From Meghimatium bilineatum (Eukaryota; Mollusca; Gastropoda; Stylommatophora; Philomycidae), in NCBI GenBank assembly GCA_034231615.1, contig CM067322.1, forward strand, positions 101,083,587 through 101,147,586: 64,000 bases of DNA, in the 5' to 3' direction. Below, in pieces: positions 1 through 64,000 of this stretch; position 1 is the stretch's first letter; every line of letters begins with the position of its first letter. A program made the position numbers and the translations under genes. Under the pieces are notes generated by a model. It ran no database searches. It was given only the letters and a program-made list of their open reading frames with translations, and had not been told where the DNA came from.

Positions 1-1140
1 TGTTCAAAGGGAAAAAATTAAGCGCATGCCAAACCATCCGATGTATGCGCAAATTTCTAGATCAACCACAAGCAGGTTGAAGAGAACCAGCTTCTGTCGC
101 ATCTCCAAAGATCTCCATGAACAACATAAAGAAATCCTCACAAACCTCCCAAATGAAATTGAAACACTAACAGACTTTGAAGAGCCAGGCAATAGTCTCC
201 AGAATGTCTCCATAATAACACAGGTTCCTGGAATAATTAATAAGGAATACCAAACTCCACCTCAACTAAAAGCATTGAAACTGGAGATGATAGAAATAAA
301 ATACAATCCCAAGGAATGGACACATGTCTACACAGATGGATCGGCAGAAGGAACAGTAAGGAATGGAGGAGGTGGAATTTTTATAAGACTCAAAGATGGG
401 AAGACAATATCAAAAGCTTTTCCAACCGGGAAATACTCCTCTAATTTTAGAGCAGAAGCAGTTGCACTCCATCAAGCACTGAAAGCCTTCACCGAACCAG
501 GACTGCCAAGACCAAAGAAGATAGCCATATTCACAGATTGCAGATCCCTACTGGAATCAATCCAGAGCAACAGAAACGAAAGCCTTCTGCACAACATCAG
601 ACAAGACAGATCCAAAAATCAACAGCTATTGCCCTTCAGTGGATACCATCACACTGTGGAATCATGGGAAATGAGAACGCGGATGCTCTGTCAAAGGCAG
701 GAAGCGAAATGGAGCAACACAGACACCCACTGTCTTACGGAGAAGCAAAAACAATAATCCGCAACACATACACAGCAAAATGGAAGAAACAAATGGAAGG
801 GGAATACGAACATGATGCAATACATCTCCTCCAAAGATATCAACAGACCACAATATTTCGCCTTAGAACAGGCCACTGCAGACTGTTGGGTCACCTTTAC
901 CGATTAAGGATCTCATACACAGATGAATGTCCATGTGGATATGGAACCCAGACCCCGGAACACATACTTCAGGACTGCCCAACATACAAAGAGCAGAGAC
1001 AGCAGACCTGGCCAGAGGATACAAACTTGAGGCAAAAGCTATGGAGCATCCGCTCTGACCTGGAGAAGACAGTGGACTTCGTCTTGACGACAGGCCTGAC
1101 GGTATAGCATGACCACAGATGCTGAACGCAGAAGAAGAAG
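1..1140 (+). pseudogene. 3' part of an RNase H-bearing LINE, frameshifted
   Basis: This is the C-terminal part of a non-LTR retrotransposon polyprotein that enters the window from the left. The opening residues resemble the end of the RT region in the LINE at 25-28 kb. A ribonuclease H domain follows: YTDGSA (first Asp), FRAEAVAL (Glu) and FTDCRS (second Asp) lie in the frame that starts at 26. The fourth Asp (GNENADALSK) and the downstream FRLRTGH and CPCG...HILQDC motifs lie in the frame that ends at 1107. A frameshift near 600-640 therefore breaks it. The 3' end is a short UTR and a GAAGAAGAAG tail, the same tail used by other RNase H LINEs in this window. In the family, RNase H degrades the RNA template during target-primed reverse transcription. 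Confidence 0.88.
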
Positions 1141-1149
1141 TGAGGCAGT

Positions 1150-2890
1150 GATGTTTTAAGATTATCTTTTAAACGCTTCTTTTGTTTTCAGGCCTTGATC
1201 GAACCAGTCTGAAGTTTTCCATACAACAACTTCTTTAGTAGACTATGATTTTTCATGCGGATCATGTGACCTGCCCAGCGTGTCTACACCTTCGTCAACA
1301 TTTTACATATGCTTACAGATTTATATTTCATCAGTACTTCACTGTCTGGTATTTTATCCCACCAATGGTTGTTGAGTATCTTACGAGGGCAGCTTATGTG
1401 AAAGTGTTCTTGCGTGTCTAGCATATACTGCTCATGTTTCATATGCATAAAGGAGTGATGATATTACTGCTGCCAGGTAATCTATGAGTTTGCTGGTAGT
1501 TGTTAATCCCCTTCTTCATCATACGTTTTTAGCAGTCTTTCAAATGGGGCACTATCTATCTATCTATTCGCTGAAATCCTTGGTTGACTTTCGGTGTCAC
1601 GGGTAGAAGAGCTTTCTGGAGACGGCCCTCTTGTGTACTGCGCATATTGTGGAATTTATTGCCTCTTTTATTTCAGTGGTCCATCGCTTTCGTGGTCGGC
1701 CTCTATGTCTGCCTTCGCTGTATCTGTGTAGCATAGCTTGCTGTGGTATGCTGTCTGATGTGTGCAACCCGATCTGTTGTCTCTTGATGTATTATAAGAT
1801 TGGGGTGGTGCTGGTTTTTTTTGTCGGATTTTCTTATTCCTTACCTGGTCTCTTAGCGATATTCCTATGATTCTGCGTAAGCATGCCATTTCAATTGTCA
1901 CAAGTTTTCGTTTGTCTTGTATTTGTATTCCTGTTACGTCACTTGATCTAGATGCATCTGTCTGCATGGCAGAAAACATCAGGCTGAACAGTGTTGGAGC
2001 TAGAAAACATCCTTGTATTACCCCATTTGTTAAAGGAAAGACAGGCGATGACACTCCATCAATGATAACAGCGACATCATCGAACTGTCGCACTATTCTG
2101 ATAAACTTGGGGGGGGGGCAAATTTGGCGAACATTTTTCACAGACCATTTCTGTTCACAGTGTCAAATGCCTTTGTAAGGTTTAGAAATGTTGTAACAAA
2201 ATTCCCATTGGTGTTCTTGTATTTTTTTTCTTGGAGTTGACGGGCAGCAAGGATCGTGTCCACTGTCCCACGACCAGCACGAAATCCACATTGACTTTCA
2301 GGCAGATCATCTGTGAGTTTCTGTGTAAGTCGTTTCATCATTCATTACACGTACTAATATTTTACCAGCTATTGATAGCAACGATATCCCTCGGTGGTTG
2401 TCACATGACTTTTTATTTTCCTTGCCTTTATATAGGTGGACAATTAAGGTATTTTTCAGGTTTTGAGGCAGTGTTCATGAGCTCCAACACCTAACAAAGA
2501 TCCTGCTATGCTTCTGGACAATCACCTCTCCTCATATCTTGTAGATGTCTGCGGGATGGAATCCATGCGACATTTGTCCAATGGCAGTCTTTACTTCTTA
2601 ATTTGTTGGTGGTATGTCGAGCTCTTCTCTTATGTTGTATTGTGGCATGCTATCTATTGCTTCTTCACTGTAGGCTGATGGCTTATTTAAAACTGCTTTG
2701 AAATGTTGTGACCATCGGCCTAGGATCTGGGTTTTTTCTGTAAGTAGGACTCATCTGCGTTAAGAAAGGGTGGTGATCCTGCAGATCTCGGGCCGTATAT
2801 TTCTCTCAATGCATCGTAGGATAGCTTGTAGTCACTCTGTCCGCGAACTTCTGGATCTCCTTGGTTTTTTGTTGCAATCACCTATCATGC
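1150..2890 (-). pseudogene. Degenerate LINE reverse transcriptase, related to the C2H2-tailed family
   Basis: Read on the - strand, 2890 to about 1960 encodes RT pieces with stops and frameshifts: ESQCGFRAGRGTVDTI, FLNLTKAFDTVNR, KFIRIVRQF and GVIQGCFLAPTLFSLMFSAM. The same reading resumes at about 1500-1170 with LLYAYET, WWDKIPDSEVL and RWAGHMIRMKNHSLLKKLLY, which align with the C-terminal region of the LINE at 33935-35263. The block containing the FADD catalytic box is missing. The central 400 bp is a different LINE (next entry), so this copy is old, internally deleted and interrupted. It cannot encode a working enzyme. Confidence 0.75.
1547..1930 (-). mobile_element. LINE 3'-end fragment with (ATAG)n tail, nested
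   Basis: On the - strand this encodes IEMACLRRIIGISLRDQVR, then, in other frames, GRPRKRWTTEIKEA and HKRAVSRKLFYP followed by a stop. It ends in a short ATAG repeat at about 1553-1568. The fragment at 18990-19222 has the same C-terminal wording and the same GATA-type tail, so both belong to one family. It sits between two halves of the surrounding LINE, which suggests a nested insertion. I did not identify a target-site duplication. Confidence 0.65.
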
Positions 2891-2944
2891 ATCTCCCTTA
2901 GTTTCCGTTGTTAAATGCTGCGGGCTCTGAGGTATATTAGTTTT

Positions 2945-3365
2945 TTAAAGGTGAAGATGATATAACCAGATATAACCTGTAATATAACGTGATATAACCT
3001 GTGATATAACCTGCGTCAAGATAAAACGTGATATAACCAGATATAATATGTGATATAACGTGCGCCAAGATATCAACATGTGATATAACTATATATAACC
3101 TGTGATATAACCTGCGCCAAGGCATAACCTGTGATACAATCTGTTATATAACCTGCGTCACGACATAACATGTGATATAACATGTGATATAACCTGTGAT
3201 ATAACCTGCGCCAAGACATAACCTGTTTCATAACCTGTGATATAACCTGCACTATAGCCTGAGATATAACCTGCGCCAAGACATAACATGTGATATAACC
3301 TGCGCCACGATATAACCTGTGATATAACCTGTGATATAACCTGTGATATAACTGCGCTGAGATAT
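2945..3365. repeat. Minisatellite of GATATAACCTG-type units
   Basis: Variants of GATATAACCTGTGATATAAC, interspersed with GCGCCAAGACATAAC, repeat for about 420 bp. The open frames across it are by-products of the periodicity, not genes. Confidence 0.9.
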
Positions 3366-3471
3366 ATCTAGATACCCTAGAGGAATATATCTTGGGTACA
3401 CGCGTTCTGCTTTAGAATGATGATGTCCGCTCTTTAAGCTCTAGAATGTGAACATTGTACACTTGAGCTAT

Positions 3472-3497
3472 GTTCAGAATCGTTTGCCGAGATGTTA
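3472..3497 (+). repeat. Left terminal inverted repeat of the Sailor-like element
   Basis: It begins GTTCAGAATCGTTTGCCGAG and is perfectly complementary over 26 bases to 5830-5855. Confidence 0.92.
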
Positions 3498-3974
3498 AAT
3501 TAATTTTATCAAAAACGTATTGTTCATTTGGATTGATCATTTGAAGTTAGGTTTAGAATAATAATGTCGCTATAGAAATATTTTTTTATCAAAGAAATGT
3601 GATCCAGTATCAAAGATACCTTATTTAACCTATATTAAAAAAAAAGGTAATCTAAATTATAAACAATCGCTGGATTATGTAGATGCTTACATCTCACAGC
3701 TGATTATATTAAATATAAAGGCATGACCCTCACGGTAGAATGTGCACCGTTCTAAAAGTAGTTGTTTCCACTGTACATTTGTATAAAGCAATGTTACATA
3801 TGGAAATTCCCGTTTAGCACCAAATATTATTTTTCCTGAACTTAGAATTATGTGAAATCAAAAACGGCTATTTACTCGATTTCAAGTCACAAGTCAGAGG
3901 CACGTCTCAATATTTACTCAAGTAAATAAAGTAGGCGGCACTAAGCATATTACCTTCTGCAAGTCTATGTGAGA

Positions 3975-5252
3975 ATGAATCTGAAAGCGAAATATTTTAC
4001 TGACCATAACATTGCTATAAAGATTTATCAATACTTCTGCAGAGAGCGTAAAAAGGGACATCTTTATTGTTCTTTATCAAATCCTGAGAAGAGAACAATG
4101 CATATTTTAGGTTTGTGTAAACGTTCATTTGATCGAATAGTGGAAGCAAGCGGATATTTATTGCCAACAAATTCACGAAAGCAAGGAAGGAAAGAAAAGA
4201 TAGACAGTTTCGATAAGGACCTAGTAAAAAGAGAAATATGTAGAATGTTTGATAAAAACGAAGAAGTGACACTTAGAAAGTTGTAGATTTGGCTGAAAAC
4301 TAATAACGACATTGAAATATCAAAAACTGTATTATGGAAAACTGTAAGAAATGCAGGCTTCACCTTTAGAAAGTATGCTGGTGGAAAAAACATTATTTGT
4401 GAAAAGCCACATCTGGTAGCTCTTAGAAGCAAGTATTTACGTGAAGTGAAGGGAATGCGCGAGAATGGTTATGATATTGTGTATTTAGATGAAACTTGGA
4501 TCAACGCTCATCATACAAATGAAAAGGAATGGCAGTTAGCAGATGGAAGTATTAAAAGATCAGTACCAAGTAGTAAAGGGCAACGTTTGATAGTTGCACA
4601 TGCAGGTAGCAGACATAATGGGTTGTTGCAGAATGCTCATCTAATTTTCATTTCAAAATCCATTGACAATAGAGACTACCACTCCGAAATGAATGGGCAC
4701 ATATTCGAAGACAGGATCGAAAAAAGTATTCTTCCAATATTAGATAGACCTTCTTGTCTGATAATGGACAATGCTTCATACCATAACGTAGTGAACGTAG
4801 AAGATAGAATCCCAACATCATCAAGTACAAAAGATGCAATCAAAACGTGGCTCATAAAAGAACACATACCAGTTACCGACAGGTACTTGAAACCCGAATT
4901 GCTTAACCTTGTAAAACAGACACAACGAACAAAGATATTTAAAATAGACAAGTTAATTGAAGAACATGGTCATAGATGTTTGAGACTACCTCCATATCAT
5001 GCACACTTAAATCCTATAGAGCTAATTTGGGCAAAAGTTAAAGGACACGTAGCATCTACAAATACAACTTTCAAATTATGTGATATTGAGACACTTACAA
5101 ATCAGGCTCTATCAAATATACATAAAGACTACTGGATGAAATGTGAGGATCATGTGTTACGCCAAGAAGAGGAATATTGGAAAAAGGAAGGTTTGTTGTT
5201 TGTTCAGCCGAAAACAGTAATCGACCTATTTGACTCGTCTGATTATGAATGA
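3975..5252 (+). pseudogene. DDE transposase (DDE_3 type), one premature TAG
   Basis: One frame runs from ATG at 3975 to TGA at 5250-5252, about 425 codons, with a single in-frame TAG at 4284-4286. The N-terminal part (3975-4283) is basic and helical as expected of the DNA-binding domain (KRSFDRIVEASGYLL). The catalytic domain follows: YLDETW (first Asp), LIMDNASYH (second Asp) and HLNPIELIWAKVK (Glu). I count 83 residues between the second Asp and the Glu. In the family these residues carry out cut-and-paste cleavage and joining at the inverted repeats. All three are present, so the nonsense codon is the only visible lesion. A product starting downstream of the stop would lack the DNA-binding region. 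Confidence 0.88.
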
Positions 5253-5421
5253 TCATTACTCTGATTAAGTCTACACTAAAAAAAGTTTGATTTGCAAAAT
5301 TTACAAGTTGATTTGTAAAACATTTCATTGCTCAATACCACCCAAGCAATTCAAAAAAATGTTATAAGCAAACCATCAACCATTACTTATAAAAATTAGC
5401 CCGCTTGATTCAATACAGAAG

Positions 5422-5574
5422 TTCAGATATCTTGGATCAACTATTACAGACAAAATTTCCTTACATGAAGAAATATATGTACTTATTTCAAAGGCAGCGA
5501 CAACATTTGTGAAACTCACACCAAGAGCATGGAACAATATCAAATTGACTCTACGAACAAAAGATATATTTTAA
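5422..5574 (+). pseudogene. LINE RT C-terminal fragment
   Basis: About 50 codons beginning FRYLGSTITDKISLHEEI and continuing ISKAATTFVKLTPRAWNN match the thumb region typical of RNase H-less LINE reverse transcriptases. It ends at TAA. It sits inside the Sailor-like inverted repeats, as a nested or captured fragment. Confidence 0.75.
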
Positions 5575-5829
5575 ATTTTTTTTACACCTGCCACCATGTA
5601 AAATTTTGTGGACACGCCTATGGGTCATCATTGCACTAGATTACTGTAAAATATTTTGTTTATGGTCGAAATAATATTTACATGGGCAAACATCAAAAGA
5701 ATTCGCCGCTTTCAAATAACCGTTACAGCTAGACATCAAGTAACACATATGTTTTCGCGACATGGACATTTTAACAACGTATGCCAAAATTCATGTGAAA
5801 TCATCAAGAACTTTTTGAATTATAAATCA

Positions 5830-5855
5830 TAACATCTCGGCAAACGATTCTGAAC
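5830..5855 (-). repeat. Right terminal inverted repeat of the Sailor-like element
   Basis: Reverse complement of 3472-3497 with no mismatch over 26 bases. Confidence 0.92.
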
Positions 5856-5879
5856 GGACTATAGTTGAAACATATCACC

Positions 5880-6260
5880 ATGCCAACCAGCTGCGTAAAT
5901 CTATGAAGTCAGCATTGTTATGCAGTGGAATCCTGGTCACTCAAACACACCTGGCAAAGACAAGGTAGACAGAGCACTAAAGAAGGGAGCACAACAAGAA
6001 CAGCCATATACACAAACGATCATGGACACATTTAAAATAACGTTGAAATCTGCGACAGAAGAGAATTGGATGAACAGATGAGAAACACTGGGAGGGAAAT
6101 CTATAAGCATATGACCAGCATAAAGTCTAAAGACAACATCAAACACATGGGAAGGAAAGACCCGATTATCATTTTCCGACTACGCACTCGACATGTACAA
6201 CCTAACAATCACCTGAACAGAATACAACCACAATACACTCCAGGGTACCGACTGTGTACT
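5880..6260 (+). pseudogene. LINE RNase H and C-terminal fragment, frameshifted
   Basis: Directly beyond the Sailor-like terminus one frame reads VMQWNPGHSNTPGKDKVDRA, the fourth-Asp region of a LINE ribonuclease H. After a frame change near 6065 it continues to GRKDPIIIFRLRTRHVQPNN, the post-RNase H segment. No catalytic Asp/Glu upstream of this remains and no tail was found. Confidence 0.72.
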
Positions 6261-6639
6261 CATCATCCTCATCAGGTGCCATTCCGGCTGGCGTAGGTGA
6301 TCATGACTTTCCACATCTCTCTGTCTCCAGTATTTTATATCAAGTTCGCTGTTGTTTGCCTGCCGTGCCAGGTTGTCAAACTGTTTAATATTTTCTCACG
6401 GTGTTGCCCTCTGTCTCTGTTGCCTTCTGTCTTGCCTGTTGTGACTATGTGCACTCACTCATCTCTATGAAACTGTTGACCACCAACTTTTTGAATATCC
6501 AGCGCTGGATGACTCAGGAAAATGCTTCTTCCACAAGACCAGATAAATGGAACACATTATATGGACCAAAATAACAGTTCACAAACACATGCATATATCA
6601 CACAGTGGCATTGGATCAAAAGGTATGAGCCCATGGACT

Positions 6640-6960
6640 GCTGAATCAGGAACCAACCAACCAACAGTATCTCCTCGTGGTGACCCTGGAAACATTAATA
6701 AGGCGGCTCGTGCTGTGTTCCTGGCCAGCAATTTTTTGGATCATGTTCGTGGATGTGGCTGCAGATACACTGAGAAATGACTGCAAAAAAAGGGAAGCAA
6801 TATATCCCACACCTCTGCGCCAACATATACAGCGGTATAGCGGCACTGTCGACACACAGAGACGTAATCCATTCTTGTTCGGTCGGCCGATATGAAGATG
6901 CATTGGAGGAGCGGACAATGTCGATGTCCCGATATGGATAGATATAATAAGAAATATCGA
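6640..6960 (-). repeat. Dispersed repeat of unknown class, copy 1
   Basis: The - strand of this segment matches the + strand of 15770-16090 with indels. Shared words include GTCGACAGTG, GACACGATCC-like and CGAGC...TGTTTCCAGGGT. Frames in both contain a VCRQCRY-like string, but neither copy is open, so I cannot assign it to a class. Confidence 0.6.
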
Positions 6961-7544
6961 GAGTCGTGCACAAGTCTCAGTACACGTAAGTATAACTTAT
7001 TGGGTGCAATGGAAAGGCAGCACATCGCTTTGTGCAAATAGAATGGAGAAAACGCTACATGGAGTTAAGAACTAAAGGTTCAGTACTGATGGACACAGGG
7101 AAAATACGTCTAATTACGGAGGCAAGTTCGCTGACTTACATCTGACCTGCAGAACACCTCGTGCGAGCTAGATGTATTTGATTAAAGTCTAAATCCACGA
7201 TTACCGCCTCCTCGCCTCCTCGGAGATTGCCACACAATGACATGTTTTTGGCCTGTAAAGTTCAAGGGTACAGTATGTGATAAACCGCCAGTGTAGAATC
7301 GATATACACTCGTCGCCTGGCGATAGATAGGAAGGCTGTCACAGGTTAGGGAGATCCACCAGAATTTTTAAAAGGCCGAAATTGGATGTGCTGGGCTGGA
7401 ATGTACAAACTAATGTAGCTCTGCTGTGAAACTAGTAGCACAACGCACTTCACGATATCTGGTTGAAATCACACAAACCTTCGTGTTGGTTATCAGAGAG
7501 CGAATTAAGAAGAACAATACCACCCCCTCCCCAAATTGTTAACT
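6961..7544. other. No gene recognised
   Basis: Apparently unique sequence with no long frame, tail or terminal repeat that I can support. Confidence 0.5.
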
Positions 7545-7868
7545 ATGTATGAGGTCTATGGCCAGCCATGTGAAGTATGCAAGAGGCATACTTATGGCTA
7601 GCCAATATGAAGTATGTATGAGGCCTACTTTATGGTCAGCCCATTTGAAGCACGTATGAGGCCTACTTTATGGCCAGCCCATTTGAAGCATGTATGAGGC
7701 CTACTTTATGGCCCGCCCATTTGAAGCATGTATGAGGCCTACTTTATGGCCAGCCCATTTGAAGCATGTATGAGGCCTACTTTATGGCCAGCCCATTTGA
7801 AGCATCTATGAGGCCTACTTTATGGCCAGTCCATTTGAAGCATGTATGAGGCCTACTTTATGGCTCAG
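7545..7868. repeat. 38-bp minisatellite, about 8 copies
   Basis: The unit contains GGCCTACTTTATGGCCAGCC and CATTTGAAGCATGTATGA. The leftmost copies are degenerate and the rightmost nearly identical, so recent homogenisation is at the right side. Confidence 0.92.
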
Positions 7869-8286
7869 AGACATGGCATGTAGCCCAGGATAACATCACA
7901 TCAAAATTGCACATATTTATCAACAGATATTCCAGTTGTGTACTTTGCGTTAGATGGAGTTGATATGAATTATTGAATTTTATATTGTGAGTTAGATGAC
8001 CAGATTTGATATCAAATAAAGAAATTGAGATGGTCAGAACACACGTTCAGAAAGAAGATTGACAACATAACTAGGAAGTATCTTAATTGAAAACCACAAG
8101 GAAAGAAGCGTGTTGAGAAAACCAGACACACATAGTAAGTTAATTAGTCGTGAGATAATAGCTCTCCGGACAAGAACATATGTTCTCTACGATCTCATAT
8201 TCATTATGTCCTTCAGTATGTGATAACGGAGTGTTCCAGTTCTATGTTGGTTGATAACTCATTTTTTGATTCATTATATGCCACTC
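7869..8286. other. No gene recognised
   Basis: AT-rich sequence between a minisatellite and the LINE target site. No supported feature. Confidence 0.5.
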
Positions 8287-8299
8287 GTTTCTTCCATTT

Positions 8300-11200
8300 C
8301 TTCTTCTTCGGCGATCATTACTCAGTCAGGTTGGGACTCCGGATTCTATTATATAGGCTGCTGTCTGTTTTAGAGTGCCCACTGTGCCATACAGTTTCTC
8401 TTCAACGCTGATTGGGGTGGGCCATGTCTTGTTTCTCATGTCTGCATGCTGGCGACATTCTTGTAGGATATGTTCTCTTGTCATATTCGCAAGGCTGCAC
8501 TGGCAGAGCCCAGTTGTACATATTTTGAATTTGGTGTACAAATGATGTCTCATTTTGGTGTGACCAGTTCTGAGGCGCAGCAGGATAACCTGGTCTCTTC
8601 TGGATAGTTGGTAATACCCGTCATCTGCATTATATTTGGGGTGGTCTTCTTTCCACTTTTTGTTATAGTTGCCTTTAATGATGGTCGTCACTTCTTCATA
8701 ACTGACTAGATAGTCTTCTTGAGGTAACTTCCCTCCTTCTTTGGCCAGTCTATCTGCAACTTCATTCCCTTCAATGTTACAGTGTTCCGGTATCCACTGG
8801 ATCACTACTCTTTGGAAATTATTGTACAACTGAACTAGAACTGCCCTCAATTCATTCAGTTCGGTGTTCCTGTGTAGCTTCAGTGCTGTTATGACAGAGA
8901 GTGCATCTGTTAGTAGTACAATATTCCTGTGCACTTGTTCTTTGTGTTGTAAGATACGTTTCTGCTGCTTTCTTGAGATCTTCCATTTCTGCTTTAAAAT
9001 TGGATGAGAGCTTGCCTGTAGCTTGTTGTTGTTCGTCCATCACAAGTGATGATGACCATTTGTTACATCCACTTTTGAAAATTCAATTTTAGTTATGTCC
9101 TTGATTATGAGTTCGTAGATGGCTAATAAGCCCTATTCTAGCTGTAAATGTCCTTGGACAGTTTGGACATGGAATAACGACTGTAGACGGATCTTGGTCT
9201 ATCCGTGACTTTCTAGCAGCTCTCCGCTGTTGAGCTGCTGCATTTCTCTTCTTTTCACAAGATGATGCGCTCTTTTTTATTTTAGAACGCCATGTAGATC
9301 TATTTTGTGCAAGTTCTTCCCATGTATCGTGGTCTATTTCAAAGGCTTTAAGTGAGTCCTTTAACGAGTCCTTGTATCGCTTCCTTTGGCCACCTTGAGA
9401 TCGTATACCCTTCTCTAGCTCACCATAGAGAAGTATCTTTGGCAGACGATGGTCTGGCATACGCACCAAATGACCTGTCCAACGAATATGTGTCTGCATC
9501 AGGATCGTGTCAATGCTTGGGATACCAGCTCTATCAAGGACAGTGGTATCTGGAATCTTGTCTTGCCATCTGATGTTCATAACTTTTCTGAGACAATTTG
9601 TATGAAAATGATTGAGTTTTTTCACATGACGTCTATACACAGTCCATGTTTCACTAGCGTAAAGCAGCACTGGAAGTACCACTGCTCTGTAAACTTTCAG
9701 CTTAGTCTGTAGGTTAATGCCATTTCTACGCCAAACATTTGCGTACAATCTGCCGAAAGTACTGCTTGCTTTGGCGATCCTTGTATACACTTCATCATCA
9801 ACGTTGGCATTTTGTGATAACGTACTGCCTAGATATCCATGCTCCTAGAGTCAGTGGAAAAAGCTTTTCCCTTCGGGTGAATTTTCGTGAATGTGAAAAT
9901 GACTTGCACTGGGGATTTTGATTAAAGTGAGGAAGAGTTGTGCAAAGCGTCGCCCTCACTCTCTTTTCGGACCTCATTTGAAACCAGTGGCAAGACGAAT
10001 CGAGACGACTGGAAGTGAAGTACGATGCAGTGGATGACCATGGTTTTCTACGTGTCTCACCATGCCCGATACGGTCCACACCGCGTTGCTGGCGTTCGCC
10101 TACATTACCCGGTGGGTCGATACACCATCGTACCTCGTACGCGTAAATTCGCCGAATATCAGACTTTACGTGTTTTGGTTGACAAGACCGTTATGCTTTT
10201 TTAGATTGTCTCAGCACAATATCACCTACTTTATTACTGCCTAACAGGCTGTCAGTCGAGTGTGGAGCAAGAACACGCCCCAGGCAGTCCACTGGTGCTG
10301 TGTTCACACGACACGTCAACCCTGTTGTTGTAGCTACATGGTGAATAGTGAGCGATTTCAATGTGTTATTGCCTGTAGCTATGGCTAGAGTAACATCTTT
10401 CCCGTATTTTAGTCTGAGGGTCACTCCTCCACCTCCATTCTCAATTGCATTTGTGGCCGAGCCATCTGCATAGGCATGAGTCAATGCATCTTGTGTGTAA
10501 TTAACTGCGATGTGTTGTTCTGTGATACGCTTTCTCTCCAAGTCTGTCTGAGTTCCTTTCTATTCTATACCTTCTATTTGTTCTTTTAGTTGTGGGAGTA
10601 TGTATGCCCAAGGGGGGGGGGATGATACTGACTGGTTGTATGGGCCTTGGTTTCGCTTGTCCTATAGTTGGTGCCTTTTGTTTCATTTTCTTTGCATTTG
10701 CTGAGAAGTTGCTCCTCTCCAGCCTGCTTTTGCCATAGCCATTAATTCTTTGGTGCATAGGATGATTCAGGAGTCTCTTGTATTTTTCTGCTTGTTGAAC
10801 TACTTTCGTGTCTCTTCTATCTTCCATTGACTGAAGGCCAGTTATTGTTTCTAATGTATTTATGGGTGTATATTTCATAGATGCAGTGATAATACGTGTA
10901 GCTTGATTCTGGGTTTTGTTTATTTTGCTGAATTGCGTTTTAGATGTTGTGACCCAGGCTGCGATGCCATACACTAGTACTGGCCTAACTCTACCTGTGT
11001 ATAGCCTTTTCAAGATTTTGCTGTCCGCTCCCCAGTTTGTGCCTGCTATCTTTTTCATTATTGCCATTCTATTTCTGGCTCGTTTCTCTGCTTTTTCTGT
11101 CTGTTTTGCCCATGTCATTCTAGAGTCGAGGGTAATTTCGAGGTATGTTGAGTTCTGCTCTAGTGGGAGTACATGATTGTTTATTTTTAGTGTTGTTTTC

Positions 11201-11388
11201 TGTACCTTGTTGGATAGGGTGAATATTGTGTGTGTGGTTTTCTTTTCATTAATGGTAAGCAACCATTTCTTGGTCCAGCTTTCTAGTTTGTGCAGTGCCC
11301 CTTGCATTATATTTTTTGCAACTGCTATTGCCACCCCTCCTGTCCACAAGGCCAGGTCATCTGCATACATTGCAGAGTGTACCCCAGT
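8300..11388 (-). pseudogene. RNase H-bearing LINE, 5'-truncated, split by a younger LINE
   Basis: The - strand encodes part of an RT beginning at MYADDLALW (intact YADD) near 11370. It continues TLDSRMTWAKQ, YGIAAW and RRDTKVVQQAEKYKRL, then RNase H (AYADGSATNAIENGGGG, NFKAEMEDL, VLLTDALS, HCNIEGNEVADRLAKEG), FRLRTGH-like and HILQEC motifs, and stops at 8326. The tail is GAAGAAGAAG. The element is flanked by a perfect 13-bp target duplication, GTTTCTTCCATTT at 8287-8299 and 11389-11401. Frameshifts near 10530 and 8930 break the frame. A second LINE (9024-10368) sits inside the RNase H domain. Confidence 0.9.
9024..10368 (-). mobile_element. C2H2-tailed LINE, copy 1, nested in another LINE
   Basis: A 12-bp duplication, TTGCCTGTAGCT at 9012-9023 and 10369-10380, frames a 1345-bp insert in the host LINE's RNase H domain. 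The - strand frame 9790-9089 encodes the RT C-terminal region (LLYASETWTVYRRHVKKLNH, IRWQDKIPDTTVLDRAGIPS, HLVRMPDHRLPKILLY). It ends with a C2H2 finger (CPNCPRTF...LISHLRTH). The tail is (AAC)n. Homology to the copy at 33935-35263 stops at about 9834. The remaining 534 bp (9835-10368) is unrelated to that copy and may be a 5'-inverted LINE segment. Confidence 0.88.
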
Positions 11389-11401
11389 GTTTCTTCCATT
11401 T

Positions 11402-12403
11402 AACTACAACTAGTCACGGTGGGCACGCTGGTAAGTCTGTTTGCTTTTTCAAATCCCCTAACACCTCGAAATTCAAGTAAAAAAAACGTAGGCAACTTAT
11501 ATCACCACATATTTAATCTTAGGAGGTCAACATTGATTACTAGATTTGCAACTTTCACTATTATTTGATGGTTGCAAAGTTCTGATATAAAATGGACTAA
11601 CGTCCACGGTTGAAAGAAGCGCATCTCACCATAAGAGGTACATTTTACTTAACCAACTCATCACAGATTTCGTCATCGACTCCAGTCACTGACGGTGCAG
11701 TGAATGCGATGTTAGAATTTTCTAGATAGACATGTATTTGGGAACGTACTATATGAATAAATACGACGTTCCTGAAATTATAACACAAATTAAAGTTCAA
11801 AAACTTCAATTAACTGCAAATACGAAGAAGCTCATCATCCCATTACCATATCTGGGACAACACAAAGCAAGTGCACATTGTATTTACACAAAATGCGAAA
11901 CATTAGAAAGGCGAAATAAAAACGTGAACTAATTATTCAACTAAATTTCATTTGATTAGTTGATCAGAGTGATCAGACCTTGCATTGTTCAGAAATCTGA
12001 CCAAAGTCAAGACTTTCAAGGACGACGTGATTGACTAAGACAATTCATAAGAACAATTTTGCTTCTGTTGACATACAAGGTACCAAACATACTAATAGTA
12101 ACGAAAATATATTATGAGCAGACCTAATTACGCTTTGTAATTTCTGCGTTTTTCTCATATTAATGGACGAATGGTAGCACCACTTTCACAATCAAAAACA
12201 ACTTCAAATTATAATTAAATGTAGTTTAAGGACGGTAAGGCCTAAGGGTAAGGTACTAAGACTAAGGGTAAGTTAGTACGTACTTTCGTACGTGATCCGT
12301 GATTGGCTTCATGTCATCAATGGAGGTTCTGGTTCAGAAGTCGCTGCAGAGTAGTAAGCGACACCCCCCCCCCCCCCCAATATTTTAATTTACTAAACGA
12401 TTG
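11402..12403. other. No gene recognised; poly(C) run at about 12364-12378
   Basis: AT-rich sequence between the 13-bp LINE duplication and the Merlin target site. It holds short open frames only, the longest at 11732-11932, with no recognisable domain. The right end includes the left Merlin duplication (12396-12403). Confidence 0.5.
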
Positions 12404-12428
12404 GGTAGATCTTGCTTTCTGGCGTTCA
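12404..12428 (+). repeat. Merlin left terminal inverted repeat
   Basis: Pairs with 14451-14475. Mismatches fall at positions 3, 4, 5 and 17 from the outer end. It abuts the duplication AACGATTG. Confidence 0.88.
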
Positions 12429-12479
12429 GGAATTAAGTGTGCTATAAATAGAACAATGTTTATATTCCGGACTACCCGA

Positions 12480-12700
12480 CGTCATGGATTTCCGCGCACC
12501 GCCAATGAAATTAATGGATGCCGTGACGTCATAGTGCGGAAGCAAAAAGGAGGAGTTTTTGCGCGCGACGTGGCTTTGTGAATGGCTGATCCTTCATTTC
12601 ATTCGCTTTGCGTGGAATATGGCGAAATCCATAGTCGGCTAGTTCAAAATTTTACATTAAATACGTACCTCATTCAGCTTGGTGGATAAACAGAGCGTTA
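12480..12700 (-). repeat. Merlin 3'-end-like segment, copy A
   Basis: The - strand reads SVYPPS then stop, the C-terminal wording of the Merlin transposase (VYPPNPDG). A GTACGTATT string, a CGACTATGGATTTCG block and the palindrome TGACGTCA (12524-12531) follow. Copy B (12770-13012) and the segment at 16130-16430 have the same order. Confidence 0.6.
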
Positions 12701-12769
12701 TTTCACACAAGAACTAGAAAATATCTGCCGATTGCCGCTCAACCTTGTAAAACCAACCAATCTGTGTGA

Positions 12770-13012
12770 GGTGTGTTGTGACGTCACAAACCCAACACAA
12801 ACGAGAGTTTTGTCGCGGCGGCGACCGGCGTGGCTTTTTTACGTTTACGTTTGGAGATCCATCACTTCTTTGATTAAATCCACAAGGGAAACGGGTAGAA
12901 TACCACGAAATCCAGTCGAATAGTTAAAAAATGTAAACAAAATGTTAATTAAACGACACCAAAAACACTTACCTAATTCCCTCCTGGCGTGGCGGATAAA
13001 CTTGCATGGCTT
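12770..13012 (-). repeat. Merlin 3'-end-like segment, copy B
   Basis: The - strand reads QVYPPRQEGIR then a TAA inside GTAAGTG. GTTTACAT, a GACTGGATTTCG block and TGACGTCA at 12779-12786 follow. It is arranged in tandem with copy A inside the same element. Confidence 0.6.
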
Positions 13013-13140
13013 GGCTTTGGGTACTGACGTTATATGGGACTGCCAACTCCATCCCATAACCTCCTTAGTCGCCTTTTACGACATGCGCGGAAGGTAAACA
13101 GTGTTGCTATTCTTTGCTCCCCGGCAGCACTCGGGCGTCC
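13013..13140 (-). repeat. SINE-like repeat with GTCGTAAAAGGCGACTAA core
   Basis: On the - strand this begins near GGGGAGCAAAGAATAGCAAC and contains GCATGTCGTAAAAGGCGACT, then TGGAGTTGGCAGTCCC. Related cores occur at 40744, 44385, 47590 and 51740. No tRNA-type A and B boxes are evident, so the family is unassigned. Confidence 0.65.
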
Positions 13141-13146
13141 ACATGT

Positions 13147-14154
13147 TCATCCGTCCGGATTTGGTGGATAAACCTCTTTGATTCCGGAGAGAAATCTTTG
13201 AAAAAGATCGTTGCCTTCTCCGGAATATTTTTTTCTCCACATGTATTCAGATAGGTAGGAGGGAAATTGCCCTTCACACATCCTACCCTGGTTCCGGAAA
13301 TTTCTTTTAACAAGGCCCCACAAACCTTCGATTGTGTTTGTGTGGGCCCCTGTTTCAGTATTTCTAAATTCAATACTATGGTTCACTGTCAGGTGAACAT
13401 ACCCTTCGTCTGCAAGGCAGGCGTATGCTTTCCAGCAGTCAGATATTATGGTAGTGCCTGGCAGCACGTGCTCTTTTATGATGTTGAGCAAAACTTCTTT
13501 AGTTCTTTCTGCAACCACTTTCATAATGCAATTACTGGTGCCCCTTTCGACAATGCCAAACACCCAGGTCCCTTTCACACGTTTACCTCGGTTATATTTG
13601 CGCTTGCCGAATAGACTTTCGTCTATTTCTACCACGATTCCTTCCCCTCCAACTTTCACTGTCTCCTTAACGCACATCTCGACACAGATCTCTCTACAAA
13701 AACTTTTCCAGTCAGCAACTGCTTTGGCCCCTACCTTAACTTCATCGATTATGAAACCGCTCCTAGCTTTTTTAACCCAGAGATATGTAAGTAGGAGTAT
13801 GTCAGCCATACTCAAATGACTTTCGGAGAACCATGAATGATTCCTTACACTTCTACTAATTTTATGGCGATTAATTCCAAATTGCCGGCACACCCAAATA
13901 TATCCATCCAATTTTCGTGTTTGTTTTACCAATTTCATGTTTGCACCACAAGTAGGACACACATAATGATTATTAATTAAACCTTGCTCCATGCACCACT
14001 CCAAAACACATTTACTATCACTATCACGTAGCTTAACGAAAAAAGAAAAATCGCACTCCATAACTCCGGTCATTTTCACAAACGTCAGAATGAAAGTGAC
14101 CACAGGAACTTCTGACCACAGGAACTTCTGACCACAGGAACTTCTTTTTTTCAC
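13147..14154 (-). CDS. Merlin (IS1016/ISXO2-type) transposase, intact
   Basis: An uninterrupted frame of 335 codons. The upstream part of the frame (14098-14150) is three copies of a 16-bp repeat. The true start is therefore probably ATG at 14073 or 14061, giving 304-308 residues, a usual length for the family. Features in order are a zinc-ribbon-like CPTCGANM with a later WVC, the DDE core VEIDESLFGKRKYNRG (first acidic residue), TTIISDCWKAY (second) and TNTIEGLWGLVKRNFRNQG (third), and a C-terminal EVYPPNPDG. In the family this enzyme excises the element at its inverted repeats and makes 8-9 bp duplications. The intact frame with a perfect duplication implies recent insertion. Whether it is expressed cannot be seen. 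ISXO2-like domesticated relatives are possible, but the flanking repeats favour a transposon. Confidence 0.9.
   Translation of the reverse strand: MKKRSSCGQKFLWSEVPVVTFILTFVKMTGVMECDFSFFVKLRDSDSKCVLEWCMEQGLINNHYVCPTCGANMKLVKQTRKLDGYIWVCRQFGINRHKISRSVRNHSWFSESHLSMADILLLTYLWVKKARSGFIIDEVKVGAKAVADWKSFCREICVEMCVKETVKVGGEGIVVEIDESLFGKRKYNRGKRVKGTWVFGIVERGTSNCIMKVVAERTKEVLLNIIKEHVLPGTTIISDCWKAYACLADEGYVHLTVNHSIEFRNTETGAHTNTIEGLWGLVKRNFRNQGRMCEGQFPSYLSEYMWRKKYSGEGNDLFQRFLSGIKEVYPPNPDG
14098..14150. repeat. 16-bp direct repeat, three copies
   Basis: GAAGTTCCTGTGGTCA (on the - strand) occurs three times head to tail just upstream of the likely transposase start, within the Merlin 5' region. Confidence 0.9.
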
Positions 14155-14450
14155 ACCTCCCCCTTTTTTTTTGTGCCTGATTTTTAAATAATTTTCTAAA
14201 ATTGAAATATCAGTAGTAATGTGTTCCGTTTAACCCCCCCCCCCCCCCCTTCCCCTGCCCTTAAAACATCGTATTCGACACTCCAAAACGCACCTTTTTC
14301 CGGCCCTCTTTTTTGAACTTTTTTCCTTTTCGCCACGCCGTATATTCGCGCGAACCGTGACGTCATAACCTCTCGCAGAACTTTCGCGAACAGCAGTTTT
14401 GCGTATATGAAGGTTTGGGGAATACCTCAAAACTAGGTCAAACTTCACAG

Positions 14451-14475
14451 TGAACGCCGGAAAGCAAGATGCGCC
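14451..14475 (-). repeat. Merlin right terminal inverted repeat
   Basis: The reverse complement starts GGCGCATCTTGC. It abuts the right duplication AACGATTG at 14476-14483. A TGACGTCA palindrome lies inside at 14358-14365. Confidence 0.88.
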
Positions 14476-14884
14476 AACGATTGAATTAGTGTGGATTTAT
14501 GAATATAAATATATAATCATATGCACAGTCTATTTAATATTTTAATATAAATAATAATTAATTATATACTTAAATCATCGGTTATGTCCACAGCAATGTG
14601 AGCAAACGTACTATAGTAGGTACATGGACACAATTTTCAAAATAGTGTTACATAATTATAAATAATATAGTAAGATAGCCCTTAAAAATTGCAATTCAAG
14701 GATAGTATACCTCAACCAAGTATGTATGTCAATGCTGAAAAAATTTACGAAATTTTTTCTAATGAATTTGACATAAAAATAATTGAGAGAAATGCTGTTA
14801 CATCCACCGACCACAGTACTATAAATAGCACACTGTTTTCATATTTAGGTATTTTGTTTGTTTGTTTTTCGTCCGCTCCATTGT
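14476..14884. other. AT-rich flank, no gene recognised
   Basis: Low-complexity AT-rich sequence with short frames only. Confidence 0.5.
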
Positions 14885-15660
14885 AACCATCACGGATATC
14901 CGTGCGATTTCCGCCGGGAGCGTGATTACGTTGTGCCACCGTTATGCGCCTTGTAGGCCTAGCACATCCGATTTCGGCATGCCTTGACAATTCGGGTGGG
15001 CTACCCTTAGCCTGTGACAGCCTCTATATTTGTCTCCAGGCACGCGTAGTGGAGACTCTTCGCCCAGACGATTTTTTTTTTTTTGCTCTCGTCTGACTCG
15101 AACGAGGTGTTCCACTGTCTATGAACTTGCCTCGTGTAATTGGACGTGCTGTGCCTGTGCCCATTGGGTACTGAACCGTTTCTCATCCGTGAGCCCGGTT
15201 CCTTAAGGGGAAGAACTCAACAGAGGAGTTGGACCCTGGCTCTTTCGCCCTCTTAGCCGAGGTGTCATTCACTGACATCGTGTACCCCTTGTCCAAGTTC
15301 GAGTCTCACACCACGCGTTTGAGAGCAAGGCGTTCTCGAGCTGAGCGTCCTTGTCCCAATAGCGCCTGAGCCCATCAGGTACTGAACCCTTTCTCTCTTC
15401 AAGTGTATTTCCGGTGTAGGAAAACCTGACAGTAGAGTTGGGCCAGGGCTAAATCGTTGTCCCTTTTGTGCCTGAGCGCATAGAGTACGGAAACCTTTCT
15501 CTTCGCGAGCACATTTCCGGTTTAGGAAGGCTCGAGATTAGAGTTGGATTAGGTCTTCTTGCTTTACCAAACGCCAATGAATGGGTCTGGGTCTCTGCCT
15601 GTAAGGAACATAGGTAACTAGAAGCTCGCCTCGAGCTGACAGAGCTTGTAGTTCCCCTTT
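14885..15660. repeat. GC-rich block with three diverged copies of a 105-bp unit
   Basis: Composition changes sharply from the AT-rich flank. Units begin near 15154, 15365 and 15470. Each has a CCTGAGCCCATCAGGTACTG-like start, a CTTTCTC block, TTCCGGTTTAGG-like text and GAGTTGGACCAGGGCT-like text. No long frame or known domain was found, and the element class is unknown. Confidence 0.65.
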
Positions 15661-15769
15661 CCTAGGGACTTTTCACTTTCTATTTGCAGTTCGCGCTGCC
15701 CTCTAGCGCTGTTCTGCCCTTTCATTGTTTCATTGTACTCGGTATGAAATCTATGTCTCTTGCCATGCA

Positions 15770-16090
15770 TCTACCTTTTCGTGCATTTTACATTGGCCGC
15801 CCCTCCAATGTTCGGACTGGACTGACTAGCTTCACTGTATGTCGACAGTGTCGCTATATGTGGTGATGCTGGTGGTGTCGGAGATATTGTCTGTCTCTTG
15901 TGCAGGCAAATCTCTTTCCATCTGCTACCTCCACATTCTCGGACACGATCCCCAAATGATTTGGCCAGAATCAGCTCGAGCTGCTGTATTTCTGTTTCCA
16001 GGGTGCACCGCGTGGAGGTACATTTGGGATCTTGGTTATCTGCTAACCCTGGGTCCGCCTAGAGCAATGCGTTCCCTTTGCACCCCATAT
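15770..16090 (+). repeat. Dispersed repeat of unknown class, copy 2
   Basis: Inverted relative to the copy at 6640-6960. It contains TGTATGTCGACAGTGTCGCT, GGACACGATCCCCAAATGAT and TGTTTCCAGGGTGCACC. It adjoins the GC-rich 105-bp repeat block and may belong to the same larger element. Confidence 0.6.
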
Positions 16091-16129
16091 TTAGGTAGAT
16101 GACATCACAGAGTTCCGCTAGAAATCCAA

Positions 16130-16430
16130 TGAAATCCCACGTGCAGTGACGTCACGTTCCTGCCAACCGCCAAGCTATGTTCTCTTGGAAGACATTTTTT
16201 TTTAGATTTGATCGATTTCATGGCGGATTTCAACAGTTTTCAACAGCGGAAATCCGTAGCCATCTGCCTAAATGTAAACAGTGTGAAATGGGAAAAAAGG
16301 CCCCTTACCTTATACATCGATTCGTGGCGGATAAACTCCCTGAATTATTTCTAACATAAATCTCACAGCATTCCGGTCATTTTTCTCCTGTTTCAAAGTG
16401 CGCCAACAATTCTTGTCCAGTGTTGCCAAC
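16130..16430 (-). pseudogene. Merlin transposase C-terminal relic
   Basis: The - strand encodes KNDRNAVRFMLEIIQGVYPP followed by RIDV and stop. This aligns with the complete Merlin C-terminus GNDLFQRFLSGIKEVYPPNP but is clearly diverged. Downstream are GTAAGGGG, a GGATTTCCG block and TGACGTCA (16147-16154). A GGCGCA string on the - strand at the right edge may be a terminal remnant. It is a second, older Merlin lineage. Confidence 0.7.
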
Positions 16431-16689
16431 TCATTCCCTCATAAACGCACCAAGAACATCTTTTATAAGCTAAAAAAAAAACACGTAATAATGATAAAAT
16501 GCACTAAAACGCATCAGAAAATTTTAGGAATGCGCTAAACTAGTGCGGCCGCGCTATTCCAAACATTTAGGCTCCAGATGATATGAATAAACACCAGATC
16601 AGGTGGCTCGAAAATCACTGTAATGGCAACCCAGCATTGCCGCAAAAAAAAAGAAATTTTTGCAATAATCCCCCTCATACCAATCTTTC

Positions 16690-17095
16690 GTTCTATTAGC
16701 ATACATGAGGGGGACTAGTCCCCTTCAACCCCCCATTTTTTCCCTCCCCCCATCCCAACCTGCATTGTTTTTCTTTCACTTAGCTAACATGAGGGGGGCA
16801 AGCCCCCCCCCCCCCCCCCCCTAACCCCCCTTTTTCTTTATTTATTACCTCCCACCCCAAGCTGCCTTGTGTTTTTCTTTCACTTAGCGTACATGAGGGG
16901 GACCCCTCAACCCCCCATTTTTTCCCTCCCCCCATCCCAACCCGCTTTGTTTTTCTTTCACTTAGCGTACACGAGGGGGGCAACCCCCCCCCTTTTTTTT
17001 CTCTTGTTTTAGAAAGACTACTCAAGCTTCCCTAAAATATCTAATATTTTCCTTTTATTTTTTATTCCTAACCCCCCCCCCCCCCTTTTTTTTCT
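16690..17095. repeat. C-rich tandem repeat, about 110 bp, four copies
   Basis: Each unit has CATGAGGGGG, a long C run, CCCTCCCCCCATCCCAACC-like text and TTTTTCTTTCACTTAGC. The other strand is G-rich with many runs of four or more G. Homopolymer lengths differ among units. Confidence 0.85.
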
Positions 17096-17382
17096 ATAAA
17101 TTTCTTTTTAAGTGACCATTGCGACCAGAGACCGCCATTCATGTCAATCACGCGCCACCTTGGAGAACCTTCTGATCACGTGACCCTGGGAAAGGTTGGA
17201 AAACACCTCGATAGCAGAGCAAAGGTCACAGTGGTGGACGAAACAGCAGATGCGCCAAATAATTTACATGTAACATATAGGAAAATATAAATAAAACTTG
17301 TGACTACAAAATGTAGCCAAGCTGATAATTTCTGAATTATCTTTATTTTCAATAATACAATACACATTGACTTGATTGACAA

Positions 17383-17653
17383 ACTATACATTTTTGTGTT
17401 TGCAGAGATAAGATGCTTATGTTTATCACATTTCTGGAATTTTCTGATGGACACAACTAATTGATATTCAAAATGGCTGCTAATATGCATAATTAAAATA
17501 AATTATGTATCTATTAAACATAATAAAATACCACAGAAACTATATATTTTTGTATTCGCAAAGACATACCACATCTGTTGATCACATTGCTGTGATTCTC
17601 AGATGCACGTACAACTAATTAATATTCAAAATGTTGGCTAATTTGCATAATTT
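17383..17653. repeat. Diverged tandem duplication, about 115 bp twice
   Basis: 17383-17498 and 17540-17653 share AAACTATA.ATTTTTGT, TGTTGATCACATT-like text, ACAACTAATT.ATATTCAAAATG and AATTTGCATAATT-like text, with many substitutions. Confidence 0.7.
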
Positions 17654-18989
17654 ATACAAATGTTGATGTTTTAAATAATTAACTGTTGGTTTGAGCATTG
17701 TTTTACTCTCTTAAAAGTTACATATATAAAAAGAAAAATGGCTACAGAATTTAATAAATCTAGTTTCAAACACAACAAATGATGCAAACACTATTTAAAA
17801 CCCTGTCACAAGAAATTTATAGTCTAAGCAAAATTTCCCTCGCTAATCCCAGATGTCCAAGTACCTAACTATATGAGGCTACTATAGGAGGCGGCATAAC
17901 TAATTGTGATTGGAGGCCATTCTTGACCTATTATTGACAATAACATTGCCACAGGACTACCCTATTGCCCTATACATGTCACTACAAGAGGCTACTTCGT
18001 TCTTTTTTTCATCATCAACATTGATTAGCCTCTATTCATGTTGCACATTAGGGAAGTGATGTCTGTTTTATGACGCTGTTAAAATTTTATAATAAGTTTC
18101 CATTGAATGGATGTTTACATTTTTAGTTGTAAAACTTTCACTGTAGATGGCTGCAGTTGTGTCAGACCATGGCGAAGCTCCAGTAAAGACCTGTGTACAG
18201 AAAGTAAACATGACATGACTGATTTTTTAAATTATTTCATTTGTCAACCTTTACTTTTCTTTGGCATGCGATTCCAAGTATATAAATAGTGACCAATGAA
18301 AAACATGACAATAATAAAAAATGACATGAGTGAAGTTTTGTTTACTTTCTATCAAAGGTTTTACTGCAGAGTCTCGTGTCAGACTCAATGCCCTGTGAGA
18401 AATTAGTCTGTGTAAATTTGTCTCATCCATATGTTCACGATGTGATTTCGGATGGGTTGGTCAACTGCCACCAGCGGTACATATGGGCCTTTACTACCAG
18501 ATCACAAGGAAGATCTTCGTGGTCTTCCTCTATTTTGCTGTTTCCATTTTCATGTTATATGCTCTTGCCGTTGACCAATAAGGGTTCATTCTCATTAAGT
18601 GGCTGAACTATTTCAGTCTCTGTTTTTCAATATATTTGAGCACAAATGTTATTCCAGCAATTCTTGTAATCTCTTCATTCCTCGCATGATCTCTTCTTGT
18701 TTTGTTTGCTATTTTTCTTAGATATCTTATTTCACATGTAATACATTTTCTCTATATTATTTGTTAGTGTCCATGACTGACATTGATAACATAATGTTGG
18801 TAAGACTGTTGAATTTATGATTTGCCTTTTGGTTCCCCCAAGTTATGCGATTACAGCATTGTGGCCTGCAGTTACTGTGTTGTTGGAAATGACCTTGATA
18901 TTTCTAACATTGTCTTCTTGCCTGTCGTGTCAGTATGAAATCTGAGTAGATTGATCCGGATTGTCCCATTTATAACGTGTGTAGTCTAC
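17654..18989. other. No gene recognised
   Basis: AT-rich, apparently unique sequence. A short frame at 18151 (ATG, MAAVVSDHGEAPVKTCVQK, then GTAAAC) could be a small first exon, but nothing else supports it. Confidence 0.4.
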
Positions 18990-19222
18990 TCGTTTTATGC
19001 TCGTAACTAGACTACCGACATATAGCATGCCACAAATGGCCATGACACATAGAAATAACGGTTATAAAGCCAGAGGCAGACCATGTAAAAGATGGATCAC
19101 AGAAATCAAAGAAGCCACAGGAACAAGCTTACAAACATCGCACAAGAAGGCCATCTCCAGAGAACTCTTCCACCCCTGACACCGCAAGGCAAACAAGGGA
19201 CACAGCGCATGGATAGATAGAG
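18990..19222 (+). mobile_element. LINE 3'-end fragment with GATA-type tail
   Basis: It encodes ARGRPCKRWITEIKEATGTS, then HKKAISRELFHP and stop, then HRKANKGHSAWIDR in the continuing reading. It ends in GATAGATAG. It belongs to the same family as the - strand fragment at 1547-1930. Only the C-terminal tail after the RT remains. Confidence 0.72.
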
Positions 19223-19429
19223 AAACTGTTGGTGATAAATCATAGTGACTTATAAACTGGAAAAAGTTCAAATTATATTGAGTTAATTTAAATAATTTTA
19301 TAGGCCTACTCATATTCAGACTATTATAGCTTATCAATTATTAGATTCAGACTATTATAGCTTATCAATTATTAGATTTCAGTTTAAATTAAACCGCTGT
19401 AGTTATGTGGAAAAATCTGCTGCCTATCA

Positions 19430-19880
19430 CACCAAAACATCGAGCATGAGGATGTAGACAGTTAGAGCTGCTCTGACTTGGCTGATGATCACAAGATAGG
19501 AAAATACTTGATAAGAAAGGGGTGGGACACTCTTGTCAACAATGTCCAGAGCATCATCTGGATCTACTGTCCAGGTTATGAAGGAGTCCTGACACAAAAG
19601 AGCTAATGCATTAGCAGGCAAAGTTATAGTAGATGGCAAAGTTATAGTAGATGGCAAAGTTATAGTAGATGGCAAAGTAATGAGAAGAGACCGGACTGGA
19701 TTAATTAGAGCGGTCATGGATACACTACAAAATGATGAAAAGGTTGTTGAAAAAGATAATTATGTTCAGAGAATGATAGAAATGGGAGTGACCAGGAGAG
19801 AAAGTACATTCTCACTGGAAAGACTAGAACCCACAACTGACTGTGACACTGAGCTTTATATACTTGTAGATGGTTGACTG
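19430..19880 (+). pseudogene. RNase H C-terminal fragment of a third LINE type
   Basis: One frame gives WDTLVNNVQSIIWIYCPGYE, the fourth-Asp region of an RNase H (usually YCPGHAGV). After a frameshift it continues NALAGKVIVDGKV and RRDRTGLIRAVMDTL, ending in a region that matches the usual YVQRMIEMGV tail of this group. The GKVIVD codons are a 19-bp tandem repeat of four copies at about 19619-19679. The His and Gly of the usual motif are altered. Confidence 0.6.
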
Positions 19881-19945
19881 AATGGCAAGCAGAACATTTA
19901 TGGGAATGCCATTTGTGCTGTGGTGTTGATTTCTAAACAAGAATC
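19818..19945 (+). repeat. Dispersed repeat pair, copy 1
   Basis: ACAACTGACTG.GACACTGAGCTT, then TGACTGAATGGCAAGCAGA and TTTATGGGAAT, recur in the same order and orientation at 42800-42925. Class unknown. Confidence 0.6.
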
Positions 19946-20265
19946 ATTATAGCTATGTGATTACTTCTCTGGCTTCTTGTTTCAGTGATCTAGGTTTGAT
20001 TTTTTTCAGTTTAACTGGACATTTATTACTTCACTAACAGCTGCTAGCTTGAGCCTAAGGAAACGGTTACTTTAAAAATTCTCTGGGAAAGTAAAGAAGG
20101 TCATTTCATATCTAGTTATACAATTGGTCTAAAAAAGTATAGACCTATCATTAACACTGTATTTCCCATTACCCATCAATGACTTGGGTAGAGAGGGGCT
20201 GCTTTATTTTACTTTTGATTTTTGCTGACCCAGTGGTCCATGGGCTCATGGCCTTTGACCCAATG

Positions 20266-20507
20266 CCATTGTATGATATATCCACCAAAGGCGGTTATGT
20301 CTATTTGTGGCCGTTGACACAAATAAAACAGCGACACAATGCATTTCCATTCTCTGGATTACATCGTGCTGGACATCTAGTAGGACCATTGTCCTACTAC
20401 AAGAGAGATCTCTGGATTACATCCTGCTGGAAATCTAGTAGGAACATTGTCCTGCTACAAGAGAGATCCAGTGGGAGTTTGAGAATGATTTCTTTAGAAG
20501 AATAAGT
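20266..20507 (+). mobile_element. SINE with GAAGAAG-type tail, internal duplication
   Basis: Same family as the precisely bounded copy at 28873-29031. It carries ACAAATAAAACAGCGACACA, CATTTCCATTCTCTGGATTA and the hairpin AGTAGGACCATTGTCCTACT. The segment from CTCTGGATTACATC to AAGAGAGATC is present twice in tandem. It ends with TTTGAGAATG and a degenerate GAAGAATAAG tail. Confidence 0.82.
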
Positions 20508-21186
20508 ATTGATATATGCGTATGTTTGTGAGCTGTTTTGTTCCATTTAAGGTATTTCATTTATCTGGCCTCGGAAGGAGAAGCATTTTTCTTAAGTTAG
20601 TATTAATAAAACTCTTGAATTCAAATACAAACTAATCAAGCACACCAAACACAGTAGTTCAAATGCATTTCTATAATAAGAAATTGATAACATTTATCAG
20701 ACCTGTGCTTATAATGAATGACATTAGACCACCACTACGAGCACTAATGGGACGCTATCTTCTGTGAGATGAGGTGCCAAACCTCCTTAGTTCCCTCTTA
20801 CTACACCCAGGGCAAGTAACTTAATATTTATACCCCTTTCAGAATTTGGCAAATGAAACACTGCATTTAAGAAATTGTCTTGTACCACAGTGTCATCCAT
20901 ACATGTTGCCATGCCCAAGTTTGGCTATGTGGAATTGCATAATCACTAATATAAAGTGACCTTGAATTAGTGTTCTCTAGTGACAAGCTAAATTGAACAT
21001 CTTTTTTTCTCTGCATCATGTATGGAGAGGGGGGGGGGAGGGTATTAGATCAGCAGTTTATTTTCTTATCATCTGTCCCGGACAGAGCGGATCAAGTGAA
21101 ATGACAATCATATCCAGTGAAGTTATTATGGAATGTGATGATGATGAATTCTTGGGGATTACATATATTTTCACAGATATGTCTTA
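20508..21186. other. No gene recognised
   Basis: Mostly unique sequence with a G run at about 21026-21036. No supported coding region. Confidence 0.45.
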
Positions 21187-21363
21187 GTACAGTAGAATTC
21201 CTCTATAGCACATTGTTATAACATATTAGTACAGTAGAATTCCTCTATAGCACATTGTTATAACATTAGTACAGTAGAATTCCTCTATAGCACTTTGTTA
21301 TAACATATTAGTACAGTAGAATTCCTCTATAGCACATTGTTATAACATATTAGTACAGTAGAA
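21187..21363. repeat. Tandem copies of a MITE terminus
   Basis: AGTACAGTAGAATTCCTCTA followed by TAGCACATTGTTATAACATA repeats about four times. The unit equals the left end of the MITE whose remainder continues at 23229 beyond the inserted LINE. Confidence 0.9.
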
Positions 21364-23228
21364 ATATGTATAGATGGACGAAAGCCTTTCTTCACAATAG
21401 AAGAGCCAGAGTACAAGTAAATGGCAAAAAAAGGAAAGTATTACTACGCCATGGAGTGCCTCAAGGAGGAGTTCTATCACCCACTCTTTTTCTCATATTT
21501 ATCAATGATCTAATTGAAGAAATACCCTGTGGAACTAAGGAAGCACTATATGCAGATGACTTGGTTCTATGGTGCACACATGAGAGTGCCATGGTTACCA
21601 CAAAAATGCTTCAGAGAGCCATGGACATTTTGACTAATTGGGCTGACAAATGGTGTGTAAGTATCAATATAGAGAAGTCAGCAACAACCCTTTTTACACT
21701 TTCACCAAAACAAAGAGCAGGAAACATCTATGTAAATAAAACTATCTTAAAGGTAGATGACCAACCCACATATCTTGGTGTAACATTTGATGCCAAAATG
21801 ACATGGAAACATCATATCAGCAAAGCAGAAACAAAGGCTAGAAGGAAGATAGCTATACTAAGAAAACTGAGTGGGACAACTTGGGGAGCTAATGAAAGAA
21901 TTCTAAAAAATGTATACCAACAAGCCATTCGACCACACTTGGAATATGGTTCTACAGCATGGAGTTCATCATCAAACACTACACTACAAAATCTAGATAG
22001 AGTACAGAACCAAGCACTTAGAATCATTACAGGCGCAATGAGATCCACACCAGTCATAGAAATGCAGAATATCGAAGGGATGCAGTCATTGAAAGAGCGT
22101 AGAGATACTAAAATTATAATTCATTGAGAAAAGTTTCTTTCCCACCATAGTCACCCAATGAAGGAAAGATTCCAGAATCTATCACAAGGACGGCTTAAAA
22201 GAAGCAGCTTCATACACCAGGCCAAGCGTCTACGTAGACAGGTATCGGATCTACCAGAGGTAACAATACCACTGACATCTCAACCAGAACACACCCCATG
22301 GGAAAAACGGACATGCCTACCAGTGACCATCCAAACAACAGTAGCAGGTGTGCATGGGGATGAACATCAGAATAATCTGCAGAAAAGAGTAGCAGCTCTC
22401 AGTTTCCTTGATGATGTTTACCCAAGTGATCTAGGGACCAGAGTATATACAGATGGATCAACACAGAATGCAGTAAAAAATGGAGGAAGTGGTGTATATA
22501 TAGAATACCCAGATGGCACCACTGATACCACTTATATACCAACAGGGAATTACTGCAACAACTATGACTCTGAAGTCAAAGCTATTTATACAGCTGCAGA
22601 GAAACTGTTAACATTGGACAGGACCTCACACCCTATTGTAATACTTACAGATGCAAGGTCAGTACTAGAGGTATTACAATCTAATAAACTTCCAGAGTTA
22701 AAAGAGGTATTGTCCATAGTACAAAATAGGTGTAGAGTTATACTGCAATGGATTCCATCACACTGTGGAATAGCAGGAAATGAGAGAGCTGATCAACTCG
22801 CCAAGGAAGGTGCTAACATGCAGCAACTGGATGTACCAATCAGCTATCACCAAAAGAAATCCATGATAAAGGCTCAACAAAAGCCTAACTTACCTCAACG
22901 GGATGACTACCACCTACTTAACAGACAAGAACAGGTCATCATATTTCGACTGAGAACTGGACACAATAGACTAAACAGCCATATGTATACAAAATTTAAA
23001 ATTGGCACAACAGCAAAGTGTAATTGTGGACAAGTCAACCAGACTTCAGAACATATCCTTCAAGAATGTGCAAACTATGACACATTAAGATACACATACT
23101 GGCCTTCTGTTACACCAATGAATGTTAAACTTTATGGTACAAAACAAGAAATGGAAAACACTGTCCAATTTATACAAGAAACAACACTGCAGATATAGAC
23201 TTTATTAGCGAACGAAAGAAAAAGAAGA
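21364..23228 (+). pseudogene. RNase H-bearing LINE, 5'-truncated, one in-frame stop
   Basis: A single frame from 21366 to 23198 carries only one TGA (22125-22127). The RT palm begins at HNRRARVQVNGKK, then RHGVPQGGVLSPTLFLIF and ALYADDLVLWC (intact YADD), then the thumb. The RNase H domain has all four acidic residues: VYTDGSTQNAVKNGG, NYDSEVKAIY, ILTDARSVL and GNERADQLAKEG. FRLRTGHNRLN and CNCG...EHILQEC follow, and the protein ends at 23198. The tail is AAAGAAGAAG. An imperfect 12-bp duplication (AGTACAGTAGAA at 21352-21363, AGTATAGTAGAA at 23229-23240) marks insertion into the MITE terminus. The EN domain and RT fingers are missing, so it is non-autonomous. Confidence 0.92.
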
Positions 23229-23403
23229 AGTATAGTAGAATTCCTCTATAGCACATTGTTATAACATATTTCTCTATGTAAACACTTTTCAAGATCCCCA
23301 ATTCTATTTATTCTATATTGTATGTACTGTATATAGAGCAAATATCTGTTATTACATACATATTTCTTTGGTCCAGACCAAGTTGTTATGAGATTCCACT
23401 GTA
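23229..23403. mobile_element. pogo-type MITE, right part, interrupted by a LINE
   Basis: It runs from TATAGTAGAATTCCTCTATA to GAGATTCCACTGTA with the internal GGTCCAGACCAAGTTGTTAT. Relatives lie at 39429, 42496, 44458 and 51192. The TIR (CAGTGGAATCC-like) and TA target resemble Tigger/pogo termini. No coding capacity. Confidence 0.78.
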
Positions 23404-24000
23404 ACATGTCAAATGTTATGGAAAGAAGAGACCCACATTTTGTCATTGAATATAATTACTTTGTATGTTGACCTAGACAAAATGTGCAATGACTGACATA
23501 GTAAGTGGCATCCACGTTTATTTGTGCCAGCAATATTATGTTAGTTGGTTATGTAACCACATAAATACAATAGACTAGGTAAGTAGGACTGTACGAGGGT
23601 TGCCACACATAAGTATGTAAGAGGACTGTACCAGGGTTGCCACATAGGAAAAGTATCAGTGATTCAAGAATTATTTTTTTCAATATTTTTTTATAATTTT
23701 TCTGTTCAAATTTGATATTCAGAATTTTCTCACACATCTATCAGACATACACAAACAAAACTAACACAATATATTTAGTATTCAAATCATTTTCTCCGTT
23801 TACACAAAATATTTATAAATCTCTAAAAAAAACCAAAATACTTATTGTAAAAACGTTTTCTAAACACTCACCAAATATAAAAAAATTTCAAAATATTAAT
23901 CAGTGGCTGGGAAAAAAAGTGTGTACTTTTAATGCAGTGTGCTAAAGGTTAATAACTTGTAATTCCTTGACATTGAAACAAAGAAGTCTTCTACTGTTTC
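23404..24000. other. No gene recognised
   Basis: AT-rich sequence with a short imperfect duplication (GTACGAGGGTTGCCACA and GTACCAGGGTTGCCACA, near 23595 and 23630). Confidence 0.45.
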
Positions 24001-24110
24001 TCCAGTTCAGCTTTCTACTGTTTCTCCAGTTCAGCTTCCTACTGTTTCTCCAGTTCAGCTTCCTACTGTTTCTCCAGTTCAGCTTCCTACTGTTTCTCCA
24101 GTTCTGTCCA
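24001..24110. repeat. 24-bp minisatellite, about 5 copies
   Basis: The unit is built on TACTGTTTCTCCAGTTCAGC. It lies about 300 bp upstream of the COX7A-like start codon. Confidence 0.9.
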
Positions 24111-24223
24111 TATAAGTAAAGTCTTCTTAGATTAGGTCATCATCTACCGGTATTCTGAATTCTATGGATGACGCTACATTAAAGTTTGAGCCAATAACTT
24201 GCAAGTTAAAAAAATATGTGTGT

Positions 24224-24392
24224 ATGTTCGTCCATCACAAGTAATGATGACCATTTTTTTACAACTTTTGGAAATTCAGTTAGAATGATGTCCATTCCTA
24301 ATAGTTCGTAAATGGCTAATGAGCTCTATCGAGCTGTAAATGTCCTTGGAATGACCTCTGTAGACGGAATTTGGTCTGTCCAAAATTTAAAA
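24224..24392 (-). mobile_element. C2H2-tailed LINE, copy 3, 3'-end fragment
   Basis: The - strand matches the last codons and 3' UTR of the LINEs at 9024 and 33935 (GTTCGTCCATCACAAGTAAT on the + strand, GTTCGTAAATGGCTAATGAG further on), with indels. It ends only about 18 bp before the COX7A-like ATG, so a relic lies in that gene's 5' flank. Confidence 0.82.
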
Positions 24393-24410
24393 ATATGTTT
24401 GATATCACAG

Positions 24411-24542
24411 ATGTTTGGGAGATCAGTTGTACGAAGATTATCCTCGCTGGCTCATCCACTTCCTAAAGGCGGTCATGGGAGTTACCTTGTACCAAACTCA
24501 CAAGGGTACATAAAACTTATGGAAAAGCAAAAAGTATTCTGC
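24411..24542 (+). CDS. COX7A: COX7A-like protein, exon 1
   Basis: ATG at 24411 opens 44 codons: MFGRSVVRRLSSLAHPLPKG, then residues leading to IKLMEKQKVFC. The donor GTAAGTATT follows at 24543. The Arg- and Ser-rich, acid-free start looks like a mitochondrial presequence. EKQKVF matches the conserved start of mature cytochrome c oxidase subunit 7A (EKQKLF in vertebrates). Joining to 36405 keeps phase 0. CACAG directly before the ATG could also be an acceptor for an upstream 5' UTR exon. The subunit is a small single-span protein of complex IV or its supercomplexes in the inner mitochondrial membrane. Confidence 0.82.
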
Positions 24543-24837
24543 GTAAGTATTCTGGGTTTTTTAAATGTACATTATGATATGCTGATGTGATTTTATCTTT
24601 AATATTTTTTGGTAACACACTAGCATTTTCCAGAACCCTTAGAGGTAGGTTTTCTGCGGAGGATAGTTGACACACAGATCTCCCTATTTTCTCATGTCAT
24701 CTGCTGTGTAGACTTCAGGTTCTTTCTTTTCTTTAATGTTGTCAGTCCATGACTTTTTTGGTCCCCCATCATTTCTTATGCATGAGAGAGTTGGAAATAA
24801 ATCAAAGTTATAGAGAGTGAATTAAATTTATTTGCCC

Positions 24838-27800
24838 CATCGAGACCAGCACCGTGCAGTGGTGATGGGGCTTAGTTCAGCCATCAGGGGCTGGAAACTA
24901 AGACTGGTCGGGCAGTCCCACTCGAGCAGGACTATAGTCCTGCCCAAGTAAGCAGAGTGCTGAAGACGGAGGCATCCAGCCAAAAGGCGCACAGATAATC
25001 AGGATGCCACGCACAAAACACAGTGGAAACATGTCTACATCTATAAATAGTTATGGTGCCTGCCCTGTGGCGGACGTTCAGGCAGGGACGGTGCCGGGCC
25101 CTATACCTCGAAAGGGCCCAACCTCAGTTACTGGAAGTCCTTCTCAATTGCCCCGAGGAGCCAGGAGGCAAGGGAATAGAGCTACTGGCCAAACAAACAA
25201 ACGACCAATAAAAATAATGCACTGGAATGCTGAGGGTGTCAACAGCAAAAGAGATGGATACAGCAAAAAATTGGAACTTGAAAATGTCCTCAGTGAAGAA
25301 CAAGTTAGTATATGCTGTATCCAAGAAACACACCTCAGCAGCAACATAGCCTTCAAAATCAGAGGCTACCGGTCTGACAGAAAGGACAGATAAAGGGTGG
25401 AATTCTGACTCGTTAAAAACAATATCAGCACATGTCAGCTGGAAGTATATATGGAAGGGGCAGAATACCAGATGCTCCACCTAAAAACAGACAGTGCAGA
25501 ATTCCATCTCCTGAACTACTACTGCCCAAATGATAAACCATTGGCACTAGACACAATTCCAGACAAAGAGAGACTTATGGTGTGTGGTGACTTAGACAGC
25601 CACTCTCAGAGCTGGGGCTATGATCATATCGACAAGAGAGGTGAGGAACTTGAGAGCTGGCAGGATGAAAATAATCTCATCCTTATTAACCAGCCAGCAG
25701 ACTCACCAACCTTCTACTCGAGAGCATGGCACACCACCTCTACACCAGATCTGGCATTCCACTCACCAAGCTTGGAATGGAACATCACACGTGTCATTGG
25801 AAAGCAGCTTGGAGGTAGTGACCACAGACCAGTATTTCTGGAAATCCACAATGAATTTACCAAGGACAGCTGCACGCTCACTAGGTGGAACTATAAAAGG
25901 GCAGACTGGAAAATGTACCAGCATTTAATCAGTGTTCTAGCTAAGGACATGAACTTGGACAAAGACATCAATAGAGCAGTGAGTGAATTTAATAGATGTA
26001 TACTACATGCTGCTAGTAAAACCATACCCAGGGGGGCACGCAAAAACTACAAACCCTACTGGAATGATGAACTGGAAAAGCTGCAAAATGAGATGGAAAC
26101 ATCTAGACAGCAGGCTGAGAACAGACCTAGCCAAGAACATCACAACAAATATCAGCAAACAAAGGCTAAATTTCAAAGAGCCAAGTTACAAGCGAGACGG
26201 AGCAGCTGGAAAGAAAAAACAGAGTCGCTGAACCTAGAAAGAGATACTAGGAAATTATGGAAACTTGTAAAACAACTAAATGATGAAGGTACAGGGAGAA
26301 ATACCAGGATCACACTTTATAAAGATAGAAGCATTTTAACAGATAAACATGCAGCTAATTACTTTGCAGATTCCTTTGCAGAAGACAACGTCAAAGTCAG
26401 CCCAGACAAACAACAGGAGGTTCGAGAGAACCAGCAAAACATTGGACAAGGCGAACCTATACCTGAATTCATGGAGGCACCAATCACAATGAGAGAACTG
26501 GAGCATGCAATATCCAAAAATAAAATGAAAAAGTCCCCTGGAGCTGATGGAGTGTCCAATGAAATGATTAGAAACCTGGGAATTGCAGCAAGAGCAAAGC
26601 TACTGCAGATCTTTAACACAAGCTGGTCCACAGGTAATGTACCACAGGCGTGGAGAGAAGCAATAATGATACCACTCCTTAAATCAGGAAAAGATGGCAA
26701 CACAGTCTCCAACTACAAGCCCATCAGCCTCACAAGCTGTCTATGTAAAACAATGGAACGCATTATCAATCTTAGGATGCAGTGGTACCTTGAAAGTGAA
26801 AACCTTCTGGTATCACAGCAAGCAGGTTTCAGACAGTGCTACTCTACTGAAGATCAGGCAACCTACCTCTCCCAAGAGATTGAGGATGCCTTCCAAGAAA
26901 AGAAACTGGTACTAGCAGCATGGATAGACCTCAGGAAAGCATTTGATAAGGTCTGGAAAGAAGGGCTCCTAAAGAAATTGCGAAATTGCAGGGTTAGCTC
27001 AAGAATGTACAAATGGGTAAAAGCATACCTGCATAATAGAAGAGCCAGGGTACAATTAGATGGTCGCAAGAGCAAGAAAGTTATACTGCGTCATGGAGTC
27101 CCCCAAGGAGGAGTCCTGTCACCCACACTTTTCTTTGTTTACATCAATGACCTAGTTGCTGAACTACCACACGGGATCAAAGTGGCAATGTATGCTGACG
27201 AGTTGGTGATCTGGTGCACGGAAGAACATGCAACAGTGGCCACTAAACAAATACAAAGAGCTATCGATGCCCTAACCTTATGGGCAAATAGATGGTGCGT
27301 CAGCATTAACACAGATAAGTGCAGCTCTACACTCTTTACCCTCTCACCAAAACAAAAATCCGGTCATATCAAAATAGATGGAGAGCTCTTGAAAGAAGAC
27401 AAACAACCCACATACCTTGGAGTTACTTTTGATGATAAGCTGACATGGAAGCAGCACATAAACAAAGCAACAACAAAAGCCAGGAGGAAGTTAGCTATCC
27501 TGAGAAAACTTAAGTGGAACCACATGGGGAGCCAGTGGAAATATACTCAGTAAAGTTTACCAGCAAGGCATAAGACCACACCTGGAATATGGTTCAGCTG
27601 CGTGGTGTCCTGCCTCAAACACCACATTACAAGATCTAGATAAAGTGCAAAACCAGGCACTTAGAATAATGTTGGCAGCAATGAAATCAACACCCATAGC
27701 AGAGATGCAGAAAATGGGAAGAATGCAAACACTTGACGAACGCAGAGACACAAAAGTACTAATTCAAGCAGAAAAGTTTCAGTGTATGCCAAGTCATCCA

Positions 27801-28711
27801 ATGAAGGAAAGATTCCAAAATCTAGCAATGGGGCGACTGAAAAGGAGCAGCTTTATCCATCAAGCTAAACGACTCCGTAGACAACTTACAGACCTACCTG
27901 AAGTTGACAGCCCCTTAAGGTCTGTACCAGAACAAACCCTGTGGAGTGAAAGCCATGGAATGCCAATATAAATTCAGACCCATGTGAAAGGAATACTAAG
28001 CGAGGACGGACAGAACAGTGTGCAGCGAATGACAGTCACCCTCAGTTTCCTGGATGAGGAATATCCACAAGATATATGGGTCAGAGTGTACACAGATGGG
28101 TCAGCACAGAATGCTATGAGGAATGGAGGTGCAGGTGTATATATAGAATATCTACACAAGCCTAGAGATACAATCAGAACACCGACAGGAAAATTCTGCA
28201 ATAATTATGATGCAGAAATCCAGGCAATTAGTGTGGCAGCTAAAAAAAACTGCTGAACTCCAACTCTGGCCTACAGCCTATAGTATTCCTGACAGATGCA
28301 AGGTCAGTGTTTCAAGCTCTCCAGTCTGGAAAACTAACAGACTTGAAAAAACTACTTAGCGAATTGTCTTACCAGTATAGGGTAACCATGCAGTGGATCT
28401 CACTGTGGAATACCCGGAAATGAAAAAGCAGACCAACTGGCTAAGGAAGGTGCTGCCGAAGACCAACCAGATATACCAATCACCTACCATCAGAAAAAAC
28501 AGATGATCAAGTCAATAATAAAGCCACAAACACCAACACAAGATGACTATCACATTATGAACAGATCAGAACAAGTTATAATTCTACGTCTCAGAACAGG
28601 ACACAACCGACTCCGCAGTCACATGTATACAATATTGGCAACACAGCCGTGTGTACATGTGGACAGGCAGTACAGAGTGCCAAACATATACTTAAGAGTG
28701 TTCTGAGCATG
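24838..28711 (+). pseudogene. RNase H-bearing LINE, nearly full length, several frameshifts
   Basis: After a 5' UTR (24838-25003) the frame starts at 25004. The apurinic-type endonuclease shows MHWNAEGV, CCIQETHL, NYYCPN, GDLDSHSQSWG (usually GDFN) and GGSDHRPV. The RT (25451-27553) has RKAFDKVW and RHGVPQGGVLSPTLFFVY, and its catalytic box reads YADE instead of YADD. The rest follows in shifted frames: thumb (27558-27970), RNase H (VYTDGSAQNAMRNGG, NYDAEIQAI, LTDARS, GNEKADQLAKEG), FRLRTGH-like and CTCGQ. Frameshifts lie at about 25390-25415 (two), 27510, 27970, 28245 and 28400. It ends abruptly at about 28711 against an inverted LINE, without tail. It lies in the COX7A-like intron. Confidence 0.92.
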
Positions 28712-28872
28712 ATACTACTTTAAGGGTTGTTTTCTTCATTGAGACACTTGATAAGTTTCCACATTTTTGTTGAGTCTTTTTCCATGTTGAGTATTGCTGT
28801 TTTTTCTTTCCAGCTGGATCTAATGCAGTTTATCTTTTCTCTCCTGAAAATTGCTTGTAGTCTATTGTGTTC

Positions 28873-29031
28873 TTCTTCTTCAGCGTTCATTCTCAATCTC
28901 CCGCTGGATATCTCTTGTAACAGGACAATGGTCCTACTATATTTCCAGCAGGATGTAGTCCAGAGAATGGAAATGCGTTGTGTCGCCGTTTTATTTGCGC
29001 CAATGGCCCGACACATCCGTCTTCGGCGGAG
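28873..29031 (-). mobile_element. SINE with exact ends, inserted in a LINE
   Basis: The 159-bp insert is bounded by perfect 9-bp duplications, ATTGTGTTC at 28864-28872 and 29032-29040. On the - strand it runs from CTCCGCCGAAGACGGATGTG through GGCGCAAATAAAACGGCGAC and the hairpin region GTAGGACCATTGTCCTGTTA to GAATGAACGCTGAAGAA. It has no clear tRNA boxes. Its 3' end resembles the TGAACGCAGAAGAAGAAG end of the LINE at 1-1140, a usual sign of a SINE mobilised by that LINE. The host reading frame stays open through it. Confidence 0.9.
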
Positions 29032-29724
29032 ATTGTGTTCAAAGATATTGGTTTCTGTTGGTCTAGTTTCCATCTTGGATCTTGCAGCAGAGGCTTCATC
29101 ATGCATAGCCTGGAGTTTTTTGTTCCAGAAGGGTTTGTAGTTTTGTCTTCTTCCTCTAGGTATACTGTTGTTGGCAGCTTCCAGGATTATTCCTGTTATT
29201 AATTTTGCATCTTTTCGTATATTTCTTGCTGTAAGATGTGTTAGTAGTTTTTCCTCTGTAAGGCGTTGGTAAGTGTCCCAGTTAGCCTTTTTGTAGTTCC
29301 AGCTAGCGATTTTGTGTTGTTGCTTTTCTGTCTTGTGGTTCCCTTTTATTGTTAATATTATGGGCTTGTGGTCACTCCCACCAAGCTGTTGTGCCACTAC
29401 TCTTTCTGTCACACGTTGGATGTCCTCTGTTGCAATGGCAAGATCTGGAGTGCTCTGAGATTTCCATCATCTGGAGTAAAAGGTTGGCTCTGATAGATGT
29501 TCATTTATAAGGATTAGCCTATTTTCTATCATCCAGTTCTATTTCTTCTCCTCTCAAGTCCATAGTTGGGTAACCCCAGCTTGGGGAATGACTGTTGAAA
29601 TCTCCAACTAATTATAGTTTTGATAAGTTTAGATTTGATGATGTGAGAGGTATTGTCCTGAGGTGTAATTTTTTGTTGTTTGGGCAGTAGAAATTTGTGA
29701 TAATCAGTGGTTCTGGGGTTGTGT

Positions 29725-31016
29725 AAAAGGAAAGGCAGCAAAAGAGACTGTAACCAGTACAGGGGAATTTCCTTGTTAAGCCATGCAGGAAAACTATATG
29801 AAAAAATAGTAGAGAAAAGACTGAGACCTGTAATAGAACAACAACTTAGCAATACACAAATGGGTTTTAGAAGAAACAGAGGATGTACTGATGCAATATT
29901 TATTCTGAAACAGTTGGCAGAGAAGTCAATAGAATACAACCAAAATTTATACATATCCTTCATAGATCAAGAGAAAGTATTTGACCGAGTAAACAGAGAA
30001 AAACTATGGGAAACATTAAAAATTTATGGAGTATGCCAACATTTAATTAACGTTTGTAGAAGTCTCTATAACAACAGCAGTTGCACTATAAGAACAGCTG
30101 CAGGCTACACAGAGGACTTTGTGATTAATTAGCACAGGAGTAAAGCAGGGATGTGTATTATCCCCACTACTTTTTATTACATACATGGACCATATAAACA
30201 AAACAGCAAATTCGAATGAAGCAAATGAACTGCTTTTTGCAGATGACCAGGTTTTATTCCACAACAGCATTAAAAAACCTGCAAGACCACCTAAACACAA
30301 TAGACACAGCAGGCAAGCAATTTGGAATGAAAATCAACATAGACAAAACAAGTAATGAATATTGCAAGAGAAAAGGAGAACATACAAATAAATAATAAAC
30401 AACTAAAACAAGTAGATGAATTCAAATATCTGGGCAGCACATTGAGATATGACAACAAACAAGAAGCAGAAATAAACGCAAGATGTAATAAGGCCTGTCA
30501 GATCATTGGTCAATTAACACCTTTACTAAGAAACAAAGATATTACACTAGAAACAAAGAAAGCGCTTTTCAGCACCATTTTCTTACCAACATTGTGTTAT
30601 CCGTGTCAAACTTGGACATTAGATTCTAGAACAATACATAAGATTAACACCACTGAAATGAAATGTGTGAGACGTATGATTGGAGTTAGCTTGAGAGACA
30701 AAATCAGGAATGAAGCACTAAGGAAACAATTAGGGATCAAACCAACAATAGAATACATACAGAAACAAGTTAAATGGTACGGCCACATAACCAGACAGAA
30801 AGAGCAAAGTATTATCCAAAAAACACTTAACAAACGATACGAAAACAGGAGACCTATTGGACGCCCTCGTAAAAGGTGGATAGATAGTGTATTAGAGACA
30901 CTCGGAAATATAACAGCAGAGGAGGCAAATAGAAGGGCAAAAGACCGTATGCTCACTCTCCCCTCAACACCGAAAGGTACATGAGGACAGAAAGAAGAAG
31001 AAAAAAAGAAGAAGAA
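29725..31016 (+). pseudogene. RTE/Jockey-like LINE without RNase H, 5'-truncated, nested
   Basis: A perfect 10-bp duplication, GGGGTTGTGT at 29715-29724 and 31017-31026, frames a 1292-bp insert. It encodes RT from NQYRGISLLSHAGKLYEKIV through MGFRRNRGCTDAIF and SFIDQEKVFDRVN, then (after a TAG at 30130) GVKQGCVLSPLLF and LLFADDQVLF. After another break comes FKYLGSTLRYDNKQEAEINA, then TWTLDSRTIHKIN, VRRMIGVSLRDKIRN and GRPRKRWIDSVLETLGN, stopping at 30984. Both Asp of FADD remain. The tail is AGAAGAAGAAG-like. Confidence 0.92.
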
Positions 31017-33934
31017 GGGGTTGTGTGTAATTTGATGGTGAGATGTTCTGAGTCCTCTGGGTTACGTGCGATTTCTGTAGTAGGTATGTTATTTCGTACC
31101 ATTGTGATGATCCCTCCTTTGTGATCTAATCTGAAGCATTCACAGCCTCTGATGGAGAATCTGTTGCTGTCATTAAGATGTGTCTCCTGAATGCACAAGA
31201 CATCAATCTTTTGCTTTTGGAGGAAATTCTGCAGTTCTAGTTTCTTCTTAGCCACATCCTCACTGTTCCACTGCATGATTTTGATTGTGTTTTTGTTGTC
31301 ATGATTGGTTTGGCCGGTTGCTCTACTCTGTTTAGTCCCCGATAAACAAAGTCATCATCAGTAGCTTTTGGTGGACCCATTCGAGGCTGGGGGTCCGGAG
31401 CTCCTCCTGCCTGGCGATGAACCACAGAGGCAGCCCCATTTCGTGTAACGAATCCGAGCATAGTCATTAACTGTATAATGCGTACATGTCCCATTTCCAT
31501 TGCTGGGTACCCACGTCTATTCAGGCTGACATGTTCCGTCTTCGGTGAGGGAAGTTATGGAGTCTTCCTATCCATGTTCTTGGACATCCTAGCACTGCCC
31601 GCAAGACATCGGAGGTTTGTGGAGTGGTCTTCTCCTATTTTACTGTCAGGGTTGTCTCCCATAGCCTTTCCATCTCCCAATGGTGACTAAAAGGCAGCAA
31701 TTTTGAAAATTAAACAAAAATCCCCCCTTCCCCAATGCACTCCTGGCATGGAGTTGATAACTCCACGCCAGCAGCATGAGCTTATAGCGGCTCATACTCG
31801 CTTGAAGCTGCCCGTCACTGGACACATGGGGGTATTTCAGTGGGGATATCAGCACTGACTGATATCCCGCCCTGTCCTGGTAGGCAACAGCACCAGTTTG
31901 ATCCGCGGCTGCTTAATTGCAGCAAACACTCCATATATGGAGTCCATCCACCATCCGCCACCTGTGGATGCTCCTGGTAGGGATCGGTAGCCCCCCCAGG
32001 ATCACAGTTATTAATTGTATACCTGTAAACAGCAGACTGATAACCATAAGAGTTGCTGCGAAACCGTAAAATATGACCATCACTGACGTATACACACCTA
32101 CATCCGATTACAGCGATGAAGATATTGATCTATTCTATGATGAACTTGAGGAACAAGTCAGGAAATCACCTGGAAAAAGATTTAATAATTGTACAAGGAG
32201 ACTGGAATGCCAAAATAGGCCTTGATGCATCCGATCATGGGTGGTACGATGGAAAATATGATTTAGAAGCGACTAATGATCGCTGAATGAGACTGCTGAA
32301 ATTTGCTAATACATTATTCCCTCATAAAATTTCAAAAACAACTTGGCATGAACCATGACTATTACACAATAAAATTGACTTTGTCCTGGTTTCTGAAAGG
32401 TTTAAATCGGCCATAAATCAAACAAAGACGAGATAATTCCCAGATGCTGACATAGGCAGCATCATGGCATGATTTTGATGACAAATTAGGTTAACAAATA
32501 AATATCACCATAACAAATGCAAATGCCTAAGATTTGACTTGAAAACATTAAAGTCGACAGAAATAGATAACCTATTCAAGGCAGCTATAGGTGGTAAATT
32601 TGTATTTATTGGAGGATGGTATCAACTCACTGATTGAGAACGTGACCGCAGTGTTAGTTGACACAGTAACACAGATATTAGACAAGAAACGCAAACCCTG
32701 GGTAACTGATGACATGTTAAACTTATGTGATAACAGCAGACAGCTAAACAATGACAAAAAACAATCCATAGGCAGCTTGAACTTAGTGTCTTAAAACAAA
32801 ACTATTAGAACTAAAATGAAAAAAAGAGCTAAAGAAAACTATCAATGCACAATGTGATTCCATTAACATCAACACGTCACAGGGTAATAGTAAAACAGCC
32901 GTAAAAAATATTTTTAAAAATCACAACAAACATAACCCAATTTTTCTATTATAGAAGACAAAAATGGAACAATACTGAATATAAAAGAAGATATTTTAAG
33001 AAGATGAACAGAATATTGTAGAGAGTTATATAATCGTGACAATGAAGTAGATAATGAAACACTAAACGACACCTGACTAAATTACAGAGAAGTAGGAGAC
33101 AGTGACATATTCAGAGAAGTGGAGAACGCAATTTGTTCACTGAATAAAGGAAAATCCTCAGGAATCAACCACATCCCAGTGGAATTGCTGATACATGGAG
33201 GAGAAGACAATCATATGTTGGAAGATTTGATCTACAGAAAAAATGGCCTGAATCATGGACACAGTCGCTACTTATACCACTTCCATAAACAGGAGGTTTG
33301 AAATCTTGTAAAAACTATAGAACAATCCGTCTCATGTCACATCCAAGTAAAGTCATGCTGAGAATAGATTAAATCATCAAGCAGAAGAACAAGCTGGATT
33401 CAGGAAGAACAGAAATACTATAGAACAAATTTTCAATCTAATAAGTGAAAAGTACTCATCAATGTGATCTATTTCATAATTTTATTGATTACACCACAGC
33501 TTTTGATCATGTTTTGCATACAAATCTATGCTATTTTATGCAAGATTTTAATTTTGACTACATCATCATCATCATGTCATACAGGTACTATATAAAGAAA
33601 CAATTGCTGTGCTCATAGATAACACAATCAGTGAATTTTTCAGAACTAATGTTGGCGTTCAACAAGGATGCTTACTTTCACCAACACTATTTAACGTCTA
33701 CCTAGAAGCAATCATGAGACAAGTGTTAGATGAATTTCATCCAACAACATCGATTGAAGGGCGACAAATATATGATCTCTGCTTCGCTGATGATATCAAT
33801 CTAATGGCGACAACAGAAACAGAACTATGAGAGTTAACAAGATTGGAGTTATCTGGCAAAAATCTTGGTGTGGAGATGTAGATAAGAGTAACATTTTGGT
33901 GCATAGAAGTACTCAACTTAGTTCCAACCAATAT

Positions 33935-35263
33935 GTTGTTCGTCCATCACAAGTGATGATGACCATTTGTTACATCCACTTTTGAAAATTCAATTTTAGT
34001 TATGTCCTTGATTATGAGTTCGTAGATGGCTAATGAGCCCTATTCGAGCTGTAAATGTCCTTGGACAGTTCGGGCATGGAATGACGACTGTAGACGGATC
34101 TTGATCTATCCGTGACTTTCTAGCTGCTCTCCGCTGTTGAGCTGCTGCATTTCTTTTCTTTTCACAAGATGATGCGCTCTTTTTTATTCTAGAACGCCAT
34201 GTAGATCTATTTTGTGCAAGTTCTTCCCATGTATCGTGGTCTATTTCAAAGGCTATCAGTGAGTTCTTTAACGAGTCCTTGTAGCGCTTCCTTTGGCCAC
34301 CCTGAGATCGTATACCCTTCTCTAGCTCACCATAGAGAAGTATCTTTGGCAGACGATGGTCTGGCATACGCACCAAATGACCTGCCCAATGAATCTGTGT
34401 ATGCATCAGGATCGTGTCAATGCTTGGGATACCAGCTCTATCAAGGACAGTGGTATCTGGAATCTTGTCTTGCCATCTGATGTTCATAACTTTTCTGAGA
34501 CAATTTGTATGAAAATGATTGAGTTTTTTCACATGACGTCTATACACAGTCCATGTTTCACTAGCGTATAGCAGCACTGGAAGTACCACTGCTCTGTAAA
34601 CTTTCAGCTTAGTCTGTAGGTTAATGCCTTTTCTACGCCAAACATTTGCGTACAATCTGCCGAAAGTACTGCTTGCTTTGGCGATCCTTGTATACACTTC
34701 ATCATCAACGTTGGCATTTTGTGATAACGTACTGCCTAGATATGTGAATCTATTCACAACTTTCAGTGCTACACCATTTACCTTTATGGAGGACTCGAGA
34801 TAGCTTTTGCCAAGTGCTGGTTGTAACATGACTTCTGTTTTCTCTGTGTTAATGGTAAGCCCAAAGTTGGTACAGGCTTTGGAGAATCTGTCTATAATAC
34901 ATTGTAGATCAGCCTCACAGTTGGCATTTAGGGCACAGTCATCAGCAAATAGAAGATCCCTGATTGTGTGTGATTTAACTTTGGTTTTTGCTCGAAGCCG
35001 CCGAAGGTTGAACAATTTTCCGTCTATGCGATAGGTGATGTTTACTCCCAGGTCTAGATCTCTGAAAGCATCATCCAACATAGCAGAGAACATGATGCTA
35101 AATAGGGTAGGTGCTAATACACATCCTTGTTTTACTCCATTTGAGACAGGAAAGGTTTCAGATAACTCTCCATCATCCTGAACTCTAGCTTGCATTCCAT
35201 CATGCAATTGCTGCACCATTGAGATAAATTTCTGTGGGCATCCATACTGTGCCAGAATGTTGT
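33935..35263 (-). mobile_element. C2H2-tailed LINE, copy 2, open frame, nested
   Basis: A perfect 11-bp duplication, CCAACCAATAT at 33924-33934 and 35264-35274, frames the insert. The - strand is open from the truncation to TAA-type stop at 33996, over 420 codons with no lesion. The RT palm has NGVKQGCVLAPTLFSIMFSA and LLFADDCALNANCEADLQCI (intact FADD), then the thumb, ASETWTVYRRHVKKLNHF and IRWQDKIPDTTVL. A basic segment (EKKRNAAAQQRRAARKSR) and a terminal C2H2 finger (CPNCPRTF, then HLRTH) end the protein. It is very similar to copy 1 at 9024-9834. Endonuclease and RT fingers are lost by 5' truncation, so it is not autonomous. The lack of lesions indicates a young insertion. Confidence 0.93.
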
Positions 35264-35535
35264 CCAACCAATATAAAGCTGAACAATCGAAGGTGGGAGG
35301 AGGTTTCAATGTTTACTTATCTGGAAACCCAGATTATTGGCAATAGTGATTCAACAGCTGAAGTTAAGAAACGTCTGGCAATGGTCGCCATATAAGATTA
35401 ATCATTTTTTCGAAAAGCAGGATGGCAACCTATGTTAAGATCAATTTATATAATCTTTGGGTTTGTCAATATTTCTATATGGCTGTGAGACCTGGACTTT
35501 AAAGAAAGAGGAGTCCAAACGTTTGAAAACAAATG

Positions 35536-35692
35536 TTATAGATGTGCGTTGGGTATCTGTTATAGATGTGCGTTGGGTATCTGTTATAGATGTGCGTTGG
35601 GTATCTGTTATAGATGTGCGTTGGGTATCTGTTACAGATGTGCGTTGGGTATCTGTTATAGATGTGCGTTGGGTATCTGTTATCAAGAACAT
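35536..35692. repeat. 24-bp array inside LINE codons, about 7 copies
   Basis: The unit is TTATAGATGTGCGTTGGGTA plus TCTG, encoding VIDVRWVS. It lies where this LINE class has an NCYRRxLRVSW-type motif, so the unit is amplified LINE coding sequence. Confidence 0.88.
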
Positions 35693-35967
35693 AAGACCAA
35701 TTATTTTGTGCATGATAAAATTAATTAATTAGCTGAGTAACAAGAACCACTGTTGACAATCGTGAAACTTCGTAAATTCCGATGGTACGGGCACGTGATT
35801 AAACATTCCTCGATGACGAAAGATGTTCTTGAAGGTACAGTGGAGGGTGTAAGAAGACGAGGTGATAAGAAGACATGGCTGGATAACATTAAAGAACGGT
35901 CAGGATGTGAGGTTTCCCAACTCATCAGGATGGTAGAGGATAGAGATGCGTGATCGCTCTACACCAA

Positions 35968-36245
35968 ATGTCTCATTGTGACACCCCTACTACCCTGATG
36001 GGTTATGGGATTCATTGTGACACCCCTACTACCCTGATGGGTTATGGGATTCATTGTGACACCCCTACTACCCTGATGGGTTATGGGTTTATTATGACAC
36101 CCCTACTACCCTGATGGGTTATGGGATTCATTGTGACACCCCTACTACCCTGATGGGTTATGGGATTCATTGTGACAACCCTACTACCCTGATGGGTTAT
36201 GGGATTCATTGTGACAACCCTACTACCCTGATGGGTTATTGGTTT
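35968..36245. repeat. 39-40-bp array of a LINE 3' terminus, about 7 copies
   Basis: The unit contains CATTGTGACACCCCTACTAC and CCTGATGGGTTATGGGATT. In the LINE's likely reading it encodes the last residues (VTPLLP) and a stop. The - strand LINE end at 43855-44170 has a homologous unit, also in tandem. Confidence 0.88.
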
Positions 36246-36404
36246 ATTATTATCATCAAACTTTCCATATGGAACATATAATACGAACTGCTTCTGTCGT
36301 ATCACCTAACTTTACACATGTAAGATAGCTTACGTGGTTTTATTTTTTTGAAGATTCTATTTGAAACTTTATTATGCTAAATACATTTATTTTTGTCCTC
36401 ACAG

Positions 36405-36542
36405 AGAGAAGATGGTCTTCTTGTATGGCAGAAGACAGGGCATGATGTTGGTCTGTACCGAACAGTCGTTACTTTAACTGTTATTGGTACATTATGGAAT
36501 TTTGCTGCCTTGTGGAAGCTAATCAACCCAACCACAAATTAG
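36405..36542 (+). CDS. COX7A: COX7A-like protein, exon 2 with stop
   Basis: The acceptor TTTTTGTCCTCACAG ends at 36404. The exon reads REDGLLVWQKTGHDVGLYRT, then VVTLTVIGTLWNFAALWKLI and NPTTN, stop TAG at 36540-36542. ED, K.G...LYR and LTV.GT are the conserved COX7A positions, and the last 25 residues form the single membrane span. The spliced protein is 89 residues, the usual size for the precursor. The 11.9-kb intron from 24543 to 36404 holds LINEs at 24838, 28712, 29725, 32070 and 33935 and a SINE. COX7A2L-type paralogues cannot be excluded from sequence alone. Confidence 0.85.
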   Translation, partial: REDGLLVWQKTGHDVGLYRTVVTLTVIGTLWNFAALWKLINPTTN

Positions 36543-36699
36543 AACACGTAGTTGAGCAGCCAATGAGATTGAGCCTGGTGGTTCAGATTCACAATGTTGT
36601 TCGTTTAGTCTAGATTTATATCATTTGTTGGATATAAATTAAATTTCCAATATATAACATATTTTACAGATTTGTAATCTTTATGTTGGATTTGAATTT

Positions 36700-36935
36700 G
36701 ATTGTTGTCAACTAAATGTTCTATAGTACAAACACATGCTTGTCATCAACTAAATGTTCTATAGTACACACACGTTTGTTTATTGTCAACTAAATGTTCT
36801 ATAGTACACACATTTGTTAACTAAAAGTACTATAGTATAATATATTACTAAGGTATTGACCAGTGGCTATTAAGCAACATAGTATTGACCAGTGGCTATT
36901 AAGCAACATAGTATTGACCAGTGGCTATCAACAGT
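36700..36935. repeat. Two short minisatellites in the COX7A-like 3' flank
   Basis: About three copies of TCAACTAAATGTTCTATAGT plus ACACAC are followed by three copies of GTATTGACCAGTGGCTATTA plus AGCAACATA. Confidence 0.9.
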
Positions 36936-37089
36936 AACAGCCTACGAACAATATAAATGAGCTTCAAACTTCATATTTGTATTTTTTCCGGTGCATTTCA
37001 TTAGTCGGTGTTAGAAGGCAACACAAAGTACATACATAATGACCAACGGAAATAATCAAAATTATTGCATAAAAGAAACAGCAACATTT

Positions 37090-37305
37090 GACAAGATGAA
37101 CATCATCCTATGTAATATATCAATTTATATAGAACCAATACAGATGTATGGAAGTCAATCATGGACAGTTAGCAGAATAGTGAGTTATTATGTAGAGGTA
37201 ACAGAGATATGTTTTTATAGAAGAATGTCAAGAACATGGTTAAAAAGCTTAATGAAGATGTTAACCATTTCAGTCACAGCCGATCAGGAAAAACTCTGGG
37301 CTTAA
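37090..37305 (+). pseudogene. LINE RT C-terminal fragment (YGSxSWT type)
   Basis: It encodes IEPIQMYGSQSWTVSRIVSY and EVTEICFYRRMSRTW, matching the post-palm region of the LINE at 54230-54725 (KLEATEMWFYRRMLRIPWT). Ends at TAA with no tail. Confidence 0.72.
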
Positions 37306-38090
37306 TTCCCAGGGAAGGGAAATAACTCTGCAAAAATTAATGTAATTGTACAAGAAAATGAATCAAAAATACTATTTGCAGTCAATTTTTATGATTCAAA
37401 GTCCAATTTACAGAAAAATAGAAGAGGTACTGATCAGTGAATTGTAAGACAGGCTTACTTGTCATGTAACAAGCGAGAGGAAACAAAATAACACCATGTC
37501 ATGCACCAACGTATCAGTTTGATAAATGTTCACATGAGAAGCTGCAAAGCAGTCTCCCTTATACAGCATGATATCCTAGTCCGTCTTTCATCTGTTTGAT
37601 TATCCAGTATACACCTACAAGTTATAGAAATATCCAGATGATAATTTACATCGCAGACAATATTTATTTCCAGGAGTTTGTTTTTTATATAGGGGTCTAT
37701 TGTTTGAATTGGAGTCTGCCCATTTAAGCTATCATAGCTTCATCAATGTTAATATTTTGTTCATGTTTCACTAGCTATCTCGACTTGATTAGAATAATGT
37801 CAAACAGCGGTCTAACAATAAAAATTACATCTAGTCCTCATATCATTGAGATGAAAATATTTGTTGATGAAAATATATAGCCCAAGTTCACATAAAGGAA
37901 AATCTTGATATAAGGTGAAACAGGTTTCCAAGAAGGGTCTGTGTTTTTCTAAAATTTTGATAGCATATACATTGGTTTGTTCTGCCAGTGCCTCAAAGAA
38001 TGACTCACATAAAAATAGTGAAAGATAGGCCTAGGCTTAATCAAAAGCAGATTAGTAATCTGGATCATTGTCATTTTCAAGACCTGATTT
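37306..38090. other. No gene recognised
   Basis: AT-rich unique sequence with no supported coding region. Confidence 0.5.
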
Positions 38091-38228
38091 CTCATAAAAA
38101 GCTATATAGAACCAAGCTTCTATTAAGAAGCTATATAGAACCAAGCTTCTATTCAGAAGCTATATAGAACCAAGCTTCTATTCAGAAGCTATATAGAACC
38201 AAGCTTCTATTCAGAAGCTATATAGAAC
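38091..38228. repeat. 30-bp array derived from LINE codons, about 5 copies
   Basis: The unit is AGAAGCTATATAGAACCAAG plus CTTCTATTC. The last copy runs into TATATAGAACCAACTCTGATG, encoding YIEPTLMYG of the adjoining LINE fragment, so the array grew from the YIEP codons. Confidence 0.85.
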
Positions 38229-38815
38229 CAACTCTGATGTATGGAAATGAATCTTGCACACTTAGCAGAACAGTGAAAAACTATATTGAGTCAGAGATGT
38301 GGTTTTATAGAAGAATGTTAAGAACACCATGGCCAGATAAAAGCAAATATAAATAACCAAATGGTCAGAGGGTGTCCGACAAAGTGGATGGTGCCGCAGT
38401 AAGCTGATACGTGGAGAATTGTCCTGTTTAGTTTTATTGTATGTTTTTTTATATATATTTTTTAAAATATATTTTTATTAATAGGCTAGGTAAGTGTTTT
38501 AGTAACCTGTTTAATTCATTTTGCTTGGCCAGATAAAAGCATAATGAAGATATCTTGAAAAAATGTTAATTCAAAAAGAGTGTTGCTTACTAGCATCAGA
38601 AAGTGACAGTTCACATTTTGTGGACATATCATAAGAAAGATAAAACACATTGTAACAATAGGAAAGTTGAAGACCAAGAAAGAAGATGGTTTGACAGTCT
38701 GGCATTGTGACATGGGAGAACATCAGAAATGATTGACAGCACACGTAATAGAAAGCTGTAGAAAGACATGATAACCATCGCACACACAACATGGACGATA
38801 GGAAGGTTTTGTCTC
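38229..38815 (+). pseudogene. LINE C-terminal relic with a 180-bp insertion
   Basis: It reads PTLMYGNESCTLSRTVKNYI and EMWFYRRMLRTPWPDK before the insert at 38346-38525. Degenerate VTVHILWTYHKKDKT, RRWFDSL and SEMIDSTRNRK-like text follows it. This corresponds to the tail of the LINE family at 54230. Many frameshifts. Confidence 0.68.
38346..38525. mobile_element. 180-bp insertion with 16-bp target duplication
   Basis: TGGCCAGATAAAAGCA occurs exactly at 38330-38345 and 38526-38541, interrupting the LINE relic. The insert is AT-rich at its right half and has no recognised family. Confidence 0.78.
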
Positions 38816-38949
38816 ATGTATTATCACAACTGTAATGTGTCTCATGTAGTAGCATATCTGTAATGTATTTGTTTCCAATCAGTCACAATTGATTCCTTTC
38901 TCTGTTCTTATTTTCCAATACCTACTTGCACATCCAAACATTCTCATTT

Positions 38950-39175
38950 CTTTGGACATATTACAGAAGTACACACAGCTGAATAGAGGAAAATGTGTGA
39001 GTTAGGACATGTTACAGAAGTGCACACAGCTGAATAGAGGAAAATGTGTGAGTTAGGACGTTACAGAAGTACACACAGCTGAATAGAGGAAAATGTGAGT
39101 TAGGACATGTTACAGAAGCACACACAGCTGAATAGAGGAAAATGTGGGAGTTAGCACATGTTACAGAAGGTATAA
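38950..39175. repeat. 51-bp minisatellite, about 4 copies
   Basis: The unit contains TTACAGAAGTACACACAGCT and GAATAGAGGAAAATGTGTGA. Copies differ by small deletions. Confidence 0.9.
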
Positions 39176-39428
39176 GAAATGTAATACTGAGAATTATGCA
39201 TGCAGTAATTTACAAATAAGTTGTTTATTTAAATCACAAATGAAAATAACAAAAAGAGAACCCACTTGATGGATGAATCAGCAAATTGGCAAACAGAAGA
39301 TATAAATGTATGTATGAATAAAATACAATCAATAATTACAACAACAATATAACAAATATGTACTTATGCAGAGCACAAGGGAGTGAATTTTACCATTCAC
39401 AGACTCTCTGACTAAAGAGCATGAAAAA

Positions 39429-39602
39429 TATAGTGGAATCTCTTTATAGCGCATCCTTTTATAACAAATTTCCCTGTTTAACAACACTTTTCAAAATTCC
39501 CTCAATGTATTCTAAATTGTTTATGCTGTGTATAGCGAATTTCTGTTATTAAATATTTTGTTGGTCCGGACCAAGTCATCATAATTTGGATTTTACTGCA
39601 TA
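39429..39602. mobile_element. pogo-type MITE
   Basis: Starts TATAGTGGAATCTCTTTATA and ends near GGATTTTACTGCATA. The internal GGTCCGGACCAAGTCATCAT matches the other copies. TA at both ends fits a TA target. Confidence 0.75.
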
Positions 39603-39859
39603 GATAAAAGTATACAAACATGACTAAATCAATGTTTCAACCATAAGGTCTGTCTCAAGAACATGCAGAGAACAAACAATAAATAGAATAGTAATATCAC
39701 AAATAGACATTTAATTGAAGAATCCAAGGTAATGAAGTTGTAGGTACACAAATACCTCACGTACTATCATAAAGATGCACATTAAAAACCAGAAGAAAGA
39801 ACGAAATAAGACAACTATTATTGAAAACACAATATTTGTTATCATTCCCATTGTTTATC

Positions 39860-40195
39860 TCTTGTAATTTCCACTTGTGCTGTTAATCGTTGTGAGGTGG
39901 GGGTGTGTTGGAGTTGTCTGTCGTTGGTGGCCATTTGTGTCATGTTGGCCATAGTCAGCCTGTATCTCTTTAAGGTTTCTTTGATTGTACACATCCATTT
40001 AGTTCTTAGTCTTCCTTGTACCTTGTAGCATGATCTTCTGCTGTTGCATGCACGAAGAGCTGATTGCGTTGGTTCCATTCTCAGGACGTGCCAAACCATT
40101 TGGTTTTCTGTCTCTCGATGTCGTCTTGACATGATAGGTTTTTATTTCTTTCCTGATATCTTCATTTCTCCGTGGGTCTCTTCTGGTGACATTTA
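39860..40195 (-). pseudogene. LINE C-terminal fragment
   Basis: The - strand encodes KAINVTRRDPRRNEDIRKEI, then MVWHVLRMEPTQSALRACNS, GRLRTKWMCTIKETLKRYRL and TNDRQLQ. This is the usual arrangement of the post-RT tail in RNase H-less LINEs (VTRRDR.RN.DIR, GH..RM, GR.R..W). Upstream codons are expanded as the 36-bp array that follows. Confidence 0.7.
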
Positions 40196-40357
40196 TAGCT
40201 TTCCTCAAACATCTCTTCTGGTGACATTTATAGCTTTCCTCAAACATCTCTTCTGGTGACATTTGTAGCTTTCCTCAAACATCTCTTCTGGTGACATTTA
40301 TAGCTTTCCTCAAACATCTCTTCTGGTGACATTTATAGCTTTCCTCAAACATCTCAT
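40170..40357. repeat. 36-bp array derived from LINE codons, about 5 copies
   Basis: The unit is TCTCTTCTGGTGACATTTAT plus AGCTTTCCTCAAACA. On the - strand it encodes LRKAINVTRR-like residues of the adjoining LINE, so it is amplified coding sequence. Confidence 0.85.
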
Positions 40358-40743
40358 TTCACACAATGGAATTTTTTTCAACTAACATCTTTGTCAAATC
40401 CATGTTTGACATTGGTACCACAGAGTTGGTATAAAAATACTGTTTATTGTCGTTTGTAGCCATGCAGATTGGTTGTTGTTTGAATAATGGCGACAGCTAG
40501 TAAGTTTTCATTTATAGTTGTTTTAATTTGCTTTCATTCCCCAATGTTCTTATTGTTTGTTCTATGCTTTTTCTTGAGAAAGACCTTATTGGTTGAAACA
40601 TTGATTTAGTTTGTTCTGTATGTTGTCATATATATTTTTGTTTGCCCTGTGTCTGATACAGTAAAACTTTGTTACCTTATGTTCTGCATAAGTATCTTAA
40701 TTAATAAAACACAACATATTTCCTTGGCATATGCACATGTGAT
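40358..40743. other. No gene recognised
   Basis: AT-rich unique sequence. No supported feature. Confidence 0.5.
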
Positions 40744-40880
40744 GCAGGGGATCCTAAAGGGGAGCAAAGAATGGTAACATTTCTGCCTGCTATGGTGGTC
40801 ATAAGAGGTGTCTGAGTGGGGAGTTGACTGCTATATCCCATCATCTACTTTGATGGCGCATGCTGAAGATACATGCTTGT
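40744..40880 (+). repeat. SINE-like repeat, GGAGCAAAGAAT core
   Basis: GGGGAGCAAAGAATGGTAAC, then GTGGTCATAAGAGGTGTCTG and GGAGTTGACTGCTATATCCC align with the repeat at 13013-13140 (opposite strand). Degenerate. Confidence 0.6.
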
Positions 40881-40929
40881 ACTGTACTGCTATGAGAGAA
40901 TCAACCTTTTTTATCTGCAGCATTTCTCC

Positions 40930-41165
40930 AGATGCCAAAGCCCCGTTCAGAGTTACCTGGCAGGCATAGATCTGGTAAACGTAGCTCCCATGGCTGACAT
41001 CTCTTCTGGCAGATATAGCTCACCTAGCAGACAAATCTTTCCTGGCAGTCTCTTTGCTGACCTCTCTCCTGATAGCCAACTCACTTGGCAGACAGATCTG
41101 ACAGACATAGCTCTACCAGCTGACTTAGCTATCCAAGGAGACATCACTCCAGGCAGACATAACTG
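40930..41165. repeat. Degenerate GGCAGACATAGCTC-type repeats
   Basis: Irregular repeats of CTGGCAG, GACATAGCTC and CTCACCTGGCAGAC-like words. Open frames here are by-products of the periodicity. Confidence 0.6.
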
Positions 41166-41964
41166 TTCAATCTACTGAAGTACCAGTTATTTTTTCGTAT
41201 GTGTTTCAAATAGTTTTATTTACCATAAAGAAATCTTCCTACTCTTCTTGATTCTTGATTAGAAACTGGCCTCACAGCACGTGGGGCATTCTCATAAGTG
41301 GTCCACCCTCTGTTCCAGCAGCCATCCGACTCGATGGTGTTTCGAGTCTAATGCAGAAGAAACAGACGTCGACATCAGTGCACAACTTTGGCCCTTGCGA
41401 CAGGTTTCTTTGTTGTTCTGCCCACCCATGCCGTGCCCGTAACAAGTTCAAGCACAATACCGGTCTGTCAGAACAACATGGTACGACTACAGGATTGTAT
41501 AGATGACGTGCCATGAAGCTTCTATAAGAAGATAACCTCAATATAAAGGCATGTCTTTTGCTAAGATTTTCTGTTGCATTGGTGGTTTGTCTAGTGAGCC
41601 ATTGGTGAGACCCACAGACGGAACCGCATGCGCAAAAAATCCTACTCTCTGTGGGATATAAGATACAGGGTTCATTCTCACATTCCTGCTGGTTAGCAGA
41701 AGGCAGTCCAGATAACAGAATGCATTATCACAGTTTACAGCTTGACTGATATCTGTATATTTTAGATCATCACAGTGGATTCTGTCATTGCATGTGTAGG
41801 TTGCTGTGACCTATGGGTTGGATCGACAAAAGCTTTTTAGTTGCCTCTTTTGACATTCATGAACGATCAAAGCATTACATAATATTCTTTGTTTCTCTTT
41901 AAATCAACAACTTATGGGGATATAAAGCCTTCTTAATCAACTAGCAACGTTGTTTACAAAAATT
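41166..41964. other. No gene recognised
   Basis: Mostly unique. TTCTTGATT...GAAACTGGC at 41250 is echoed at about 42425, suggesting an old repeat pair. No supported gene. Confidence 0.45.
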
Positions 41965-42290
41965 GGTAACATGTCCTATTCAAGAAGTAGCCATCAACCC
42001 AGAAACTTTTAGCTGTGGTGATTTTCTTGGAAATATAAATATGTTCAGTAAACATTTCTTTCCGAACGGTTTGGATGAAAATTTCTTGTGGCTTGATTTG
42101 AACCCTGTACCTTGGCCATCAAAGATGCGCTCTGTACCACACTACCACAGATCCAGATATCAAAGATGTGCTCTGTACCACATGACCACAGATCCAGACA
42201 TCAAAGATGTGCTCTGTACCACATGACCACATCCAGACATCAACGATGTGCTCTGTACCACACTGCCACAGATCCAGACAATGTTGTTAA
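41965..42290 (-). mobile_element. tRNA-derived SINE with tandem-duplicated head
   Basis: The - strand carries an A-box-like TGGTAGTGTGGTACAGAGC and a B-box-like AGGGTTCAAATC. Its body continues to ATTCAAGAAGTAGCCATCAA (+ strand wording). It aligns with the copy at 45620-45825. A 41-45-bp segment around the A box (GTGCTCTGTACCACATGACC on the + strand) is repeated about four times at 42135-42285. Confidence 0.72.
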
Positions 42291-42495
42291 ATATTTTGAA
42301 ATCTCTACAAATTAACATAACTGTGCAGCTTTAGTTGGCTCTTTACATGAGAACAATTTTCTGAGCAGCAAATTATTATTTCCAGTTGTTTAGACCTCAA
42401 ACACTAGTTACTACCAAATCATGATTCTTGATTCAAAACTAGCATCAAGGAACTGGGGACATTCCCATAAGTCAACAGCTCATGTCATCTACAAG

Positions 42496-42666
42496 TACAG
42501 CAGAATCTTATAGCGTATCCTTTTATATCTCCCTACATAACAACACTTTACAAAATCCACAATTATATTTATTCTTTTATTATTTGTACTGTATATAGCG
42601 AATTTCTGTTATTGCATACATATTTCGTTAGTCCAAGCCAAGTTGTTATAACAGGATTCCACTGTA
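42496..42666. mobile_element. pogo-type MITE
   Basis: Runs from TACAGCAGAATCTTATAGCG to AACAGGATTCCACTGTATA, with TATAGCGAATTTCTGTTATT inside. The right TIR matches the consensus CAGTGGAATCC inverted. Confidence 0.8.
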
Positions 42667-42799
42667 TATACACTTGTGTTCCAGTCAGTCAGTTGTGGGT
42701 TCAGTTATTTTTTCAGAAAGAAAATACTTTCTTCTCTCTTCCCCTGCCAAATTTACATTGCACATTGTGCCAATTCCATGTTCTAAGTCTGGATCGACC

Positions 42800-42925
42800 A
42801 GAAGTAACCACAAACAACAACTGACTGGGACACTGAGCTTATGTACTTTTAGATGTCTGACGGAATGGCAAGCAGATCTTTTATGGGAATTCCCCTTGTT
42901 CACTCATGCTGGTTTCTAATAAAGA
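42800..42925 (+). repeat. Dispersed repeat pair, copy 2
   Basis: ACTGACTGGGACACTGAGCT, GACGGAATGGCAAGCAGATC and TTTATGGGAATTCC match 19818-19945. Confidence 0.6.
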
Positions 42926-43147
42926 ATGATGTTCTAAGTCATTCTATTTTGTGAACATTCAGGGGTCTGGGCTGGACGTCCAGCTTACAGTCAAGAACTT
43001 AGTATAGCTCTCCAAAACAACCTTTCACAGTCCAGGTGCAGCTGATTGCCACAAAAGCTACTATCCAGCTGATACTAAGCTTCTTGCATCAAAGACATCG
43101 TGCAGATATGCACCCATAGTAACACCTTCATGAGGTATCCCTGTTTC

Positions 43148-43265
43148 AAACACAGCTTGCCATGGGACCGACTGAGTAACACAGCTTGCCATGGGACCGA
43201 CTGAGTAACACAGCTTGCCATGGGACCGACTGAGTAACACAGCTTGCCATGGGACCGACTGAGTG
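43148..43265. repeat. 29-bp minisatellite, four near-identical copies
   Basis: The unit is CACAGCTTGCCATGGGACCG plus ACTGAGTAA. Confidence 0.95.
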
Positions 43266-43854
43266 CTTTGTGGTATACCCAGGTCTCTCCTTTTTTTTCT
43301 CTTTTCGTGTCATGAAAGTGTGGTAAATTTGTCTACCGGCAAAATTTGCGATCTCACAATTAGTACCACAAATTTGCTTCTCTTTGTCGGAACCATTAGG
43401 TCTATCTAATAAGGAACTTCACAGTCACTTTCCACGTTATATTTAGTATGCAAATTAGCTACATCGTGCTTATTTCCATCATAACTACTGCTGTCAATAT
43501 CAGTACACATGAACAATATCCTCCAATGCACAAAAAATTGTTTCAAAAATTAGCAAATGTTAAAAATTTGTCAAAAATCAGTCTGACATAATATTTCCAC
43601 GATGTAACTATGCAAAGAAAGCGTGAATTGTGACCCTACGCAAAGGTCACATATTAACCCAGCACAAACTAGAAATGTAATATAAACTGCAACGTAATCA
43701 GTTTTTTTTTTTTAAATCGGCCGGCTGCGACTAATTGTCTACCAGAAGAATGCGACTCTAAGAGGGGATCTGGTTAAACATGAACAAGATTGTTACATTC
43801 AAATAGAAGACAAATATGACTGTCATAATATCATAAACATAATAATAAAACCCA
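43266..43854. other. No gene recognised
   Basis: Unique sequence with a T run near 43702. No supported gene. Confidence 0.5.
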
Positions 43855-44170
43855 TAATCCATCAGGGTAGTGAGGGTGTCACATTGAGACATAACCTGTC
43901 AGGGTAGTGAGGGTGTCACATTGAGACATAACCTGTCAGGGTAGTGAGGGTGTCACATTGAGACATAACCTGTCAGGGTCGTAGAAAGATCTCCATATGC
44001 CTCTATGATCCTAATGAGTTTGGAAGCTTCACACTCTGTCCAATCCTTGATATTATCCAATCACATCTTCTTCTGACCACCTGGTATTCTTCCATCCTTC
44101 ACAGTACCACGAACTTCTGTCATTGAGGAATGTCTCATCACTTTCCCGTGTCATCAGAGTTTACAAAGTT
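43855..44170 (-). pseudogene. RTE-like LINE 3' end with tandem terminus
   Basis: The - strand reads RHSSMTEVRGTVKDGRIPGG, QKKMWLDNI and KDWTECEASKLIRIIEA. This aligns with the end of the LINE at 32070-36245 (SMTKDVLEGTVEG, KKTWLDNIKERSGCEVSQLI). The terminus is three copies of a 37-bp unit (TAACCTGTCAGGGTAGTGAG on the + strand) at 43860-43978, homologous to the array at 35968. Confidence 0.78.
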
Positions 44171-44384
44171 TCACAATTGTTGACAGAATATACACAAATA
44201 TGTAGGGCATCGGGGATAAGCAAATAAGTTGGAAATATAGGGGCTGTGGATACAGGGAATGTGGATATAGATAGACATGACACGTTGAACAACATTCTAC
44301 ATCTATTATAGCTTACCTTCAATGTGACGCAGGTATTGATCTGATAATTAACTACAGATTTAGTGAGATTCATAGTTTCCCATG

Positions 44385-44457
44385 TGTTACCAGGACCCAA
44401 AAGAGGAGCAAAGAATAGCAGCACTGTTTACCTTCCATGCATGTCGTAAGATGTCAA
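44385..44457 (+). repeat. SINE-like repeat, GGAGCAAAGAATAGCA core
   Basis: AGAGGAGCAAAGAATAGCAG, then TTACCTTCCATGCATGTCGT match the repeat at 13013-13140. It is cut at 44458 by a MITE. Confidence 0.68.
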
Positions 44458-44685
44458 TACAGTGGAATCCCATTATAACACCTTGGTCCGGACCGAGAAA
44501 ATATCTATATAATAACAGAAATTCGCTATATACAGTAAAAACAATATAGAATAAATATAAGTGGAGATTTTGAAAAGTGTTGTTATATACAGTAATTTGT
44601 TATATAGAGTAATTTGTTATATAGAGTAATTTGTTATATAGAGTAATTTGTTATAAAAGATGAGAGGGATTTCCGCTTGTTCTTC
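44458..44685. mobile_element. pogo-type MITE, inverted, with repeated right arm
   Basis: Starts TACAGTGGAATCCCATTATA with GGTCCGGACCGAG, the reverse orientation of the copies at 39429 and 42496. Near the far end ATATAGAGTAATTTGTTA is repeated about four times (44590-44655), another terminus amplification. Confidence 0.78.
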
Positions 44686-45015
44686 TTCCTCGTTCTCTTG
44701 TCAGATTTAGAAGCTGATATGTATTTTAGATGTTCAATGGATTTCTTCAATGAACTTGTGTTGTGCCTGTATTTTTCTTGTGCAGTTACTCAATTTTCTC
44801 TTGATTGTGTTTAGATCCTGAATTGACAGAAAAATGAAGATGGATTAATAACATATAAGGAAGATTTAACAGTACAAAACTTGTGTTGTTGTTTGTCATA
44901 GTCGATAATGATCGTGTGACTAACTTACTAAACATTCTTTCAATGGGGTGTCATTGTACTAATTGTGTGACTAACTCACTAAACCTGTCACAAAGAACCT
45001 GATATATACAATAAT

Positions 45016-45179
45016 CAGAGAACTTTTTCAGTTTTCATTCTCAAACTCCTGCTGGACCTCTCTTGTTGCAGGACAATAGTCCTATTAGATTTCTAGCAGG
45101 ATGTAGTCCAGGGAATAGAAATGTGCTGTTTTACCGTTTTATTTGAGCCAATGACCCGACACATCCATCTTTGGTGATA
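45016..45179 (-). mobile_element. SINE with GAAGAAG-type tail
   Basis: On the + strand TTTTCATTCTCAAACTCCTG, GGACAATAGTCCTATTAGAT, GCAGGATGTAGTCCAGGGAA and GCCAATGACCCGACACATCC align with the bounded copy at 28873-29031. Confidence 0.85.
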
Positions 45180-45586
45180 AATAAGAAAACAAGATATAGA
45201 AAAAGACCAAAATTTCTATAATATTAAATGTCAATTTAATATGTAACCACATCAGGTAAGCTATATCCTGGACAGGATGTAGCAGTCATCGCAGACTTTT
45301 TAAACTCTCACCAATCTTTAGCAAATCTTCCTGCTTCTATGGCTGTCATGTTCAGGTAATCTTTGATATCTTGCGTCTATCTTCTTCATGGTCAACCTCT
45401 TTCCTCATCCCCCTCCCCCAATTATGATCTTTTCTTGACTGTTTGATATTGTAATTTCTAGAGAGAACCTTGTTGCTTAGCCAGTTCTCTTTTACTTCCA
45501 ATTCTCCTAATTCACACCAAAAAGAGGAGGATGTCCCTTTTTGCCCATGGTAATCTGAGGATCTTCTTTAACTATGTATAGGCCTA

Positions 45587-45619
<33 letters not shown>
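45180..45619. other. Unique sequence ending in a (TA)n microsatellite
   Basis: No gene recognised. An AT dinucleotide run lies at about 45592-45620. Confidence 0.6.
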
Positions 45620-45625
<6 letters not shown>

Positions 45626-45825
45626 CTTGGTAGCATATCCTATTCATGACCTAGCCATCAACCTAGCATATTTTTACTGTGATGATTTTTAAGGCAATCT
45701 AAATTCGTTCAGTAGTTTTCCATTGCTTTCTGAACAGTCTTGATGCACAATTGCCTGTGGCTGGGATCGAACTCTGTACCTTGGCTGTCACAAATATGCT
45801 CTGTACCACATCGCCACACAGAATC
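45620..45825 (-). mobile_element. tRNA-derived SINE
   Basis: On the - strand TGGCGATGTGGTACAGAGCA (A-box-like) and AGAGTTCGATCCCAGCCA (B box) are about 35 bp apart, as in a tRNA promoter. A body follows that ends near TAGCATATCCTATTCATGAC (+ strand wording). It aligns with 41965-42290. RNA polymerase III would read it on the - strand. Confidence 0.78.
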
Positions 45826-45867
45826 TTGTAATATAATATAATATATGTTGCCACATGAATATAATAA

Positions 45868-46795
45868 GAATCAATGTGCTGTCACCACTGTTAACAGAAT
45901 CAATGTGATGTCACCACTGTTAACAGAATCAATGTGATGTCACCACTGTTAACAGAATCAATGTGATGTCACCACTGTTAACAGAATCAATGTGCTGTCA
46001 CCACTGTTAACAGAATCAATGTGATGTCACCACTGTTAACAGAATCAATGTGATGTCACCACTGTTAACAGAATCAATGTGATGTCACCACTGTTAACAG
46101 AATCAATGTGCTGTCACCACTGTTAACAGAATCAATGTGCTGTCACCACTGTTAACAGAATCAATGTGATGTCACCACTGTTAACAGAATCAATGTGCTG
46201 TCACCACTGTTAACAGAATCAATGTGCTGTCACCACTGTTAACAGAATCAATGTGATGTCACCACTGTTAACAGAATCAATGTGCTGTCACCACTGTTAA
46301 CAGAATCAATGTGATGTCACCACTGTTAACAGAATCAATGTGATATCACCACTGTTAACAGAATCAATGTGCTGTCACCACTGTTAACAGAATCAATGTG
46401 ATGTCGCCACTGTTAACAGAGTCAATGTGCTGTCACCACTGTTAACAGAATCAATGTGCTGTCACCACTGTTAACAGAATCAATGTGCTGTCACCACTGT
46501 TAACAGAATCAATGTGCTGTCACCACTGTTAACAGAATCAATGTGCTGTCACCACTGTTAACAGAATCAATGTGCTGTCACCACTGTTAACAGAATCAAT
46601 GTGATGTCACCACTGTTAACAGAATCAATGTGCTGTCACCACTGTTAACAGAATCAATGTGATGTCACCACTGTTAACAGAATCAATGTGATGTCACCAA
46701 TGTTAACAGAATCAATGTGATATCACCACTGTTAACAGAATCAATGTGATATCACCACTGTTAACAGAATCAATGTGATATCACCACTGTTAGCA
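45868..46795. repeat. 29-bp array, about 32 copies, next to the MOK stop
   Basis: The unit is CAGAATCAATGTGCTGTCAC plus CACTGTTAA, with a common GCTG/GATG variant. It lies immediately 3' of the last MOK coding exon in transcription direction, so it probably falls in or near the 3' UTR. Confidence 0.95.
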
Positions 46796-46834
46796 AAATA
46801 TTAATAAATCTAGTGTGGAAAATTTTTACCTGAT

Positions 46835-46906
46835 TTAGAATCGTCGCTGGTCAAGTGATGGTAATGTGTACTGGTTATACAGAACTTTAGTGGTTTTTGA
46901 TGGTGG
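46835..46906 (-). CDS. MOK: MOK kinase, last coding exon (candidate)
   Basis: The acceptor TTTGTCTTCATCAG precedes 46906. In phase 0 the exon reads PPSKTTKVLYNQYTLPSLDQ, then RRF and TAA at 46835-46837. The short basic ending with LPSL resembles the LPTI...RKGG ending of vertebrate MOK. The preceding exon (51426-51596) ends in phase 0, so the frame fits. A GTAAAA follows 20 bp later and could be a donor in an alternative form. This exon rests on splice signals, phase and a weak terminal similarity. Confidence 0.6.
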   Translation of the reverse strand, partial: PPSKTTKVLYNQYTLPSLDQRRF

Positions 46907-46984
46907 CTGATGAAGACAAATACAACAAAATTGGTTATTGGTAATCGGTTATTAGCAGTATCAATGTACTCCAGACAACACAGG

Positions 46985-47101
46985 TGCTCAGTATCCCCTA
47001 GCAGATGTTGCACTCTAGACAAACCAACAGGTGTTCAGTTCTCCTGTAGCAGATGTTGCACTCTAGACAAACCAACAGGTGTTCAGTTCTCCTGTAGCAG
47101 A
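46985..47101. repeat. 48-bp minisatellite, 2-3 copies
   Basis: The unit contains GTAGCAGATGTTGCACTCTA and GACAAACCAACAGGTGTTCA. It is located in a MOK intron. Confidence 0.9.
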
Positions 47102-47116
47102 AGTTGAAGGGTATAC

Positions 47117-47272
47117 TTCTCCTTCAGCGTTCATTCTTAAACTCCCACTGGTTCTCTCTTATAGCAGGACAATGGTCCTACAAGATTTCCAGCAGGATGT
47201 AGTCCAGAGAATGGAAATGCATTGTGTCGCCATTTTATCTGCGCCAATGGCCCGACACATCTGTCTTTGGCA
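47117..47272 (-). mobile_element. SINE with GAAGAAG-type tail
   Basis: On the + strand CTTCTCCTTCAGCGTTCATT, GCAGGACAATGGTCCTACAA, GCAGGATGTAGTCCAGAGAA and GCCAATGGCCCGACACATCT match 28873-29031 closely. Confidence 0.88.
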
Positions 47273-47589
47273 GGGAAGTGTATACATACTCATAATTCCT
47301 GAGGCTTGTTGGTAAACATTTGACTCCGTAGGTATCCATTCCTAGTCTTACAATCAGTGGATAATACTAAATTATCTAAAACACAGCCTAGATGTATCAT
47401 CTATTGTAGTGTCCTCTTTCAGCGTAGAATCTCGTCCAGAAAATAATTCAGTGTGCTTCACTTATCTATCAGATTACAGGTGCATTTGAGACAAATCTGT
47501 CTGATCTTTAATAGCTGTGAATGCCAGCGTGGCATGTCCTGAACAGTAGATCCAGAAGTTTGGTACAAGTTATAGATGGCATCCCATAC

Positions 47590-47740
47590 ATGTATTTCTG
47601 GAACCCAAAAACGAAAAAGCATGAAAGTATAAAGCATAGTATAGTAATACTGCTACCTGCCACGCAAGTTATAAGAGGCAACTAAGGACGTTTAACATGT
47701 GTTTGGATCCCCCACCTAATATCTCAACTGTGATGAAGCA
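47590..47740 (+). repeat. SINE-like repeat, CAAGTTATAAGAGGCAACTA core
   Basis: CTGCTACCTGCCACGCAAGT, then TATAAGAGGCAACTAAGGAC align with the core at 13013-13140. Degenerate. Confidence 0.55.
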
Positions 47741-47852
47741 TTATGAAGACCCATGCTTAGACTTGGGAGACCCATGCTTAGACTGCTGGGAGACCCATGC
47801 CTAGACTGTTGGGAGACCCATGCCTGGACTACTGGGAGGCCCGTGTCTGGAC
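47741..47852. repeat. 24-bp minisatellite, about 5 copies
   Basis: The unit is built on GGGAGACCCATGCTTAGACT, with drift along the array. Confidence 0.88.
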
Positions 47853-48394
47853 TGCTGAGAGGGAATAATTTTTGGATTATTGAAAGAAAGTTCAAAGGTT
47901 GCAAGTGTAATTGAAGATTATTCAGCTCATGACATTGCACTCCACTGCCAAACTGAGTCAAGCAAAGTGAAATATTTCCAGATAAATACAAGTTACTTCT
48001 GCTATATCTGGTTATAAGCCATACTAGATATCAAACGTGTTGCAGTGACAAAGTCTTCATTTGCTCCGGTTCTAAGACAACAGTCTAAACTTAAAGTCTG
48101 ACTAACAACACTAGGTATGATGTTTTGCTGAGTATAATGAGTTTTGCTGAGTATAATGAGTTCTGTTCATCATATTGTCATAAAAAAGTATCATTTAATA
48201 AAATCATTTTAAAAAATAAACAAATAACATTAGGGCTTTATTTGATACTTTCAGAAAACGTTCATACAAGAATAAGCTTTGCGCAAAAATTTATCTGAAG
48301 CTTTTATAAAAAATATTTTATTTCCATTTATTTTATGAATAATTTTGTCTAGTAAGGACAGTGCTATGTTCTTGTTTTCAAAGTTAATGTCTTT
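47853..48394. other. No gene recognised
   Basis: A - strand acceptor-like TTGCTTGACTCAG at about 47951 opens a short frame, but phase and conservation give no support. The rest is AT-rich. Confidence 0.4.
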
Positions 48395-48606
48395 CACTCA
48401 CTCCTGGACCAGCAGTTGATGTCCTTCACTCACTCCTGGACCAGCAGTTGATGTCCTTCACTCACTCTTGGACCAGCAGTTGATGTCCTTCACTCACTCC
48501 TGGACCAGCAGTTGATGTCTTTCACTCATTCCTGGACCAGTAGTTGATGTCCTTCACTCACTCCTGGACCAGCAGTTGATGTCCTTCACTCGCTTCTGGA
48601 CCAGCA
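48395..48606. repeat. 32-35-bp minisatellite, about 6 copies
   Basis: The unit contains GTTGATGTCCTTCACTCACT and CCTGGACCAGCA. A short ACCATCATTACTTGAA repeat follows to about 48700. Confidence 0.92.
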
Positions 48607-48975
48607 GAATTATCTCATATCAACCTATGACCATCATTACTTGAACCATCATTACTTGAATCATTCATTACTTGAATCATCATTACTTGAATCATTATCC
48701 AGTTCTGTATTTTATTCTAAGCCTGTTTTATCACTATTAAATGTAAAGTAACATTCTCCCTTTTCCACACCAACTCCACGCCATTGAGGCATACTTAGAA
48801 ATACAGTTTTAGTTAGGCCCATATTTTTCATTGACCGATGGTCTACATGGGAATACAGTGTTACAGTGTTAAACCCATATTTTTCATTGACCAACGGTCT
48901 ACCTGGGGATAAAATGGTCAGCATCAAGCCCACCGTTGCTGCTTTCACAGAATATTTGGTATTCTATTGCTATTG

Positions 48976-49380
48976 TCATGTGACGTATTCTCTCCTGAAC
49001 ATTGTCTTCCAACTTAACTTCCTGAACCCTTCTCTGTCTTGGGCCATGCAGCTTGCATTTACCAACAACGTATTAATGTTATCTTTAATGTCGGCAGTCC
49101 ATTGTCTTCTTGGTCTGCCCTTTCCTTTCTGCCCAGGTGCTCTGCCCTCCATTATTTGTCTTTCTAAATAGATGTGTCTTTTTATATGACCAACAGATAT
49201 AGTTTTCTTTTTGCTATTGTGTTTAGTAACCAACACTCTGGCATCTTCAGTGTGTTTATAATATCTGAGTGTCTTTTTTTTCCTTCCATGATATTCTAAG
49301 TATCTTTCTGTAGCATTTCATCTCAAAGGCATTGATCCTCTTTGCCACTATTTTATTTAGGGTCCATGTTTCACAGTCCA
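48976..49380 (-). pseudogene. LINE C-terminal fragment
   Basis: The - strand reads GCETWTLNK-like (via TGTGAAACATGGACCCTAAA), INAFEMKCYRKILRISWKEK, then VGHIKRHIYLERQIMEGRAP, GRPRRQWTADIKDNI and stop at 48976. This is the standard ending of an RNase H-less LINE RT. Its CETWT codons are the source of the adjoining 14-bp array. Confidence 0.78.
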
Positions 49381-50166
49381 TGTTACACAGTCCATGTTAC
49401 ACTGTCCATGTTTCACTGTCCATGTTACACAGTCCATGTTTCACTGTCCATGTTACACAGTCCATGTTACACAGTCCATGTTACACAGTCCATGTTACAC
49501 AGTCCATGTTACACAGTCCATGTTTCACTGTCCATGTTACACAGTCCATGTTACACAGTCCATGTTACACAGTCCATGTTACACTGTCCATGTTACACAG
49601 TCCATGTTACACAGTCCATGTTTCACTGTCCATGTTACACAGTCCATGTTACACTGTCCATGTTTCACTGTCCATGTTACACTGTCCATGTTACACTGTC
49701 CATGTTACACTGTCCATGTTACACTGTCCATGTTACACTGTCCATGTTACACTGTCCATGTTACACTGTCCATGTTACACTGTCCATGTTACACTGTCCA
49801 TGTTACACTGTCCATGTTACACTGTCCATGTTACACTGTCCATGTTACACTGTCCATGTTACACTGTCCATGTTACACTGTCCATGTTACACTGTCCATG
49901 TTACACTGTCCATGTTACACTGTCCATGTTACACTGTCCATGTTACACTGTCCATGTTTCACTGTCCATGTTACACAGTCCATGTTACACTGTCCATGTT
50001 ACACTGTCCATGTTACACAGTCCATGTTACACTGTCCATGTTACACTGTCCATGTTACACAGTCCATGTTACACTGTCCATGTTTCACTGTCCATGTTAC
50101 ACTGTCCATGTTACACAGTCCATGTTACACTGTCCATGTTACACTGTCCATGTTTCACTGTCTACA
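49362..50166. repeat. 14-bp array, about 57 copies, derived from an RT motif
   Basis: The unit is CCATGTTACACTGT with variants CCATGTTTCACTGT and CCATGTTACACAGT. On the - strand TGTGAAACATGG is the CETW coding sequence of the LINE directly to the left, so the array extends that codon block. The three long + strand open frames arise because 14 copies shift through all frames without a stop. Confidence 0.95.
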
Positions 50167-50635
50167 CATATGAGCAGTCCTAGGTTAATTTCCCAGTTGA
50201 GGAGGAAATTTGTTCAGACCGCAATGCCCCTCCCCCCAACCCATCCCAGTCGATCCAGCCTTAATTGGGTACCGGATCTGTCCAAGAAGTAAAAACTGAT
50301 AAAGAGGAGATGTTTACAGCCTTCATATAGCAGAGTCACAGAAATGTGAGATCTCTAGCATCTCACACCACTACGGTAGTTAAATGCTATATGTTAGCAT
50401 TACTTTACTTCAACTGCAACGACCATTTTGAATTGTTCATTGGAGAAGCACACAAAGAAATTCATTAAATCTTCAATTACAATCAGAACTGAATCAATCC
50501 AAGAACTGGCTCCACCATATTGGAATGATGCTGATAATAAACAGGAAGTCATTCATTTAATAATACATGTACTGGTATAGTCTGTAAAATTCTCCATGAG
50601 AAAAGACATAGGTCTATTCATGTACAACAAAATCT
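50166..50635. other. No gene recognised
   Basis: Unique sequence between the 14-bp array and the next LINE. No RT reading continues here, so the LINE source of the array is truncated. Confidence 0.5.
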
Positions 50636-50646
50636 GTGGTGGCAGT

Positions 50647-51128
50647 CTTCTTCTTCTCGCTCACAGTTTGACATGTCTACACAGCAAGTCCTGTTTTCTT
50701 AATAAATGCTGCTGTATTTGAAAGCTCCTCAGTGCTCCCATACATCTTTCTGTGGATATCCATCTCTGTGCGCCAGTGTTCTTCCCTTAGCTGGTTTAGT
50801 GTATTGCAGAATATGTTCAGCTATATGCTGCCTGCCCACAAAGGCACAGTGGTGATGGGACCAATCTTAGTCTATTTAAGTGGCTGTTTAATCTGTTGTG
50901 TCCTGTTCTGAGGCAGAAGATAATAACATGCTCTACTTTGTCAAGATAGTGGTAATTGTCTTTTGGGTGGTCGACTTTCCTGATGGCTTTGATGAGGGTT
51001 TTCTTTTCTTGGTAGGTGATTTCTTGGTCTTTTTGTTCCTGTGTTGCTCCATCCTTTGCCAGTCTGTCTGCCTCTTCATTTCCTGGTATGCCACAGTGGG
51101 ATGGTATCCACTGTAGTACTACCCTTAT
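50647..51128 (-). pseudogene. RNase H LINE 3' end, 482 bp
   Basis: The - strand encodes VVLQWIPSHCGIPGNEEADR (fourth RNase H Asp), EITYQEKKTLIKAI, FCLRTGHNRLNSHLNRLRL and CLCGQA. After a frameshift comes HRKMYGSTEELSNTAAFIKK and a stop. The tail is GAGAAGAAGAAG. An 11-bp duplication with one mismatch (GTGGTGGCAGT at 50636-50646, GTAGTGGCAGT at 51129-51139) bounds it. Confidence 0.88.
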
Positions 51129-51191
51129 GTAGTGGCAGTGAAAGGGACTTTGTACTTCAAGACACAAGTCAGCCGCTAAAATTTTAATATA

Positions 51192-51354
51192 TACAGTGGA
51201 ATCCCGTTATAACAACTTAGGACTGACAAAATATGTATGTAATAACAGATATTTGCTCTATATACAGAATAAAGAATAAATATAATTGGGGATTTTGAAA
51301 AGTTTTATATAAGAAATATTTTTTTTAAATGTGCTATAGAGGGATTCTACTGTA
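51192..51354. mobile_element. pogo-type MITE
   Basis: Starts TACAGTGGAATCCCGTTATA and ends GAGGGATTCTACTGTA. TA at both outer ends. Same family as 39429, 42496, 44458 and the copy split at 21187/23229. Confidence 0.82.
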
Positions 51355-51425
51355 TAGCTTGAGTTGAAATGTGTAATAAAGCTAGCAGTTAAATCAGTAA
51401 TGAAGACAGGAAACAATTCATATAC

Positions 51426-51596
51426 CTTATGTAGTTTATATGAATTATTGATTGTAGGCAGAAGAGACTGAGGGAATCCTACCGCATTCAATCTATTAAA
51501 TGATGCTGGAAAACTGCTTGTGTGAAATGTTGGATTAAAAGTCACTGTGTGCATTGGTACACGTGGCAGGAAGTGCGACTCATTTCTCCATTTGTT
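51426..51596 (-). CDS. MOK: MOK kinase, C-terminal exon (candidate)
   Basis: The acceptor CATTTACTTTACAG precedes 51596 and the donor GTATATG follows 51426. The exon is 57 codons in phase 0: NKWRNESHFLPRVPMHTVTF, then FHTSSFPASFNRLNAVGFPQ and NNSYKLHK. It lies beyond the kinase domain, in the low-complexity Ser/Pro/Asn-rich tail, which is poorly conserved in MOK. Support comes from both splice signals and phase agreement with the exons on each side (53865-54087 ends in phase 0; 46835-46906 starts in phase 0). Confidence 0.65.
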
Positions 51597-51739
51597 CTGT
51601 AAAGTAAATGCAGATTAAACAAGTCAGAGTAGTGTGCAAACAAGAAAATAGTGCAAAACAAATTCATACCCCTGGTAAGTAGTTTTGTAGAAAATATATA
51701 CAAATTGCACACGTATATCCTGTTTAGTCTCATATGTGG

Positions 51740-51855
51740 CAGCCTGAGATTCAGTTCAGGGAGCAAAGAATAGGGCAACTGTCCTCTTGTCAGACATGTC
51801 ATAGTAGGCGACTAAGGAAAGTTTGGGGGATAGACTGACAACCTGTCACCTGCGG
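51740..51855 (+). repeat. SINE-like repeat, GGAGCAAAGAATAGGG core
   Basis: AGGGAGCAAAGAATAGGGCA, then CATGTCATAGTAGGCGACTA align with the core at 13013-13140. Located in a MOK intron. Confidence 0.66.
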
Positions 51856-52179
51856 AAAATTATAATTGTTTCATCAGGCCTCAATTTTTTAATTTCTTCT
51901 TCTATCAAATAATGATTATGAACGACGATGCAAGAAAAAAATTGGGTGAAATTAACTCCATCTTGTTGATGAAGGTAGTTTCTTACTTTATTGACATAGT
52001 GTGGAGGAGAAGACATATGTAATATTAGGATATAAACCTCTAATGGAGATGTTTGCTACTGAACACCTGGGACATAGGGTAGGTGGGGGGAAATCACAAC
52101 AGGTTTATTTCGAATGTATGGGTTTTCCTGATACCACACATGACTATATCAGATGCCAACATTTCAATTTTTCACAGAA

Positions 52180-52400
52180 CTACAAACACAATGCCAATCG
52201 TGGAATATATCAGCAGACAACAAGCAGTTGTTTTCGCATGCTTCCAGACTACCATCAGACAGTGCTCCTCAAAAGGCATTACTATACAGACACAGTGGAT
52301 GCAAAGCGAAGGGCAGACCTCGCAAAGATCCACATGTCAGTGGGGAAATGGCCCACATTCAAAATGTATGAGGAATCATTCTAGGGTAAGGCTGATGTCA
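52180..52400 (+). pseudogene. Possible LINE C-terminal relic
   Basis: CFRMLPDYHQTVLLKRHYYT in one frame and AKGRPRKDPHVSGE in another resemble the GH..RM and GRPRK..W blocks found after LINE RT domains. Similarity is short and frameshifted. Confidence 0.4.
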
Positions 52401-52739
52401 TGAGGAAATTGCTGATGCTTATCTAGACCTTGGAGAGACAGATATATATGACTAACAATTATCCAACGTTACAAAGACATAACTAGCTTTAAAATAGAAC
52501 TTACCAACTATTTCTTATTGTAACAGGTTTTTTTTATTACAGTTATATAGTTTTAGTGTTTTCTAATGTTCACATAATGTAGATGTGTCAAGACAAGTTG
52601 TAAATCAATTATTTGGAAGTTTTCCCTTGATTTTTAATAGAAGGTGGTACTGCTAGTAGAACATAATAGAAAATAATACTCACGTGGAAGACAGGTAATG
52701 AAGTCCTACTGAATGACGACTAAAACACTACACACTATC

Positions 52740-53500
52740 ACTAACAGATGTATATATGTTACGTACAACAAAACAAAACACAGAATATAATCATACAAAT
52801 CACAATACACAGGATAAAGTCGACGTTTCGGACCAATAGGCCTTTTTCAAGATACGGACATAACATACAAACATAAAAAAATCACAAGTAGAAATGTATG
52901 CGTATCTGAGTGAAATGTGGTAGTTAGATACCGGAAGCATACGAACAGGAAGTACACAAAGACGATAATACAGGTGGAATGAGAGGAACAAAACGATGAC
53001 GTAACAAAGACCAATACGACCGAGAACTAAGCGAAAGAGTGGTTGGAATTGAGTCCAAATGGCTTGATAGTACCCAACTAAAAAATGAGACGATTTTCTA
53101 GGGCGTACCTAGATCTATAATCGGTGGTGCAGGATCTGATGGCAGTGACCTGAATGTCAAGGACACCACAGTGGCCATCGCCGTTAAAGTGATTAGCAAC
53201 AGGAGTGGGTGTTCTGTGTTTGATAGCATGCAGGTGGTTACAAAAGCGGTCGCTCAGTCTAAGGCCAGTCTCACCGATATATTACCACAGCGTTTACATA
53301 TGATCACGTAAATAACATTACGGGATTCACATGTAAAAACCTCATCGATGGAGAAACTGGCCTTGGGGAATGAGATGGAGCGCATCTGAACCACATAAGG
53401 ACATGTGTAACAACGACCACGTGAGCAACGAACGGTACCAAAATGGTCAGGTGCAGAGGACCTGAGGTGGCTGTGGACCAAGATGTCCTTTTTTTTTAAT
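52740..53500 (-). pseudogene. Penelope-like element 3' end with GIY-YIG domain
   Basis: The - strand reads HFGTVRCSRGRCYTCPYVVQ (Cys-rich linker), FTCESRNVIYVIICKRCG and, after a one-base frameshift near 53280, YIGETGLRLSDRFCNHLHAI, KHRTPTPVANHFNGDGHCG. That is a GIY-YIG nuclease with its YIGETG, Arg and His positions. Penelope-like retroelements carry such a domain after the RT. No RT is found upstream, so it is a 3' fragment. Confidence 0.82.
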
Positions 53501-53740
53501 GGTTTGGATCACCTATTTGCCTGTGAATCTTCGCTCCATTAAATGGGGCAAAGATCCTGTTTATGTAAGTTCATAAATTTTCATTCTATGGTCTACCCCT
53601 AGATCTTATATTTTTAACACCCTCACTAATGTAAGATGGGTAGATGAGCTATACACTGATGACAGTTTGTTGTCCCAGGTGTCACAATACCTAAAAAAAG
53701 GAACATGGAGATCTTTGCCCCCACCTACCTTATATAATAA

Positions 53741-53862
53741 AAACATGTAGCGGTAGACTATAAGCTTATTATAAAGATGTTTGTTACTGAACACCTGGGA
53801 CATTCATAATAAAAACGTAATGGTAGGCTATAGGCCCATAACAGATGTTTATTACTGAACGT
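53741..53862. repeat. Duplication just downstream of a MOK donor
   Basis: GATGTTTATTACTGAAC (53844) and GATGTTTGTTACTGAAC (53778), each preceded by a GTAGGCTATA- or GTAGACTATA-type block, form two about 66-bp copies. The first directly abuts the 5' splice site of the exon at 53865. A related block lies at 52040. Confidence 0.7.
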
Positions 53863-53864
53863 AC

Positions 53865-54087
53865 CCGCCGTCTGTCCTTCAGTGGATGCATGGGATGTGA
53901 TTGAGCCTTAGGAAGTGTTGGGTACATTGTGATTTCCATTACCCGAGCTTTGAGAGGTGACGAAGGGTCTTCATCAAGTTGTATGACAGCTTCAGACATC
54001 TCATTGTCTTCATGTGGTGTAGGGATATCTATACTGTCTTGAATTTTCTGTCGTTTTGCTATAAGGGTTCCTTTCTTGCTATAATTC
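53865..54087 (-). CDS. MOK: MOK kinase, exon after the kinase domain
   Basis: The acceptor ATCTGTCTTGTGCAG precedes 54087, with a good pyrimidine tract. The donor GTACGT follows 53865. The exon starts with one base that completes an Arg codon (AG|G) from the previous exon, then reads NYSKKGTLIAKRQKIQDSID, IPTPHEDNEMSEAVIQLDED and MYPTLPKAQSHPMHPLKDRR R. Phase 2 in and phase 0 out fit both neighbours. This would be the charged linker after kinase subdomain XI. Confidence 0.75.
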
Positions 54088-54229
54088 CTGCACAAGACAG
54101 ATGATATAGTGTCATGGTTCATTTCTCCTGTTATAAATGTGGGGTTATTATAGCAAAGAGAGTATACAGTTGAATGGTTATCATGGTATAGATATTATAC
54201 AGGTGTAGAGATATCATATTCAGAAAAAT

Positions 54230-54725
54230 GAAAAATATATTGAGTAATATGACCTTGTCATTAGAGGTTAGAAAGAGATTTATGCAGTGCTATATAACCG
54301 CTATACTAGCATATGGGTGCTAGTCTTGGACAATAAACAAACTTGAAAGTGGGAAATTAGAGGCAACAGAGATGTGGTTCTATAGAAGAATGCTGAGAAT
54401 ACCATGGACTGCCAGAAAAACTAATCTAGAGGTGTTGAATGATTCCAATGCGAAACGGACCTTAATCAATGATATAAGAAAAGGCAATGTTCTTTCTTTG
54501 GCCACTTCATGAAACAGGCAGGTTTGGAGAACATAGTCACAAAAGGCAAAATTTAAGGCAACAGAGACAGAGGGTGACAACGTGAGAAAATATTAGACAG
54601 TTTGACAACCTGGCACGGCAGGGAAACAACAATGACCTTGATACATAATACTGTGGACAGAGAGCTGTGGAGAGCCATGACCGCCTACGCCAGCCGGCTT
54701 GGCACATGATGATGATGATGAGAGA
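54230..54725 (+). pseudogene. LINE 3' end with GATGATG tail
   Basis: It reads KLEATEMWFYRRMLRIPWTA, EVLNDSNAKRTLINDIRKG, then frameshifted GRQR-, TWHGR- and RELWRAMTAYASR-like text before ACATGATGATGATGATGAG. This is the common ending of RNase H-less LINEs. The - strand fragment at 61588-61870 and the fragments at 37090 and 38229 are related. Confidence 0.78.
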
Positions 54726-54749
54726 TATTACAGCAAAGAAATTATACAG

Positions 54750-54910
54750 GTGATGGGTTATCATGGCAAGAAGATTGTATATGGATTCCTTCTATAGAAA
54801 GACCAGTGATTACCAGCAGCGAGGAAGCTAGTTTATCATGGCAAGAAGATTGTATCTGGATTCCTTCTATAGAAATACCAGTGATTACCAGCAACGAGGA
54901 AGCTAGTTTA
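54750..54910. repeat. 73-bp tandem duplication
   Basis: Two copies of TTATCATGGCAAGAAGATTG, GGATTCCTTCTATAGAAA and ACCAGTGATTACCAGCA-type text. A - strand open frame across it (55119-54742) is considered under rejected items. Confidence 0.9.
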
Positions 54911-55739
54911 TCAAAAAAATGTTTAAATGGTGAGTTTGCTTCTTGTGATGTTCTACATAGATAATTAATGACTTTTGGGGTAATGATGGCACATAGGGCA
55001 GTAATCATTTCTTTCCTTGTTGAGCTCCTTCTTGATTTTTCTACATTGTATCTTTTGGACGACATACGTTTCTTTTGCCCTCTGCCTTCCACATGAGGGT
55101 TTGTAAAGAAAGTCTTCATCTTATAAAACTTGATATGGTGGTTTTCTTCCCTCCGTGAATTGTCTACCAGTGCTTTAAAAATCTGTCAATTTGATGTTCA
55201 ATATTCTTTGTAGGCACTTGTTTTCATATTTAATTAATTTAGTGTATTTCTCATAAATATTTCCAGCTACACTGGATACTTCAGTAAATTATTTCATGTT
55301 TTCTATATATTTTCCAGAGAGAGGGCAACCCAAACCTTCTATACATGGGCTATGTTGTTTGAGTCAGTTATAGCTTGTTAAAATCTCCTATACATAATCT
55401 ATGTTGTTTCTCTGCAGGAGAAGCCAATCTCTTATTTTTCAGTTTTGAATATGACATGCAAGAATCAATAGCTATTTAAATCATATCAAACCCCAGCAAC
55501 TACTCACTAGTAGAAAATGCTCTCATCCCAATGAAACATTGGAACACCTTACCAACTGCCTTACCTTTAAACTACCAGGAAAAACCTTCTGCAGACACCT
55601 TTAGCAGTCACTAACTTGCTGTATAGATCATTAAGTCAACTTCAGTAGACCTGCACTTTTTTTAAGAATGACATTGTGATAACAAGAGTAGCATTACTCA
55701 TCAGCATTTGGATATCGACAACAACCGAAAGGCCATGGG
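54911..55739. other. No confirmed gene
   Basis: MOK intron between exons 54087 and 56093. It contains a lysine-rich - strand frame whose splice signals and phase are poor. Confidence 0.45.
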
Positions 55740-55882
55740 CTGTCAAGAGCTACCTGCTCACAGCTAAAGGGATTATTTCATCATCATCATGTGTCAAGAG
55801 CTACCTACTCACAGCTAATGGGATTACTTCAGCATCATCATCATGTGTCAAACACTGACCTTATCACAGCTAATGGGATTAG
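55740..55882. repeat. About 45-bp repeat, three copies
   Basis: GTCAAGAGCTACCTGCTCAC plus AGCTAAAGGGATT and a CATCATCAT stretch, repeated with drift. Confidence 0.82.
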
Positions 55883-55905
55883 ATCAACATAATTTCACTT
55901 GGAAC

Positions 55906-56056
55906 TTCTTCGTCAGCGTCCATTCTCAAACTCCTGCTGGATTTCCTTTGTAGCAGGACCATGGTCCTACTAGATTTTCAGCAGGATGTAGTCCAGAGAA
56001 TGAAAATGTATTGTGTCGCTGCTTTATTTGCGCAGATAGCCGACACATCCATCGTC
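55906..56056 (-). mobile_element. SINE with GAAGAAG-type tail, 37 bp from a MOK donor
   Basis: On the + strand CTTCTTCGTCAGCGTCCATT, GCAGGACCATGGTCCTACTA, GCAGGATGTAGTCCAGAGAA and CCGACACATCC match 28873-29031. It lies 37 bp downstream of the 5' splice site of exon 56093-56266. Confidence 0.88.
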
Positions 56057-56092
56057 AATTTGGAACAAAACTACCAAATCGTTATGCCTTAC

Positions 56093-56266
56093 CTCAAATC
56101 CTTAAAATAATCATGTTTTAGTGCTTGCTTTGCTGTAATTCTCTTGTCTGGGTCATATGTACACATCAAATAAATTAATTGAATGGCATCAGAAGATACA
56201 TGGGTCAGCAATTTCTCAATCCCTGATCCTTTCTTATATGGAAAGTTGAAGGTCATTCCTCGTGAT
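56093..56266 (-). CDS. MOK: MOK kinase, subdomain X-XI exon
   Basis: The acceptor TTTTTGATAG precedes 56266 and the donor GTAAGG follows 56093. It reads SRGMTFNFPYKKGSGIEKLL, SSDAIQLIYLMCTYDPDKRI and TAKQALKHDYFKDLR. FNFP.KKGSGI and the YDP..R..A..AL.H.YF ending of subdomain XI are diagnostic of MOK (vertebrate form FDFPFKKGSGI). The first base completes Arg with the previous exon's AG, and the last two bases AG start the next Arg codon. Length is 174 nt. MOK is a MAPK-superfamily kinase of the MAK/ICK/MOK group, linked to cilia in animals. Confidence 0.93.
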
Positions 56267-56479
56267 CTATCAAAAATGTGAAAATTGTAACAAATGTTAA
56301 TATAAATAAAAGGAGTAAATTCCTTTGCAAATATTAGAAAACTGGTCTTAAACAAAGTCATGTAACACATTGAAAGGCAAATAGCAGCATACTTGTCTTA
56401 AAAATTAGGCAAATAAGCCTACACTTTAAATAAACATACGTCTGTATACATAAATAAGTACATTACAAGTTGTAACACT

Positions 56480-57048
56480 GACAGCAAACTGACAACCTAA
56501 CACTGACAGCAGACTGACAACCTAACACTGACAGCTGACTGACAACCTAACACTGACAGCAGACTGACAACCTAACACTGACAGCACACTGACAACCTAA
56601 CACTGACAGCAGACTGACAACCAAACACTGACAGGAGACACAACCTAACACTGACAGGAGAATGACAATCTAACACTGACAGCAGACTGACAACCTAACA
56701 CTAACAGCAGACTGACAACCTAACACTGACAGCAGACTGACAACCAAACACTGACAGGAGACTGACAACCTAACACTGACAAGAGACTGACAACACAACA
56801 CTGACAGGAGACTGACAACCAAACACTGACAGGAGACTGACAACCTAACACTGACAGCAGACTGACAACCAAACACTGACAGGAGACTGACAACCTAACA
56901 CTGACAAGAGACTGACAACACAACACTGACAGCAGACTGACAACCTAACACTGACAGGAGACTGACAACCTAACACTGACAGGAGAATGACAACCTAACA
57001 CTGACAGGAGAATGACAATCTAACACTGACAGGAGAATGACAACCTAC
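56480..57048. repeat. 25-bp array starting at a MOK 5' splice site, about 23 copies
   Basis: On the - strand the unit is GTTAGGTTGTCAGTCTGCTG plus TCAGT. The first, variant copy is the splice donor itself (GGAG|GTAGGTTGTCATTCTCC). The remaining copies follow without spacer into the intron. Confidence 0.93.
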
Positions 57049-57150
57049 CTCCTGAATTTATTGAGAAGACTGGTTTCTGGAGTTCCCATGAGGTCATGGA
57101 TTTTTGCAATTTGATCGACTTCATTTATACCAGGAAATAATGGATGCAAA
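57049..57150 (-). CDS. MOK: MOK kinase, subdomain X exon
   Basis: The acceptor CTCTCTTTTCAG precedes 57150 and the donor GTAGGT follows 57049. It reads (S)LHPLFPGINEVDQIAKIHD, then LMGTPETSLLNKFR. It begins with the T that completes a Ser codon and ends with AG of the next Arg. PLFPG.NE.DQI.KIHD.(I/L/M)GTP is the MOK signature after subdomain IX. Length 102 nt. The tandem array begins immediately at its donor. Confidence 0.94.
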
Positions 57151-57189
57151 CTGAAAAGAGAGAAATGTTTTATTGTCTGCATAGTTTGT

Positions 57190-57475
57190 CTTTCTTTCTT
57201 TCATTCACCACTTTATGTCTATACTGTCAGACAAGTCTTATATTCACTACTTGATGTCTACACCGTCAGACAAGTCTTAGGTTCACTACTTGATGTCTAC
57301 ACCATCAGACAAGTCTTATATTCACTACTTGATGTCTACACCGTCAGACAAGTGTTATGTTCACTACTTGATGTCTACACCATCAGACAAGTCTTATGTT
57401 CACTACTTGATGTCTACACCATCAGACAAGTGTTATATTCACTACTCGATGCCTACACTATGAGACAAGGCTTAT
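57190..57475. repeat. 46-bp minisatellite, about 6 copies
   Basis: The unit contains TTCACTACTTGATGTCTACA and CCGTCAGACAAGTCTTAT. It starts about 40 bp upstream of the MOK exon 57049-57150 acceptor, in transcription direction. Confidence 0.9.
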
Positions 57476-57479
57476 AGAT

Positions 57480-57880
57480 GAACTCCACCATTGTCTGGAG
57501 CTCTTCTTTGCTTGCAGAGTTGCCCCGTTAGGCCAGTACGTCTCTCTCAATTGTTCTTACTGGGGACAGTTCTGCAGAATATGTTGTTAGGTCTGTTCAT
57601 ATGTTGTGCACAGTACACAGTGGTGTGGTACACAGCTGCATGCTGTGCATGTGTTTGTTCTGTCCTCAGGTGAAGTATTTGACCTCTCCTTTTTGATTTA
57701 GTTAGTGGTAGTCATCCTTTGTCATACTATGTTCACTTCCCATAGTTTGTATATCTCTCTTCTTTGTCATACTATGTTCACTTCCCATAGTTTGTATATC
57801 TCTCTTCTTTTCTTGATATGAGACTTCATTGTCTTGGAACATACACTCTCCTCTCTCTGTGGCGAACTCATCGGCTGAGA
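57480..57880 (-). pseudogene. RNase H LINE 3' region with a 57-bp internal duplication
   Basis: The - strand encodes FQDNEVSYQEKKRDIQTMGS, with KKRDIQTMGSEHSMT repeated in tandem (57718-57815), then KDDYH. In shifted frames GQILHLRTEQTHAQHAAVY and NNIFCRTVP-like text follows. These are the SYQEKK, LRTGH and EHILQ.CP blocks after RNase H. Badly degraded. Confidence 0.68.
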
Positions 57881-58539
57881 ATGTAAAGCGATTGAATGAG
57901 TTTGGAATTTCTTGGGGAGATAAGAGAAGGAGATGATTGATGGGTAGGATAATGAAAAAATACATTCCACATATACATAAACTATCATCACACATACACT
58001 TCACCATCTGCTGAAACAGATGCAGCTCATATGGGTACACCAAGACTGTACATCAATCTGTTCAGATAATCACTACTGATAATTAAAAGATAATAATAAT
58101 AAAGAAGAATAAGGAAAATACAAATTAATGTTTTGGTAAATGTTTTCTGCCTTCAATAGAATAATAATGATACAATAACAGATAGAAAAAAACTGTAATA
58201 AAAAATTCTTAAAATATTTTCAAATATATATATATACACACACAGTGCATCTATGTATAAGCGTAAATGCTTATTTTACAAAAAAATTGCTTATTATTTA
58301 GTTTATATTTTAGTGTCACACACACAAAATAAACTAACACAATTTATTTCACAAAAAGGACTCAGAACTGAACGCAGTTACACTTGTTACACAAGAAGTT
58401 TTCAACTGAAAATGAACATTTCACCCAAATCTTATACTGTACTAGGTTAAATGTGTGAAATCAACTACATGAGAATCAAGAAATAAAAATCAGAAACACT
58501 GAAGATATGCAGAAATCAATCCCCACTAGAAATATACAG
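57881..58539. other. MOK intron sequence, no gene recognised
   Basis: AT-rich, with a short TA/CA microsatellite near 58224-58245. Confidence 0.55.
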
Positions 58540-59143
58540 ACGGCACAAAACCCAACCTAGTAAAGGTATTCAAGTATCTAGACAGCGTGTTCTCAGAAGA
58601 CGGGAGACTAGATAGAGAAATAGAGACAAGATGCTAGTAACACAGTTTTATATTAATTAGCAACACCGCTGAAACACGAGAACAATGACATGATCTCCAA
58701 AAGAATGTCAATAAAAACAGTGTTCATGTCGACACTGTGCTACCAATGCCAGACCTGGTCCCTGATAGAGAAACTAAAACAAAAACTCAACATATGCGAA
58801 ATAAAGTGAATGAGAACAGCACTGGGGGTAACAAAAAAGAGATAGAATAAATAAAGACACCATAAGAAATCTGATGAAAACACTATTGTGCAAAGAATAC
58901 ATAAACACACAAAAGATGAAATGGTTCAGCCATCTAATCAGAATGGAACCAGATCGCATTCCATCGATAGCCTTCAATAAAAGATCATCTGAAAAGAGAA
59001 ACAGGAGAAGACCCAGACAAAGATGGATAGATGACATCAGAGAATTACTAGAACACCAAGGCTGCACTATGACAGCAGCATCACAATTAGCTAAAGAAAG
59101 AAGACTTCAGCTCCCCATGATACCAAACGACATACATGGATAA
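58540..59143 (+). pseudogene. LINE RT C-terminal region, degraded, with an open ending
   Basis: VKVFKYLDSVFSEDGRLDRE, then FMSTLCYQCQTWSLIEKL in pieces. The clean frame 58874-59143 follows: KMKWFSHLIRMEPDRIPSIA, RRRPRQRWIDDIRELLEHQG, then ERR LQLPMIPNDIHG and TAA. It is the usual GH..RM / GRPRQRW ending of an RNase H-less LINE. Its last 13 codons, stop and tail are the unit of the array that follows. Confidence 0.82.
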
Positions 59144-60668
59144 GACAAGACTTCAGCTCCCCATGATACCAAATGACATACATGGATAAGACAAGACTTC
59201 AGCTCCCCATGATACCAAATGACATACATGGATAAGACAAGACTTCAGCTCCCCATGATACCAAATGACATACATGGATAAGACAAGACTTCAGCTCCCC
59301 ATGATACCAAACGACATACATGGATAAGACAAGACTTCAGCTCCCCATGATACCAAACAACATACATGGATAAGACAAGACTTCAGCTCCCCATGATACC
59401 AAACGACATACATGGATAAGACAAGACTTCAGCTCCCCATGATACCAAACGACATACATGGATAAGACAAGACTTCAGCTCCCCATGATACCAAACGACA
59501 TACATGGATAAGACAAGACTTCAGCTCCCCATGATACCAAACGACATACATGGATAAGACAAGACTTCAGCTCCCCATGATACCAAACGACATACATGGA
59601 TAAGACAAGACTTCAGCTCCCCATGATACCAAACGACATACATGGATAAGACAAGACTTCAGCTCCCCATGATACCAAACGACATACATGGATAAGACAA
59701 GACTTCAGCTCCCCATGATACCAAACGACATACATGGATAAGACAAGACTTCAGCTCCCCATGATACCAAACGACATACATGGATAAGACAAGACTTCAG
59801 CTCCCCATGATACCAAACGACATACATGGATAAGACAAGACTTCAGCTCCCCATGATACCAAACGACAAACATGGATAAGACAAGACTTCAGCTCCCCAT
59901 GATACCAAACGACATACATGGATAAGACAAGACTTCAGCTCCCCATGATACCAAACCACATACATGGATAAGACAAGACTTCAGCTTCCCATGATACCAA
60001 ACGACATACATGGATAAGACAAGACTTCAGCTCCCCATGATACCAAACGACATACATGGATAAGACAAGACTTCAGCTCCCCATGATACCAAACGACATA
60101 CATGGATAAGACAAGACTTCAGCTCCCCATGATACCAAACGACATACATGGATAAGACAAGACTTCAGCTCCCCATGATACCAAACGACATACATGGATA
60201 AGACAAGACTTCAGCTCCCCATGATACCAAACGACATACATGGATAAGACAAGACTTCAGCTCCCCATGATACCAAACGACATACATGGATAAGACAAGA
60301 CTTCAGCTCCCCATGATACCAAACGACATACATGGATAAGACAAGACTTCAGCTCCCCATGATACCAAACGACATACATGGATAAGACAAGACTTCAGCT
60401 CCCCATGATACCAAACGACATACATGGATAAGACAAGACTTCAGCTCCCCATGATACCAAACGACATACATGGATAAGACAAGACTTCAGCTCCCCATGA
60501 TACCAAACAACATACATGGATAAGACAAGACTTCAGCTCCCCATGATACCAAATGACATACATGGATAAGACAAGACTTCAGCTCCCCATGATACCAAAC
60601 GACATACATGGATAAGACAAGACTTCAGCTCCCCATGATACCAAACGACATACATGGATAAGACAAGA
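59101..60668. repeat. 46-bp array of a LINE 3' terminus, 34 copies
   Basis: The unit starts AAGACTTCAGCTCCCCATGA and ends ATGGATAAGAC. It is the coding sequence for RLQLPMIPNDIHG plus its TAA and tail. Copies are nearly identical, with AACGA/AATGA/AACAA variants, and the array ends in AAGACAAGACAAGACG. Confidence 0.97.
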
Positions 60669-61058
60669 CAAGACGAAGTTAACTTCACTTTCAATTTTGA
60701 TATAGAGGCAAGGTCAAGTGTGACTCTCATTATTAGATGACCTACATACTGAATCAAAACAGGCCCTTCATATGATGTGATATCAAATATTTTCGCAGTC
60801 ACTGCAATATTTTCATTGGTCACTTTGTGTCACCTGCCAATGCCAACCAACGAAATGCAAAGAAATAATCAAAAATATGTCATAAAAAGGCTCATTTTGC
60901 TTCTGCCTACAGGTTAACACACATAGACACACCAGAAAGATGAAACAAGACAGGTATGAAACTGTTGCCATCATTGCTTGCAATGGATGGATATTAATGA
61001 TATCTTGGTCCCTACGGTGGAAGACTAAACTTGTCATATTTCTTTGTACCTTGTACAT
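60669..61058. other. MOK intron sequence, no gene recognised
   Basis: Unique sequence between the 46-bp array and the 10-bp array. Confidence 0.55.
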
Positions 61059-61166
61059 CACAACTACATCACAACTACATCACAACTACATCACAACTAC
61101 ATCACAACTACATCACAACTACATCACAACTACATCACAACTACATCACAACTACATCACAACTAC
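61059..61166. repeat. 10-bp array just inside a MOK intron, about 11 copies
   Basis: The unit is ACTACATCACA (10-11 bp). On the - strand it starts about 12 bp after the donor of exon 61177-61269. Confidence 0.93.
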
Positions 61167-61176
61167 AAGCACTAAC

Positions 61177-61269
61177 CTTAAAATTTCAAAAAAAACACAG
61201 CCAACACTCCAAATATCCATCTTGTAGTCATAGTAACCATCAGTCAACAAACACTCTGGAGCGCGATAC
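61177..61269 (-). CDS. MOK: MOK kinase, subdomain VIII-IX exon
   Basis: The acceptor GTTCACTAG precedes 61269 and the donor GTTAGT follows 61177. The first base completes Trp. The exon then reads [20 protein letters not shown] and [10 protein letters not shown], ending AG (completed to Ser by the next exon). [21 protein letters not shown] is the MOK APE motif and subdomain IX Asp. Length 93 nt. The acceptor is a weak CTAG with a modest pyrimidine tract. Confidence 0.94.
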
Positions 61270-61474
61270 CTAGTGAACACATACAAGCATGATCATATAC
61301 ATGATATTACCAAAAATAGCCACGATAGAAAGGGAAAGCATATGAATATATATGAGGTAGACAAAATATGACATTTGAAATTAAATATGATAGAGAGGTC
61401 ATAAGAAAATAGTGAACAGAAATATAAACCAGGAAAAATCTGAGCATAGAAGTAGACTGGCTCCTCAAAACTAT

Positions 61475-61585
61475 TATCAAAAAACATCAGATAATATATA
61501 TTAGACACATAAACTATCAAAAAACATCAGATAATATATATTAGGCACATAAACTATCAAAAAACATCAGATAATATATATTCAT
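61475..61585. repeat. 51-bp repeat, 2-3 copies, next to a LINE tail
   Basis: ACTATCAAAAAACATCAGAT plus AATATATATTAGACACAT, repeated directly beside the tail of the following LINE. Confidence 0.88.
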
Positions 61586-61587
61586 CA

Positions 61588-61870
61588 TCATCAAGTGCCG
61601 TCTCCGAAACAAATGTTGACTGCAACGAATCTCCAACATCCCCTGTCTCTTGCCTTGGTGGTGCACTCTGCTAGTCTGTAACCTGTGCATTGTGTGATGT
61701 TACTCTCCCACTTGTATCTCTGCCTACCACTTGCTCGCTTCCCTTTGACTTTACCCTCAAGTAAGGTCTGCAATAAGGTCTTTTAATCTGTCCAAAATAT
61801 TTTACTACAACTTTTAGCCTTTCAGCCACTGATTTTAGTCCAATTTGTTTATACCACATCTTTCAGTCTT
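61588..61870 (-). pseudogene. LINE 3' end with GATGATGA tail
   Basis: The - strand has TLLEGKVKGKRASGRQRYKW, NITQCTGYRLAECTTKARDR, then GDGT and stop. In an upstream frame it has KVVVKYFGQIKRP. The tail is GATGATGATGA. Same group as the LINE at 54230. Confidence 0.78.
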
Positions 61871-62011
61871 CAAAAAATAGTAGAGATCACAGGTCTGATA
61901 ATCCAGTCACCATGACCTTTGAGTTATAGTTGATATATATCCTTGACATTTCTGCTCAGGAAAAAAATGAACAACAAGAGCACACACCTTACAGATAGAT
62001 TATTGTTCTTA

Positions 62012-62669
62012 CCAACGTGTGGAGATGTACTTACCAATGTGTGGAGATGTACTTACCAATGTGTGGAGATGTACTTACCAATGTGTGGAGATGTACTTAT
62101 CAATGTGTGGAGATGTACTTACCAATGTGTGGAGATGTACTTATCAACGTGTGGAGATGTACTTACCAATGTGTGGAGATGTACTTATCAACGTGTGGAG
62201 ATGTACTTACCAACGTGTGGAGATGTACTTACCAATGTGTGGAGATGTACTTACCAACGTGTGGAGATGTACTTACCAATGTGTGGAGATGTACTTACCA
62301 ACATGTGGAGATGTACTTACCAACGTGTGGAGATGTACTTACCAACGTGTGGAGATGTACTTACCAACGTGTGGAGATTTACTTATCAACGTGTGGAGAT
62401 GTACTTACCAACGTGTGGAGATGTACTTACCAATGTGTGGAGATGTACTTACCAACGTGTGGAGATGTACTTACCAATGTGTGGAGATGTACTTACCAAT
62501 GTGTGGAGATGTACTTACCAACGTGTGGAGATGTACTTACCAACGTGTGGAGATGTACTTACCAATGTGTGGAGATGTACTTACCAACATGTGGAGATGT
62601 ACTTACTAACGTGTGGAGATGTACTTACTAATGTGTGGAGATGTACTTACCAACGTGTGGAGATGTACT
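62012..62669. repeat. 22-bp array of a MOK exon end plus 5' splice site, about 30 copies
   Basis: On the - strand the unit is ATCTCCACACGTTGGTAAGT plus AC. This equals the last 14 nt of exon 62651-62736 (coding ISTRW) and the start of its intron. The array begins within the exon and extends into the intron. Most copies keep GT; some have ATAAGT and lose it. Confidence 0.96.
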
Positions 62670-62736
62670 CTGTATAAGGTTGATTAGAGGTCAGACTACG
62701 ACATGAACCAAAGTCTGCAAGTTTCAACAAATCTTC
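62651..62736 (-). CDS. MOK: MOK kinase, DFG/activation-segment exon
   Basis: The acceptor TTTCTCTACAG precedes 62736. The exon reads EDLLKLADFGSCRSLTSNQP, then YTEYISTR and TG of the next Trp. ADFGSCRS carries the Mg-binding DFG Asp. The TEY matches the MAPK-type TXY activation-loop motif, as in vertebrate MOK (QPYTEYISTRWYRAPE). The first donor is GTAAGT at 62645-62650. It is also the first of about 30 tandem donors. Reading past it gives TGG then TAA. The N-terminal lobe and catalytic loop (HRD) lie beyond the window. Confidence 0.95.
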
Positions 62737-62931
62737 CTGTAGAGAAATTATAGAAGTCATTCTAAAATATTATTTTAATCTTATTTTAAAATAGAAATAT
62801 TTTTGGATACTTTTTCTCAATTCATCCACAAAAAGCACAAAATGTAATTATTATCTCCCTTAAGTTATTTTCCAAGTGTCTTGCAAGAATGTTGTCATTT
62901 TCAAATATGCATGATGGATGATGTTATACAT

Positions 62932-63608
62932 TTCTTCTTCTTCTTTCGTTCACTTGAAACATGTCTATATCTGTAATTCTGTCTCCTTAATAAAAACTCA
63001 CTGTCTTTTGTAGTTCATACAGTGTCCCATAGAGCTTTGATTCCAGTGTTGTTTCCTCTGGCCAATATGTCTGCCTCAGCTTTCATGCTCAGAACACTCT
63101 TGAAGTATATGTTTGGCACTCTGTGCTGCCTGTCCACATGTACACATGGTCGTGTTGCCAATCTTGAACTTTGTATACATGTGACTGCGGAGTCGGTTGT
63201 GTCCTGTTCTGAGATGTAGAATTATAACTTGTTCTGGTCTGTTCATAATATTATAGTCATCTTGTGTTGGTGTTTGTGGCTTTCTTATTGACTTGATCAT
63301 CTGTTTTTTCTGATGGTAGGTGATTGGTATATCTGGTTGGTCTTCGGCAGCACCTTCCTTAGCCAGTTGGTCTGCTTTTTCATTTCCTCGTATTCCACAG
63401 TGAGAGGGTATCCACTGCATGGTTACCCTATACTGGTAAGACAATTCGCTAAGTAGTTTTTTTCAAGTCTGTTAGTTTTTCAGACTGGAGAGCTTGAAGC
63501 ACTGACCTTGCATCTGTCAGGAATACCACAGGCTGTAGGCCAGAGTTGGAGTTCAGCAGAGTTATTTAGCTGCCACACTACTTGCCTGGATATCTGCATC
63601 ATAATTAT
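62932..63608 (-). pseudogene. RNase H LINE 3' end, 677 bp
   Basis: The - strand has RNase H from a NYDAD-like start, VFLTDARSVLQALQS, MQWIPSHCGIRGNEKADQLA, then ITYHQKKQMIKSIRKPQTPT, HLRTGHNRLRSHMYTKF, CTCGQAAQSAKHILQECSEH. It breaks at a TGA and resumes in other frames to a KETELQI ending and a GAAGAAGAAG tail. It is nearly identical to the LINE at 28255-28711. An 11-bp duplication with one mismatch (ATGTTATACAT at 62921, ATGTTGTACAT at 63609) bounds it. It sits in a MOK intron. Confidence 0.9.
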
Positions 63609-63856
63609 ATGTTGTACATGATTTTAGAGATTCTGCCTTGACTAAACTATGGTGATGTATAAAATTCTACAGAAACCAGTTTATAAGGGAGATAATAGGT
63701 AAATTCCATGCTTTGGTGGTGGATTGAGGAGAAGTACCCATCTCTATAAGAAATAAATAGTTCCTTCCCATGATGAGTGTGTAAGTTTTGCTGCATTGAT
63801 TGTTCAGCTAGGCAATAATACAACCATATGGTGTATTATATAACCTTTTTCTACCT

Positions 63857-63960
63857 CTTCTCCTTCAACCCTTGACTGTTCCTTGTAAAATAATTTTTGG
63901 AAGTCAGTCATGTCTCATTATATGTCCAAACCAAACATGGAAACACTGCATAGCACACGT
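63857..63960 (-). pseudogene. RTE-like LINE C-terminal fragment
   Basis: The - strand reads WFGHIMRHD, LPKIILQGTVKG and RRRGR with one stop between. This is the GH..RH / GT..G.RRRG block also seen in the LINE at 32070-36245 (WYGHVIKH, EGTVEGVRRRGD). Confidence 0.6.
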
Positions 63961-64000
63961 TCAAACAAAAGTATGGTACGATCACATAAAATGGACCTTC

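Follow-up and report, generated by a model that had tools for sequence, protein, structure and literature searches.

A 22-bp minisatellite of 30 copies runs across an exon-intron junction of a slug kinase gene, with its repeat unit consisting of the end of that exon along with the 5' splice site (donor) which follows. This array is probably best viewed as an accident that the gene tolerates, i.e., as a young minisatellite which would have begun, by chance, across the junction, with the first donor presumably remaining dominant and with at most a small leak to later donors. The slippage origin, the dominance of the first donor, and the nonsense-mediated decay (NMD) of leaked transcripts are the parts of this reading that I infer. 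The window, as the term is used here, is the whole stretch of DNA that was analysed. It holds 39 tandem arrays after merging, which cover 9,077 of its 64,000 bp, and this density speaks for the accidental-minisatellite reading.

Four exons of the host gene, and the intron that follows the first of them, are found on the minus strand as follows:

62651..62736, minus strand: kinase exon A, 86 nt, encoding EDLLKLADFGSCRS...TEYISTRW (W codon split), with acceptor ctctacag and donor TTG/GTAAGT, as placed by frame, splice sites, and Pfam

61270..62650, minus strand: intron A, 1381 nt, of which tandem repeats make up about 55%

61177..61269, minus strand: kinase exon B, ending CVFFEIL, with donor AAG/GTTAGT

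57049..57150, minus strand: kinase exon C, LHPLFPG...LLNKFR, with donor GAG/GTAGGT

56093..56266, minus strand: kinase exon D, SRGMTFNF...DYFKDL, with donor GAG/GTAAGG and with the nearest array 212 nt downstream

Exons A to D are open, possess usable splice sites, and join in frame across three introns, giving a product that reads EDLLKLADFG...DYFKDL. The joined exons match the Pfam profile Pkinase (PF00069) with an E value of 2.6e-29 over profile positions 137-263 of 263, i.e., the C-lobe. Among the best 60 of 1,199 PDB matches, MAPK6 comes first, followed mainly by CDK2 chains and other MAP kinases, with no MOK-named sequence seen among those 60. As judged from its translation, the gene encodes a CMGC-like protein kinase. 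The first-pass annotation had named it MOK, a candidate name which is plausible in that the TEY loop and a further protein stretch would fit MOK. Exons further upstream fall beyond the end of the window; the intron upstream of exon A occupies a minimum of 1,264 nt of it, and no kinase exon was recognised by eye in translations of that in-window part. Just upstream of exon A, presumably within this same intron, is a fragment resembling a retrotransposon RNase H (PF00075, 8e-07; 63079-63462, minus strand). Pattern searches for relatives of the kinase gave 3 matches in viral contigs and 31 in prokaryote contigs, none of them confirmed, and none was expected in either set.

Between 31.3 and 51 kb, inspection by eye of 279 stop-to-stop segments with a length of at least 35 aa revealed no convincing exon of another host gene, and, among eight long open reading frames of the window that were compared with Pfam, five carry retrotransposon or transposase domains and three are without match. 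A 14-bp array of 57 copies (49362-50162) is preceded there by an acceptor-like TTTATTTAG.

The array itself, along with its parts as these are relevant to splicing, is as follows:

62004..62669, minus strand: 30-copy minisatellite of 22-bp units, which takes up the end of exon A (19 nt) and the start of the intron (647 nt), as found by TRF, copy table, and pattern count

62643..62650, minus strand: first donor, GTAAGTAC (copy 1), the sole donor giving the full kinase, U1 duplex -10.5 kcal/mol

62599..62642, minus strand: copies 2 and 3, which are the closest rivals of copy 1 and have A at -1 (TTA/GTAAGT), U1 duplex -7.0 kcal/mol

62005..62598, minus strand: copies 4-30, with 22 donors that share every letter of the first between -3 and +8, four dead (AT, nos 13, 22, 24, and 26), and one GTAAGA (no 30)

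TRF describes this array as having a period of 22, 30.3 copies, and 94% matches. Cutting it instead at the boundary between ATCTCCACACGTTG and GTAAGTAC, which in that order make up the repeat unit, yields 30 copies on the minus strand, from 62664 to 62005. Copy 1 takes in the final 14 nt of exon A (62664-62651), and five further exonic nucleotides (AGTAC, 62669-62665) match the repeat unit as well. A pattern for the unit, with Y/R allowed at its CpG, is found at 23 places in the window versus a mean of 0.00 in 100 shuffles. That the exon end and its 5' splice site are present here as tandem copies, as the first-pass annotation had proposed, is confirmed. The location which it gave (62012-62669) holds too, except for the end: the repeat continues to 62005 or 62004, with 62012 being instead position +1 of the final donor. 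Minisatellites are defined as head-to-tail units of 15-100 bp (PMC3618361). The 22-bp array consists of head-to-tail units within that size range, in many similar copies. Antisense open frames of 210-247 aa also pass through the array on the plus strand (61934-62677, 61971-62609, and 61999-62631), which is ordinary for a 22-bp unit that is free of stops.

A GT is present in 26 of the 30 copies and is replaced by AT in the other four, which bears out the earlier description of most copies as keeping a donor and some as having mutated. Twenty-five of the 30 retain the full GTAAGT; at -1, G has become A in copies 2 and 3, and copy 30 reads GTAAGA. With donor strength taken as the ViennaRNA duplex energy with the U1 5' end, 23 copies, including the first, reach -10.5 kcal/mol, copies 2 and 3 reach -7.0, copy 30 reaches -8.0, and the four AT copies are at about -4. 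Donors B, C, and D of the same gene are at -7.8, -10.4, and -10.1 kcal/mol, respectively, and -10 or better is reached by 0.6% of the 7,885 GT sites on both strands of the window, the array included. The steps of this ladder are strong donors, that is, and the first donor's two nearest rivals are weakened by an A at -1. This A in copies 2 and 3 may reflect selection, or it may instead reflect one mutation along with copying at the edge of the array.

Use of any donor after the first is costly to the protein. Splicing from copies 2-7 and 28-30, as tabulated isoform by isoform, places TGG-TAA after ISTR, with the protein ending ...TEYISTRW, and copies 8-27 give a stop as well, since the TGG TAA of copy 1 precedes every later junction. 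With any such donor the RAPE motif (subdomain VIII) and all that follows it are lost. The frame argument of the first-pass annotation, i.e., that every donor except the first creates a stop following STRW and removes the kinase from subdomain VIII on, therefore holds. The TAA stands right after ISTRW with exons B to D still downstream, as in an AS-NMD switch. Premature stops lying upstream of later exon junctions lead to NMD, and NMD of the extended transcripts is therefore to be expected.

A rival view of the array is length-dependent. The extra donors would compete with the first, each use of one would end in a TAA and NMD, and copy number would set the amount of productive kinase mRNA, such that the array would serve as a heritable rheostat. 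The equality of 22 of the 29 downstream donors to the first in U1 pairing favours such a view, as do the stop which the reading frame supplies after each downstream donor and the readiness with which minisatellites, as is generally known, change in copy number. Against it, exon A would have to reach up to 724 nt, and the competitors nearest to the first donor are weakened ones. A length-dependent brake upon productive mRNA is, on the sequence, possible, but as an account of the array I consider it rather unlikely.

How the spliceosome chooses among equivalent donors bears on the matter further. Exon definition is expected for exon A because it lies between long introns (one with no less than 1,264 nt inside the window, the other of 1,381 nt), and the first donor therefore should dominate. 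That is, the spliceosome would pair the acceptor of exon A with the nearest donor, that of copy 1, so that productive kinase mRNA would predominate, while use of copies 2-30, adding multiples of 22 nt (+22n) and with TAA straight after ISTRW, would amount to at most a small, constant leak. In five minigenes, each with a pair of identical CAG/guaagu donors and flanked by introns of 365 nt, the upstream donor was used exclusively, as under exon definition (PMC9225289). Genome-wide, according to the same paper, near-equal-strength donors under exon definition favour the upstream one, with shorter exons preferred; prior to matching for strength, about 60% of events show a preference for downstream donors, and under intron definition, too, it is the downstream donor that is favoured (PMC9225289). 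By analogy, use of the first donor should be the outcome at exon A. From that upstream-only choice, little length-dependent leakage would be predicted, and it stands as well against the rheostat described above. Those minigenes, however, had two donors and were studied in transfected cells (PMC9225289), whereas here there are approximately thirty donors in a slug gene. With 22 intact downstream donors identical to the first over 11 nt, equal competition is possible.

The differences among copies look mutational, that is, like methyl-CpG decay in a young array, rather than like function. Of 23 differences from consensus, 15 lie at the unit's single CpG (13 as CA and two as TG), and 21 of the 23 are transitions, these being counts of copies which are related by descent rather than counts of independent events. 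The window as a whole has a CpG observed/expected ratio of 0.45, with TpG and CpA in excess. Among the eight non-CpG differences, two are found at -1 and six are inside GTAAGTAC, and because those six fall within the donor's 8 nt, the donors are not visibly protected. This absence of a sign of selection for the donors, a weak test given that the copies are related, leaves unsupported the proposal of the first-pass annotation that a ladder of donors sets a length-dependent share of productive mRNA. That 25 of 30 copies still carry GTAAGT is to be expected if the array is young, and it does not count as evidence that these donors are used. The differences among copies bear as well on whether the array is an assembly artefact or the gene is dead. 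Tandem arrays are error-prone in assemblies, but these copies differ irregularly, in a mutation-like manner, and a dead gene fits poorly with four exons which are open and in frame across three introns and which match Pkinase; I hold either to be very improbable. Block duplication of a higher order within the array found no significant support by shift autocorrelation (best shift 9, P over shifts 0.16), and a resemblance in variant order of copies 4-6 plus 11-13 to copies 17-22, as paired by eye, is for that reason not claimed.

The flanks suggest how the tolerated minisatellite may have arisen. On the left the array is bordered by exonic ...CAGAG/TACATC and on the right by GTAAG/AACAATAATC, which suggests a single-copy ancestor with GTAAGAAC as its donor, in which the first duplicate arose by slippage from GTAAG back to the exonic AG/TAC. 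Replication slippage between these short homologous stretches, the exonic AG-TAC and the donor's GTAAG, would have duplicated 22 bp containing both the exon end and the donor, with further slippage or unequal exchange then giving rise to 30 copies. If so, then U1 pairing of the first donor would have gone from -8.0 to -10.5 kcal/mol with the duplication, a direction of change that I infer. The alternative to such strengthening is that copy 30 changed from T to A later on.

Two neighbouring arrays complicate a reading in terms of chance:

61054..61167, minus strand: 11-bp tandem array of 10.4 copies, starting at intron +10 after exon B, without strong donors inside

56473..57047, minus strand: 25-bp minisatellite of 23 copies, starting at intron +2 after exon C, without repeated strong donors

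Neither can be viewed as a donor ladder, with their best sites besides the real donor reaching -2.8 and -6.0, so that among the three arrays, only that of exon A is one. Between exon A and exon D (56093-62736), 3,400 of 6,644 bp consist of arrays, versus 10% of the window below 56093, a density which also speaks for the accidental-minisatellite reading. An equal or smaller summed distance between array and donor is reached in 1e-5 of random intron placements, and three arrays all lying within 20 nt of the donor or acceptor side in 4.5e-4; circular shifts of all of the arrays bring three of the four donors into contact at 3 of 64,000 window positions, or 3 of 7,300 in-gene positions, true position included. 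These tests are post hoc and concern a single gene, with p ranging from 1e-5 to 5e-4 according to the test. Abutment upon three donors of one gene nonetheless is not well explained by chance, and it counts against the array as accident.

From a different perspective, then, 5' splice sites might seed or anchor minisatellites in the slug genome, e.g., via transcription-linked breaks or slippage beside exons, with the ladder being but one outcome. Consistent with this, arrays start at -19 (exonic), at intron +10, and at intron +2 for three of four donors, and random intron placement reproduces three arrays within 10 nt of a donor in 2.75e-5 of trials. That test, though, was framed after the pattern had been noticed and in one gene, donor D is without an adjoining array, and donor-like sites are not enriched at the edges of the 39 arrays, most of which are outside of any recognised gene: 5 of 78 edges have such a site at -6 or better versus 6.4 expected, and at -10 there is one versus 0.5 expected, with the ladder's own first donor falling outside of the tested interval. 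Such seeding I regard as improbable, and the still more elaborate combination, in which donor sites seed minisatellites and ladder length in the kinase in addition tunes productive mRNA, i.e., a rheostat of copied 5' splice sites, as far-fetched.

U1 snRNP is extremely abundant. The array might instead be an intronic platform for U1, whether guarding against premature polyadenylation or titrating U1, as its 26 GT-bearing, U1-pairing copies within 660 nt would allow. That abundance, as general knowledge, is far too great for titration by one locus, which makes the titration proposed by the first-pass annotation implausible and indeed unlikely, and the single AATAAA/ATTAAA hexamer of intron A leaves little to protect. 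A role as such a platform is, overall, scarcely credible.

Minisatellites which bear donors have precedent, among them one of human IFI6 (6-16), which is partly exonic. Turri et al. (1995) reportedly described it as providing multiple splice donor sites. The 22-bp array likewise sits at an exon-intron junction, is partly exonic, and has consensus donors within its repeats (GT in 26 of 30, GTAAGT in 25 of 30). In IFI6, the closest known case, minisatellite repeats supply several splice donors, with two downstream repeat units acting as such and with three mRNA species resulting (PMC4526556). This reported use of downstream repeat donors lends something to the length-dependent view; at the same time only a few steps are reported as used, so that limited use of further steps would, by analogy, have precedent. 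The two cases differ in gene, organism, and unit, and the extra donors of IFI6 lead to protein isoforms whereas here they lead to an immediate stop. A donor-bearing minisatellite is already known, that is, and it is the stop-making steps which are the difference here.

Other systems are less close. The intronic VNTR of ABCA7 is, as here, a tandem repeat of an intron that is linked to splicing, but the title and abstract opening of that paper, unlike what is seen in the slug array, mention no donors in the repeat (PMC5954066). CeRep25B of C. elegans, also an intronic minisatellite, is enriched in the vicinity of alternative splicing regions, with splicing-regulation motifs and a statistical link, but in that paper's excerpt, and unlike in the slug array, donors within the repeat are not described (PMC4039745). 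Intron 1 of earthworm metallothionein genes has minisatellite-class repeats in an invertebrate intron, as here; the excerpt mentions no donor within these repeats, whose role is left open by its authors (PMC12783039). Intron gain by tandem duplication also ties duplication to changed intron structure (PMC4974935), but the slug array duplicates no acceptor and yields no new intron. Among the matches listed, no title or abstract opening names the slug kinase locus or a MOK repeat.

If the first donor dominates, as the tolerated minisatellite would have it, then this locus would represent a natural test, involving approximately thirty near-identical donors, of the spliceosome's preference for the donor nearest to the acceptor. 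If the first donor is not dominant, then the array would be instead a length-variable brake upon a kinase gene. With arrays abutting three of four donors, one may ask as well whether, in repeat-rich genomes, minisatellites are bounded or indeed seeded by the edges of exons.
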